Positions 1 through 64,000 of a stretch of DNA of 64,000 nt are shown in pieces. Source of the DNA: an uncultured Lactobacillus sp. (GTDB lineage: Bacteria > Bacillota > Bacilli > Lactobacillales > Lactobacillaceae); the NCBI GenBank assembly GCA_946482465.1, contig CAMLRL010000005.1:25006-89005 (forward strand), given 5' to 3'. Under the pieces are notes generated by a model. That model was given only the letters and a program-made list of their open reading frames with translations. It searched no databases and had not been told where the DNA came from. The position numbers were made by a program, and so were the translations under genes. The first letter of the stretch is position 1. Each line of letters opens with the position of its first letter.

Positions 1-329
<329 letters not shown>

Positions 330-338
330 TTTGTTAAT

Positions 339-368
339 AAAAAAGCCTGCAATATTGCAGGCTTTTTT
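339..368 (+). terminator. Rho-independent terminator of eno
   Basis: AAAAAGCCTGCAATATTGCAGGCTTTTTT perfect hairpin plus T-run right after the eno stop. Confidence 0.9.
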
Positions 369-405
369 AGTGTCAAAATTTTTAAAAATGTGTTTTTAGC
401 ATAAA

Positions 406-433
406 TTCAAGATTTAAACATCTATGCTATAAT
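406..433 (+). promoter_or_regulatory. Putative promoter for the anti-repeat/CRISPR transcript
   Basis: Extended -10 TGCTATAAT (425-433) with a weak -35 TTCAAG (406-411), 16-nt spacer. Confidence 0.5.
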
Positions 434-439
434 TTGAGT

Positions 440-578
440 AAACATTTAATTTCTAGAACTGCATTATCAGGACTAGATTAGCTACCTTTTTCCTGATATT
501 GCTGCAAAAACTGGTCGTGTTTCTAATATTATTTGGTTTAATTCAACCATATTATTAAAATTTGATGATAAAACATCG
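440..578 (+). ncRNA. Candidate tracrRNA-like RNA (5' hairpin 461-502, anti-repeat 519-561, nexus-like hairpin 562-579) upstream of the CRISPR array
   Basis: 519-561 GTTTCTAATATTATTTGGTTTAATTCAACCATATTATTAAAAT pairs with about 33/36 nt of the CRISPR repeat, including a terminal GUUUUA:UAAAAU lower stem followed by a bulge. Confidence 0.6.
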
Positions 579-1320
579 GTTTTAGATGGCTGTTAAATCG
601 ATGATGATTAGAACAAGTCCGTTGGATCAATGCCTTGTGCATGAGTTTTAGATGGCTGTTAAATCGATGATGATTAGAACTCATCTTGTGGTAATGTCGC
701 TGAAACAGTAGTTTTAGATGGCTGTTAAATCGATGATGATTAGAACGCAATAGCTTGACCAGGTGTATAACTAGCAGTTTTAGATGGCTGTTAAATCGAT
801 GATGATTAGAACGCAATAGCTTGACCAGGTGTATAACTAGCAGTTTTAGATGGCTGTTAAATCGATGATGATTAGAACTGATAATAATATCATTATCATA
901 TAAATCTGGTTTTAGATGGCTGTTAAATCGATGATGATTAGAACACCAATAATACCTAACGCACTTGATGATGAGTTTTAGATGGTTGTTAAATCGATGA
1001 TGATTAGAACAAGCAATTATTATCATACGAAATAACTGACGTTTTAGATGGTTGTTAAATCGATGATGATTAGAACGACGCTCACGACGTATGGAAAAAG
1101 GCAATTGTTTTAGATGGTTGTTAAATCGATGATGATTAGAACGATATCGTGTTGAGAATTGGTACTTAACTGGTTTTAGATGGTTGTTAAATCGATGATG
1201 ATTAGAACTGGTGAGTGAACCAACAGGCTTGAACAATCGTTTTAGATGGTTGTTAAATCGATGATGATTAGAACACGGCGGCTTCCGTGACAACGATGCT
1301 TACAGTTTTAGATAGTTGTT
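579..1320 (+). CRISPR. CRISPR array, type II-A-like repeat GTTTTAGATGG[C/T]TGTTAAATCGATGATGATTAGAAC; 11 intact repeats plus one degenerate terminal repeat, 11 spacers of 30 bp
   Basis: Repeats at 579, 645, 711, 777, 843, 909, 975, 1041, 1107, 1173, 1239 (exact 66-bp period); degenerate repeat at 1305. GTTTTAGA start is typical of Cas9 systems. No cas genes in window. Confidence 0.97.
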
Positions 1321-1356
1321 ATGCAAAAGCAAAAAGTTATATTAAAGTCACAATAA

Positions 1357-1386
1357 AAGGCTTGCTTTTAAAGCAAGTCTTTTTGT
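1357..1386 (+). terminator. Terminator downstream of the CRISPR array
   Basis: GGCTTGCTTTTAAAGCAAGTCTTTTTG hairpin plus T-run. Confidence 0.7.
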
Positions 1387-1542
1387 TTCGCCTATTTAAC
1401 AAGCCAATTAGAAAATACAATTAATACTAGTCTTTTACAATTTATTTTACGATATCGGTTCCCTAAATTCTTCATGCTAGATAACCAATAATTTTTAAAA
1501 TATGATACAGACAATGTGGCAAGATCTGCAAATTGAATAAAA

Positions 1543-1875
1543 CTAATTTTTATTTACTTTCTTATTGAATTCTCTCTTTGAAACATACTGGATTTTCTTA
1601 ACATACTGACCTCTATGATCAATTTTGATATATTGTTTAGAAGGGTCGTAACCACCTACTCTTCTGATCCTATATGGAAGTTTCTTACCAGTCTTGGCAT
1701 CATAAGCTTGAACGTTAAAATACTTTTGCGTATTCTTTTCTACTTGAGCATAACTTTTAGTTTCGGGAATTGTAAGATTGAAACGATCGAAAATTTCATT
1801 ATGAATAAAAAAGGGAAAACAAAAGAAAACTGCAATTGCTAACACAAAGACAAAAAATATTTTTCTAAAATTCAT
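1543..1875 (-). CDS. Small secreted/membrane-anchored protein, YxeA-like (DUF1093)
   Basis: N-terminal hydrophobic segment, then YAQVEKNTQKYFNVQAYDAKTGKKLPYRIRR..YIKIDHRGQYVKKIQYVSKREFNKK, YxeA-like pattern. Confidence 0.6.
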   Translation of the reverse strand: MNFRKIFFVFVLAIAVFFCFPFFIHNEIFDRFNLTIPETKSYAQVEKNTQKYFNVQAYDAKTGKKLPYRIRRVGGYDPSKQYIKIDHRGQYVKKIQYVSKREFNKKVNKN

Positions 1876-2092
1876 GATTACTCCTTATCCAATTTGGTTT
1901 TATAGATTTAGCAGATTAGCTAAAATAACTGCTTAATTTAAATTCTAAGTGTATTAATACACTAGTATACCTTTATTATACACTTTTCATAATTTTTTAC
2001 GAGTATAGCAACAATATCTATTTTATTTGCTAGCAAAAGTCAATTATTTATGCTACTTTAAGTGCAGTATTTAAAACTAAGGAAGTAGTAAT

Positions 2093-4366
2093 ATGTCTGA
2101 AAAATTTAAGGGTTTAAGCCAAGCCGAAGCAGATAAACTTCTTCAAAAAAATGGTTTAAATGAAGTTCCTGAACCTCAATTTAACTTTTTCAAAGAATTT
2201 TTATCTAAGTTATGGAATTTATCGGCCTGGATTTTAGAAGCTGCCCTCCTTTTGGAATGCATCTTAGGTAAGTGGATTCAATCATTGTTTGTGCTTTTAA
2301 TGTTGCTTTTTGCCGCATGGAACGGTGCTTCTAAGAAAAAGCAGTCACGCAAAGTATTAAACAATATTTCTCATAAGCTGACACCTTCTATTTCTGTCCA
2401 AAGAGACGGCAAGTGGCAAAATATTGATTCCAAATATTTAGTCCCAGGTGATTTAATCAGCATGCAGGCTGGTGATGTCCTAGCAGCAGATGTGAAATTA
2501 CTTGAAGGTCAGATCTCTACTGACGAAAGTTCGATTACTGGCGAGGCCAAGACAGTTCGTAAAAATCCGCAGGATACAGCTTATGCAGGTACAACTGTGA
2601 CTGAAGGAAACGGACTTGCTCAAGTCACAGCTACAGGAGCAAATTCGCGTTCTGGTAAAACAATTAACCTGATTAATAACTCAGCTGCTCCGGGACACCT
2701 ACAACAATTATTAACCAAAATCATTTATTACTTATGTATTTTAGATGGTATTTTGACACTAGTAATCGTTGTGGCATCCTTTTTCAAAGGTGGCGACCTC
2801 AACAATTTAATTAATATGTTGCCATTTTTAGCTATGATGTTCATAGCTTCCATCCCTGTTGCTATGCCCTCAACTTTTGCACTCTCAAATTCCTTTGAGG
2901 CAACCCGTCTAAGTAAAGAAGGCGTGTTGACATCAGATCTGACCGGTATTCAGGACGCAGCTAATCTTAATCTGATTTTGCTAGATAAAACCGGAACAAT
3001 CACACAAAATAAAACAGCTGTTGGTCAATGGACAAATTTTAGTTCATTAGATAATAACCAAGCCCTAGAATTGGCGGCTGCTGCCACAGATCAGAGAAAT
3101 AAAAAAATTATTGATACGGCGATTGATGACTATGTAACTGGTTTAGGACTTGAAGTGAAGACAGGTACTGACTTTACGCCATTTACTTCTAGCACCGGTT
3201 ATTCAATGGCCAATTATAACGGGCACAATATCAAGCTGGGGTCTTTTAAGCAGCTCTCGCTCATTGATCAGAATGCTAATGAAAAAGCTAAAGATGTTGA
3301 TTTTAGTGCGGGACGCTCAGTTGCTGTACTGATTGACGATAAATTAGCCGGGGTCTTTATTTTGCAGGATATGGTGCGTCCTGATTCTAAAAAATCTCTT
3401 GGTGAGCTTAAAAAGCGTGGCGTCAAACCAATTATGCTCACAGGTGACAACCAAAAGACTGCTGAAGCTGTAGCTAAGCAAGTCGATTTACAAGGCGATG
3501 TCATATCAATTCATGATTTTAATGATGAAACTGATACCAGTAAATTAGCGGGTATTGCGGATGTTTTACCAGAAGATAAGTTAAAGATGGTTAAGTTTTT
3601 CCAGAAAAAAGGCTATATCGTCGGCATGACCGGTGACGGTGTTAACGACTCCCCCGCTTTGAAACAAGCTGAAGTCGGAATTGCTGTTTCCAACGCGGCT
3701 GATGTTGCCAAACGGTCAGGAAAGATGGTTCTTCTAAATGATGGTTTATCTTCAATTGTTAAAATTCTTGACGCTGGTCACAGGGTCTATCAAAGAATGA
3801 CAACCTGGTCGTTAACTAAATTGGCGAGAACTGCGCAATTAACTATGCTTTTGACCTTCGGTTATCTTTTCTTTGACTATATCCCAATGGCGTTAAATGC
3901 AATGGTTATTTATACAATTATGAATAATATGGTCACAATGATGATTGGTACGGATAGGACTCACATTACCTATAAGCCTGAAAATTGGAATATGGCCCGC
4001 TTAGCCAAAATTGCTTTTTCACTTGCTTTCGGATGGACGGCTATCGGCATCTTTGCTATTGCATATCTTAATACTCACGGTTATAGTCACGGTACAGTGT
4101 CAACCATGGTCTACGTCTACCTTGTCTTAAGTGCTATGTTTATTATCTTAATCACCAGAACTAAGCGCTACTTTTGGCAGGATTACCCGTCAAAGGCTGT
4201 TGGTCTAACTCAGTTAGGTGATGTAATTTTAACAGTAATATTAGCTTTATTTGGCATAGCAATGACTAAAATTACATGGACGAATCTATTACTAACGTTC
4301 GCTGCTGCTTTGATTGCCGCTATCATTATTGACCTCTTTTATCAGCCGATAATGAAAAATCGCTAG
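2093..4366 (+). CDS. P-type ATPase, plasma-membrane proton-efflux-like
   Basis: DKTGTITQNK phosphorylation motif, TGES-like STDESSITGEAK, MTGDGVNDSPALKQAEVGIAVSNAADVAK. Confidence 0.92.
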   Translation: MSEKFKGLSQAEADKLLQKNGLNEVPEPQFNFFKEFLSKLWNLSAWILEAALLLECILGKWIQSLFVLLMLLFAAWNGASKKKQSRKVLNNISHKLTPSISVQRDGKWQNIDSKYLVPGDLISMQAGDVLAADVKLLEGQISTDESSITGEAKTVRKNPQDTAYAGTTVTEGNGLAQVTATGANSRSGKTINLINNSAAPGHLQQLLTKIIYYLCILDGILTLVIVVASFFKGGDLNNLINMLPFLAMMFIASIPVAMPSTFALSNSFEATRLSKEGVLTSDLTGIQDAANLNLILLDKTGTITQNKTAVGQWTNFSSLDNNQALELAAAATDQRNKKIIDTAIDDYVTGLGLEVKTGTDFTPFTSSTGYSMANYNGHNIKLGSFKQLSLIDQNANEKAKDVDFSAGRSVAVLIDDKLAGVFILQDMVRPDSKKSLGELKKRGVKPIMLTGDNQKTAEAVAKQVDLQGDVISIHDFNDETDTSKLAGIADVLPEDKLKMVKFFQKKGYIVGMTGDGVNDSPALKQAEVGIAVSNAADVAKRSGKMVLLNDGLSSIVKILDAGHRVYQRMTTWSLTKLARTAQLTMLLTFGYLFFDYIPMALNAMVIYTIMNNMVTMMIGTDRTHITYKPENWNMARLAKIAFSLAFGWTAIGIFAIAYLNTHGYSHGTVSTMVYVYLVLSAMFIILITRTKRYFWQDYPSKAVGLTQLGDVILTVILALFGIAMTKITWTNLLLTFAAALIAAIIIDLFYQPIMKNR

Positions 4367-4389
4367 TTTATTAGTTTAATAACGCAAAA

Positions 4390-4430
4390 GAAAAACCTGA
4401 TCTTGGACTTTTTCCAAAATCAGGTTTTTT
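4390..4430 (+). terminator. Terminator of P-type ATPase gene
   Basis: AAAAACCTGAT...ATCAGGTTTTTT inverted repeat. Confidence 0.8.
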
Positions 4431-4801
4431 AAGGTATACCGATGAGTTCCTGAATTTTCCATCACATCGGTAAAAAGGTTTTGTATATGCTATTTGGTAT
4501 AATAATTTAGAATAGGAAAAAATAGTTAAATTAATCAGGAAAATTAATTTTGGTAAGATGCGAGTCAACAGCAAAAATAAATTTTACTTTACCAATGACC
4601 CTCATATCCCCCCTTTCGCTGGTTGTACGTTTATAACAAATGCTGCATAAACATGTAGCAAGGGCTACATTATTTATGCTTTAAATTACATTCGTTATGT
4701 TTATCTTAATACATAAAATAACTAATGTAAACTATTTAGTTTTATTTTTTTACTATGAAATCAGTAAAACTTACTGATTTTAAATGTGTTAAATAACGAA
4801 A

Positions 4802-5320
4802 TTATTTCTTTAATTCGTACACGTATGAAGTTTCGTCTGGACGATAAACTCCGTGTAACAGACCCACTTTAGTAAATCCCATTTTTGCAATCAGATGTTG
4901 CATTGCTTGGTTATCTTCATGAGTATCAATTCTAATCGAATCTATATCAGCACGATTGTCTTTAATATCATTAATAACAGCCCGCAATAACTTAGTAGCG
5001 TAGCCTTTACCAGAATGCTGTGAGTGAATTGCCACACGATGAATAACTACATATTTATCAGTGTCGCATAGCCATTCACCATCTAAATGATCATAAATAT
5101 GATCCGGTCCGTCAACAATTGCAATTGCTCCAACCGTTTCTTGATCTTCAGATACGGCTAAAAACGCCCATCCATTTTCGATATCTTCTTTAATTTGTCC
5201 TTTTGACGGATATTCACCTTGCCACTGGTTAACACCGTGCTCAGCTAATTGATTAGCACCGTCTTTCAAAATAGCGATAATTTGGTCAAAATCGGCCATA
5301 GTTGCTTTTCTTAATTGCAA
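4802..5320 (-). CDS. GNAT family N-acetyltransferase
   Basis: LRKATMADFDQIIAILKDGANQ..VHRVAIHSQHSGKGYATKLLRAVI..IRIDTHEDNQAMQHLIAKMGFTKVG. Confidence 0.9.
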   Translation of the reverse strand: MQLRKATMADFDQIIAILKDGANQLAEHGVNQWQGEYPSKGQIKEDIENGWAFLAVSEDQETVGAIAIVDGPDHIYDHLDGEWLCDTDKYVVIHRVAIHSQHSGKGYATKLLRAVINDIKDNRADIDSIRIDTHEDNQAMQHLIAKMGFTKVGLLHGVYRPDETSYVYELKK

Positions 5321-5551
5321 ATTACTCTATTCTCCTTTTTTTGAAATACTGTACCATTATATATACTTGACCCCCAGCTTGTAAAAAATTTGCACTTCAA
5401 AAAAGAAAAAATTTTCATTTTTCAGTAAACGCTATCAAAAGAGTGTATAGACAGATTAACCTTATTTCAACTAATTTTTACTCAATAAAAAAAGCCTTGC
5501 TCTCACAAGACTTTTAACTCAAAAAACTAAAAATAGATCTTCGTTAGGCTT

Positions 5552-6493
5552 TTAAAAATCACTAAACAATTGATCAATTTCTTGATATTCTCTTGGTGAC
5601 AATTTAACTGACATGGTTTTCGCATTGCTTCTGACCTGATCAGCGTTGCGCGCACCCGGAATCACGACACTAATTGCTGGATTGGCCATATACCATGCCA
5701 AAACAGTCTGGGTAACCGTTGCCTCGTGCTTAGTTGCTATCTCACGGATACCCGCAATACCCTTGATTGCTCTGTCATACCGGTCTTCGTTAAAATCGCC
5801 CAGCAGTTGCCCACCGTCAGTGCTGTTAAACTTGTTCCAGTCATCAGCGCCGTATTTACCAGTTAACAGACCTGAAGCTAACGGGAAAAATGGCACAAAT
5901 GAAATATTTTGCTCATGTAAATATTCCAATTCTTCCTTAACAGGAGCGCGACGCACCAAACTATAATGATCCTCAACGATATCAACTTTCCCATTTTTAT
6001 TTGCTTCTTTAATTTGACTCAAAGAAAAGTTAGAAACACCAATAGCCCGAATTTTACCAGCTTTGCGAATTTCATCTAAAGTTTCAATTGCTTCATCTTT
6101 TGGTGTATTCTCATCTGGGTAGTGCAAGTAAAAAATATCAATATAGTCTGTCTTCAACCGTAAAAGTGCCTCATCAACGGCTTTTTTAATGAAAGCAGCA
6201 CTATTATTAGGTGCCATATTTTGTGACTTATCTTGGGCAGCCTTGGTAGCAATAATTACTTTTGAGCGATCATAATTTTGCAAGACATCCCCAATGATCT
6301 CTTCGGATCTGCCGAGCCCATAGACATAAGCGGTATCAAAAAAGTTGATGCCCTGCTTAAGAGCCTCGCGCAGTAAATCATATCCGTCTTCTTCATTTAA
6401 ATTTTTAAATAAGTTATGTCCCCCAACTTTATTTGTTCCTAAACCCAACTTAGTTGTGTAAACATCACTTTTGCCAATTCTGATTTTATCCAT
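5552..6493 (-). CDS. Aldo/keto reductase
   Basis: LGLGTNKVGGHN..GINFFDTAYVYGLGRSEEIIG..DYIDIFYLHYPDENTP..IRAIGVSNFS. Confidence 0.93.
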   Translation of the reverse strand: MDKIRIGKSDVYTTKLGLGTNKVGGHNLFKNLNEEDGYDLLREALKQGINFFDTAYVYGLGRSEEIIGDVLQNYDRSKVIIATKAAQDKSQNMAPNNSAAFIKKAVDEALLRLKTDYIDIFYLHYPDENTPKDEAIETLDEIRKAGKIRAIGVSNFSLSQIKEANKNGKVDIVEDHYSLVRRAPVKEELEYLHEQNISFVPFFPLASGLLTGKYGADDWNKFNSTDGGQLLGDFNEDRYDRAIKGIAGIREIATKHEATVTQTVLAWYMANPAISVVIPGARNADQVRSNAKTMSVKLSPREYQEIDQLFSDF

Positions 6494-6908
6494 ATCTATT
6501 CACTCCCAAAAAGCTATCATAGCTAACAGCTTATAAACTAGCGTTGTTTTTCTAAACTAATAATGCACTATAGGGCAAGGTAACAAACTTATTAGTAATA
6601 CTTTTTCAGTAAATAAATTATTTAGGTTAAGCCAATTTATATTTTCACTTAGCCACTACCTATCAACTAAAAAGTATGGTAACCTTTTTCAACAGAAATT
6701 ACTAAATTTAGCAAGCGCTTACAACAATGACAAAATTATACTTTAAGTAAATCTTATATCCTCCTCTTAAAAAAACGCTTTTATTACTACCGTAGTTGTA
6801 TTCTAACGATTATTAAAGCCAACAGTCAAGTAAGTATTCTTTTCTTATTAAAAATAGCGATTTTGTTAGTTGAACTGAGGCTAATAAAAAATTGTCAATT
6901 TAGCTACC

Positions 6909-6947
6909 AAAAAAGTTCCCCAGAGATTGACCCTCAGGGAACTTTTT
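6909..6947 (-). terminator. Terminator of apt
   Basis: AAAAAGTTCCC...GGGAACTTTTT inverted repeat. Confidence 0.75.
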
Positions 6948-6964
6948 AATTGCATGTTATTCAC

Positions 6965-7492
6965 TTAAGCACCGTGGTACTTAACTAATGAGTAAACATC
7001 AAGTCCCGGTAATTTTTCTTTTCCTTTTAGATCAGGTAATTCAATATAAAAAGCAGACCCAACTAATTCTCCACCTAAATTTTCAATTAGTTGCTTACAT
7101 GCTCTCAGAGTTCCTGCTGTAGCAAGTAAATCATCACAAACTACCACACGCTGACCTGGTTTGATTGCATCTTTATGTATTTCCAAACTATTAGAACCAT
7201 ATTCCAAATCATAAGAAGCACGTTCCACTTCTCTAGGTAACTTATGTGGTTTCCTAGCAGGTACAAACCCAATACCCAATTCGGTAGCTACGGGACAGCC
7301 AACTATAAAACCACGAGCCTCGGGACCTACAATGACATCAGCATTTTTGCTTTTAACATATTCTGCTAATTCATGAGTAGCTGCTTGAAACAATTTGCCA
7401 TCCTGTAAAATAGGAGTGATGTCACGAAAAATGATCCCCTTATTAGGGAAATCCTTAACACTTGCAATATGTTTCTCAAAATCGTTTGCCAT
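6965..7492 (-). CDS. apt: Adenine phosphoribosyltransferase
   Basis: [48 protein letters not shown]. Confidence 0.97.
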
Positions 7493-7592
7493 AAGAAGAA
7501 AAAACCTCCAAAACTTAACTTTCTTGCTAAAGCTTATCCGACCTTAATATTCTAACAGATTTCAAGATTAAAAGCACTAATAATGTGAAAAA

Positions 7593-9872
7593 TTAATGCT
7601 GCTTTAATTGCTCATTCACGTACATTAGCAATTTTTTACTAGGCATATTTCTTAATTCACGAATGAAGGCAATTTGTGACCTAGTAGCAAGATAATACCG
7701 TGAAGCCGTTAACTTACTTTTAGCAGGATGTTTAACAGCATAGATTTTATTATCTGCTATTTTAATAAAGTGCAGCTCAGAAAATACACGTAAAATAAAT
7801 AGAATATGATCATAACTCTGCTGCAGAAAAGGTCCAACTAAGCGATAATCCTCGATCGTTAAGCCAGGATGTGTATATACGTAGCGCAATACATTCTCAA
7901 AATCTGACTTCACAGGCATCTGCGTCACCGGTAATTGATCCAAAATAAACCGTAAGTAAAGCTGAGCGTAATTATTAGTCAATGCTGCATCTAATTCACT
8001 TTGATTATGGGGAACGTCAAGAAAGACGGCTACCTCGCCCTCACTATCATAATCATTAATCAGCGTAATTTTTGCGGGATCAATATCATATTTTGTAGAA
8101 GCAGAAATCTTATTTTTTTCGTCAAATAAAAGATACCTATCCGCAAAACCCATTACATATTTTTCAGATCGTAAATCAATAACTGGTGCAGGAACAGCTA
8201 ATTTAGGGGCTGCAAAAACAATACCTTTAATTATACCTTGCACTTTAGTTTGATTACGAAAACAATTTTCTTGCAAGCCAATAAACAGCTGATCAATGTA
8301 TGGTAACAAGATTCGAGTTAAGTGTTTTTTATTGAAACCTACCACATCCAATTTCTTATTGCTCTTACTGACAGTCAGTTTGATATGATTCTTATCTGCA
8401 CCCATGTAAAAGCAGCCAGTAATATCAGGATGCTTAATGCTAAACACCGGCTCCACATTATCTGTGCCAAAAGGACCCGCCAATTTAATTTCCGCAATAG
8501 TCTTTAGGTCAAGATTAGCAAACGGTAATTCAAAATCGTAATCTCTGATATTCTGGTTGTATGAACCATTAAAATTATTCTCAAAGGCTTTTCTTAAGGA
8601 AGGAATTTTTTCTTCAGTCATTGATAATCCGCAAGCAAAATCATGCCCACCAAATTTCAAAAATAGTTTGTGTTTTAAGGGATTTAGCGCATTAAAAATA
8701 TTATAACCGGCAACGGATCTTCCAGACCCCTTGATAATTCCAGCTTCATTTTTAGTTAAAACTATGGTAGGTTTATGAGTTTTCTCAACCACCTTATTTG
8801 CTACTAAGCCCAAAACACCTTCATGAAAATCTGGTTGATAAATTACCAGAGTTTGACTTCTGTCCCAGCCATTATTTTTAACTTGCTCAAGACATTCTTG
8901 AAAAACAGTTGCAGTCAGTTTTTTGCGTTCATCGTTTAATTTTTCAACTTTAGCAGCTATCTCATCGGCTTTTTCATCAGTATCACATAATAGTAATTCC
9001 ACTGCCAGAGAAGCATTGGCAAGTCTGCCCACAGCATTTAATCTTGGTGCAATATTAAAGCCAACATCAGTTTCGTCAATATGTCCTAATTGTAAACCAG
9101 CTTTTTTTATTAAAGCTCTTAGTCCCGGCCGCTCAGTCTCATTAAGCATTTTAAGGCCACGTTTTACTATTACATGACCTTCTCCTGACACCTTGACCAT
9201 ATCACCAATTGTGCCAATCATTGCTAATTCCAATAATTCAGGCATTGGCTCCTGCATTAACGCCCGACAAATAGTGTAGGCAACACCTGCCCCACAATAA
9301 TCATCAAACGGATATTTTTGTCCGGGATAATTGCAGTGTACCAAAGCGTAACAGTCAGGAACTTGCTCTTGAAATTTATGGTGATCTGTAATTATTGTAT
9401 CTACACCTTTACTTTTGGCAAAAGCAACCTCGTCAACCCCAGTAATACCGTTATCTACAGTAATAATCAGTTTAGTTCCATCTGCTACAATTTTCTTGTA
9501 GGATTCAAGATTTGGTCCATAGCCATCTTTAAAACGATCGGGAATGAAAAAATGTACGTCGGCACCTAAAATGCCCAGTGTTTCCACCATAATAGTGGTG
9601 GCAGTAATACCATCAGCATCGTAATCACCATAGACCGTTATTTTTTCTCCTGCATCAATTGCTTGATTAATTCTGTTAACTGCCTTTTTCATGTCATGCA
9701 TTAAAAAGGGGTCAGCCAAATCAGCTTCAGTGGCATTAAACCAATAATCTATTTTTTCCGCAGTATTTATTCCGCGCAAAGAAAGCAGCTTAGCCGTTAT
9801 TGGGCTAAGCTGATACTTCTCAATTATAGCAGGAGCTAATTCATCACCTTTACGTTTGCGCCATTCAATCAT
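7593..9872 (-). CDS. recJ: Single-stranded-DNA-specific exonuclease RecJ
   Basis: ITVYGDYDADGITATTIM, IITVDNGITG, ITDHH, NIAPRLNAVGRL, GSGRSVAGYNIFNAL. Confidence 0.96.
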   Translation of the reverse strand: MIEWRKRKGDELAPAIIEKYQLSPITAKLLSLRGINTAEKIDYWFNATEADLADPFLMHDMKKAVNRINQAIDAGEKITVYGDYDADGITATTIMVETLGILGADVHFFIPDRFKDGYGPNLESYKKIVADGTKLIITVDNGITGVDEVAFAKSKGVDTIITDHHKFQEQVPDCYALVHCNYPGQKYPFDDYCGAGVAYTICRALMQEPMPELLELAMIGTIGDMVKVSGEGHVIVKRGLKMLNETERPGLRALIKKAGLQLGHIDETDVGFNIAPRLNAVGRLANASLAVELLLCDTDEKADEIAAKVEKLNDERKKLTATVFQECLEQVKNNGWDRSQTLVIYQPDFHEGVLGLVANKVVEKTHKPTIVLTKNEAGIIKGSGRSVAGYNIFNALNPLKHKLFLKFGGHDFACGLSMTEEKIPSLRKAFENNFNGSYNQNIRDYDFELPFANLDLKTIAEIKLAGPFGTDNVEPVFSIKHPDITGCFYMGADKNHIKLTVSKSNKKLDVVGFNKKHLTRILLPYIDQLFIGLQENCFRNQTKVQGIIKGIVFAAPKLAVPAPVIDLRSEKYVMGFADRYLLFDEKNKISASTKYDIDPAKITLINDYDSEGEVAVFLDVPHNQSELDAALTNNYAQLYLRFILDQLPVTQMPVKSDFENVLRYVYTHPGLTIEDYRLVGPFLQQSYDHILFILRVFSELHFIKIADNKIYAVKHPAKSKLTASRYYLATRSQIAFIRELRNMPSKKLLMYVNEQLKQH

Positions 9873-9910
9873 TAATTTAATTCAGCCTTTTGTCGTTACT
9901 TATTTTTATT

Positions 9911-11743
9911 TTAATTTAAATCGTCATCATTCATTTTTAAGACAGCCATAAAAGCATCTTGGGGAATTTCTACATGACCCACTGCTTTCATCCTTTTTTT
10001 ACCCCGCTTTTGTTTTTCAAGCAGCTTTGCCCTTCTATCAGGATCTCCCGTATGAATTTTCCAAGTAACATCCTTGCGGTATGGCTTAACAGTGGCACGA
10101 GAAATAATTTTTGCTCCAATTGCTCCTTGAATATCAACTTCAAAGTTCTGTCTAGGAATTAACTTCTTAAGCATTGAGGTCATTTGTCGCGCTCTATTTT
10201 GAGCTTCATCACGGTGAGCAATGAAACTAAGAGCGTCGACCACTTGTTTATTCAAAAGAATATCAATTTTAACTAAATCAGTTGCCCGATAACCCGTAAT
10301 TTCATAATCAAGTGAGGCATAACCTTTAGTGGAAGATTTTAAATCATCAAAAAAATCATAAATAATTTCGGCTAGCGGCATATTGTAAATTACGTTAACC
10401 CGATATTTGTCTAAATAGTCCATTGTCACAAACTCGCCCCGTTTGCGTTGACATAATTCCATCACAGGACCGACAAAATCATTCGGAACCATTACTTCTG
10501 CTTTAACAAAAGGTTCCTGCACTTCCTTATATTCACCTGCAGACGGTAAATCAGAAGGATTATCAATTACTTTGGTCGTACCGTCATTCATAATCGCATG
10601 ATAATCAACAGAAGGGGCAGTCATGATTAAGTCTATGTCAAATTCCTGTTCAAGTCTTTCCTGCACCACATCCATGTGGAGTAAACCTAAAAAGCCGCAC
10701 CTAAAACCAAAGCCTAAAGCGGTTGAAGTTTCAGGCTCAAATTCTAAAGCTGCATCATTGAGCTGCAATTTTTGTAAAGCTTCCTTAAGGTCATCATATT
10801 TTGCATTGTCTACGGGATACATACCTGAATAAACCATTGGTGGTATCTGACGATAACCGGGAAGTGGTTCCGCGGTTGGATGTTCTGCGGCAGTGATAGT
10901 ATCACCAACACGAGTTTCACGAACGGACTTGATGTTTGCCGTTAAGTAACCAACATCCCCAGCAATTAGAATATCTTTTTTAACCGGATGTGGACTGGAA
11001 ACTCCAACTTCAGTAACTTCATATTCCTTACCAGTATTCATGATTTTTATTTTATCGCCGGGTTTAACCGTACCTTCTTCAATCCGCACAGATAAAACAA
11101 CACCGCGATAGTCATCATATTTTGAATCAAAAATCAACGCTTTTAACGGTGCTTGGAGATCTCCATTAGGAGCTGGTATATCTTTAACTATGCGTTCAAG
11201 CAACTCCTTAATTCCCTGCCCGGTTTTACCGGAAACTTCAACAGCGTCGGAAGCATCTAATCCCAACATTTCTGTGATTTCCTCTTTAGCCTGCTCCGGA
11301 TTAGCTGAAGGCAGATCAATTTTATTTATAACAGGCAAAATCTCCAAGTCATCATCAATTGCTAAGTATGTATTTGCTAAAGTTTGGGCTTGCACACCTT
11401 GCGAAGCATCTACAACTAACAGTGCACCTTCACAAGCCGCTAAGGAACGGGAAACCTCATAAGAAAAATCCACGTGTCCTGGTGTATCAATTAGATGAAA
11501 AATGTAGTCTTCGCCATCTTGCGCATGATATTTAATTTCTACTGAGTTCATCTTGATGGTGATGCCGCGTTGGCGTTCCAGCGGCATATCGTCTAACATC
11601 TGATTTTTTAATTGGCGTTCAGATACCGTATCAGTCAATTCTAAAATTCGATCGGCAATCGTCGACTTACCATGATCAATATGAGCAACAATGGAAAAAT
11701 TGCGAATACGCTTCTGATAATCTTGTAATTTTGTTATATCCAT
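9911..11743 (-). CDS. lepA: Elongation factor 4 (LepA)
   Basis: [75 protein letters not shown]. Confidence 0.99.
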
Positions 11744-11844
11744 AAATAATTTGCACCCTTTACTCTATCTTTATTATTATAACAAAGTAACTGAAACAGT
11801 TAAAAGCAATTAAGTAAAAAGTAAGGGTAGTCTAAACTATTTGA

Positions 11845-13434
11845 TTAATTAGATTTGGTTTTTTTATTTAAACTAATTCTTTTATCAAACTTATTTTGAA
11901 TTTTCTGAGACAAATTATGCGCTATCATAAAAACCGTGATAGGACTATCAACAATATTGTTAATTATTTCTGCACTACTTTCTTCATCAATTGCCGATGT
12001 ACCTTCGTCTAATAGCAAAAATTGGTTTTCATGAATTTCTGATCTAGCTAGAACTATTTTTTGCCTTTGTCCCCCTGACACATTTAAATTGTTTAAGTTA
12101 ATAATAGTTTTTTCTTTTTCAGCAAATTTGCTAAGATCATAATTAAAACAAGTATTTTTAAGTACTCGTTTTAGATTTTTTTCTAGATCTTTATTAAACA
12201 TTGTTATATTGTCCTTGATACTAACTGGAAACAAAACAGGTGATTGAGGAATGTAGCCTAACTTTAAGTTTTGCGGATTAAGTTTGTTTTTATTCTGATC
12301 AAAAAAATCAACTCCACCTGTTGTAGGTTTCAGTTCACCCAATAGCAATTTAAAAAGAGTAGTTTTACCACTACCAGAATCACCCATTAACAGAACTTTT
12401 TCATGGGGTTTGATAGTGATATCTGGAAAAGTTAATTTTTGACCGTTAGGAAAAATATAACTTAAATTGTGAGTTTCTAAACATATAGGCTGCATACCTT
12501 CAGGTGGACTAGCCACTGGCACGCGCTCTTTTGCAATTTTCTGATTTAATTGACCAGCAGAAGATATTTGTCCGAGTTCATTTGTAAGGCTTTGCATTGC
12601 TTCTAACAAATTTGCACTAAAATTTTCAACGGTGATGATCACACCAAAAGGAATTATTTTACGAGTAATTAACAAAGCAGTGCTAACAAGTAGAAAAAAA
12701 TTTAACAAAACTGAACTAGCTTTATTCAAAACAGATAAAAATTGCGCAGTTTTTGTTCGATTAACATTTGCTTTTTCAAGTTTCTTTGAAGCTCCTGCCA
12801 TTACAGATGAAAGTTTTTTTCCTGCCATAAAATTTTGCAATTCAGCTAAGCCATCTAACCAATTTTCTGCGGTATTTAAATATGACGCGTTAGCCAAAGA
12901 TAAATTTTGTACAGCTTTGCGTAAGGGCTTTCGTAATAGACGGGGAAGCAATAAATTTAGGCTGCCTAAAAATAGTACTATTATTAAAAGGATCCAATGA
13001 AATGAGCAAAGTGCCAAAATAACAAAAAGAATTTGCGCAGCATAATAGGGAATATCGGTATAAATGCTCAAAGAAGAAGACTTAATTATATTAAGGTCAT
13101 TCGTTAGTATATTTTGGACCTTATTTGGACTATGATGGACGTAATCGTTGAAAAAATGGGCAATAATTTCCGCTCTTACTTGATGATTATATTGTTGAAT
13201 TTGCTTTTCAATTAAGTATTGACACAAATTCATACCCAAATAACTTGTAAAATATAAAAATAATACGATTAGACAAAACAACAAAAACTCATTTACCATC
13301 CTTCTGCGGATAAAAGAAAAGATATAAGTACTGATATAACTTGTACCAATAACTAAGCCGGAAGTTGTAAATTCTAGTAGCAAAATGACTATCATTCTAA
13401 TTTTATTAGTCGCATATAATCCCTTAAAAGTCAT
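11845..13434 (-). CDS. ABC exporter, fused permease/ATP-binding protein
   Basis: GDSGSGKTTLFKLLLGE Walker A, NVSGGQRQKIVLAR signature, FLLLDEGTSAIDE Walker B; start moved to MTFKGLYATNK. Confidence 0.88.
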   Translation of the reverse strand: MTFKGLYATNKIRMIVILLLEFTTSGLVIGTSYISTYIFSFIRRRMVNEFLLFCLIVLFLYFTSYLGMNLCQYLIEKQIQQYNHQVRAEIIAHFFNDYVHHSPNKVQNILTNDLNIIKSSSLSIYTDIPYYAAQILFVILALCSFHWILLIIVLFLGSLNLLLPRLLRKPLRKAVQNLSLANASYLNTAENWLDGLAELQNFMAGKKLSSVMAGASKKLEKANVNRTKTAQFLSVLNKASSVLLNFFLLVSTALLITRKIIPFGVIITVENFSANLLEAMQSLTNELGQISSAGQLNQKIAKERVPVASPPEGMQPICLETHNLSYIFPNGQKLTFPDITIKPHEKVLLMGDSGSGKTTLFKLLLGELKPTTGGVDFFDQNKNKLNPQNLKLGYIPQSPVLFPVSIKDNITMFNKDLEKNLKRVLKNTCFNYDLSKFAEKEKTIINLNNLNVSGGQRQKIVLARSEIHENQFLLLDEGTSAIDEESSAEIINNIVDSPITVFMIAHNLSQKIQNKFDKRISLNKKTKSN

Positions 13435-15025
13435 GCTTGACCTCACCTCGATTTGTATCAATATTTATCACTCTGTCAAACAATTTTTTAGTATCTTTAT
13501 TAAGATTATGTGCAATGACAATGATAGTTTGGTTACTATTCAAAAGATTACTAATTATTTTGTTTGTTGCATTTTCATCAATGGCACTAGTGGATTCATC
13601 GGCCAAGATTATAGGCTTGTTTTGAATCTCATTACGCGCTAATACAATCTTTTGTCTTTGGCCTCCCGAAAGGTTGTCTTTGTCAACATCAACTATTGTT
13701 TCCAGACCAGCTGGAAAACCAGCTAAATCCGACTCGAGTTGAACTGATTTTACATATTTTTCAACAACCTTATTCAATTTACTATTGAACATGGTAATAT
13801 TCTCTTTGATCGATACTGGAAATAAGAAATTGTCTTGTGCTAGATAACTTATCTGACTGCGGTCAACTTTAACCTTATTACCCTTTTTATCACAAAAATA
13901 TATTTTTCCACTGGTAGGCTTTAATTCTGCCAAAAGCAGTTTGAATAAAGTTGATTTACCAGAACCATTTCTACCCTGCAATAGAATCTTCTCGCCCTTC
14001 TTGATAGTCATGTCAGGATAGGAAATTTCTCTATTATTTGGATATTTATACTTTAAACTTCTAGTTTTTATTACAGAAAAATTTGCTTCATTTGAATATG
14101 TGCTTGGAATTTCTCTTTGCAGTTCATTTAGTTGTTGATTGATATTCTTAGTTGACTGCATTTTTGTTAATGCGGTAGTGATAGTCAAAGCTGAATTAAA
14201 GATACTAGATGCAAAAGTTCCTGCAGCAATAATAGTACCGAAAGAAACAATTTTAGCGAAAAATAAAATTGTTGCTAGAAATGTCACTGCTACTTGAGAA
14301 AAAGAATTTGCGCACCCATTAATAAATTGAGCCAGTCCCATGACTTTTTGCCTGTCAACATAAGATTGCTCCAAATCTGTCCCCTTTTTTGTCAAATAAT
14401 GACTAAAGGCATCAAATGCCAGGTACCTTCTTAATTCTGCCAGACCGTTAAACCACTGAAAAATGGTATTTAAATATTTTTTATTTTGTTCAGAAATTTT
14501 TTTGGTTGCTTTCGTTAGAGCTTTATGCGTTAGTTTGGGCACTAATAAAGTGATAACAACTAGAGTAATCACTAAAACAGCTATCGACCAATGAAACATG
14601 ACTAAAGCAATTGTCGAAGTAACCATTACAAAAAGGGAACTAAGTATACGCAAAAATTGATTACCATATTGGTCGGTTAATAGCTGCAAATTATTATTTA
14701 AATTATTTAACATTGCTGCTGTAGAAACAGATTTAATGTGGTAATAATGCTTAACGAGATTATCTCTAATCAAGCCAATATATTGTTGCAACTGTCTACT
14801 ATAAAGCCACGTAGCCACAGAATTAATTATAAAGGCAACTAATCCCGTAATTAGACTAACCAAAATAAAGTACAAAAATTGAGAGAAATGACTTTTACTC
14901 AGGCTATTATAAGCGAACTTAATAACGTATGAGCTGAATGCAGTTCCACAACCATAGATTACGATTAAAGATACTATTATAATTGAATTTAAAATATTCG
15001 TTTTTATTAAGTTGCTTAATTTCAT
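13424..15025 (-). CDS. ABC exporter, fused permease/ATP-binding protein (paralogue of the adjacent gene)
   Basis: GRNGSGKSTLFKLLLAELKPTSGK, NLSGGQRQKIVLARNEI, IILADESTSAIDE. Confidence 0.88.
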   Translation of the reverse strand: MKLSNLIKTNILNSIIIVSLIVIYGCGTAFSSYVIKFAYNSLSKSHFSQFLYFILVSLITGLVAFIINSVATWLYSRQLQQYIGLIRDNLVKHYYHIKSVSTAAMLNNLNNNLQLLTDQYGNQFLRILSSLFVMVTSTIALVMFHWSIAVLVITLVVITLLVPKLTHKALTKATKKISEQNKKYLNTIFQWFNGLAELRRYLAFDAFSHYLTKKGTDLEQSYVDRQKVMGLAQFINGCANSFSQVAVTFLATILFFAKIVSFGTIIAAGTFASSIFNSALTITTALTKMQSTKNINQQLNELQREIPSTYSNEANFSVIKTRSLKYKYPNNREISYPDMTIKKGEKILLQGRNGSGKSTLFKLLLAELKPTSGKIYFCDKKGNKVKVDRSQISYLAQDNFLFPVSIKENITMFNSKLNKVVEKYVKSVQLESDLAGFPAGLETIVDVDKDNLSGGQRQKIVLARNEIQNKPIILADESTSAIDENATNKIISNLLNSNQTIIVIAHNLNKDTKKLFDRVINIDTNRGEVKHDF

Positions 15026-15113
15026 TGTTATTGCCTACAATATTAACATATTATTAAATTTTTATTACATTATAGCGCGTAAAATATTAAATTCAATTAT
15101 ATATTTGAAAAAT

Positions 15114-15146
15114 AAAAAGCAGTACTAAAATTTTAGTACTGCTTTC
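15114..15146 (-). terminator. Terminator of dnaJ
   Basis: AAAGCAGTACTAAAATTTTAGTACTGCTTT perfect dyad. Confidence 0.85.
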
Positions 15147-15149
15147 TTA

Positions 15150-16292
15150 TTACTGTAATTTTTCTTTTAATCTTTCAAAAAAGCCTTTTTCCTGAGGGGT
15201 AATTGAGCCTCCTCCAGCTTTAACAAATTCAACTAAAGCCTGCTTTTGTTTTTCGTTAATTGATTTTGGTATTTGTACCTGAACAGTAGTAATTTGATCG
15301 CCATTACCACTACCGCGCAAATAAGGAACACCTTCGCCATGCAAAGTAAATTCTTTATTTGGCTGAGTACCAGCAGGAATTTTTAACTTTTTATCTCCAT
15401 GGACAGTTTTGACATTTATTTCATCGCCTAATGTTGCCTGTGCAAATGAAATTGGCACTGTGGTATAAATTGTCGTTCCTTTACGTTCGAATTCTTTTGA
15501 AGGTTTAATGCGATAGCTGATATAAAGATCGCCATAAGGACCACCATTTTTACCAGCTTCGCCTTGGCCATCATAACGTAATTGCTGACCGTTATCAATT
15601 CCGGCGGGAATATTAACTTCAATGGTATTTTTACCATCAATTACACCATTACCATGACAGGTTTGACAAGGATGTTCAATAATTACACCTCGACCATGAC
15701 ACTTATCACATACTGTTTGACGCCGAATTACGCCTAGCATAGACTTCTGCGTAACAGTCATGTAGCCACTGCCATTACACTTATCACAAGTTATTGGGTG
15801 TGTGCCTTTTTCTGCCCCATTTCCTTTGCAAGTTGGACAAGTTTCACTTCTTGTGTAGGAAACCTGCGTCTTTTTGCCGGTAATAGCATCCATGAAATCA
15901 ATTGTCAGTGTATAGTCTAAATCTTCACCACGTGTTGGTGCTGTTGGATTAGCACGACGCTGGTTAGCTCCTGTTGCACCGCCAAAGAAATCATTAAAAA
16001 TATCACCAAAGTCGCCGAAGCCGCCAAAATCACTATATCCTTGGCCCGCACCACCAAAGCCGCCTTGACCGTTGACTCCTGCAGAACCAAATTGATCATA
16101 TTGGGCTTTCTTTTGTTTATCATGTAAGACTTCGTAGGCTTCATTAACCTCTTTATATTTTTCTTCCGCCCCCGGTTCGTGATTTAAGTCGGGGTGATAT
16201 TTTTTGGCAAGTTTACGATAAGCAGAGGTAATTTCTTTATCACTGGCATTACGATCAACACCAAGCACGCTATAGTAATCTTCTTGTGCCAT
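15150..16292 (-). CDS. dnaJ: Chaperone DnaJ
   Basis: [33 protein letters not shown]-domain, [12 protein letters not shown]-type zinc motifs. Confidence 0.98.
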
Positions 16293-16317
16293 CTATAAGC
16301 TCCTTAACTTTACAAAA

Positions 16318-16350
16318 GAAAAGAACTACTTTTCTTGGCAGTTCTTTTCT
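16318..16350 (-). terminator. Hairpin/terminator between dnaK and dnaJ
   Basis: AAAAGAACT...AGTTCTTTT inverted repeat. Confidence 0.6.
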
Positions 16351-16372
16351 AATTTATTCAATTATAAACCCT

Positions 16373-18235
16373 TTACTTATCTGGGTCTACCTTATGAAAC
16401 TCGCCTTCGCCTGCGGAACCGCTACCTGAATTACCATCTTGTGAACCAGGATTTTGGGGACCTGCTTGTGGGCCGGCTTGACCTTGTGCACCTTGAGCCC
16501 CACCATTAGCTTGGTACAATTTGACTGCTAGGTCTTGAGCAACCTTGGATAATTCATCCTTCTTAGACTTCATTTCATCCAAATTGTTGTCTTTTTGTGC
16601 CTTCTTCAAAGCATCAAGTGCATCTTGTACTTTCTTAGTGTCGTCATCAGATACTTTACCTTTAACATCTTTGAGAGTCTTTTCAGTGGAGAAGATTAAT
16701 TGATCAACCTCGTTACGTAAGTCAACTTCTTCTTTCTTCTTCTTATCCTCTTCAGCATGTTCTTCAGCTTCTTTTTGCATCTTCTTAATTTCTTCATCGG
16801 ATAAACCGGATGAACTCTTGATAGTAATCTTTTGTTCTTTACCGGTTCCCATATCCTTAGCAGAAACATTAACGATACCGTTCTTGTCAATATCAAAAGT
16901 AACTTGAATTTGTGGCACACCACGAGGAGCTGCTGGAATATCAGTTAATTCGAAACGACCTAAAGTCTTGTCATCAGCAGCCATTGGACGCTCACCCTGC
17001 AATACGTGCACGTCAACAGCTGGTTGATTATCAGCAGCTGTAGAGAAGATTTGACTCTTGGAGGTTGGGATTGTTGTGTTCTTCTCAATTAACTTGGTAA
17101 ATACACCACCCATAGTTTCAATACCAAGTGATAGAGGAGTTACATCAAGTAAAACAACGTCCTTAACGTCACCAGAAATGACACCACCTTGAATAGCAGC
17201 ACCTAAAGCAACAGCTTCGTCTGGGTTAATTGAGTGATCAGGTTCTTTACCCGCCCACTTCTTAACAGCTTCTTGCACAGCAGGAATACGAGTAGAACCA
17301 CCGTTTAAAATAACCTTGTCAATATCATTAACTGTTAATTCAGCATCTTTTAACGCATTGTCAAACGGAATCTTAGTCTTATCAACTAAGTCAGAAGTTA
17401 ATTCATCAAATTTTGCCCTAGTTAAGTCAGCTTCTAGGTGTAATGGACCAGATTCACCGGCAGAAATGAATGGTAATGAAATATGAGTTGAAGATACACC
17501 AGAAAGATCTTTCTTAGCCTTTTCAGCAGCATCCTTTAACCTTTGTAAAGCCATTTTATCTTTAGAAAGGTCAACACCATTTTCATCTTTAAAGTTCTTA
17601 ATCAACCAATCAATAATCTTGTTATCGAAGTCATCACCACCAAGGTGAGTATCACCATTAGTTGAAAGAACTTGGAACACACCGTCACCTAATTGCAAAA
17701 CGGAAACATCAAAAGTACCACCACCAAGGTCGTAAACTAAAACTTTTTCGTCTTCAGCATCTTTGTCAAGACCGTAAGCAAGTGAAGATGCAGTAGGTTC
17801 GTTAATGATTCTCTTAACATCAAGGCCGGCAATTTTACCAGCATCCTTAGTAGCTTGACGTTGGGCGTCATTAAAGTATGCAGGAACTGTAATAACGGCT
17901 TCTGTTACTTTTTCACCTAAATAATCCTCGGAGAATTTCTTAATATACTGCAAGATCATTGCTGAAATTTCTTGTGGAGTGTATGCTTTATCTCCAATCT
18001 TCACCTTATAATCAGCTTCACCCATGTGGCGCTTAATTGAAGAAATAGTATTAGGATTGGTAATTGCTTGTCTCTTAGCAACTTCACCGACTTGAATTTC
18101 TCCATCCTTGAAAGCTACTACTGAAGGAGTTGTCCGATTTCCTTCTGGGTTAGTAATAATTTTTGGTTCCTTACCCTCAAGAACAGCAACCGCTGAGTTG
18201 GTAGTTCCGAGGTCAATTCCGATAACTTTTGACAT
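16373..18235 (-). CDS. dnaK: Chaperone DnaK (Hsp70)
   Basis: [42 protein letters not shown]. Confidence 0.99.
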
Positions 18236-18253
18236 TGATATGCTTCCTTTCAA

Positions 18254-18841
18254 TTATTGTGCTACAACAACCATTGCTGGTCTTAAAGTACGATCTTTGT
18301 ATAAATAACCTTTTTGCAAAACTCGCACAACATGATCTTTTTGATCGTCATTTTCAGCCGCAACTGTTTGAACAGCCTGATGTAAATTAGGATCAAATTT
18401 TACACCTTCAGCTGTAATTTCACTAATTCCGTGATCTTTCATCGCTTTAACCAGTGAATCAAGAGTCATTTGTACACCCTTTTTAAGTTGCTTTGATGCG
18501 TCGTCATCAACTTTGGTAGCTAAAGCTCTTTCTAAATTGTCCATTGCTGGCAGAACATCTTTGGCTAAAGACTGTGATTCATATTTAATAAGTTGTGCTC
18601 TCTCGTTATTATAACGATTTTGCATATTTTGCATTTCTGCTTGACTGCGCAAGAACTTATCTTCAAGATCATCTTTTTCCGCCTGTAACTTAGTCAATTT
18701 TTCTTTAATTTTTGTTTCTGAAGTTTCAGGCTTCGTTTTCTTGTTAGCCTCAGATTTTGAATCTGTTTTTGGTGACTGGGTTTTCTCAGAATGACGTTGA
18801 TTTTCATCTACGTCTTTTTTGGTTTTTTCTTCCTTACTCAA
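18254..18841 (-). CDS. grpE: Nucleotide exchange factor GrpE
   Basis: [32 protein letters not shown]; located between hrcA and dnaK. Confidence 0.96.
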
Positions 18842-18853
18842 GGCTAACCTCCT

Positions 18854-19903
18854 TTATTTAAATCTACCATAATATTCAAGTAACTTTTTTGCTAACTCGT
18901 TTCTAAAGTATTCAAGGAGTCCTATTACTTGTGAATATGGCATGTTATCAGGTCCAAGTAAAGCTATTATGCCTTTGCCATGTGAGCCGACACTGTACTC
19001 AGCTGTAAGCAAACTGTAATCTTTTAACAAGTCATTTGAAAGTTCAGAGCCTAAACTTACTTTTACTGGGTACCTATCACTTTTTAAACTTGTTTCACTA
19101 TTCAAAATACTTGAAATCAAATCATTGTGCTCAATCAACTCATATAATGAACGTAAATTAGAAACATCGCTTAAAGAAATATTATTGAGCAAATTAATCT
19201 GACCATCAACGTACATTTGCTCACTAGCAGCATCGCTAATAACATCTTTTACCAATTCAATTAATTCGGCAACATGACTAACTTTAAGTTTTTTTCCTAA
19301 AGTCTGTTCAAGAAATTCAGGTGTCACTTCGCTTAAAGTTTTACCTGCCAATTCATCGTTAATCATTCGAACGGCACGTTCAATCTCATCACCATGAACA
19401 TTATATGGTAACGTATAGACTTGATTATGAACATCGCCGTCACTAGTTGCTAGAATGGCCATTATTTGTCTACTAAAAAGCGGGACTATTCTAAATCCTG
19501 AAATAGTTAAATCACTATTTTCAGGACCTTCCGCAAAAGCAGTGTAATTAGTCAAATCAGACAAAATTTTGGCAGCTTCCTGCACAATGTCATTTACCTG
19601 ATGAAATGGCTGATCTAGCTGATTAATGATTCTCTTATAAACAGAAGAAGATATTTGTAAGGGCTCTACCAAGTTATCAAGGTAGTACCTGTACCCTTCA
19701 GTAGAAGGAACACGACCACTTGACAAATGGGTTTTTTCGATTAAGCCCTTTTCTTCTAAAACGGCCATTTCGTTGCGAATTGTTGCGCTCGAAACTTTAA
19801 TTGGCAATTGATTCATGACTGTTTTTGAACCAACAGGATCATGTGTCTGCGTGAAATCATTGATAATTGTTTTTAAAATTAATTCTTGACGTTCGGTCAA
19901 CAT
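18854..19903 (-). CDS. hrcA: Heat-inducible transcription repressor HrcA
   Basis: [68 protein letters not shown]. Confidence 0.98.
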
Positions 19904-19920
19904 AAATATCGCCCTCACTT

Positions 19921-19947
19921 TTAGCACTCAATCTTCTCAGGTGCTAA
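19921..19947. promoter_or_regulatory. CIRCE element (HrcA operator), copy 1
   Basis: TTAGCACTC-N9-AGGTGCTAA; consensus TTAGCACTC-N9-GAGTGCTAA. Confidence 0.85.
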
Positions 19948-19968
19948 CAATTATTATGATACTAGCTT

Positions 19969-19995
19969 TTAGCAGAATGTCAAGCTGAGTGCTAA
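19969..19995. promoter_or_regulatory. CIRCE element (HrcA operator), copy 2
   Basis: TTAGCAGAA-N9-GAGTGCTAA, overlaps the minus-strand -35 TTGACA of the hrcA operon. Confidence 0.8.
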
Positions 19996-20038
19996 CTTTT
20001 TTATTAAAAACCGTTATCTTTTAAGTCTGATAATATAA

Positions 20039-20971
20039 TTACTTATGATTTGCAAAATAATTTTTAATTTCTGACTCGTCCCGACTCATCTGCTCTTTTA
20101 ATTCCTTCAAACTATCAAACTTAATTTCGCCACGGGTATACTTATACCATTTAATTAGCATTTCCTCATCATAAGCTTCTTGATCAAAACCAAATAAATT
20201 TGATTCAATATATAGTTTTTGACCATCATTGATAGTGACATTATAACCAACACTTGTCATAGAGTCATACCATTTCCCTCTGATCTTAGTTTTGGTGGCA
20301 TAAACACCTACTTTAGGGACTACTTTTTTGGGCTTCCAAATTAAATTTGCCGTTGGATAGCCTAATTTATGACCATTGCGCAGCCCATGTCCAATATAGC
20401 CAGACATTAGATAAGGAAAACCTAACAATTTAGCTGCTAATTCCATTTCTCCAGCACTAATCGCCTTTTTTATTTCCGTTGAACCAATTTTTTCTCCGTC
20501 ATAAGACTGTTTCGGGACATCAACTATAGCAAATCTGCCTTGAGCAAATTCAGGGAAGTTTTTCATATTGGCTATATTTTTGGGCCCATAGGTATAGTCA
20601 AAGCCGGCAACGACAGTATCAGTGCGCAATTTAACAATGATTTCGTCCACAAATTCTTGTGGCGTCAGCTGGCAAAATGCGTTATTAAAGTGCATTACTA
20701 ATAAATAATCGACATTAAGCTTTTGCATTTTATATGCCTTTTCCGACAAGGTATCAATGTAGGTAACGTTTTTATTTTGATAAATTTCTTTGGGGTGGCG
20801 ATCAAACGTCATCACAACAAGAGGTAAATGTTTTGCTTGTGCCTTTTTTTTAGCAGCTTTTATTATTTCTTGGTGTCCCCGATGAACGCCGTCGAAAAAA
20901 CCCAAAGCAAGAACTATTTTCTGGGGGAAGATATTTTTCTTAATGGGATATGTTAAATGGATTATTTCCAT
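20039..20971 (-). CDS. ribF: Bifunctional riboflavin kinase/FAD synthetase
   Basis: LALGFFDGVHRGHQEIIKAA..GYIGHGLRNGHKLGYPTANL. Confidence 0.96.
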   Translation of the reverse strand: MEIIHLTYPIKKNIFPQKIVLALGFFDGVHRGHQEIIKAAKKKAQAKHLPLVVMTFDRHPKEIYQNKNVTYIDTLSEKAYKMQKLNVDYLLVMHFNNAFCQLTPQEFVDEIIVKLRTDTVVAGFDYTYGPKNIANMKNFPEFAQGRFAIVDVPKQSYDGEKIGSTEIKKAISAGEMELAAKLLGFPYLMSGYIGHGLRNGHKLGYPTANLIWKPKKVVPKVGVYATKTKIRGKWYDSMTSVGYNVTINDGQKLYIESNLFGFDQEAYDEEMLIKWYKYTRGEIKFDSLKELKEQMSRDESEIKNYFANHK

Positions 20972-20989
20972 AATAAGACCTTCATTCAC

Positions 20990-21883
20990 TTATTCATTTT
21001 GTAAAAGCATTAAATAAGGGCGATACATGGTACCATCTTTCTGATAAATTGCCTTAACGCTATTATTGTACCGTAATGCCACCTTTTTTGCATTCGTTTT
21101 CAAGGAAATAGCAGCACCATTTTTGACCTTAGTCCAATCCGTTTCACCGAGATCAGAGTGACTATAGTCCTTGAAAAAAGCATCTAATGGCTGAATAAAT
21201 TCAGTGACGTGTTCAGGATGCTCAATTATTGTAGACAATTTAACTGCCTGTTCCAAATCAAAACCCGAACTTGCTGTACGTCTTAAAGTCTTCATCACTG
21301 CTGGTACACCCAGCTTAGTTCCCAAATCATTAACTAATGATCTTACATACGTACCCTTACTACATTCTATTTGAAAACTAAAAGTTTCTTGACCTTTTTC
21401 GTCATCAAAAAATGGTTCCTGTTCAAGTTCATAATTAGTGATATGCACTTTTCTCTTAGGTCGCTCAACACTTATGCCGGCTCTGGCATATTCATAGAGA
21501 TGTTTCCCATTCACTCTCACCGCAGAGTAGATTGGCGGCACTTGCTCGATTTCTCCGGTAAATTCCTGCATTGCTTTTTTAATTTCAGTTGCCGCAATTT
21601 TTTGAGTGAGTTTCTGAGAGCTTAATATTTTCCCACTAGTGTCACAACTATCAGTAGAAAAGCCTAAAATTCCTTGCCCAACATATTTTTTATTTTGTCG
21701 ATGCATTAGTTCAATCAATTTTGTAGCCTGACCAATTGCAATAGGCAATACGCCTGTAACATCTGGATCAAGAGTCCCAGCATGACCAATTTTTTTAATG
21801 TGCAACACCTTGCGTAAATGATAGACAACATCTGCACTCGTCATGCCCTGATCTTTATCTATCACTAAAATACCGTTTATCAT
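20990..21883 (-). CDS. truB: tRNA pseudouridine(55) synthase
   Basis: [46 protein letters not shown]. Confidence 0.97.
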
Positions 21884-21901
21884 TATGTTTACCTTAACCA
21901 T

Positions 21902-21927
21902 GAAAAAAGCGCCCAACAGCGCTTTTC
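21902..21927 (-). terminator. Hairpin between rbfA and truB
   Basis: AAAAAAGCGCccaacaGCGCTTTT. Confidence 0.5.
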
Positions 21928-22290
21928 TTACTTATTACGATTTGCATCCTGCTTTTTTACTTCAGCGATCAATTGATCAATTTTACTACCATATTTAACC
22001 GAATTATCTCTTTTAAAAATCAGCTCTGGAACTTTGTAAACAGTTAGGACTTGACCCAAAAGGTGTCTCATCATTCCTTTAGCCTTATTCAATCCGGCAG
22101 CAGCTTCTTCTTCTTTTTTAGAATCTTCTGTAAGAATGCTGTAATAGACAGTAGCATAAGACAGATCATTAGTACATTCAACCGCTGTGATTGTAACATC
22201 ATTAACTCGTGGATCACGAATATTTTTGCGTAAAATTTTCGTTAATTCACGGAGGATTTCTCCTTCAACACGACCAATTCTGTGTTTCAT
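21928..22290 (-). CDS. rbfA: Ribosome-binding factor A
   Basis: [48 protein letters not shown]. Confidence 0.97.
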
Positions 22291-22310
22291 GTTTTTCCTC
22301 CTAGTTAATC

Positions 22311-24947
22311 TTACTCAGGTTTAACTTCCTGCTTTTCAACCGCTTCTAATTCATCACCAATTTTAATATCATTATAGTTCTCAATGGTTAGACCACAGTC
22401 AAAACCCTGTTTGACAATTTTGGCATCATCTTTAAACCGCTTTAGAGAAGCCACTTTACCAGTATAGATAACTACACCATCACGAATTAGGTTAACTGTA
22501 GAATCTTTAGAAACATAGCCTGAGTCCACAAAAGCACCGGCAATTGTTCCTACTTTAGAAACCTTCCAAGTCTCGCGTACTGTTAAATTACCGACAACCT
22601 TATCTTCATAAGTTGGCTCAAGCATACCCTTCATGGCAGCCTTGACATCATCAATAGCTTTATAAATTATACTGTAAAGACGAATATCAACGCCATCGGC
22701 TTCTGCTTGTGACTTGGCAGTAGCTGTAGGTCTGACATTAAAGCCGATGATGAACGCATTCGAAGCACCTGCTAAAGTAACATCTGATTCGTTAACCGCA
22801 CCAACGCCGGCATGAATAATATTAACACGAACGCCTTCAACTTCGATCTTTTCAAGTGACTGTTGCAATGCTTCAGCTGAACCTTGTACGTCAGCCTTTA
22901 AGACAACGTCAACTTCCTTCATGTTTTCTTTCTTCATGGTGTCAAACAAGTTATCAAGGGTAACATGCTGTACATTTTCACGGGATTGTTGCAATGCCTG
23001 TTGTGCCCTTTGCTCACCGACACTTCTTGCAGTCTTTTCATCGTCAAACACTACAATCTTATCAGCTGATTCAGGCACATCGTTCAAACCAGTAATTTCC
23101 ACTGGCATTGAAGGAGTGGCTTTTTCAACTTGGCGTCCGCGATCATTAGTCATCACTCTGACACGACCAAAGCGATTACCAACAACAATAGGATCACCTA
23201 CTTTTAGAGTTCCTTGTTGAACCAAAAGGTCGGCAACAGGTCCCCGACCACGAGAAAGTCGTGCTTCAATAACTGTTCCGATTGCTTTTTGTTTAGGATC
23301 AGCTTGCAATTCCATAACGTCTGCCTGCAATAAAATCATTTGCAGCAATTCATCAACATTTTCACCTGTTTTAGCAGAAATATTGACAAAAATAGTGTCT
23401 CCACCATAACTTTCAGGAATTAAATTGTATTTCATCAACTGTTCAGTGACGTGCTCTGGATTAGCCCCAGGAACATCCATCTTGTTGATTGCAACAATAA
23501 TTGGCACCTTGGCACTTTTAGCGTGATCAATTGCTTCAATAGTTTGTGGCATTACACCGTCATCAGCTGCAACAACCAATACCACAATATCAGTTATTTC
23601 AGCACCACGTTCACGCATGTTTGAGAATGCAGCATGTCCTGGAGTATCTAAAAATGTAATAGGTTGGTTATCAACTCTTACTTGATAAGCACCAATTTTT
23701 TGGGTGATACCACCTGCTTCATGTGCAGAGACGTGCGTATGTCGCAAACGATCAAGTAAAGTAGTCTTACCGTGGTCAACGTGGCCCATAATCGTAACTA
23801 CAGGTGGACGTTTGGTCTGGTGTTTAGATTCCTTAGAAGCAGCCATTCTCTTATCATAAAGAGTATCAATATCTGAAATATCTTCATGAACTTTTTCTTT
23901 TGCATTAATATTGTATTCAGCTGCTACTAATTCAATCGCATCTTTATCAAGTGATTGATTTTGATTTGTCATCACGCCCAACATAAATAGTTTTTTAACT
24001 ATTTCAGCTGGTTCCCGGTGCAATATCTTTCCTAGATCTTGGGCATTCATTCCTACTTCATAAACTAGCGTTTCTGGTAAAGGACGTTCTTTTCTTTGCG
24101 TAGGCTGCTTTTTAGGAACTTGTTCAAACTGCTTTTTCTTATTCTTACGCTTATGTTTCTCTTGGTGCTTGGTATAATTATTTGCACCATAAGCTTGATT
24201 TCTACCCTTTCTGCCAGGTTTACCAGAATTGCGGCCATGACCATTACCACGACGCTTTTCTTCTTTTGCTGGTTCAGGAGCTGCATTAGTATCTAATACT
24301 TTCTCTTTATGAACAGTATTATTATCTTGCTGCTTCTTCATTCTTGCTGGAGAAGGTTTGATAATTTTAGGCCCTGTCACTTTAGGAGTGGTAGTTTCTG
24401 ATTTGACAACTTTATTTTCTTTTTCGGGCTTTGAAATAGTTTTTCTGCCTTCATTGCTGGTCTTTTTATTCTGCTCATTACTATAAGATTTTTGAGCTTT
24501 TTCAGTTTGACGGTTTAACGTATTTTCTTCAACTCGCTGTTTTTGTTTTAGTTGTTTAAGCAGGTCTTGTGCGACCGGCTTAGAAGCTTTTTGGCTTGGA
24601 TTTGATCGTTGTTTATTGCGGTATTGCCCCTGCCTTGTCCGGTTATTTGCTCTATGCTGATTATTTCTTCTATTATTTCTGTTGCCATTATTTTCTTCAT
24701 GCTTTTTTTCATTTTTGCGTATTGAGGTAACAGAAATTTTAATTTTACTACTCTTTTTTGCAGGTTTTTCTTGCTTTTTCGCGGGAGCGGAGCTACGGAA
24801 ACTACCCTTTATTTGATTTACCTGTGAATCTTCAAGTGATGACATATGATTTTTAACATCGAAACCAAGTTCTTTAGCTTTATTGACGACAGTTTTATTA
24901 TCGATGCCTAATTCTTTTGCCAATTCATAAATTCTTGTTTTAGTCAT
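22311..24947 (-). CDS. infB: Translation initiation factor IF-2
   Basis: [44 protein letters not shown]. Confidence 0.99.
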
Positions 24948-24951
24948 CAAA

Positions 24952-25263
24952 TCACACTCCTTCATTAATTTTTTGTAATAATGCTTTGCAGAAACCGATG
25001 TCAGTTATTCCTAAAACCTTACGTTTTTTACCAATTGCTTGTGAAATTTCCGTACTATTAAATTCTGTAATAACAGAAACTTCATATTTTTGAGCCAAAT
25101 TAGTAATTTTCTTGCTTGTATCAGTTTGACTGTCTTGAGCGAGAATAACCAGTTTAACTTTTGCGGCTTTAACACCCATTGAAACAACTTCAAAGCCGGA
25201 AACTAATTTACCAGCTTTTTGACTTAATCCCAGCAAATTTAATGCTTTTTGTCTATTTTGCAA
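24952..25263 (-). CDS. ylxQ: YlxQ-type L7Ae/L30e-like ribosomal protein
   Basis: [47 protein letters not shown]; synteny ylxR-ylxQ-infB. Confidence 0.9.
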
Positions 25264-25265
25264 AT

Positions 25266-25571
25266 TTAATTATCACCAAACAATTCTTTTCTAGCTTTTT
25301 GATGATCAACGTATGAATATAGCTCGTCATAAAATTCTGCTGGAATCTTAGTTCCTAAACTACGTTCAATAAGTCCTTTTTCTTGAGCATTTTTTATTTG
25401 ATCAGGATCTAGAGAAACATAAGCTCCACGACCCGATTTCTTACCAGTTGGATCAACCGAGACATTTTTCTCTTTGTCAACTACGATGCGCACCAATTCT
25501 TTTTTTGGTTGCATAGTATCTGTTAACAGATCTTTTCTCATCGGAATTTTTCTCTTTTTCAAAAAGCTCAC
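25266..25571 (-). CDS. ylxR: YlxR family nucleic-acid-binding protein
   Basis: KKRKIPMRKDLLTDTMQPKKELVRIV..DPTGKKSGRGAYVSLD; between nusA and ylxQ. Confidence 0.92.
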   Translation of the reverse strand: MSFLKKRKIPMRKDLLTDTMQPKKELVRIVVDKEKNVSVDPTGKKSGRGAYVSLDPDQIKNAQEKGLIERSLGTKIPAEFYDELYSYVDHQKARKELFGDN

Positions 25572-25579
25572 CTCTTATG

Positions 25580-26824
25580 CTAATCTTCAGTAGAATCTAC
25601 TGTTTCCTCATCTGTGGCTTCTTCATGTTCATCCGGAACTTCTGCTTCTTCAGATGTCAATTCTTCATTAGTATTTTCATCATCTACAGCATCATCTTGC
25701 ACGTCAGGTGAAACAGTATCATCAGTGGTAGAATTTTCAGCTTCTTTGTTCTCCTCTTCTGCTTGGGCACTGCTTTCATCAACAAATTCTACTTCAGACT
25801 CTGGTCTGATATCAATTTTATAACCAGTTAATCTAGCTGCCAAACGAACATTTTGACCTTTTTTGCCAATTGCCAGCGATAATTGATAATCAGGAACAAT
25901 GACTAAAGCACTCTTTTCATCATCTTCATCTCCAAATTGCACAGCAATTACTTCCGCAGGATTAAGAGCATTGGCAATATAGTCAGACGGATCATCTTCA
26001 TATTTGACTACATCAATATTTTCACCGTCAAGTTCGTTCACAACATTTTGTACCCGCGCACCTCTTTGACCAACACAGGTACCGACAGGATCAATATTAG
26101 GGTCATTAGATTTTACCGCAATTTTAGTTCTGTCTCCAGCTTCACGAGCAATCGAAACTATTTCAACCGTGCCATCATATATCTCAGGCACTTCTTGTTC
26201 AAACAGTCTCTTGACCATATCCGGTGCAGTCCGTGAAACCGTAATTTGCGCACCCTTAGAATCAGAACCAACGTGGGTTACCAATACACGAATTTGATCT
26301 TGAGGATTATAAACTTCACCGGGCATTTGATCATTTCGAGGCATTACTGCTTCAACATTACCAATTTTAACATAAACGAAACGATTATCACGTCTTTCAA
26401 CAGTACCTGTAATTAATTCGTCTTCATATTGAGAATATTCATCAATGATATGATTTCTTTCAGCTTCTCGCAAATGTTGCATGATAACTTGTTTAGCAGT
26501 CTGTGCAGCTATCCGGCCAAAGTTTTTAGGTGCGACTTCGAATCTAATTTTATCACCAAGTTCATAAGCCCTATTGATGGTTAAAGCATCTTTTAAACTA
26601 ATCTCCAATCGTTCGTCATGAACTTCTTCAACGACAGTTTTTTCGGTCATTAACTTAAAGTCGCCTCTGCGCTCATCAAACTCAACTATCACATTAGTAG
26701 CTTGATTATAATTTTTCTTATATGCCGCTACCAGCGCTGCTTTGATGGCCTCAACAATCACATCCTGTTTGATACCTTTTGTCTTTTCTAAAGTAGCAAA
26801 CGCCTCAAGCATTTCTTTAGACAT
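25580..26824 (-). CDS. nusA: Transcription termination/antitermination protein NusA
   Basis: MSKEMLEAFATLEKTKGI..S1 and KH domains, DPVGTCVGQRGARVQNVVNEL; acidic C-terminal tail. Confidence 0.98.
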   Translation of the reverse strand: MSKEMLEAFATLEKTKGIKQDVIVEAIKAALVAAYKKNYNQATNVIVEFDERRGDFKLMTEKTVVEEVHDERLEISLKDALTINRAYELGDKIRFEVAPKNFGRIAAQTAKQVIMQHLREAERNHIIDEYSQYEDELITGTVERRDNRFVYVKIGNVEAVMPRNDQMPGEVYNPQDQIRVLVTHVGSDSKGAQITVSRTAPDMVKRLFEQEVPEIYDGTVEIVSIAREAGDRTKIAVKSNDPNIDPVGTCVGQRGARVQNVVNELDGENIDVVKYEDDPSDYIANALNPAEVIAVQFGDEDDEKSALVIVPDYQLSLAIGKKGQNVRLAARLTGYKIDIRPESEVEFVDESSAQAEEENKEAENSTTDDTVSPDVQDDAVDDENTNEELTSEEAEVPDEHEEATDEETVDSTED

Positions 26825-26842
26825 AAATTTTAATCAACCTTT

Positions 26843-27316
26843 CTAAAACTCAATTGCAAATCTGATATTCGCAATTAATTTACGGGGAAGCGATAAAACT
26901 TTTTTCCTAGTTTTAACTTTAACAACAAGTTCGATTTCGCTGTCAGTGAATGACTTTAAAGTTCCCTCATATTCTTTTTGTTTTTCAACTTTCTGGTAAA
27001 GATTGACATGAACATATTGATTTAGAGCCTTTTGCCAATCGGCTGCAGTTTTTATTGGTCTTTCAATACCAGGAGATGATAATTCCAATACGTATGGATC
27101 TGGAAAAGGATCTGGTTGCAGCTGGTCAAGTTTAGCTGAAATTAATTCACTTAAGGCTGCAATTTCATCCATATCAATGCCATTCTCACGGTCAACGTAA
27201 ATTCTTAAATAGTTTTGACCTTTTTCATTAACGTATTCAGTATCCACAAGTTCATCATTGCGCTTTGCAATAATTGGTCTTATTTCATCAAGAACAAAAT
27301 CTTTAACTTTCGCCAA
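26843..27316 (-). CDS. rimP: Ribosome maturation factor RimP
   Basis: NYLRIYVDRENGIDMDEIAALSELISAKLD..YVLELSSPGIERPIK; likely TTG start (LAKVKDF). Confidence 0.95.
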   Translation of the reverse strand: MAKVKDFVLDEIRPIIAKRNDELVDTEYVNEKGQNYLRIYVDRENGIDMDEIAALSELISAKLDQLQPDPFPDPYVLELSSPGIERPIKTAADWQKALNQYVHVNLYQKVEKQKEYEGTLKSFTDSEIELVVKVKTRKKVLSLPRKLIANIRFAIEF

Positions 27317-27335
27317 GTACTTTCCTCCGTAATAA

Positions 27336-27362
27336 AAAGAGTGAGCAGAACTGCTCACTCCG
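27336..27362 (-). terminator. Terminator-like hairpin between polC and rimP
   Basis: GAGTGAGCAGaaCTGCTCACTC perfect dyad with T-run on minus strand. Confidence 0.75.
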
Positions 27363-27421
27363 AATTATCTATTCGAACTTCTTTATCAAAGTATATCACA
27401 TTTATATTATTACTGCAAAAC

Positions 27422-30400
27422 TTAAAAGAGTGAAAGCTGATTTTGTTCCGGCATTCCCGCCAATACTTCATTTTCTTCCAAATAATCCATAATTGTTTGA
27501 GATACCTTGCCTCGGTTTGCCAGGTCTTCTTTTGACAAGAACTTTTGCTCAGTTCTGGCAGCGACTATTTGTTTTGCAGCATTATTGCCTAGTCCAGGGA
27601 CGGCATTGAACGGTGCCAAAATTGTATGCTGATCAATTATTTTAAAATTAGTGGCTTCAGACTGATTAATATCAACCATTTTAATTTTAATTCCGCGCTC
27701 TAGGCACTCGTTAGCAATCTCAAGGACTGTGAGTAAACTTTTATCTTTTGCTGAGGCATCATTACCCTGATTTTGAATATCAGCCATTGCCTTTTTAACA
27801 GTATTTTTACCATGACTCATAGCCACCAAGTCGAACAAGTCAGCCCGAACTGAAAAATAAGCTGTGTAATAAATTTCAGGATAATAAACTTTAAACCAGG
27901 CAATTCTTAAAGCCATTAAAATGTAGGCAGTAGCGTGTGCCTTAGGAAACATATATTTAATTTTCAGACATGACGGAATATACCAATCAGGTATTTTATC
28001 ATTTTGCTCTAATACAGCCATGTCATCGTCACTAATTCCGCGACCATGACGTACCGATTCCATTGTGGAAAAAGCTACTTCGGGTTTAACGCCCCAGTGA
28101 ATTAAGTCCATCATGATATTGTCCCTACAACCAATAACATCCTTCAGTTTGCAAGTACCATTATTGACTAATTCTTCAGCGTTTCCCAGCCAAACATCAG
28201 TACCATGTGATAGTCCAGAAATCTGCAGTAATTCTGAAAAAGTAGTCGGCTTAGTTTCTTCCAGCATGCCCCGGACAAATCTAGTACCAAATTCCGGCAC
28301 ACCTAATGTTCCAGTTTCTGACTGAATTTGTTCTGGGGTTACACCGAGAATTTTAGGACTGGAAAAGAGTGACATCACTCCCGGATCATCAGGTGGGATA
28401 GTTAACGGGTCAACTCCAGAAAGATCTTGCAACATCCTAATCATAGTAGGATCATCATGACCTAAAATATCAAATTTTAGAATGTTGTCATGGATTGAAT
28501 GAAAGTCAAAGTGTGTTGTCAGCCATGCAGCATTTACATCATCTGCAGGATACTGAACAGGCGTAAAATCATAGATATCCATATCATCTGGCACTACAAC
28601 AATACCAGCCGGGTGTTGTCCGGTTGTGCGTTTGACACCGCTGACACCAGCTGCAAGTCGGTCTAATTCAGCTCCACGCAAATTTAATTCTTTCTCATCA
28701 TCATAATGCTTAGCATAACCATAGGCAGTTTTATCGGCTACTGTAGCTATTGTGCCCGCACGATACGAGTTTGCCGGACCAAACATTACGCGAATAAAGT
28801 TATGAGCTACCGGTTGATAGTCACCAGAGAAATTCAAATCAATATCAGGAACCTTATCACCATGAAAGCCTAAAAATGTAGCAAACGGAATATCTTGTCC
28901 GTCTTTAACCAACTTTGCGCCACAGTCAGGACATTTTTTATCAGGTAAGTCATAACCAGAACCATATTCACCATTTTCAAAAAATTGGGAATACTGACAT
29001 TGCGGACAACGATAATGTGGTGGTAATGGATTAACCTCAGTAATACCAGACATTGTCGCAACCAAACTGGAACCGACAGAACCCCGCGAACCAACCAAGT
29101 AACCATCTTTATTTGATTTAGCTACCAACCGCTGTGAAATTAAATAAATGACAGCGTAGCCATTGGAAATAATGGAATTAAGTTCCATATCAAGCCGATC
29201 TTGCACGATTTTAGGCAAAGGATCACCATATAGTTCATGTGCTTTATCGTATGTCAAATGCTTCATTTCTTCATCAGCATTATCAATGTGCGGTGGGTAA
29301 AGTCCATCTTTTATCGGTGAAATTTCTTCAATAGACGCCGCAATTTTATTAGGATTAGTGATGACAATTTCTTTTGCCGCTTCTTCACCTAAAAAACTAA
29401 ACGCGTCAAGCATTTCCTGCGTGGTATAGAAATGCATATCAGGCTGCTTTTTGTTACGATCTGGATTGCTGCGTTGAGCCGAAATTAAGATTGTCCGGTA
29501 AATAGCATCGTGTTCTTCAACATAGTGTGCATCCCCAGTGGCAACAACGGGTTTATTCAGTTCTTTTCCGAGTTTATAGATATTAGTTAAAATTTCTTCC
29601 AGCTCTTTTTCATCGGCAATTAAATGATCTTCAATCATAATAGAATAATTAGCTGGTGGCTGTATTTCTAAATAATCGTAAAAACGGGCCTTTTTCCGAG
29701 CTTCATCATAACCTTTCTGCATCATTGCCACAAAGACGTCGCCTTCTGAGCAACCAGAACCATAGAGCAGACCATCGTGATTTTTTACCAAATCAGATTT
29801 AGGTGTGCGCGGAATGCGGTAAAAATCTTTGGTACTGGCAATTGAAACTAAACGGTACATATTCTTTAAACCAGCCTGATTTTTAGCCAGAATAGTCATA
29901 TGCTGTGGACGTGCCCTCTTAAACACCTGACCATGAGCAGCGTAATCATTCATTTTACCTAAATCATCTTCATGGTATTTTTTGTTAAAAGCATCTAAAA
30001 GCTTAAACATTAAATAGCCTGTTGCTTCCGCATCTTGATTAGCCCTGTGGTGGTGCTCAAGGACAACATTATACTTTTTAGCAAGGGAATCTAATGTATG
30101 TCTTGTCTGTTCCGGATGAAGCAAACGTGATACTTCCAACGTATCAACCACGGGCTGGGTAATTTCTGCTAGGTGAGCTCGTCTCAAGGCCGCGTTAACA
30201 AAGCCCACGTCAAACTGGACATTATGCCCGCAAAGAGGACGATCGCCATAGAAATCCTGAAATTGCTTAATTACTACAGCTTCATCATCAGCCGCTCCTA
30301 CCATTTCATCAGTAATTGAAGTCAGGTTAATAGTTTGCTCACTTAACGGGTGATGCGGATTGATAAACTTGTCAAACCTTTCTAACACCTCTCCGTTTTT

Positions 30401-31729
30401 CATTTTTACGGCGCCGATTTCAATAATTGTATCGTAAACCGATGAAAGACCAGTAGTCTCAACGTCAAAAATAACAAATTCACGATCTTTGTATGTCATC
30501 GAAGCTGGATTAATAACCAGCAAAGCGTGATCGTCAATCATATTTGCTTCCAGACCGTAAATTATTTTTACGCCATTTTTTTTACCCGCATTATATGCTT
30601 CCGGAAAAGCTTGTACGTCCGCATGATCTGTTATTGCTATTGCTTTTTGACCGAACTTTTTAGCTGCTAAGACAAAATCCGTTGCAGTATTCGTAGCATC
30701 AAGTTGGCTCATATTTGTATGTAAGTGCAACTCAACTCTTTTTTCATCACCCTGAAATTTTTCAGTCCTACCAATATGCTTTATCACTTCAAATAGCGAA
30801 ATGTTAAATACAATATCATGGCTATACTGGTCTTGTGACGCAGAACCCTGCATTTTAGCCCATGTTCCGGGCTTCACATCACGCATGCTTTGGATCTGCT
30901 CATCATCAGAAATAAATTTTTTAAATGAAATTGAGTCAGTATAATCTGTTATTTCTCCAGTAAAAAGCAGTGAGCCGGTTTTAAGTTCACGACTGGAAAT
31001 GTTAAAAATATTGCCTTCAATAACTACATTTCTACTTCCGTCAGTAACTTCTTTTATTTGAGAAACAGGTATACTTTCATCTAGCTTACGATTACCGTAA
31101 CGGGTCTTTTTGGTTGGAAAAGAAGTAGGAGCTGGTTTTTCCTGAGGCGGTGCAGCATCATATTTTTCCTGCATATTTTGTTCATGCTGCTGCTGCAATT
31201 TTTGCAAACTGGCTAAATTATTTTGTGAATTCTCTTCATCCACTTTTGTCACAAATTTTAGGTTAAAAAAGCCAAAATTTCTCATTTCTTCAGCTAATTG
31301 GTCAAGCATTCCTTGTTCCAACAAGCCGTCAACAATTAGATTGTCTACAGGAATGACCCAGCGACCATTTTCTTTTTCTGGTTTATGACTTGAAATAAAT
31401 TCACGCGCTACCTGCTGCAATGCGTTAGAGTTTTGTACAGCAAACTGCCAGTAATCAGTTAAGTAGTCATCTGACCCATCTTGAGAACGCACAAATAAAC
31501 GAGTATTGACAAATGAGGAAAAATTGGCTGTTATTGCCTTATTTAAAGCATTATAAGTTTCAAATTTTAACGGTGTAGTAAAAAGAACATGGATATCCCA
31601 CCTGTGTTCTTTAGCGTAAACATCCACGTTCTCAATTTCGCCTTTTTGCAGTAAATCATTATCTGCAAATTCTTGCGGAAACTTTATCTGCTGCAACAAC
31701 CTTAAAAATAGTTTATTTTTATCAGTCAC
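27422..31729 (-). CDS. polC: DNA polymerase III alpha subunit, PolC type
   Basis: 1435 aa; PHP domain VELHLHTNMSQLDATN, DnaQ-like FVIFDVETTGLSSVYDTIIEIGAVK, GSRGSVGSSLVATMSGITEVNPL. Confidence 0.99.
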   Translation of the reverse strand: MTDKNKLFLRLLQQIKFPQEFADNDLLQKGEIENVDVYAKEHRWDIHVLFTTPLKFETYNALNKAITANFSSFVNTRLFVRSQDGSDDYLTDYWQFAVQNSNALQQVAREFISSHKPEKENGRWVIPVDNLIVDGLLEQGMLDQLAEEMRNFGFFNLKFVTKVDEENSQNNLASLQKLQQQHEQNMQEKYDAAPPQEKPAPTSFPTKKTRYGNRKLDESIPVSQIKEVTDGSRNVVIEGNIFNISSRELKTGSLLFTGEITDYTDSISFKKFISDDEQIQSMRDVKPGTWAKMQGSASQDQYSHDIVFNISLFEVIKHIGRTEKFQGDEKRVELHLHTNMSQLDATNTATDFVLAAKKFGQKAIAITDHADVQAFPEAYNAGKKNGVKIIYGLEANMIDDHALLVINPASMTYKDREFVIFDVETTGLSSVYDTIIEIGAVKMKNGEVLERFDKFINPHHPLSEQTINLTSITDEMVGAADDEAVVIKQFQDFYGDRPLCGHNVQFDVGFVNAALRRAHLAEITQPVVDTLEVSRLLHPEQTRHTLDSLAKKYNVVLEHHHRANQDAEATGYLMFKLLDAFNKKYHEDDLGKMNDYAAHGQVFKRARPQHMTILAKNQAGLKNMYRLVSIASTKDFYRIPRTPKSDLVKNHDGLLYGSGCSEGDVFVAMMQKGYDEARKKARFYDYLEIQPPANYSIMIEDHLIADEKELEEILTNIYKLGKELNKPVVATGDAHYVEEHDAIYRTILISAQRSNPDRNKKQPDMHFYTTQEMLDAFSFLGEEAAKEIVITNPNKIAASIEEISPIKDGLYPPHIDNADEEMKHLTYDKAHELYGDPLPKIVQDRLDMELNSIISNGYAVIYLISQRLVAKSNKDGYLVGSRGSVGSSLVATMSGITEVNPLPPHYRCPQCQYSQFFENGEYGSGYDLPDKKCPDCGAKLVKDGQDIPFATFLGFHGDKVPDIDLNFSGDYQPVAHNFIRVMFGPANSYRAGTIATVADKTAYGYAKHYDDEKELNLRGAELDRLAAGVSGVKRTTGQHPAGIVVVPDDMDIYDFTPVQYPADDVNAAWLTTHFDFHSIHDNILKFDILGHDDPTMIRMLQDLSGVDPLTIPPDDPGVMSLFSSPKILGVTPEQIQSETGTLGVPEFGTRFVRGMLEETKPTTFSELLQISGLSHGTDVWLGNAEELVNNGTCKLKDVIGCRDNIMMDLIHWGVKPEVAFSTMESVRHGRGISDDDMAVLEQNDKIPDWYIPSCLKIKYMFPKAHATAYILMALRIAWFKVYYPEIYYTAYFSVRADLFDLVAMSHGKNTVKKAMADIQNQGNDASAKDKSLLTVLEIANECLERGIKIKMVDINQSEATNFKIIDQHTILAPFNAVPGLGNNAAKQIVAARTEQKFLSKEDLANRGKVSQTIMDYLEENEVLAGMPEQNQLSLF

Positions 31730-31734
31730 GAAAA

Positions 31735-33435
31735 TTACCTTAACTCTTTATTAATAAAATCGTCCAATTCGGACAATGTCATTTCTGTAGCTTTATCTTC
31801 AGTAGGCTTTTTAACCTCGACTACTCCTTCACTGGCTTTTTTACCAACCGTTACTCTCACTGGAGCACCTAGTAAATCAGCATCAGCAAATTTGACGCCT
31901 GCTCGTTCATTGCGATCATCATATAATACATCATACTTAGCACTATATTTTTCTTCAAGTTTTTGAGCTAAAGAAGTTTGATCATCATCTTTCATTTTCA
32001 TTTGCACAATATGCAAATCAAATGGAGCAATTTCTTTTGGCCAAGCAATACCATTTGGGGTCAAATGTTGTTCAATAACAGCAGACAAAACTCTGGTAAC
32101 GCCTATCCCGTATGAACCCATAATAACTGGTTGCGATTTGCCATTTTGATCCAAAAAGTTAGCGCCCATAGCTTTAGTGTAATAGGTTCCCAGTTTAAAA
32201 ATGTGTCCTACTTCAATAGTAGTTGTGAATTTTAATGGTAAATGATCAATTGGATCTGGTTCACCTTCATTAGCAACACGAATATCTCCGAATAGGTCTG
32301 GAGTAAAATCACGGTTTAAATTCACATTTTTAATTTGGTAACCAGATTTATTTGCACCTACAACAACATTATATAGATTTTTAACAGTATTATCTGCTAC
32401 TACTTTATCAGCCCAATCAGCTTTAAGTGGTCCAACGCTGCCTTTATCAACGCCGGTTATGTTTGCTAATTCTTCATCAGTAGCAATTCTAAGTGAGTCA
32501 ACATCAAGTAAATGCTTTAATTTTACTTCATTGACCTCTTTATCACCACGAATCAAGACTAGGATGTTTTCTTTTTCATTAGCAACATAAAGCACACTCT
32601 TAATAATTCTAGTTGCTGGAATATTTAAAAATTTAACCAAGTCTGCGATATTCTCTTGTCCAGGAGTTGCAACTTCTGCTAATTGACCCGGTTCTTCTTT
32701 TTCTTGCTTGAACGTGTCAATACTGCATGCCATTTCCAAATTAGCTGAATAGGTGCCAGTCTCGTTAGTGGCAATAGTATCCTCACCAATTGCTGCGGGA
32801 GCCTGGAACTCAGTTGAGTTCTTACCTCCCATAGTGCCGGAATCAGCTATTACAGGAGTAACCTTTAAGCCGCAGCGCTCAAAAGCGGCTGTAAAAGCTT
32901 TTTTCTCATCATCAAATTGCTGATCAAGTTGTTCTTTAGTAGCAGCAAAGCTGTAAGCATCAAGCATGATAAATTCACGCGATCTTAATAAACCAAAACG
33001 CGGTCTATTTTCATCTCTAAATTTAGATTGAATTTGGAAAAGGGCAATAGGCATTTGCTTATAGCTTTTTAAATCTTTAGCAACAATATCAGTAAATGTT
33101 TCTTCATGGGTTGGCCCAAGCAGGCTTTGACGACCATGTCTGTCCTTCAATTTAAACATTTCCGGACCATACTTTTGCCATCTGCCTGATTCTTCCCATA
33201 GGGTAGCGGGTAATAAATTTGGCATTGCCATTTCGGGCACATTAATCTTTGCCATTTCTTCCCGCATTATTTGCTCGGCTTTACTTAGTACTCTGTAGCC
33301 TAAAGGCAAATAAGCATAAACTCCAGCTGTAACCTGACGAACATAGCCGCCCCGGAGCATAAGTTTATGACTTTCAGCTACAGCATCTGCTGGTGCTTCT
33401 TTTAAAGTCGGCATAAATAATTTAGATTGTCGCAT
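31735..33435 (-). CDS. proS: Prolyl-tRNA synthetase
   Basis: MRQSKLFMPTLKEAPADAVAESHKLMLRGGYVRQVTAGVYAYLPLGYRV. Confidence 0.99.
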   Translation of the reverse strand: MRQSKLFMPTLKEAPADAVAESHKLMLRGGYVRQVTAGVYAYLPLGYRVLSKAEQIMREEMAKINVPEMAMPNLLPATLWEESGRWQKYGPEMFKLKDRHGRQSLLGPTHEETFTDIVAKDLKSYKQMPIALFQIQSKFRDENRPRFGLLRSREFIMLDAYSFAATKEQLDQQFDDEKKAFTAAFERCGLKVTPVIADSGTMGGKNSTEFQAPAAIGEDTIATNETGTYSANLEMACSIDTFKQEKEEPGQLAEVATPGQENIADLVKFLNIPATRIIKSVLYVANEKENILVLIRGDKEVNEVKLKHLLDVDSLRIATDEELANITGVDKGSVGPLKADWADKVVADNTVKNLYNVVVGANKSGYQIKNVNLNRDFTPDLFGDIRVANEGEPDPIDHLPLKFTTTIEVGHIFKLGTYYTKAMGANFLDQNGKSQPVIMGSYGIGVTRVLSAVIEQHLTPNGIAWPKEIAPFDLHIVQMKMKDDDQTSLAQKLEEKYSAKYDVLYDDRNERAGVKFADADLLGAPVRVTVGKKASEGVVEVKKPTEDKATEMTLSELDDFINKELR

Positions 33436-33461
33436 TAAATTTCTCTCCCAAACTAATATTT

Positions 33462-34718
33462 TTATTTAATAAAGTAGCGATAGATATCGTTACCCGTAAC
33501 TGCAATAATTAGAATAAGTAGTAAGCCGAAGCCTATTAATTCAACCATTGCTTCGTGATTTTCAGAAATTGGTTTACCTCTGAAAATTTCTATAATGTTC
33601 AGTAAAAACTTGCCGCCGTCAAGACCTGGTATTGGAATTAAATTGACAATGCCCAAGTTAATTGAAATCATCGCTAAGAAAGCCAGAATATAGGTAAAAC
33701 CCATTCGTGACACTTGCGAAGTCTGTGAATAAATTCCTACTGGTCCGGAGAGTTTATTTAAACTAAAATGTCTAAAAAGCCCTCCAACTGCCTGAAAAAT
33801 CAGACCAGTAGTCGAAACCGCTGTATCCCAGCCACGCTTAAACTTTGCTCCTACTCTTTCATCACCTTTGGCTCCAATACCAATTTGATAAACTTTTTGT
33901 CCTTGAACTTCAACAGGATTTGGCTTTAAGGATACCGTCTTTTTTTGTGCATCTTTACTTAACGTAACGGTCACTTTTTTCCCTTTGCTGTTATTGATTG
34001 CTGTAGAAACTTGGGCAAAAGAATTTATTTTATGACCATTAACTGCCTTTATTTGTGAACCGGGCTCAATTTGGGCATTTGCAGCCGGTGAATTGGGCAA
34101 AACTTCCGCAATTGTAGTAGTTGCTGGACCTGGCACTGTAAAAGTCCAAATCAGAAAAACTACAAATCCCAAAATAATATTCATTAAGGGACCAGCAACA
34201 TTGGTTGCCAGTTTTTGCCAAACATTTGCTTCTTGGAATTGTGTATCTCTGGGTGCAATAATCAATTCCGTTTTAGATTGGTCAATAATGGTGGCATCAT
34301 GGTTGACATGATAAGTGACCAGCTTATCTTCTTCACCATTTTCGTATCCGGAAATTAATAGTGCATCCACCAGATCAACTTTAGTAATTTGCAAAGGAAT
34401 GCCAGCAATAGGTACATCTGATTCGGATGCATCAATTCTAACTACTTCTTTTTGCTGATTAAGTTGCAAAACTACTCTCATACCGGGAGCTAAAGTTGTG
34501 TCATCATCTTTGCTTGCCAAACGCACATAACCTCCTAAAGGAAGCCAGCGGATGGTATATGTAGTAGGATTGCGTCGAACTTGAAAAAGTTTAGGACCCA
34601 TGCCGATAGAAAATTCACGCACTAAAATACCGCATTTCTTTGCGACGATAAAATGCCCAAATTCATGTACAAAGACCAATATTCCAAATACAACTAAAAA
34701 GATAAGTATACCTTTCAC
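33462..34718 (-). CDS. rseP: RIP metalloprotease RseP (site-2 protease)
   Basis: LVFVHEFGHFIVAKKCGILVREFSIGMGPKL HExxH; PDZ domain; NLIPIPGLDGGKFL. Confidence 0.96.
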   Translation of the reverse strand: MKGILIFLVVFGILVFVHEFGHFIVAKKCGILVREFSIGMGPKLFQVRRNPTTYTIRWLPLGGYVRLASKDDDTTLAPGMRVVLQLNQQKEVVRIDASESDVPIAGIPLQITKVDLVDALLISGYENGEEDKLVTYHVNHDATIIDQSKTELIIAPRDTQFQEANVWQKLATNVAGPLMNIILGFVVFLIWTFTVPGPATTTIAEVLPNSPAANAQIEPGSQIKAVNGHKINSFAQVSTAINNSKGKKVTVTLSKDAQKKTVSLKPNPVEVQGQKVYQIGIGAKGDERVGAKFKRGWDTAVSTTGLIFQAVGGLFRHFSLNKLSGPVGIYSQTSQVSRMGFTYILAFLAMISINLGIVNLIPIPGLDGGKFLLNIIEIFRGKPISENHEAMVELIGFGLLLILIIAVTGNDIYRYFIK

Positions 34719-34728
34719 AAGAACCCTC

Positions 34729-35526
34729 CTAGTGTATGATTCCTAGTAAAGCTGCAAATACGGGTAAAACAAATAGCATACTATCGAAGCGATCCAAAAT
34801 ACCACCATGACCAGGCAAGATTTTGCCAGAGTCTTTAACACCATAATAGCGTTTATAGGCGGACTCAACTAAATCGCCCATTTGTCCTACAATTGACAAA
34901 ACAAATGCAAAAATTATCATTTCAACTTGTGGATGGTGCAAGTCAACAAAGTAAACATAAATTGCGGCACAAATTACGGCACAAACTGTACCTCCGATTG
35001 ATCCTTCCCAAGTTTTGTTGGGACTAATAACAGGCCATAGTTTATGTTTACCTATTTTACGTCCAATCATGTAAGCACCGGTATCAGTCAACCAAACAAC
35101 TACAAAAACGTAGCAAAGTAGCGCAAGTCCATTATTGGCATTTCTAATGCCTGCCATGTAATGAAAACCCGTACCAACATATAGTGAGCCTAACGTATAA
35201 ACAGCTACGTCATCAAACGAAGTATTATTCTTGGTTAAAACTGTCCAAGTCAGCATCAACATGATGAGAGCAAAATAGATGCCGTATTTAGTCCAATGAA
35301 ATGGCAGTGAGTTAATAAAACTATCAGGTACTGCCCAGGTTATTGTCGCTAATAAAGCTAATAAAAAGTTTACTGAAACTAATATTTGCTTTTTCATTAA
35401 AAAGAATTCACTAATTCCTACGGCTGCAAAAGCAACAGTGAGCCAGTCCATCCAGAGCCCGCCCATAACGACAATAGGAATAAATAATATTAAAGCAATT
35501 ACTGCTGTGATCACACGTTGTTTCAT
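34729..35526 (-). CDS. cdsA: Phosphatidate cytidylyltransferase
   Basis: WPVISPNKTWEGSIGG..GDLVESAYKRYYGVKDSGKILPGHGGILDRFDSM. Confidence 0.97.
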   Translation of the reverse strand: MKQRVITAVIALILFIPIVVMGGLWMDWLTVAFAAVGISEFFLMKKQILVSVNFLLALLATITWAVPDSFINSLPFHWTKYGIYFALIMLMLTWTVLTKNNTSFDDVAVYTLGSLYVGTGFHYMAGIRNANNGLALLCYVFVVVWLTDTGAYMIGRKIGKHKLWPVISPNKTWEGSIGGTVCAVICAAIYVYFVDLHHPQVEMIIFAFVLSIVGQMGDLVESAYKRYYGVKDSGKILPGHGGILDRFDSMLFVLPVFAALLGIIH

Positions 35527-35534
35527 AAAATTAC

Positions 35535-36269
35535 CTAACTATCTGATTCATCAACTTTACCAAAACGGCGATGACGGTTTTGAAAGTCCTCAACCAATTT
35601 TACCAAATCTTCCTTGGTAAAATCCGGCCAATTTTTCTCGCTAAAAGCTAACTCAGAATATGCCAATTGCCAAAGCATGAAATTGGAAATTCTTTGTTCA
35701 CCCGAGGTTCTAATGAGCAAATCTGGATCACTATATTGCCCAAGACTTGCTGTCATTAATCTTTGAGAAATCATTTTTTCATCAATATCAGCAGCAGAAA
35801 TTGAACCTGTCGCAACTAAAGTAGCGAGCTCTTTAACAGCCGTCGTAATTTCTCTTCTTGAGCCGTAATTAAACGCAAAGTTTAAAACAAGTCCGCTGTT
35901 ATTAGCAGTTTCAGCCATCGCTCTTTGCACAACATCATAAGTTTTAGATGGCAATTCATTCAAATAACCCATAATGTTGACTTTGACATTTTCCTTCATC
36001 AATGTAGGCATAAATTTATCAAAAAAACGTACAGGTAAATTCATGAGATAAGCTACTTCTTCTTTTGGCCTGGCCCAATTTTCAGTGGAAAATGCGTATA
36101 AAGATAAAACCTTTATTCCCAGTTCATTAGCTGCCAAAGTAATTCTTTTAACATTATTCATGCCTTCATAATGACCTGCAATGCGTTTCTTGCCTTGCCT
36201 AGTAGCCCAGCGGCCATTGCCATCCATAATGATAGCCAAATGGTTCAATTGATTCTTTTTTTCTGCCAT
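35535..36269 (-). CDS. uppS: Isoprenyl transferase (undecaprenyl diphosphate synthase)
   Basis: [59 protein letters not shown]. Confidence 0.98.
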
Positions 36270-36273
36270 CTAA

Positions 36274-36831
36274 TCAGCCTTGAGTAATTTCCTTACGTTT
36301 TTCCTCTGCAAGCTTGTCAATCTTTTTGGTTGCATCATCAGTAACCTTTTGTACTTGCTTTTCTAGATTACGTTGCTCGTCTTCAGTTATTTCATCGTCT
36401 TTTTGCTGTTTTTTCAAGCTAGTCATTGCATCACGACGAACATTTCTAATAGCTATCTTGCCTTCTTCAGCCAATTTATTTACTTCTTTAGCAATTTCTT
36501 GGCGTCTTTCACCAGTCAATTGTGGAATTACCAACCTAATGACTTTGCCATCATTTGCTGGTGTTAAACCTAGGTTAGATGCTAACAGAGCATGTTCAAT
36601 ATTATCAAGACTATTTTGATCATAGGGTGTAATTAGTAAAACCCTTGGTTCAGGAATAGTCACACTAGACATTTGGGTTAACGGTGTCGGTGCACCATAA
36701 TAATCAACTTTAACACCTTCAAGCAAGGCAGCATTAGCTACACCAGCTCTAATAGAGCTCAGGTTTTTCTCAAAGACGGTAATCGACTTTTTCATGTTTT
36801 CCTGAGCTTTTTTGATTGCATCATTATTCAT
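36274..36831 (-). CDS. frr: Ribosome recycling factor
   Basis: [46 protein letters not shown]. Confidence 0.98.
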
Positions 36832-37558
36832 TATTTTTTTCTCCTCCAATCATTGTGCCGATATTCTCACCCATGACAACCTTCTTAATATTGCCTTCAG
36901 TATTAACATTGAAAACAATAAGCGGTATGTTTGTATCCATTGAAAGTGAGCTGGCGGTTCTATCCATGACTTTTAAGTTTTTAGAGATAATATCTAATTG
37001 GGAAAGTTCACTGTACTTTTTAGCATTAGGGTCAATCTTTGGATCAGCAGAGTAAACTCCATCAACTCCATTCTTGGCCATTAAAATTACATCTGCCCCG
37101 ATTTCAGCTGCTCTTAAAGCTGCTGTAGTATCAGTTGAGAAATATGGGTTTCCTGTACCTCCACCCATAATCACCACTCGTCCTTTTTCCAAGTGACGAA
37201 TAGCTTTTCTTCTAATGTATGGCTCAGCAATCTGTCTCATTTCAATAGAAGTTTGTAATCTAGTAGGAACACCAATATGCTCAAGACCATCTTGAAGGGC
37301 TAAACCATTCATTATTGTGGCAAGCATACCCATATAATCTGCTTGTGAGCGTTCCATACCTAGTTTGGCACCAGTCTCTCCGCGCCACATGTTACCGCCT
37401 CCGCATACGATACCGATGTCAACGCCTAAATCATGCACCGACTTGATTTCTTTTGCCAGATGCCCAATTACAGTAGGACTAATGCCAGTTCCTTCATCCC
37501 CAGCTAAAGCTTCACCAGAAATTTTCAAAACTACTCGCTTATATTTAACTTTAGTCAT
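36824..37558 (-). CDS. pyrH: UMP kinase
   Basis: [53 protein letters not shown]. Confidence 0.98.
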
Positions 37559-37671
37559 GACAACCTCCTCTATTAACTTTAGTTATTCTACCATATAAAG
37601 ACTGCAAATGTGGACTTAGAAATAAAAGAGAGAGATTTCTTAAAAAAGGCTTTTGCTAAATCATGAAAGAA

Positions 37672-37707
37672 TAGTAAAAAATCCTGAGGTGATTTAACTT
37701 CAGGATT
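37672..37707 (-). terminator. Terminator of ROK gene
   Basis: AATCCTGAAGTTAAATCACCTCAGGATTTTTT on minus strand. Confidence 0.75.
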
Positions 37708-37729
37708 AATTTTTAATAAAAGAGAAATA

Positions 37730-38641
37730 TTAATATTTATTCTCTCTATTAATTTGTAGCAGTAAATTATAAAGAGAGCCGTACAAATTTGATTCATTTC
37801 TAAAATGAGCAGAAACAATACTTGGTTTAGTCAATGTACTGCCAATTATTGGATTATATTCGTTTACTAATTTGTCATACGCTTGATTGATACCATTGAT
37901 TAAAAGCGGCTGTGCGCTAATTCCGCCACCAATAGCTACTTTATTAATATCAACCACAGTTTGCATATTAAGGATCAGAACGGCAATTTTAAAACAATAA
38001 TCATGAAAAATTGCAACAGCTTCCGGAACGCCTTCTTTTATAACTTCAAAGGCATGTAGACCATCATTTTCATTTTGATAATTAACTTTTTGATTAATGG
38101 CTTTAACAAATTTGACTGCCGAGCCATTAACTCCAAGCGCTCCCTGCATATCTTTAGGAAGAGAAAGGTTGCTAATCATAAAACTTAATTCTCCAGCCTG
38201 ATAATGCGTACCGCGCAAAAGATGTCCGTTAATTATTATACCGCCGCCAACACCTGTTCCTAAAGTGATAGCGGCACAGTTAGTCTCATCTTTCAAACTT
38301 CCGAGCCAATTTTCAGCCAAAACGCTGGCCTTGCCATCATTAATCACCGCTACAGGAATGTGGAATTTCCTGCCATAGATTTCCGCAAAATCAATCCCAT
38401 CTAAAAAAGGTAGTGAACCACCAAATCTAATCTTGGTATTTTCAATCTTGCCCGGGGAACAAAAAGCTATGCCTTTTACTTCATCTATGTGGTTTTTTAC
38501 AATTTGATCTACATCGCTTAAAAATTGTTCTTTGTTTTGCTTGGTTGGTATCTTACTCTTTTTTATAATATTACCAGCAGAATTTAAGACAGCAAATTTG
38601 ATTTCGGTACCACCAATATCAACAGTTAAATAATTTCTCAT
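37730..38641 (-). CDS. ROK family sugar kinase/transcriptional regulator-like protein
   Basis: YLTVDIGGTEIKFAVLNSAGNI..ITLGTGVGGGIIINGHLLRGTHYQAGELSFM. Confidence 0.93.
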   Translation of the reverse strand: MRNYLTVDIGGTEIKFAVLNSAGNIIKKSKIPTKQNKEQFLSDVDQIVKNHIDEVKGIAFCSPGKIENTKIRFGGSLPFLDGIDFAEIYGRKFHIPVAVINDGKASVLAENWLGSLKDETNCAAITLGTGVGGGIIINGHLLRGTHYQAGELSFMISNLSLPKDMQGALGVNGSAVKFVKAINQKVNYQNENDGLHAFEVIKEGVPEAVAIFHDYCFKIAVLILNMQTVVDINKVAIGGGISAQPLLINGINQAYDKLVNEYNPIIGSTLTKPSIVSAHFRNESNLYGSLYNLLLQINRENKY

Positions 38642-38843
38642 ATATCCCTTGTAATTCCTTATCTAAAAAGCTCAATGCATTTTTGCAGCAGCAATAAAAA
38701 TTATATTTTAAAAAAGTATAAATTCCAACCCCCTAATTTTGAAAATGAGATTATCAAAAAATAATTGAATAAGCTTCTTTACTTCTATCATATTTTTTAA
38801 AATAATAAATGCAAGACTTAGTATTAAATAAGGATCTGAGTAA

Positions 38844-39968
38844 ATGAAAAAATACCCCTATCCAGCTTATAAAAAAGCTGATATTGGTGATTATCTTAAA
38901 GTGTTTGCTTGTACAGCAGTCATGACCCAACCAATAATGTCCCTAATTATGGGTGAAGGGCAATCTTATTATACCCAGGACATTTTTGGCATCATGTATA
39001 ACTTAGTTAAATATACAGCACCAGCATTTATTTTTGGCATACTTTATTCCACTATCCGCACTTGTGATCTAACTGGCAGTTTTTCTTATCAAAAATACCT
39101 GCGCTCAAATTGGTCAAATCTTTTTGTTCCAACTATATGGTGGACTTTAATTTACTTACTAGGAATGCCGTGGTTACAACAAGTAAATAAGTTTACCAAC
39201 TTCTGGTCATTTTGTTGGCACTTTGTTAGCGGCAACGCTGCACCTCATTTATGGTACAACACCATGATGTTGCAATTTATCATTTTAATGCCTTTTTTCT
39301 GGGCCCTTAGCCGCTTTATTGGTAAAGATGTCAAACGAGGCATCACTGTAGCAATCATAACTTTTATCTTCTATTTAGTTTGGCTTAGATTCTATGATTA
39401 TTTTGTTTTTCATGGCCAGCAAGAAAGAAGTTGGTACCTTCTTGATCGTATTTTTATATCATTTTTTATTTATGCGGTATATGGTGTACTCGCTTGGCAA
39501 CTGCGAGATCATGTTAACGTGCTTTTGCAAAGATTTTGGTGGCTAATATTGATTGCCTTTGGCGGATGCTTTTTTTGGACTAACTTTGAATTACAAAATT
39601 TTGGTCACCCGGTACTTTTTGCTAATGCACCATATTATAAACCGTCAATGACTTTTTATTGCTTAGCAGTCATTGCCTTAATTTCGTCTTTTTGCTTGTA
39701 TCAAGTCAGAAAAAATTCAAAAATTAGTCTACAGGTTTTTCACTTTTTAGCCGCTTATGCCTACCGAGCTTACTTATCAAATGTCTTTTGGGACCAAATT
39801 ATTTGGTATGGCTTAAATATCAAACATTATGCCATTCTCCATCCTTTTTGCAGCTTTTGCGTGACTTGGTTATTAACGTGGCTATTATCTTTTGTATCCG
39901 CATATTTTTTACATGTTTTCTGGGCTAATACTAAAAACTTTTTACAAAACAAAATAAAAAGGCACTGA
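38844..39968 (+). CDS. Membrane acyltransferase family protein (acyltransferase-3-like)
   Basis: About 10 hydrophobic segments; N-terminal DYLKVFACTAVMTQPIM and HLWYNTMMLQFIILMPFFW layout. Confidence 0.7.
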   Translation: MKKYPYPAYKKADIGDYLKVFACTAVMTQPIMSLIMGEGQSYYTQDIFGIMYNLVKYTAPAFIFGILYSTIRTCDLTGSFSYQKYLRSNWSNLFVPTIWWTLIYLLGMPWLQQVNKFTNFWSFCWHFVSGNAAPHLWYNTMMLQFIILMPFFWALSRFIGKDVKRGITVAIITFIFYLVWLRFYDYFVFHGQQERSWYLLDRIFISFFIYAVYGVLAWQLRDHVNVLLQRFWWLILIAFGGCFFWTNFELQNFGHPVLFANAPYYKPSMTFYCLAVIALISSFCLYQVRKNSKISLQVFHFLAAYAYRAYLSNVFWDQIIWYGLNIKHYAILHPFCSFCVTWLLTWLLSFVSAYFLHVFWANTKNFLQNKIKRH

Positions 39969-39992
39969 TTAGTGCCATAAATATTTTTTAAA
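39953..39992. terminator. Hairpin/terminator after the acyltransferase gene
   Basis: GGCACTgattAGTGCC followed by ATAAATATTTTTT. Confidence 0.6.
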
Positions 39993-40006
39993 ATGCTTCT
40001 ATCTAA

Positions 40007-40189
40007 TTAAGTAATTTCCAATACAAATTCTGCGCCTTGCGGAGTTGATAGAAAAATTGCCCCGGCAATTAAGATTAAACCAGTTAAAAAAAGCGTAACC
40101 TTAACTGATTGAGACGTGTTTTTGGCAAAACACATATATATTAAAAATGCCCCGACTGCTAATGAAATTAGCATTACCCAAAATCCCAT
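40007..40189 (-). CDS. Small two-TM membrane protein, unknown function
   Basis: 60 aa, two hydrophobic helices; own intergenic space upstream. Confidence 0.6.
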   Translation of the reverse strand: MGFWVMLISLAVGAFLIYMCFAKNTSQSVKVTLFLTGLILIAGAIFLSTPQGAEFVLEIT

Positions 40190-40344
40190 AAGTTTTCACC
40201 GTCCTTAAAATAATCTTAATTACAGAATAGATGATAGTTTTAGTAAGATAAAGGGAATTTGAAAAACTTAATTCTAATTAAATCACTTTTACTTTAACTT
40301 AACATTAGCAATAGTTTAATTTGGTGTAAATCTCATAAACGACA

Positions 40345-40376
40345 AAAAACCTTATCCTAATGGATAAGGTTTTTTA
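40345..40376 (-). terminator. Terminator of tsf
   Basis: AAAAAACCTTATCCtaatGGATAAGGTTTTTT. Confidence 0.9.
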
Positions 40377-40393
40377 TAAAGAATTATCAAATA

Positions 40394-41269
40394 TTATTTC
40401 ATTTGTTCTTTTACTTCAGCAGCAAAGTCTTCTTGCTTCTTTTCGATACCTTCGCCAACTTCGTAACGCTTGTAGCCAACAACTTCGCAACCTTCAGACT
40501 TAGCGTATTCAGCAACAGTCATGTCACCATCTTTAACGTATGGTTGATCAACTAAGCATATTTCGCTAAGGTACTTGTTTACTCTACCTTCAACAATCTT
40601 AGGAATAATATTTGCTGGCTTACCTTCATTTTCTGTTTCTTTAGTGAAAACAGCCTTTTGACGGTCAAAATCAGCCTTTGGCACAGAGTCCTTATCAAGA
40701 TATTCTGGATTGATTGCTGCAACGTGCATAGCAATGTTCTTAGCAGCTTCTTCACTGTTACCTTTTAAAGTAACAACAGCAACAATTGCACCGCCGTTGT
40801 GCTTATAAGCACCGAAAACTTCATCATCGTTTTTGGTAATCAAATCAAATCTTCTTAAAGTGATTTTTTCACCAATAACGGCAGTAAGGTTAGTAATTTC
40901 TTCACCAATTGTGGAATTGCCCATTGGAGATTTTAATGCTTCCTCAACGTTAGCTGGTTTAGCTGCTAAAATCGCCTTAGTCACATCATCAACTAATTTG
41001 ATAAATTTATCATTTGAAGAAACAAAATCAGTTTCAGAATTGATTTCGACTACAACAGCATTATTTCCTTCAAAAGCATATTCAGCTAGGCCTTCAGCGG
41101 CGATACGACCACTCTTCTTAGCAGCTTTAGCAACACCATTTTCTCTTAAAATGTCAATTGCTTTTTCAATATCGCCGTCAGCTTTAACCAAAGCCTTTTT
41201 GGAATCCATCATTCCGGCACCGGTACGGTCACGCAATTCTTTTACTTGTTTAGCAGTAATATTTGCCAT
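40394..41269 (-). CDS. tsf: Elongation factor Ts
   Basis: ITAKQVKELRDRTGAGMMDSKKALVKADGDIEKAIDILRENG. Confidence 0.99.
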   Translation of the reverse strand: MANITAKQVKELRDRTGAGMMDSKKALVKADGDIEKAIDILRENGVAKAAKKSGRIAAEGLAEYAFEGNNAVVVEINSETDFVSSNDKFIKLVDDVTKAILAAKPANVEEALKSPMGNSTIGEEITNLTAVIGEKITLRRFDLITKNDDEVFGAYKHNGGAIVAVVTLKGNSEEAAKNIAMHVAAINPEYLDKDSVPKADFDRQKAVFTKETENEGKPANIIPKIVEGRVNKYLSEICLVDQPYVKDGDMTVAEYAKSEGCEVVGYKRYEVGEGIEKKQEDFAAEVKEQMK

Positions 41270-41308
41270 TATTTATCCTTCCAAATAAAAACTTATTATT
41301 AACTAAGA

Positions 41309-42112
41309 CTAGTCTTCATCTGATTCAGAAGTTTCTTCAGCTTCAACTGCTTTTTCAGCATCATTTTCAGCTTCAGCATTTTTATCTTCTGCACCTTTAG
41401 CCATCTCTGCTTCAGCACTGTCATCATCTTGACCTTGCTTACCTTCGATAACAGCATCAGCCATAGCACCTGAAATTAAACGAATAGCACGAATAGCATC
41501 GTCATTTGCAGGAATAACTACGTCAACTGGATCTGGATCAGTATTAGTATCAACCATAGCTACTACAGGAATTCCAAGAATGTTGGCCTCGTGAACAGCA
41601 ATCTTTTCCTTCTTTGGATCAACTACGAATAAAACATCAGGAATTCTAGGCATATCTTCAATACCGCCTAAAAATCTTTCTAATTTATCCTTTTCTTTAG
41701 TCAAAAGAGAAGCTTCCTTCTTTGGCAATACATCAAATGTGCCGTCTTCTGACATCTTCTTTAAATCTTTTAATCTTTGTACTCGGCTCTGGATAGTCTT
41801 CCAGTTAGTCAATGTACCACCTAACCAGCGTTGGTTAACGTAGTATTGACCAGCACGAGTAGCTTCTTCAGCAATTGAATCTTGAGCTTGCTTCTTAGTA
41901 CCAACAAATAGGATAACGCCACCATTTTGAGCAACGGCTCTAACAAATGAATAAGCATCATCTAACATTTTAATGGTTTTTTGCAAATCAATGATATAAA
42001 TTCCATTTCTCTGCGTGAAAATATAAGGAGCCATCTTAGGATCCCATCTTCTAGTTTGATGTCCAAAATGAACACCAGCTTCAAGTAATTGCTTCATAGA
42101 AACTACTGACAT
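41309..42112 (-). CDS. rpsB: 30S ribosomal protein S2
   Basis: [41 protein letters not shown]. Confidence 0.99.
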
Positions 42113-42150
42113 ATTAACTTCCTCCTACGGTTTTATTCTTCTCAAGCGGT

Positions 42151-42204
42151 CATCTCAGTATTTCACCATTGTGTGGCACCAAAATACTGATTGCTCTTGA
42201 TGTT
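42151..42204 (-). promoter_or_regulatory. Structured 5' leader of rpsB (candidate autoregulatory element)
   Basis: On minus strand CATC..CAGTATTT-TGGTGCCACACAATGGTG-AAATACTG-A-GATG nested inverted repeat in the rpsB leader. Confidence 0.5.
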
Positions 42205-42267
42205 TTTTACATATATGCAACATGGCATACGATAAAATAATACTAGATTATGGCTAAAGATGCAAGA

Positions 42268-43299
42268 CTAAAAGTCAACTTTATGTTCTCTTAAAAAATG
42301 CTCTTTCCACTGTCGCGAATGATGTTTAAACCAATATTCTCTTTTAAGAGCCAACTTCTTGTCCTGAAATTCTTCGTAGTAAATCATTTTTACTGGTCTT
42401 CTTGATTTAGTATATTTTGCTCCTTTGCCGGTATTATGAGCTTTAAGCCTTTTGGCCAAATCATCGGTAAAGCCCCCATAAAAGCTGCCATCATGACAGA
42501 GCAGTACATAAAAATAATAAGTTTTATCTTTTCCTCGTTCTGCTTTATCGCTATCTGTTTCGCGGATGATATGTTGAATTGCTGGAAGATAATTTCCTTG
42601 CTTGTCGTGAACCTCAATTGCATCTTTAAGCACCAAGCCATCACTACCGGTATGCTTAACGGCCTCAATAATAATCAGATTGCTGTCCTCGCCGCGATGA
42701 GAAACATAGGGCTGTACGACTTTAATACTCAAATCATGCTTTAGACAAAAATAAGCAATTTCATTTAAGCGCTCAGGCCGATGCACCATAAACATTTTGC
42801 CTTTCATTTTGAGCAGTCCGCTCGCCACCGTGATTATTTCTTCTAAATTTATTAGCAATTCATGACGAGCAATAGCTTTAGCTGGATCAGGATTAACCTT
42901 GCGATTTTGTGCTACTTTAAAATAAGGCGGATTAACAACGATCACATCATAGGAATCTTTACGCAAAAAGTCTGGAGCATCTTTAACGTTTTTTTGGAAA
43001 ACTTGAATTCTATTTTCCATTTGATTTAGGGCTATGGAGCGCCGAGCTTGTGAAACAACCTCTTTTTGGATTTCAACAGCATCATAATGAGCACGATTAA
43101 AGTATGCCATGTACATTGTCGCGGCACAATTGCCAGCACATAAATCAGCAACTTTAGAACTATCTTTAATAGCGTCTTTAGCAGCAGCAGCTAAAAGCAA
43201 GGTATCTAAAGAAAAACTAAAAGAAGTCTTATTCTGAATAATTCTCAGGTTATCGCTATACATATAATCAATTCGTTCATTTTTCAATAATTTTTCCAT
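42268..43299 (-). CDS. TrmN6-like tRNA1(Val) adenine-N6 methyltransferase fused to C-terminal GIY-YIG domain (YazA-like)
   Basis: [16 protein letters not shown].., VNPPYFK (NPPY motif), then [47 protein letters not shown] (GIY-YIG) in one frame. Confidence 0.9.
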
Positions 43300-43345
43300 A
43301 AAGATTTATCCTCTCTCGCAGCTTTGCTATAATATTTTACATCAA

Positions 43346-43972
43346 TTGGAGGAAATTATGTTTTATCATTTCATTCGTCCGGTAGCAAGATTCATAGTTT
43401 GGCTATTAAACGGACATTTACATGTTAATCACAAAGAGAGAATTCCTGACGGCAATTATATTTTGGCTGCCCCACACCGCACGTGGTGGGAACCAATTCT
43501 CTTTGCCTTAGCAGCCAGCCCGAAAGAGTTTATGTTCATGGCAAAAATAGAATTGTTCAAAAATCCAATATTAAGATTTATTTTAAAGCATGCTCATGCT
43601 TTTCCGGTTGACCGTGACCATCCCGGTCCATCAGCTCTCAAAACGCCAATTAAAGGCTTAAGAAACGGCAATTATTCATTAATCATTTTCCCCTCTGGCA
43701 CCCGGCATTCTTCTGAAATGAAAGGCGGAACAATTGCAATTGCTAAGCTGTCAAATAAGCCGATTGTACCCGTAGTTTATCAAGGACCTCTAACATTTAC
43801 CGGTTTATTAAAGCGGCAGCCTTTAGAAGTATGTTTTGGTGAGCCATTTATGGTTGATCGTAAAATAAAACTAACTCATGAAAATGAAGCAATGCTTGAT
43901 AATAAGTTGAAAAAAGCCTGGGATAAAATTGATCACGAACAAGATCCCAATTTTCACTATCTACCCAGATAA
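43346..43972 (+). CDS. plsC: 1-acyl-sn-glycerol-3-phosphate acyltransferase
   Basis: [19 protein letters not shown] (HxxxxE-type, H-R-T-W-W-E), [19 protein letters not shown]. Confidence 0.88.
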
Positions 43973-44058
43973 AAATTATAGTACACAATCTCCAAGTCTT
44001 TTTTTCAAAACGAGTGTTAGAATATTATTGTAGAAAATCTAGACGGAGGAATTTAAAA

Positions 44059-45234
44059 TTGTTGGAAAAAACTTTTTATAGGACTATGTTAAGCAAATCT
44101 TTTCCCTTTCCTGTTAAGGTAACTTACTGGGATGGTAAAAGTGAAGTTTACGGAAATGGTACTCCAGATATAGAGATTATTTTCAATGAAAAGATACCGA
44201 CTAGTGCTATTTCTAAAAATGCTTCCCTTGCTCTAGGCGAAGCATACATGGATAAAAAAATTGAGATTAAAGGCAGTCTGCAAAAATTAATTTGTGGAGC
44301 TTATGAGAGTGCCGGTAGTTTTATGCGCTCAAGTAAATTCCGCAAATTTCTACCAAAGGAAAAACATACTGAGGAACAAAGTGAAAAGGATGTTCAAAGC
44401 CATTATGATATTGGTAATGATTTTTACAAATTATGGCTTGATCCTACTTTAACTTATTCATGTGCTTATTTTGAAGATGGAAACGAAGATTTAGAGGCTG
44501 CGCAGTTGGCAAAAATTCATCATATCTTGAATAAGTTACATCCTGAAGAAGGAAGAACTTTACTCGATATAGGCTGCGGCTGGGGCACTTTAATGCTAAT
44601 TGCCGCTAAAGAATATGGTTTAAAAGTAACTGGTGTCACACTCAGTGAAGAACAGTATAAATTAGTCCAGAAGAAAATTTACGATCAAAATTTGCAAGAT
44701 GTTGCAGAAGTAAAACTGGAAGATTACCGTGAACTGGGAAATCAGCAGTGGGACTACATTACCTCTGTAGGAATGTTTGAACATGTTGGTAAAGAAAATT
44801 TAGGAAAATATTTTGCTGATGTAGCCAAGTACCTCAAGAAGGACGGAATTGCTCTTATTCATGGTATTACTCGTCAACAAGGTGGAGCCAAAAATGCTTG
44901 GATCAATAAGTATATATTCCCGGGTGGTTATGTGCCCGGTTTGACCGAAAATGTTAACCATATAGTTGAAAATGGCATGCAGATAGATGATCTGGAAATG
45001 CTTAGAAGACATTATCAGAAAACCTTGGAAATTTGGGATAGTAATTTTAACAGCAAACGAGACGAAATTCAAAAAAACATGGGTGAGCGTTTTACCCGTA
45101 TGTGGGATTTGTACTTGCAAGCTTGCGCCGCTTCTTTTGAATCAGGCAATATTGATGTAGTACAGTATCTGCTAACTAAGGGTCCTTCTGGTAAAAACTT
45201 ACCGATGACTCGAAAATATATGCTGGATAAATAA
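44059..45234 (+). CDS. cfa: Cyclopropane-fatty-acyl-phospholipid synthase
   Basis: [50 protein letters not shown] start after GGAGGA. Confidence 0.95.
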
Positions 45235-45235
45235 T

Positions 45236-45270
45236 AAAAAGCTGATAAATATTTATCAGCTTTTTATTTT
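45236..45270. terminator. Bidirectional terminator between cfa and FAD oxidase
   Basis: AAAAAGCTGATAAATATTTATCAGCTTTTT perfect dyad. Confidence 0.9.
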
Positions 45271-45300
45271 GCATTATATTTCAGTTTCTATTTTTAAAAC

Positions 45301-46701
45301 TTAAGGTTTAAAAATCTTACCTGGGTTAACGATGTAGTTTGGATCAAATAACCTCTTAACCTTACGCAGTAAGTCAGTATAATCCTTACCGTAAAAGTCT
45401 TCATAGTAGTTTGCTCTAGCATAACCAATTCCGTGTTCACCAGACATATTACCATCAAGAGATTTAGCAGTTTTATATAGCTCAGAAATAACTTTGTCAC
45501 TGGTTTTAGCATATTCTTCATCTGTCATATCATCTGAGCAGAGGTAAATGTGCAAGTTGCCGTCTCCAGCATGACCAAAGTTTGGAATACGGATATTTAG
45601 TTGCTTTTCTAATTCTTCAATACGGTCCAAGACTACTGGAATATGATTAATTGGAACACAAACATCAATTTCATCCATCTTAGGTGTTGAATTTTGAATA
45701 GCGAGTAGCAACTCTTCACGGCATTTCCAAATCTTCTTAGCTTCTTCTGAGTCAGCACTTAAAACAATTGCTTTTTCTGCTTTAAATGGTTTGACAGCTT
45801 CCAAAGTTTCATTCAATTCTTCACGCCATTCATTTTCTGTGAAGGAGTCTAAGCCGATAATGATAAAACCATCACCATGCTTAATTGGAAATTCATCTTT
45901 TGCGTAAGTTTCCCATAATTTAACAACTTTACGTCCCATAAATTCAACTGTAGTTGGTACCACACCTGACTTCAAAATTGCTGGTACAGATCTAATTGCA
46001 TCATTTAAAGTTGGAAATGGAATGATAGCATTAATTGACTTGTGCGGTCTCGGGTAAAGACGAATTGTTACCTCTGTGACAACGCCTAAAGTACCCTCTG
46101 AACCAATAATTAGGTCACGTAACGAGTAGCCAGATGAAGATTTAACTGCTTTAGAGCCAAATTTATACAATTTACCGTTAGTCAAAACTACTTTGATTTC
46201 ACGGATATGTTCTCTAGTAACTCCATACTTGATAGCTTTAAGTCCACCAGCATTGGTTGAAACATTGCCGCCAATAGTAGCCCAGTGCATAGCAGGTGCC
46301 GGCATGTACATAAACGGTTTATCTGCAAGGTATTCATCAAGGTCCTTTAAGCGTAAACCTGCTTGCACAGTCATGGTCAAGCTTTCTGGATCATATTCCA
46401 AAACCTTGTTCATTTTAATCATGTCAAGTGAAATTCCGCCATCGACTGCTAAGTTAGCACCCATTAAACCAGTTGAATTACCTCTTGGAACTAAAGGTAT
46501 TTTATTGTCATTGGCATATTTAACTACATGCATAACTTCTTCGTTAGTTACTGGTTGAATAACCAAATCAGGCATGGCTTTTACAGTCCCAAATTGATCG
46601 TGATCCCAGTGTTTGGTTGGTTTGGTAATAAATCTCTCTGGGTCAGAAATGAATTTTCTTAAGTTATCAAGATCAGTTTGATTAATTTTATGATATTCCA
46701 T
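45301..46701 (-). CDS. FAD-linked oxidase (GlcD/D-lactate dehydrogenase-like)
   Basis: IPLVPRGNSTGLMGANLAVDGGISLDMIKMNKVLEYDPE..NVSTNAGGLKAIKYG..IPNFGHAGDGNLHIYL..SGEHGIGY. Confidence 0.93.
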   Translation of the reverse strand: MEYHKINQTDLDNLRKFISDPERFITKPTKHWDHDQFGTVKAMPDLVIQPVTNEEVMHVVKYANDNKIPLVPRGNSTGLMGANLAVDGGISLDMIKMNKVLEYDPESLTMTVQAGLRLKDLDEYLADKPFMYMPAPAMHWATIGGNVSTNAGGLKAIKYGVTREHIREIKVVLTNGKLYKFGSKAVKSSSGYSLRDLIIGSEGTLGVVTEVTIRLYPRPHKSINAIIPFPTLNDAIRSVPAILKSGVVPTTVEFMGRKVVKLWETYAKDEFPIKHGDGFIIIGLDSFTENEWREELNETLEAVKPFKAEKAIVLSADSEEAKKIWKCREELLLAIQNSTPKMDEIDVCVPINHIPVVLDRIEELEKQLNIRIPNFGHAGDGNLHIYLCSDDMTDEEYAKTSDKVISELYKTAKSLDGNMSGEHGIGYARANYYEDFYGKDYTDLLRKVKRLFDPNYIVNPGKIFKP

Positions 46702-46763
46702 TGTAATTCCCTTCTTAAAAAATCATAATTTAGCTACTGCTAACATGATAAATTTACTCTATA

Positions 46764-46779
46764 ATGTAAACGCTGTCAA
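46764..46779 (-). promoter_or_regulatory. cre site (CcpA operator) in FAD oxidase promoter
   Basis: ATGTAAACGCTGTCAA fits WTGNAAACGNWNNCAW; on minus strand it lies between TTGACA and TAAATT (17-nt spacer). Confidence 0.75.
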
Positions 46780-46790
46780 TAGCTATCATA

Positions 46791-46825
46791 AAAAAGCACA
46801 AGGTTTTATCCTTGTGCTTTTTTTC
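46791..46825 (-). terminator. Terminator of ABC transporter pair
   Basis: AAAAAAGCACAAGGttttatCCTTGTGCTTTTTTT. Confidence 0.85.
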
Positions 46826-48614
46826 ACTTTTGGCTATTTTGCAACGTGTATAAATTATAATAATAACCTTTTTGTGAAAGAAGTTTTTCGTGATTACCTC
46901 TTTCAACAATTTTACCGTCATTTAAAACAATAATCTGGTCTGCGTCAACAATCGTTGAAAGCCTGTGTGCAATAGCTAAAGTGGTACGACCCTTACGCAG
47001 GCGTTTCAGTCCTTGTTGAATTAATGTCTCCGTTTCGGTATCAACATTTGCAGTAGCTTCATCCAAAACTAAAATTTTAGGATCGGTTACTAAAGTTCTG
47101 GCAAAAGAAATTAACTGTCTTTGACCCTGACTGAATTCACTACCACCTTCACCAACTTTAGCATGATATTTACCCGGGAGGTTTTCGATAAAAGTATCAG
47201 CTTGAACTGTTTCGGCCGCTGCTTTTATCTGCTCATCAGTGATATTTTTGTTGTACAAACGAATATTCGAATTAATATCACCGTAAAACATAAAAGGTTC
47301 CTGTAAAACTAAGCCTAATTTTTTACGTAATTCAGCTTTAGGATATTTCTTAATGTCAACGCCGTCTATCAAGACCTCGCCTTTATAAAATTCATAAAAG
47401 CGCATCATCACGTTAATAATAGAACTTTTCCCGGAACCTGTGTGTCCGACAATTCCCAACGTTTCGCCTGGATTAACAGTGAATGAAATATCATGTAGTA
47501 TTTCGTTCTTACCATCATAAGAAAAACTTACATGCTTGAACTCAATTTTACCTTGGTTAATTGTCAAACCCGCTTCAGCATTCTGTTGTGGTTCATAATC
47601 AGTATTGTCCAAAATACGAAAAATTCTTTTACCGGCAACAATTCCGTCTTGGAAGAAAGTCATTTGATCCATCATATTTGCAATTGGATTAAAGAACTGC
47701 GAAATATATTGTGAAAAGGCATAAACCACACCTGCTGGTACAAACGTTTCTCTCAAAGGAAAACCAAAGTACATTAGGGTCAGGGCTAAAGCAAGGGAAT
47801 AAAGCAAACTAGTTAACGGTGAAAGCAAGAGCGAATTAAGGTTGATCATATCAAACCTGGTTTTCATCAAAGCATGGTTTTCATTTTCAAAATTATTAGT
47901 CATGCGATCTTCCTGCTTAAACTGCTGAATTAAGGAGACTCCCTCAATCGACTCGTTTAAGTTAGTATTGATACGACTCAGTCTTTCACGATAACTACGA
48001 TAAAGTTTTGAACTTCTTTTTGAATATTGCCAGATAATCACTAAGAGCAGTGGTAAAAATGCCAATACTATAAAACCGGCCGTCACATTTGTTGAAAACA
48101 TTGCCACCATGGCGGAAATGATAGAGAAGAATGACATGACCACACTTGACAAAACGGTCAGGAAATTACTCAAAGTCATGGTATCATTTGTCACTCTTGA
48201 AACAATTGAACCTGCTGGAGTTTGGTCAAAATAGCGCATCCCTAGTGTGTGCAACTTTTTGTATAATTCAGCACGCAAGCCTTCAAGTGATTTTTCAGAA
48301 CCTAAAGCAAAAAAATATTCATAAGTAAATTGCAAGATACCTTTAATTACTGAACCGAAGGCGTAAAGAAAACCTGCAAATAAAATGACCTGTGTTGTTA
48401 CATCAGTTTTAACCAAGAAGTTATCAAGAAAATACTGTAAACCGTAAGGCAATAGCACATTAATAATACTTACAAGGAGAGCACCAATGCCCGCGATTAT
48501 CATTTCATTTTTAAAATGCAAGACAAAACGCAGAAGTCGTCTAAATATGCTAAGTTGTTCTTTTACCGGAATTTCCTGAGACCAAACAGACTGGAAAGAT
48601 TTTTCATCATCCAT
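46824..48614 (-). CDS. ABC multidrug exporter subunit (permease/ATPase), LmrD-like
   Basis: GHTGSGKSSIINVMMRFY, FSQGQRQLISFARTLVTDPKILVLDEATANVDTETE. Confidence 0.92.
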   Translation of the reverse strand: MDDEKSFQSVWSQEIPVKEQLSIFRRLLRFVLHFKNEMIIAGIGALLVSIINVLLPYGLQYFLDNFLVKTDVTTQVILFAGFLYAFGSVIKGILQFTYEYFFALGSEKSLEGLRAELYKKLHTLGMRYFDQTPAGSIVSRVTNDTMTLSNFLTVLSSVVMSFFSIISAMVAMFSTNVTAGFIVLAFLPLLLVIIWQYSKRSSKLYRSYRERLSRINTNLNESIEGVSLIQQFKQEDRMTNNFENENHALMKTRFDMINLNSLLLSPLTSLLYSLALALTLMYFGFPLRETFVPAGVVYAFSQYISQFFNPIANMMDQMTFFQDGIVAGKRIFRILDNTDYEPQQNAEAGLTINQGKIEFKHVSFSYDGKNEILHDISFTVNPGETLGIVGHTGSGKSSIINVMMRFYEFYKGEVLIDGVDIKKYPKAELRKKLGLVLQEPFMFYGDINSNIRLYNKNITDEQIKAAAETVQADTFIENLPGKYHAKVGEGGSEFSQGQRQLISFARTLVTDPKILVLDEATANVDTETETLIQQGLKRLRKGRTTLAIAHRLSTIVDADQIIVLNDGKIVERGNHEKLLSQKGYYYNLYTLQNSQK

Positions 48615-48616
48615 AT

Positions 48617-50371
48617 TTATTCACCCACCTTGTCTTCTAATTCCTGTCTTTGCCACATATCAGCGTACCATCCGTTCAGTTCCAATAAATCATCGTGTGT
48701 GCCGCGTTCAACAATTTGACCATCTTTGAGAACCAAGATTAAATCCGCATTCATTACAGAAGTCAACCTATGCGTTGCAATCAATGTCGTCTTACCTTCG
48801 CGCTCTTTTCTTAAAGATTTTAATATTGCCATTTCAGTTCTGGCATCAACCGCTGATAAAGCGTCATCCAAAACCAGAATTTGACTTTGCTTAAGAAGCG
48901 CGCGGGCAATTGACATCCGTTGCTTTTGTCCTCCAGATAATGAAACACCGTTTTCACCAACTAAAGTATTGTAGCCACCTGGCATTTGTAAAATATCATT
49001 GTGCAAATCACTTTTCTTAGCTGCAGATACAATGGCACTCTCATCGCTGTTAGCTTTAGAAAAGGCGATATTTTTTTGGATACTAGTCGAAAAGAGGTAA
49101 TTATCCTGCGGTACATAAGAAATTTGACGCAATAATACATTAAGAGGAATTTCTCTGATGTCATGACCATTTAAAGTAATTTCACCGTCATATTTGTCAA
49201 ATTCACGCAGTAGTAATTGAATAATGGTAGTTTTTCCAGCACCGACTTTTCCTACCAGTCCTAAAGTTTGTCCTGTATGCAAAGTAAAATTAACGTTTTT
49301 TAATACTGGTACTGTTGGTTCATCAGGATAGGCAAAAGATTTAACGTGATATTCCAAATTGCCGGCAATGTCTTTGGCTGAGAGGCTCTGGTCTGCGTAT
49401 TTATCCGTAATTTCTGATTTTTCATTTAGCAATTTTTCAACCCTGTCATAACTGGCGCTTCCGCGTTCCAAGATATTGAAAAGGTAGCCAATTGCAAACA
49501 TTGGCCAAACCATGTTGCCGATATATGCGATAAATGAAACCAGTTGCCCGATTGTCAATACTTTATTTAAAACTAGCAAGCCACCATAAATAATAGTTAT
49601 TGTGTATGTTAGTCCAATAAGTAGAGTTCCCAGAGGGTCAAACAGTGAATCCCATTTAAATACTTTTTTATTAATATTAATGGTTTCATCAATCATCTGG
49701 TCAAAGGCTTCCGTGTCTTCCCTGCCTTGACCAAAAGTTTTAAGTACTTTGATGCCAGAAACAGATTCTTGCGTTTTGTTATTCAGCTTGGAGAAAGCAG
49801 CTTGAGATTTATCAAAAGCATCGTGCAGACGATCACCTAATTTCCAAGCACCCCAAGCTAAGAATGGTAAAGGCAGTAAAGCCACAATAGTTAAGCGCCA
49901 GTCAACAAAAGCAATCATGGCAACCATGGTGGAAACACTCATAATAAGCGAGTCAACTAGCGTTAAAACGCCTTCTCCTGCAACTTCCTGAATTGCGGAA
50001 ACATCGTTAGTGGCATGAGCCATTAAGTCGCCAGTCCGGTGACGCTGATAAAACGTGCGATCCATTGCCATAAAATGACTAAACAATTTAGACCGCATTT
50101 GCAGCTCCAACTCTGCAGCACCGCCCCAAATTTGCTTACGCCAAAAATAGCGGAAGCCATAAAGTAAAAGTGCGGCAAAAATAATTGCTAAAATAAGCAG
50201 TCCGTATTGCTCCCAACTAATATGACCACGGTCTAATTGATCCGCCATCAAACCCAAAATCCGAGGTGGCACTAAATTTACAATAGAAGTAAGTGCCAAA
50301 AATGTGACACCAATAAGGTAACGCTTTTTTTCCTTTTTAAAAAACCAACCTAATTTAAAAAATATTCCCAT
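48617..50371 (-). CDS. ABC multidrug exporter subunit (permease/ATPase), LmrC-like
   Basis: GKVGAGKTTIIQLLLREFD, LSGGQKQRMSIARALLKQSQILVLDDALSAVD. Confidence 0.92.
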   Translation of the reverse strand: MGIFFKLGWFFKKEKKRYLIGVTFLALTSIVNLVPPRILGLMADQLDRGHISWEQYGLLILAIIFAALLLYGFRYFWRKQIWGGAAELELQMRSKLFSHFMAMDRTFYQRHRTGDLMAHATNDVSAIQEVAGEGVLTLVDSLIMSVSTMVAMIAFVDWRLTIVALLPLPFLAWGAWKLGDRLHDAFDKSQAAFSKLNNKTQESVSGIKVLKTFGQGREDTEAFDQMIDETININKKVFKWDSLFDPLGTLLIGLTYTITIIYGGLLVLNKVLTIGQLVSFIAYIGNMVWPMFAIGYLFNILERGSASYDRVEKLLNEKSEITDKYADQSLSAKDIAGNLEYHVKSFAYPDEPTVPVLKNVNFTLHTGQTLGLVGKVGAGKTTIIQLLLREFDKYDGEITLNGHDIREIPLNVLLRQISYVPQDNYLFSTSIQKNIAFSKANSDESAIVSAAKKSDLHNDILQMPGGYNTLVGENGVSLSGGQKQRMSIARALLKQSQILVLDDALSAVDARTEMAILKSLRKEREGKTTLIATHRLTSVMNADLILVLKDGQIVERGTHDDLLELNGWYADMWQRQELEDKVGE

Positions 50372-50394
50372 GTTTCACCTGAACATTAACAATA

Positions 50395-50425
50395 AAAAAA
50401 CGGAGACATACGCTCCGCCTTTATT
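50395..50425 (-). terminator. Terminator downstream of the UPF0154 gene
   Basis: CGGAGacatacGCTCCG with flanking A/T runs. Confidence 0.6.
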
Positions 50426-50442
50426 TCAATTTAGCAAAAATT

Positions 50443-50658
50443 TTATTTTTGGTGCTTCATCATGTTCATCACTTGGTTAACCTTCTTGGCTGAAGGTTTT
50501 TGCCCCATTTGTGACATCATAGCAACAATCATATCTTCACTAATTGGCGGATTATCCTTAAAGTATTTTTTCATATATGCTCTTGCACCATAAAAACCAC
50601 CGACTAGGCCTAATAAAAGTGCTATAACAATTAAAAAAATAGCTAAACCCAATTTCAT
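50443..50658 (-). CDS. UPF0154 (YneF) small membrane protein
   Basis: [45 protein letters not shown]. Confidence 0.95.
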
Positions 50659-50726
50659 AAAAAATCACCTCAATTTGTCCAATAGGTATATCTTACCTAA
50701 AAATTAAGTAAAATTAAAGGTCAAAG

Positions 50727-50975
50727 TTAATCTTTTCTTAAACCTTTCTGACGTTGTGCTTTTTTGGCTTTTTCAGATGTTATTTCCTTGCCATTTTTAT
50801 CAATAATGACCAAATTCTCAACATCTTGTTTAAAACCAGCTCTGAAATTTTTAATAAATTCCTGATGTAATTTTTTTCTTTCGTTTTCCTCTGCAGCCGT
50901 CAAACCACTGCTTTTTTTCTTATGATAGAGTTCATTAATACGATTAATTAATTTTTGTTCATTATCTTCTGTCAT
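50727..50975 (-). CDS. DUF896 (YnzC) family protein
   Basis: LINRINELYHKKKSSGLTAAEENERKKLHQEFIKNFRAGFKQDVENLVIIDKNG. Confidence 0.93.
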   Translation of the reverse strand: MTEDNEQKLINRINELYHKKKSSGLTAAEENERKKLHQEFIKNFRAGFKQDVENLVIIDKNGKEITSEKAKKAQRQKGLRKD

Positions 50976-51040
50976 TTTCGCACCTCTCAATTATGAAAGT
51001 CTACCTTATTTTTGGTAATAAAAAAAGTTTAAGATTTTTC

Positions 51041-51054
51041 AGAACATTTGTTTG
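51041..51054. promoter_or_regulatory. LexA (DinR-type) box upstream of lexA
   Basis: AGAACATTTGTTTG (GAAC-N4-GTTT) just upstream of a TTGTAG-18-TAAAAT promoter. Confidence 0.65.
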
Positions 51055-51120
51055 TAGTATCAAAATAAATCTGCTAAAATAAATAGTATCAAGAAAACGT
51101 TTAAAATACTGGAGATTACA

Positions 51121-51744
51121 ATGACGACGAAACAAAATACCAAGCAGTTACAAATTTTACGTTATATTTATGAAACCGTGGCAGATCGCGGCTTTCCACC
51201 AACTGTTCGTGAAATTTGCCATGCAGTTGACCTATCGTCAACTTCTACCGTTCACGGACATTTATCTCGTTTAGAGCGTAAAGGATATTTAATTAAAGAC
51301 GCTACGAAGCCCCGAGCTCTTGAAATAACTGAAGAAGGCAAAAAAGCTATTGGCATCAAGCCTAATGAAATTCCTGTTATTGGTGATGTGGCTGCTGGTC
51401 AGCCGATTTTGGCAGTCGAAGATATCGAAGATTATTTTCCTCTGCCGCCTGATTTAGCTAATGATGCTGGTGACCTCTTCATGTTGAGAGTTCACGGTGA
51501 AAGTATGATTAATGCTGGTATTTTAAATGGTGATAATGTCATTGTCCGCAAGCAAAGTACGGCAATTAACGGTGAGATAGTAGTAGCCATGACTGATGAA
51601 AATGAAGCCACCGTCAAACGCTTTTATAAGGAAAAAGGTCATTATCGCCTACAGCCTGAAAATGATACGATGGATCCAATTATCTTGTCCAGTGTACATA
51701 TCCTGGGTAAAGTTGTTGGTCTTTATCGGAGTTCCATAGTTTAA
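51121..51744 (+). CDS. lexA: LexA repressor
   Basis: [84 protein letters not shown]. Confidence 0.98.
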
Positions 51745-51758
51745 GTTAAAAATTTGCA

Positions 51759-52133
51759 CTATTTTTCTCTTGATTCAATAGTGCTTTTTTTCTGTAACAT
51801 TTCTCCTACTTCTTCCAGTACCTTTTTCTGCATTTTTAATTTGTTAATTTTGGCAGATATAGTAGTGATTTTTTCTGCAATCAATTTTAAGTTTTGCTTA
51901 CGCTGCTTTTCAGTACTACACGATTCATCGTGTAGTTTTTTTATTTCCTTAATTTCTTGCAGTGAAAAACCCAAGTCTTGAAACTCTTTAACTGCTTCAA
52001 AAATATCACATTCGTTTTCAGTAAACCAATAGTTTCTTCCCTTACGAACAGGAGTTATTAAGTTTAAGTAGATATAATGTCTAACTGTATCACGTGTAGT
52101 ATTTTCCTTTTGCATAAATTCTTTCAAATACAT
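51759..52133 (-). CDS. MerR family transcriptional regulator
   Basis: MYLKEFMQKENTTRDTVRHYIYLNLITPVRKGRNYWFTENECDIFEAVKEFQDLGFSLQEIKEI. Confidence 0.9.
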   Translation of the reverse strand: MYLKEFMQKENTTRDTVRHYIYLNLITPVRKGRNYWFTENECDIFEAVKEFQDLGFSLQEIKEIKKLHDESCSTEKQRKQNLKLIAEKITTISAKINKLKMQKKVLEEVGEMLQKKSTIESREK

Positions 52134-52143
52134 AATTATCTCC

Positions 52144-52174
52144 TTGACGTAGGGTCGACCCCAGATGATTAAAT
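52144..52174 (+). promoter_or_regulatory. MerR-type promoter/operator with 19-nt spacer
   Basis: TTGACG-TAGGGTCGACCCCAGATGA-TTAAAT; spacer contains GGGTCGACCC dyad. Confidence 0.75.
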
Positions 52175-52193
52175 TTTAGCAGGAGGTATTAAA

Positions 52194-52493
52194 ATGTCAT
52201 ATCTAACAATCTCTTTAACTATTATCTATGGTGCTCTTATGATTAGCGCCAGCTTTCTGCTAATCACTAGTCTGCCAATTTGGCTGATCATGGTCAACGT
52301 TTTGTTTGCATTAGGCATTATTGCTGGAAGTATTCTAAAGATACCACTTTTAACTACTATATTTTTAGTAGCACTTTTATTTACCGCTCTAGCAAATGGT
52401 TTTTCTCTTCATCACCAAATTACTTGGATTCACTGGTTCATAAGACTCATTTTAACCGTAGCCTTAATCTGGCTAAATTTAAGGTTTCGCTAA
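52194..52493 (+). CDS. Small four-TM membrane protein, unknown function
   Basis: 99 aa, strongly hydrophobic; AGGAGG RBS; divergent from MerR regulator. Confidence 0.75.
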   Translation: MSYLTISLTIIYGALMISASFLLITSLPIWLIMVNVLFALGIIAGSILKIPLLTTIFLVALLFTALANGFSLHHQITWIHWFIRLILTVALIWLNLRFR

Positions 52494-52710
52494 GCTAGCA
52501 AGTATCTTTTAGTCATTTTTATGACTATCTTAAAACGGCTTAAAATACTCTTACAAAAGGAAAAAAGTAACTTTCCACAAGCAATGCTATATTTGTTTTC
52601 ACAAATTTTTATAAGTAAAAACGTTGATTATTAGGCATGCATTTAGATAACTTGTGAATTATGCGGCTGTTTCACTTTAGTTCCACAGCAGTATTTTTTC
52701 ACAAACTTGG

Positions 52711-53475
52711 TTAAATTTCACTAATGATATTAGCAGCTAAACTAATCGCTCCTTCATGAGCATCCCTGCCCCAGCCTCTTTCATCATGCTTTTCTATGTC
52801 TTTAAGAGAATCTGCCGTAAATAATATTTGTGCAAAGTCGACCCCTCTAAATTGTGCACAAGCAGCGAGTGCTGCACATTCCATTTCAACACATGAGGCG
52901 CCCAATGCTTTAGCCTGTTTTACTTTCTTGGCAGTTTCTCTAAAAAAACCATCAGTAGTCCACGTAGTTACTTCTTTAACCGTAAATCCATTTTCGTTCA
53001 TTAGTTTCTTTGTTTTGTCTAAAAATGCAGATTCTAACTCGACAAATGTCCCTGGTTTTAAATAATGAAATGACGTACCTTCGTCTCTTATGGCTTTTGT
53101 AGGCACCAGAAAATAACTTTCTGGTAAATCAACCAAACAACCTGCTGAGCCAATTGCTAAAATCTGTTTAACACCATAACCTATTAACCAATCTAACAGT
53201 TGTACTGCAGCAGCGGCCCCCATTTTAGCCTGACAAAGGGTAAACTTTGCTCCATCTAAATCAACTTCATAAATGGGAGTTTTTCCTTCAAAACATTCAA
53301 AAAATCCCACTTGTTTATGAGGACGACCAACTAAAAATTTGTTGATTGAAGCTGTAGTTAAAAAGGCAAACAGCAATTTAGCTTGAAAATGAAAGTGATT
53401 AATTTCTTTTTCGTGCTCTGGTTCTAAAACTGCTTTTGGACTAGTATCAAAATTTAATAAAAATGGTTCATTCAT
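52711..53475 (-). CDS. Nucleoside phosphorylase (uridine phosphorylase-like)
   Basis: ILAIGSAGCLVDLPESYFLVPTKAIRDEGTSFHY..GASCVEMECAALAACAQFRGVDFAQIL; start set to MNEPFLLNFD after GGAGGG. Confidence 0.92.
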   Translation of the reverse strand: MNEPFLLNFDTSPKAVLEPEHEKEINHFHFQAKLLFAFLTTASINKFLVGRPHKQVGFFECFEGKTPIYEVDLDGAKFTLCQAKMGAAAAVQLLDWLIGYGVKQILAIGSAGCLVDLPESYFLVPTKAIRDEGTSFHYLKPGTFVELESAFLDKTKKLMNENGFTVKEVTTWTTDGFFRETAKKVKQAKALGASCVEMECAALAACAQFRGVDFAQILFTADSLKDIEKHDERGWGRDAHEGAISLAANIISEI

Positions 53476-53524
53476 AATTCTACCCTCCATAAAAAATATT
53501 TTGCTGAAGATTTTACCATAAACA

Positions 53525-53563
53525 AAAAAGAGAATCATCCCTTTACGGAATGATTCTCTTTTA
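53525..53563 (-). terminator. Terminator of rplS
   Basis: AGAGAATCAT...ATGATTCTCTTTT inverted repeat. Confidence 0.8.
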
Positions 53564-53575
53564 CTTAAGCGTGAA

Positions 53576-53923
53576 TTAACGACGCTTTTCTGCAATTCTA
53601 GCAGACTTGCCGTGACGATCACGTAAGTAGTAAAGTTTAGCACGACGTACACGACCATGACGCAATACTTCAACCTTGGCAACACGTGGATCGTTTACTG
53701 GAAAAGTACGCTCAACACCAACACCAGATGCGATCTTACGTACAGTGTAGCTGGCACCAATGCCAGTTCCCTTACGCTTGATAACTACGCCTTCAAACAT
53801 CTGAATACGTTCATGTGAGCCTTCAACAACACGAACATGAACACGAACTGTGTCCCCTGCACGAAAGTCAGGAATATCGTCACGTAATTGTTCTTTGGTT
53901 AATTCTTGAATTAATGGATCCAT
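53576..53923 (-). CDS. rplS: 50S ribosomal protein L19
   Basis: [59 protein letters not shown]. Confidence 0.99.
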
Positions 53924-53940
53924 TTTTATTTTCTCCTTCT

Positions 53941-53982
53941 GCGGCATTCATTAGCGTTTTCTACGTCAGCGGAATACCCCTA
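53941..53982 (-). promoter_or_regulatory. Candidate L19 (rplS) autoregulatory leader
   Basis: Minus-strand GGGGTATTCCGCTGACGTAGAAAACGCTAATGAATGCCGC immediately upstream of the rplS RBS; GGUAUUC/GAAUGCC stem. Confidence 0.55.
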
Positions 53983-54040
53983 ACTATTAGTGCAAAATAA
54001 ATTCACACCTCAGTTATACTAGCAAAATTAACAGCTAAAA

Positions 54041-54766
54041 TCAAGTTTGATCTTCTTCCTGCTCTATTTGCGCCAGCATTTTTTCTTCTTCTTTACTCAA
54101 AGTATAATTTTTAAGCAAATCTGGGCGATACAAATAAGTTGCCCGCAAGGCTTCCTTGTGCCGCCATTGAGCTATTTTTTGGTGATTGCCAGACGTTAAA
54201 ACCGCAGGAACTTTCATACCCTCAAAATCATCAGGTCTAGTATATTGGGGATATTCCAGCAAGCCGTGAGCAAAGCTTTCTTCCACTGGTGAGGCATCAT
54301 TGCCTAAAATTCCCGGTATCAATCTAACTGTGGCATCAATCATACTCATTGTCGGCAATTCCCCACCCGTTAGGACATAATCACCGATTGAAACAATTTC
54401 ATCAGCTAGATCATAAACGCGCTGGTCGAAGCCTTCATAGTGACCACAAATAAATGTGAGATTTTCTGCTTGAGACCACTCTTGAGCCATTTTTTGATTA
54501 AAAGTTTTACCCTGAGGCGCGGTAATGATTACTTTGCCTTTATTCTTAATTGAGTCGAGTGCCTTTTTGATCGGCATAATTTGCAAGACCATGCCAGCGC
54601 CACCACCATAAGGACTGTCATCAACATGGTGGTGAACATCAGTGGTAAAATCACGAAAATTGACTAAGTTGAGCTGCCATTTACCATCCTCAAGACCACG
54701 CCCGAGCATTGAAGTCGTCAGCGGAGTAAACATATCCGGAAAAAGCGTCAATACGTTAATCTTCAT
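54041..54766 (-). CDS. trmD: tRNA (guanine(37)-N1)-methyltransferase
   Basis: [54 protein letters not shown]. Confidence 0.99.
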
Positions 54767-55271
54767 TGCGTAATCCTTCCAAGAGTTCTACAAAAACTTT
54801 TTTATGTTCAACATCTATTTTTTTAACAACTTGATCTATATAGGGAATTAAATATTCATTACCGTTTTCTTCGGTAATTTCCCAGACATCGTTCGCACCA
54901 GGAGTTTCAATACCAGTTATTTGACCCAAATTAGCCCCCGATTGATTATCTATCACATCACAGCCCAATATATCGCGATAATAATAAGATCCTGTAGGCA
55001 GTTCATGTTGATTTTGCTCGCTGACAACCAAAGTTTCCCCAATTAGCTTTTCAGCACTGTTAATATCAGTAATTTCATTAAATTGAATCAGCCAAAATTG
55101 CTTAAAGGGTCTGCTTTTTCTGACTGTTAAAACCGTTTCGGGATCATTTTTGATAGCTAACTTTTTATTCAAGTCAAACCGTTCTTCAGGAAAATCGGTT
55201 ATTAACGCAACTTTTACTTCCCCTTTAAGTCCGTGAGTAGACAATATCCGTGCAACATCATAAAATTGCAT
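54756..55271 (-). CDS. rimM: Ribosome maturation factor RimM
   Basis: [38 protein letters not shown]; adjacent to trmD. Confidence 0.97.
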
Positions 55272-55288
55272 AATTTCTCCTAGTCAAA

Positions 55289-55323
55289 GAAAAAAGTTTG
55301 AAGTAGTCAACTTCAAACTTTTA
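55289..55323 (-). terminator. Terminator of rpsP
   Basis: AAAAAGTTTGAAGTagtcAACTTCAAACTTTT. Confidence 0.85.
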
Positions 55324-55335
55324 ACAAACGATTCA

Positions 55336-55608
55336 CTATTTATTGAATTTGGAATCATGCAGTTTCTTCATTAAGCCTGCACCTGAAAGAAGTGAACGTA
55401 CAGTATCTGAAGGTTGTGCACCTTTCTTCAACCATTCAAAAATCTTGTCTTCGTCTAATTTCAATTCCTTAGGAACAGAAACTGGGTTATAGTAACCAAC
55501 TTCTTCAATAAAACGACCATCACGTGGCATTCTTGAATCAGCGACAACGATTCTATAAAATGGCTTTCTCTTAGCACCCATGCGGCGCATACGAATTTTT
55601 ACTGACAT
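55336..55608 (-). CDS. rpsP: 30S ribosomal protein S16
   Basis: [42 protein letters not shown]. Confidence 0.99.
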
Positions 55609-55694
55609 AAATTTATTCCTCCTAAAAGTTACGTTAAATAATATAGCACTTATTTTTTTAGGTGTAAAGTGTTTTTACTTAACAGGTGCTTTTT

Positions 55695-57122
55695 TTATGA
55701 ATGATATCTCTTGACCTTCATCCGTTTTTTCTTATTCTTCTTAAATTTCTTCCCCATGTGACGCATAGCCATTCGTCCCATAGGAGAATTCATTCCCGGT
55801 AAATTGTCCATTCCTTTAAAATTACCCTTGGTAATTTTGCTCATCATATCGCGGGCCTGTTTAAATTGCTTAATCATTCTGTTGACTTCAACTACCGGTC
55901 GTCCAGAACCTGCTGCAATTCTTCTTCTACGGCTAGGGTTAAGTAATTCAGGGTTCTCACGTTCTTCTTTTGTCATAGAAGAAATAATGGCTTTAACATA
56001 AACAATCTGTTTTTTATCAAAATTGACATTTTTAAGTTGCGGATTGTTAGCCATTCCAGGAATCATCTTCATTAATTGATCAAGAGGGCCCATTTTTTCA
56101 ACTTGTTCCAGTTGATCGACAAAGTCGTTGAAATCGAAAGTATTTTCCTTCATCTTTTCAGCAACTTCTTCAGCCTTTTTGGCATCATAATCTTGTTGAG
56201 CTTTTTCAATCAAAGTCAGCATGTCACCCATGCCCAAGATTCTTGATGCCATGCGGTCAGGGTAGAACTGTTCTAAATCTGTTAGTTTTTCACCCTGCCC
56301 AGTATAAATGATTGGTTTGCCTGTCACTGCCCTAATTGATAGAGCAGCACCACCACGGGTATCACCATCAAGTTTAGTTAAAATGACACCAGTGATATCT
56401 AAGCGGCTATCAAATCCTCTGGCAACATCAGTTGCAGCTTGACCCGTCATGGCATCTACTACCAATAAAATGTTATCTGGCTGCGCCACCTTTTTAACTT
56501 GCTCAAGTTCTGCCATTAGCGGTTCATCGATTTCCAGACGACCGGCCGTATCGATAATGACATAATCATTTTTGTTTGTTTCAGCTTGACGCAAACCGTT
56601 TTGGACAATTTGAGCCACATCTTTTTGGTCCTTTTCGCTATAAACCGGAACTTTTAATTGGTCGCCAATTTGCTGCAACTGGTCAATAGCAGCAGGACGG
56701 TAAATATCGCCTGCGATTAATAAAGGGCGGGCTTTTTCTTTTTGCATTAATAGGTTAGCGAGCTTGCCAACAGTAGTTGTTTTACCAGTACCTTGAAGTC
56801 CCACCATCATAATTACGGTTGGAATGTGCTTAGACTTATTTAAAGTTACGGCACTATCACCCATCATCTTAGTCAATTCATCATTGACAATTTTAATAAC
56901 CTGTTGACCGGGATTAAGACTTTCTTGGACTTCTTTTCCTAGTGCTTCCTGCTTAATTTTCTTAATAAAGTCTTTTACAACTTTAAAATTGACGTCGGCT
57001 TCAAGCAAGGCAAGTCTTATTTCACGACTGGCACTATCGATATCATCCTCTGATATTTTTCCTTTACCGGTTAAATTTTTTAAGGCCTTTTGAATCCTCT
57101 CACTTAAATTTTCAAATGCCAT
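55695..57122 (-). CDS. ffh: Signal recognition particle protein Ffh
   Basis: MAFENLSERIQKALKNLTGKGKISEDDID..MMVGLQGTGKTTTVGKLA. Confidence 0.99.
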   Translation of the reverse strand: MAFENLSERIQKALKNLTGKGKISEDDIDSASREIRLALLEADVNFKVVKDFIKKIKQEALGKEVQESLNPGQQVIKIVNDELTKMMGDSAVTLNKSKHIPTVIMMVGLQGTGKTTTVGKLANLLMQKEKARPLLIAGDIYRPAAIDQLQQIGDQLKVPVYSEKDQKDVAQIVQNGLRQAETNKNDYVIIDTAGRLEIDEPLMAELEQVKKVAQPDNILLVVDAMTGQAATDVARGFDSRLDITGVILTKLDGDTRGGAALSIRAVTGKPIIYTGQGEKLTDLEQFYPDRMASRILGMGDMLTLIEKAQQDYDAKKAEEVAEKMKENTFDFNDFVDQLEQVEKMGPLDQLMKMIPGMANNPQLKNVNFDKKQIVYVKAIISSMTKEERENPELLNPSRRRRIAAGSGRPVVEVNRMIKQFKQARDMMSKITKGNFKGMDNLPGMNSPMGRMAMRHMGKKFKKNKKKRMKVKRYHS

Positions 57123-57126
57123 ATAT

Positions 57127-57468
57127 TTATTCTCCCCTTAGTTGTTTTAATAGATTAGTAGACAGCTCCAGAGCCTCATTTGGATTGTCTTCTTTTATTG
57201 CGGATATAACATGGTCTAAATTAAGCTCTATTTTATTGTAATCACGCTTCATATGTAAATTATCTTCGTAATTTTTTAAAAGTTTACGGCAGCGACGTAA
57301 ATTATCGTAGACTGCCTGCCGAGAAACATGATGGTTGGCAGCTATTTCCCCTAAAGATAAATCATTATAATAATAATCCTCAAAATAATTTTGTTGGCTT
57401 CTGGTTAAAAGACGACCATAGTATGCGTAAAGGTCACCTAAAATTTCATTTTTTTCGAGTTCGTTCAT
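57127..57468 (-). CDS. ylxM: YlxM family DNA-binding protein
   Basis: LYAYYGRLLTRSQQNYFEDYYYNDLSLGEIAANHHVSRQAVYDNLRRC; adjacent to ffh. Confidence 0.96.
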   Translation of the reverse strand: MNELEKNEILGDLYAYYGRLLTRSQQNYFEDYYYNDLSLGEIAANHHVSRQAVYDNLRRCRKLLKNYEDNLHMKRDYNKIELNLDHVISAIKEDNPNEALELSTNLLKQLRGE

Positions 57469-57654
57469 TACTCTCACCTTGAACCAGTATAGCAAAAATG
57501 TTGGTAATTGACGATCTTGAAAACCGGTTTTTTAGTATGCAAAAGACACAAGTTCTTGCTTTTCACTATAAAAATTTGTATCATGGTTTTTAATGAATTT
57601 TTTGGATATTTATATAGCGATTATAAATTGAGTTATTCTTAAAATTTATCAAAA

Positions 57655-57697
57655 AGTCGGTACGAGAATTATTAATTTAGGTACCACTTTTTTTATT
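57655..57697 (+). terminator. Terminator-like hairpin 1 upstream of the amino acid permease
   Basis: AAAAAGTcGGTAC...GTACCACTTTTTTT. Confidence 0.65.
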
Positions 57698-57747
57698 GAA
57701 ATTGTTAATTTGCAAAAAATGTTAGTTTTGATCTTTTAATTTATATT

Positions 57748-57788
57748 AAAAAAGTTCACACCTTAGTCACTTACTGTGTGAACTTTTT
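57748..57788 (+). terminator. Terminator-like hairpin 2 upstream of the amino acid permease
   Basis: AAAAAGTTCACAC...GTGTGAACTTTTT. Confidence 0.8.
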
Positions 57789-57847
57789 GCTGGTTCGCTG
57801 ATAAATTAATTTGTAAATTAAACACTAAACTTTAAGGAGCATAAACA

Positions 57848-59281
57848 GTGAATTTATGGGAAAAAATGAACCGTAAAGAAGATCCTGGCATTTATCAGGA
57901 AAAAGACGGTCATTTAGTTAGAACACTTAAAGTGCGTGATTTTTTGGCGCTTGGTGTAGGGACTATAGTTTCAACTTCAATTTTTACTTTACCAGGTGAA
58001 GTTGCAGCTTTACATACTGGACCCGCGGTGGCTATTTCATGTGTCATAGCATCAATTGTAGCTGGTTTAGTTGCATTTGCTTATGCAGAAATGGCTGCGG
58101 CGATGCCTTTTGCTGGTTCCGTATATTCTTGGATTAACGTGATTTTTGGAGAATTTTGGGGTTGGTTTTCCGGCTGGGCCCTATTAGCTGAATATTTAAT
58201 TGGAATGGCCTTTATTAGTTCAGGCTTGTCAGCTAATCTGCGTGCATTAATTGCACCCCTTGGTTGGAAATTACCAGCTGCCTTAGCTAATCCATTAGGT
58301 GTCAATGGTGGTTTAGTTGATTTAGTGGCATTAATAGCAATTTTATTGGCCGAATTTTTAGTCAGTTTTGGTGTTTCAAAAGCCTCTCGCGTAGAAAATG
58401 TGTTAGTAGTAGTCAAAGTTTTAGCAATATTGCTTTTTGTTATTGTGGGCTTGACAGTTGTTAAAAAAGCTAATTTTATTCCATTTATTCCTCATTACCG
58501 CGCAACTGCAAAGGGACCTTTTGGTGGCTGGCAAGGTATTTACGCTGGGGTTTCCATGATTTATATTTCATTTTTAGGATTTGATACCATAGCGTCTAAC
58601 TCAGCAGAAGCTGTTAATCCTCAAAAAACACTGCCAAAAGGAATTATTGGCTCATTGTTCATTGCTGTGGCTTTATTTGTGGCAGTAAGTTTAGTTCTGG
58701 TGGGCATGGTGCCTTATCAACAATACCTAAACTCGGCTGAGCCAGTTGGTTATGCTTTGAGAAAAACCGGTTTTACTCACATTGCTACTATTGTGCAATC
58801 AATCGCAATTTTAGGTATGTTTACGGCCTTAATTGGGCTTTGTATGGCAAGCTCACGTTTAGTTTACTCACTTGGACGTGATGGCATGTTACCTAAACAA
58901 CTGGGTAAGTTAAATCGTGAACATCGCCCAGCCAATTCGTTATGGACCATCGCCATTGTTTCAATTATTATCTCGTCTTTTATACCATTTACCTTCCTAA
59001 CACAATTAGTTTCTGCCGGAACTTTAATTGCCTTTATGTTCGTGTCAATTGGAATTTACCGTTTAAGACCGCGAGAAGGAAAAGACATCGTTGATCCAGC
59101 ATTCAAAATGCCTTGGTACCCTGTTTTACCGCTTTTAGCATTTTTAGGTTCATTAGCTGTGTTTTGGGGCCTAGATCTTCAAGCTAAGAAATACATGTTA
59201 ATTTGGTCAATTATTGGCATTATTATTTATTTGGTTTATGGCATGCGCCATTCAACTATGAACAATAACATTAAGAAATAA
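57848..59281 (+). CDS. APC family amino acid permease
   Basis: LKVRDFLALGVGTIVSTSIFTLPGEVAALHTGPAVAISCVIASIVAGLVAFAYAEMAAAMPFAGSVYSW. Confidence 0.95.
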   Translation: MNLWEKMNRKEDPGIYQEKDGHLVRTLKVRDFLALGVGTIVSTSIFTLPGEVAALHTGPAVAISCVIASIVAGLVAFAYAEMAAAMPFAGSVYSWINVIFGEFWGWFSGWALLAEYLIGMAFISSGLSANLRALIAPLGWKLPAALANPLGVNGGLVDLVALIAILLAEFLVSFGVSKASRVENVLVVVKVLAILLFVIVGLTVVKKANFIPFIPHYRATAKGPFGGWQGIYAGVSMIYISFLGFDTIASNSAEAVNPQKTLPKGIIGSLFIAVALFVAVSLVLVGMVPYQQYLNSAEPVGYALRKTGFTHIATIVQSIAILGMFTALIGLCMASSRLVYSLGRDGMLPKQLGKLNREHRPANSLWTIAIVSIIISSFIPFTFLTQLVSAGTLIAFMFVSIGIYRLRPREGKDIVDPAFKMPWYPVLPLLAFLGSLAVFWGLDLQAKKYMLIWSIIGIIIYLVYGMRHSTMNNNIKK

Positions 59282-59282
59282 G

Positions 59283-59311
59283 AAAAGCCTGGGGCCTCCC
59301 AGGCTTTTTAT
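59283..59311. terminator. Bidirectional terminator
   Basis: AAAAGCCTGGGgcctCCCAGGCTTTTT. Confidence 0.9.
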
Positions 59312-59327
59312 TTAAGTAAAAATTGTC

Positions 59328-62678
<3,351 letters not shown>

Positions 62679-62701
<23 letters not shown>

Positions 62702-63557
62702 TCTTTTTCTCCGTTTCTGAAGTTATTTTGTTTATGTGAATGGCTAAATACATTACTTCTTCGTTGCTAAGATCATAATTGTATGTCTTAGTGATATATT
62801 CTTTGATCTTCAAAGCACATTTATAAGCGGCAACATCACTGTTTTTTATGACTTCAAGAATTTCACTACTCAAGTCACCAAATGATTTTTTATCCTTTTG
62901 ATAGACCATATATTTCCAAAAAAATTTTAAATGTATTACGAACCGGTTATAACTTAAAGATTGATAATCAATATTTATCTTAAAGTAATAACGAACAATT
63001 TTAGTAATTTCCTTAATAAAATCAACTGATTTCTTGAAATCACTAATATCGTTGCCTAACTCTCCACTAATAATATGAACGGCGATAAAACCGGCCTCAT
63101 CTTCTGGAAAATTTAACTTAAACTGCTTATTTAATAACTTTAAAGCCCAAATTCCATATCTATACTCTTTCGGATAATAATTCTGAATTTCCCACAGAAA
63201 ACTATTGCTTAAATAAAGTCCCTTCTTTCCCCTTTCTACGCTGGTTGCCAAGTGATCAGTCAATGTAATATAAACACTGTCTGCGAGCTCTATCCCTTCT
63301 TCCTTTTTTAACCTATCAACAATTTTTTGTGCAATTTGAAAAAAGATGGGATCTGTTTCGTGAATCGTTTGCAATAAAACTTTTCTTTGTTTATCACTTA
63401 CCGGAGAAAAAATTTTATAAACTTTGTCTTTAGGAATGGTATCCCCCACCTTTTTGCCAAAAGCAATTCCTTTTCCCAAGACAACAATTTCTGCCCCATT
63501 TTTATTAGTGGTCACTACTCCGCCGTTATTCAGTATTTTTTTAATAATCATTTTCAT
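62679..63557 (-). CDS. licT: BglG/LicT family transcriptional antiterminator
   Basis: IIKKILNNGGVVTTNKNGAEIVVLGKGIAFGKKVGDTIPKDKVYKIF; two PRD domains. Confidence 0.95.
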
Positions 63558-63568
63558 TCCCTTTTGAC

Positions 63569-63612
63569 AAAAAAAGACTCACTCATCCTCAGATTAAGGA
63601 TAAGTGAGTCTT
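63569..63612 (-). terminator. Conditional terminator in bgl leader
   Basis: Minus strand AAGACTCACTTATCCT..AGGATGAGTGAGTCTTTTTTT. Confidence 0.85.
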
Positions 63613-63637
63613 GCGCCACATTGTAGCTAACAAATCC
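63608..63637 (-). promoter_or_regulatory. Ribonucleic antiterminator (RAT) element
   Basis: Minus strand GGATTTGTTAGCTACAATGTGGCGCAAGAC resembles the LicT/SacT RAT and overlaps the 5' arm of the terminator. Confidence 0.7.
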
Positions 63638-63660
63638 ACTCTTATTCACTTGCCACATTA

Positions 63661-63689
63661 ATAATATCGCTTTCATGAATTATGTTCAA
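63661..63689 (-). promoter_or_regulatory. bgl operon promoter with cre-like site
   Basis: Minus strand TTGAAC-17-TATTAT; ATGAAAGCGATATTAT overlaps the spacer and -10. Confidence 0.6.
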
Positions 63690-63695
63690 GTTTTT

Positions 63696-64000
63696 TTAGA
63701 GATTTTCATCCATATTAAAGGTTAATTTAGACATATTGATTGAGTCAATCATCATTTGTGCCCACAATTTTTCTGACCTTTTGCGAGTATAAGCCACTGT
63801 TTCTTGATTAGCCTTAGTCAAATATGAAGTCAATTCAGCACCAGTTTTGCCTTGAGCTTGAGCAATCACATCTTCTACACGCCTGCGATAATATTGGTTA
63901 AGTTCAGTTAAATAGTCAGTATCTAATTGTACGAATTGTGGGTAGTGACTTTCTACTAAAACAGCCAAAGATTTATAATACCACCAAGCATCATCAAGAT
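63696..64000 (-). CDS. C69 family dipeptidase, C-terminal part (truncated by window edge)
   Basis: TKANQETVAYTRKRSEKLWAQMMIDSINMSKLTFNMDENL resembles the Lactobacillus PepD C-terminus. Confidence 0.7.
   Translation of the reverse strand, partial: LDDAWWYYKSLAVLVESHYPQFVQLDTDYLTELNQYYRRRVEDVIAQAQGKTGAELTSYLTKANQETVAYTRKRSEKLWAQMMIDSINMSKLTFNMDENL

Follow-up and report, generated by a model that had tools for sequence, protein, structure and literature searches.

The stretch of DNA analysed here (the window, 64,000 nucleotides) belongs to the draft genome of a bee-gut Lactobacillus, G000, which comprises 906,631 bases and is 54% complete. An earlier sequence-only reading had taken a leader segment in this window for a tracrRNA-like anti-repeat, reflecting either a fusion of tracrRNA and CRISPR array or the scar of a cas operon deletion. 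The relevant features, from the 3' end of eno onwards, are these:

3 to 329, + strand: 3' end of eno (enolase), the upstream neighbour, an open reading frame named from its sequence.
340 to 369, + strand: terminator-like hairpin of eno, AAAGCCTGCAATATTGCAGGCTTTTTT, recognised in the sequence.
425 to 433, + strand: extended -10 promoter-like element TGCTATAAT, recognised in the sequence and the presumed start of a leader/array transcript.
461 to 502, + strand: predicted 5' hairpin of the leader RNA, TTATCAGGA...TCCTGATATT, from the MFE fold of leader plus repeat 1 in both the window and Lactobacillus helsingborgensis Bma5.
519 to 561, + strand: leader arm complementary to the repeat, the 'anti-repeat' of the earlier reading, from duplex and in-cis folding.
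549 to 578, + strand: leader end ATTAAAATTTGATGATAAAACATCG, common to cas-linked type II-A arrays of the genus and including the reported 'nexus', from sequence comparison.
579 to 614, + strand: CRISPR repeat 1, of the GGCTG form, the predicted 3' arm of a leader-repeat hairpin, from sequence and folding.
579 to 1320, + strand: cas-less type II-A array with 11 full 36-nt repeats (579 to 1274, period 66), then a degenerate terminal repeat from 1305.
1361 to 1385, + strand: terminator-like hairpin CTTGCTTTTAAAGCAAG TCTTTTTG, 3' of the array, from sequence; a scan gave its stem as minus strand.

The extended -10 element is unchanged in Bma5 and lacks a good -35, and a consensus promoter scan did not pick it up; transcription of the leader and array is presumed to begin there. 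Within the array repeats R1-R6 carry GGCTG and repeats R7-R11 carry GGTTG. This eno-side array contains the repeat pattern 11 times, and the draft genome has one further copy, on contig C4 beside a broken cas9. That remnant repeat is also of the GGCTG form, and both arrays of the window lineage therefore carried this variant. Spacers 3 and 4 (747-776 and 813-842) are identical, GCAATAGCTTGACCAGGTGTATAACTAGCA, reflecting either a spacer-repeat duplication or repeated acquisition. An Rfam scan of window positions 1-8000, a search of the array against phage records and a search of the leader against plasmid records each gave no match.

We compared the junction between eno and the array with that of related strains. 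While eno is present in 74 of the 75 genus genomes searched, the whole stretch 330-598 was matched in only one of them, that of Bma5 (G017), where the same junction is found at 98% and positions 519-578 are identical. As these two genomes are the only ones with the window leader and do not differ over 519-578, the leader itself provides no direct covariation signal. The Bma5 eno-side array (NZ_KQ034046.1) has the flanks and leader of the window but other spacers, indicating that spacers have been acquired behind this leader after the two genomes separated. Bma5 was sequenced by Ellegaard et al. (2015), who reported for L. helsingborgensis a second spacer region that lacks cas genes (PMC4449606). 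The cas-less second array of this species is thus already known, and the Bma5 eno-side array, which shares flanks and leader with the window array and differs from it in spacers, corresponds to it; the relevant passages of that paper make no mention of leader pairing. Relatives without the array have a similar hairpin 3' of eno but no counterpart to the sequence from just past this terminator to about 1555, which covers the leader and the array. They have small ORFs related to 1543-1875 (- strand in the window, a small ORF of 110 aa), followed by an ATPase gene. As the interval from eno to the ATPase gene holds two such stretches in these relatives, one of the two may have been displaced by the array.

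The part of the leader nearest to the array is shared well beyond these two genomes. Window positions 553-599 are matched in many genomes of the genus, where they correspond to the leader end and first repeat of cas-linked arrays, and the motif ATTAAAA...ATAAAAnATCG/GTTTTAG recurs at the leader/repeat junction across the genus. The window junction reads CG/GTTT, the same as that with which Group 3 II-A leaders are reported to end (PMC5382924). This comparison recasts two elements that had been assigned to a tracrRNA. What was called a 'nexus-like hairpin' (562-579) is the leader end that cas-linked arrays have in common, and the 4-bp stem on which it was based is complete in 8 of 17 leaders and incomplete in the other 9; the UAAAAU of the supposed lower stem likewise belongs to this conserved leader end. 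The earlier reading was right that no tracrRNA tail or terminator precedes repeat 1, as 17 nt of conserved leader end lead directly into the repeat, and right that the anti-repeat-like segment is joined to the array, with which it probably forms one transcript. As DNA, the leader's terminal stretch (about 553-578) probably signals where spacers are integrated. With its shared leader end and degenerate far-end repeat the window array is of type II-A, and acquisition would occur at the leader-side repeat.

Upstream of this conserved end, 519-561 exhibits partial complementarity to the repeat on the same strand, its 3' end lying 17 nt before repeat 1. Its duplex with repeat 1 (the GGCTG form) has an energy of -18.2 kcal/mol, that with the Bma5 repeat -19.8 kcal/mol and that with the GGTTG repeats R7-R11 -22.3 kcal/mol, the last pairing end to end. 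As an isolated duplex this is matched by 0.05-0.65% of dinucleotide shuffles and by 0.7-2% of random window 43-mers, which is weakly beyond chance. Folding in cis gave a clearer result. Leader 514-578 plus repeat 1 has 30.8 expected leader-repeat pairs, as compared to 16.4 (sd 5.4) for whole-leader shuffles, none of which (0/2000) reached the native value. When only 514-551 was shuffled, leaving the leader end intact, 3/2000 shuffles matched with repeat 1 and 1/2000 with the GGTTG repeat, and replacing 514-551 by random window 38-mers gave no match in 2000 with the GGTTG repeat. The corresponding energies are less extreme than the pair counts (24/2000 and 47/2000 for repeat 1). Overall, the leader and repeat 1 pair in cis clearly better than chance, so the reported complementarity is real, on the same strand and adjoining repeat 1, although it does not amount to a tracrRNA. 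The claim that 33 of 36 repeat nucleotides pair was too high for repeat 1, where GGCTG mismatches the CAACC stem. This mismatch is found in all of R1-R6 (fold energy -22.5 versus -26.3 kcal/mol) and the leader has no compensating change, indicating that the pairing is not strictly maintained in the window genome. When two repeats were supplied, the 65-nt window leader was predicted to pair with repeat 2 and a 140-nt leader with repeat 1.

The tracrRNA of this lineage is found elsewhere. Bma5 has a locus (L022) with cas9, cas1, cas2 and csn2 plus a cas-linked array, and its repeats are nearly the same as those of the window. A complementarity scan of Bma5 revealed one strong non-repeat site, L022:8991-8956 on the minus strand (-37.1 kcal/mol), which is located between cas9 (to 8800) and cas1 (from 9051), is antisense to the array, and has an anti-repeat followed by more sequence 3' and then a T-run. 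The same cas9-cas1 placement antisense to the array was observed at the other cas loci of the genus where a tracrRNA was found, while alignment scanning of loci L025 and L029 gave no convincing candidate. The true tracrRNA of Bma5 pairs with the repeat at -35 to -40 kcal/mol as compared to -18 to -22 kcal/mol for 519-561. Thus, the window arm resembles the Bma5 tracrRNA anti-repeat in being complementary to the repeat, and is similar to it over about 33 nt, but it differs in pairing more weakly, in lying on the same strand as the array and in having no nexus, tail or terminator of its own. The proposal that 519-561 is itself a tracrRNA does not hold against a separate antisense gene with stronger pairing in Bma5. 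A simple cas operon deletion that left tracrRNA next to array is also unlikely, both because deletion alone would leave the two on opposite strands, as they are wherever a tracrRNA was found in the genus, and because Bma5 has the same junction together with an intact cas operon elsewhere.

In the window genome itself, 54% complete, neither a tracrRNA nor cas1 was found, a search of the draft with HNH_4 gave no match, and a Cas9 family search recovered only a broken N-terminal remnant. The remnant (L026 7388-8265, on contig C4) contains the N-terminal part of cas9 with an internal TAA, is cut off, and is directly followed by a single degenerate repeat. Downstream is a glycosyltransferase-like gene, which is also found near the Bma5 cas locus. 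This broken cas9 looks like the outcome of a loss of the main cas locus, and a similar cas9 remnant has been reported in L. apis (PMC4449606).

Pairing between leader and repeat extends to the genus. In shuffle tests with repeat 1 alone, covering all arrays tested except the two eno arrays, 12 of 14 cas-locus-type arrays gave p <= 0.02; the hairpin was not significant in the cas-linked arrays of the window lineage, those of Bma5 and G064 (p = 0.28 and 0.49). A matrix of 19 leaders by 19 repeats showed that cognate pairs beat swapped ones (permutation p = 0.0008 for pairs and 0/5000 for energies, kinship being ignored). Genus-wide, leader and repeat thus appear to co-vary among these 19 arrays, by statistics that do not take kinship into account.

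A further observation concerns csn2. In cas-linked arrays (L004, L007, L010, L014-L018, L020, L021 and others) a gap of 26-33 nt separates the end of csn2 from repeat 1, and the final csn2 codons, mostly encoding DLVDWY* or DLIDWY*, make up most of the leader arm and provide many of the leader-repeat hairpin pairs. When the csn2 end was recoded synonymously 400 times, <=5% of the recodings reached the native fold energy in 12 of 15 arrays, again ignoring kinship. The final csn2 codons of cas-linked arrays therefore look tuned at synonymous sites. A literature title search on an overlap between csn2 ends and leader hairpins returned no matching title.

Given the genus-wide pairing excess, the preference for cognate repeats and the published type II-A hairpin, we take 519-561 to be the leader arm in a hairpin of this kind. 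Specifically, the array beside eno is probably a second II-A array lacking cas genes, with 519-578 as the 3' portion of its leader, which folds onto repeat 1 as a leader-repeat hairpin. Computation shows the pairing itself, which exceeds chance, as well as the conservation of the leader end, a tracrRNA gene at a separate place in the closest relative and a different set of spacers in each of the two genomes. The leader would be co-transcribed with the array through 440-600, and its RNA would fold back on repeat 1 as a long bulged hairpin of 519-561 with 579-614. By analogy with published hairpins, repeat 1 would thereby be shielded from tracrRNA and RNase III, which would prevent the production of a useless crRNA from the leader (ecrRNA), and processing would be favoured at repeat 2, to the benefit of the newest spacer. 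The array would have to be served in trans by tracrRNA and Cas proteins. Two papers, both citing Liao et al. 2022, describe the II-A leader-repeat hairpin: according to one it suppresses ecrRNA (PMC12080349), and according to the other it also helps the first crRNA to mature (PMC13187072). The window array shares with the hairpin of these accounts its II-A repeats, a leader that abuts repeat 1 and pairs with it, and pairing that is significant relative to scrambled leaders. It differs in that it is cas-less, has its own leader and is not located behind csn2, and its effect on crRNA processing is predicted from the analogy. RNA sequencing in other lactobacilli has detected ldrRNA, an RNA of leader plus repeat 1 (PMC6070500), which comes from the leader/repeat 1 junction and is the RNA that the window hairpin would be expected to suppress.

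How the arm arose is a separate matter. A tentative alternative, to which we give a low probability, is that the arm derives from the 5' half of a tracrRNA gene, captured and joined to the leader end via a shared TTAAAAT and now a remnant that pairs in cis only. Aligned with the Bma5 tracrRNA anti-repeat, the leader 5' of its conserved end scores 39 (0/3000 shuffles), higher than its score of 25 (p = 0.009) with the reverse complement of the repeat; the arm follows the tracrRNA at most bases where these two differ, and its best match among the genus tracrRNAs is that of its own lineage. However, the longer query 440-552 shows only a modest excess (37 versus 27.6 for shuffles, sd 5.0, maximum 45), nothing upstream of the arm clearly resembles a tracrRNA promoter region, and the tail and terminator are missing. 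Capture would also need an inversion, since tracrRNAs at cas loci are on the opposite strand to the array, and two anti-repeats to one repeat look alike without common descent. By this alignment, descent of the arm from a tracrRNA anti-repeat is possible; that such an anti-repeat was captured into the leader of the cas-less array and re-used as a hairpin arm is rather unlikely. If true, tracrRNA capture would be a route to leader-repeat hairpins when an array moves away from csn2. Derivation of the arm from csn2 ends was not supported (alignment p 0.06-0.6).

We regard it as quite improbable that the pairing merely reflects chance, with an AU-rich leader 5' of the conserved TTAAAAT end meeting an AU-rich repeat. 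The 0.7-2% of random window 43-mers that reach the energy of the isolated duplex, the uncompensated GGCTG repeats and the fact that the window leader is one independent instance are all compatible with chance, but the in-cis pairing, matched by 1-3 of 2000 shuffles of 514-551 and by none of 2000 random window 38-mers, is not readily so, and in the rest of the genus most leaders likewise pair with repeat 1 and are matched to the repeat of their own array. Finally, it is extremely unlikely that 519-561 serves the array as its own tracrRNA, enabling RNase III and Cas9 to act on the array with no separate tracrRNA, as its end-to-end pairing with GGTTG repeats (-22.3 kcal/mol) and the failure to find a tracrRNA in the 54%-complete genome are set against its lack of a nexus, terminal hairpin and terminator of its own, the same junction in Bma5 alongside a full, separate and stronger-pairing tracrRNA, and a sole detected cas9 that is a broken remnant.

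With 519-578 read as part of a leader-repeat hairpin, what had appeared to be a tracrRNA-array fusion is placed among the known II-A leader-repeat hairpins. This points to a stand-alone array that has either retained or regained a hairpin of this type in the absence of csn2 upstream. In the cas-linked arrays of Lactobacillus, the last csn2 codons seem to serve both as RNA structure and as protein code, an overlap that is testable.
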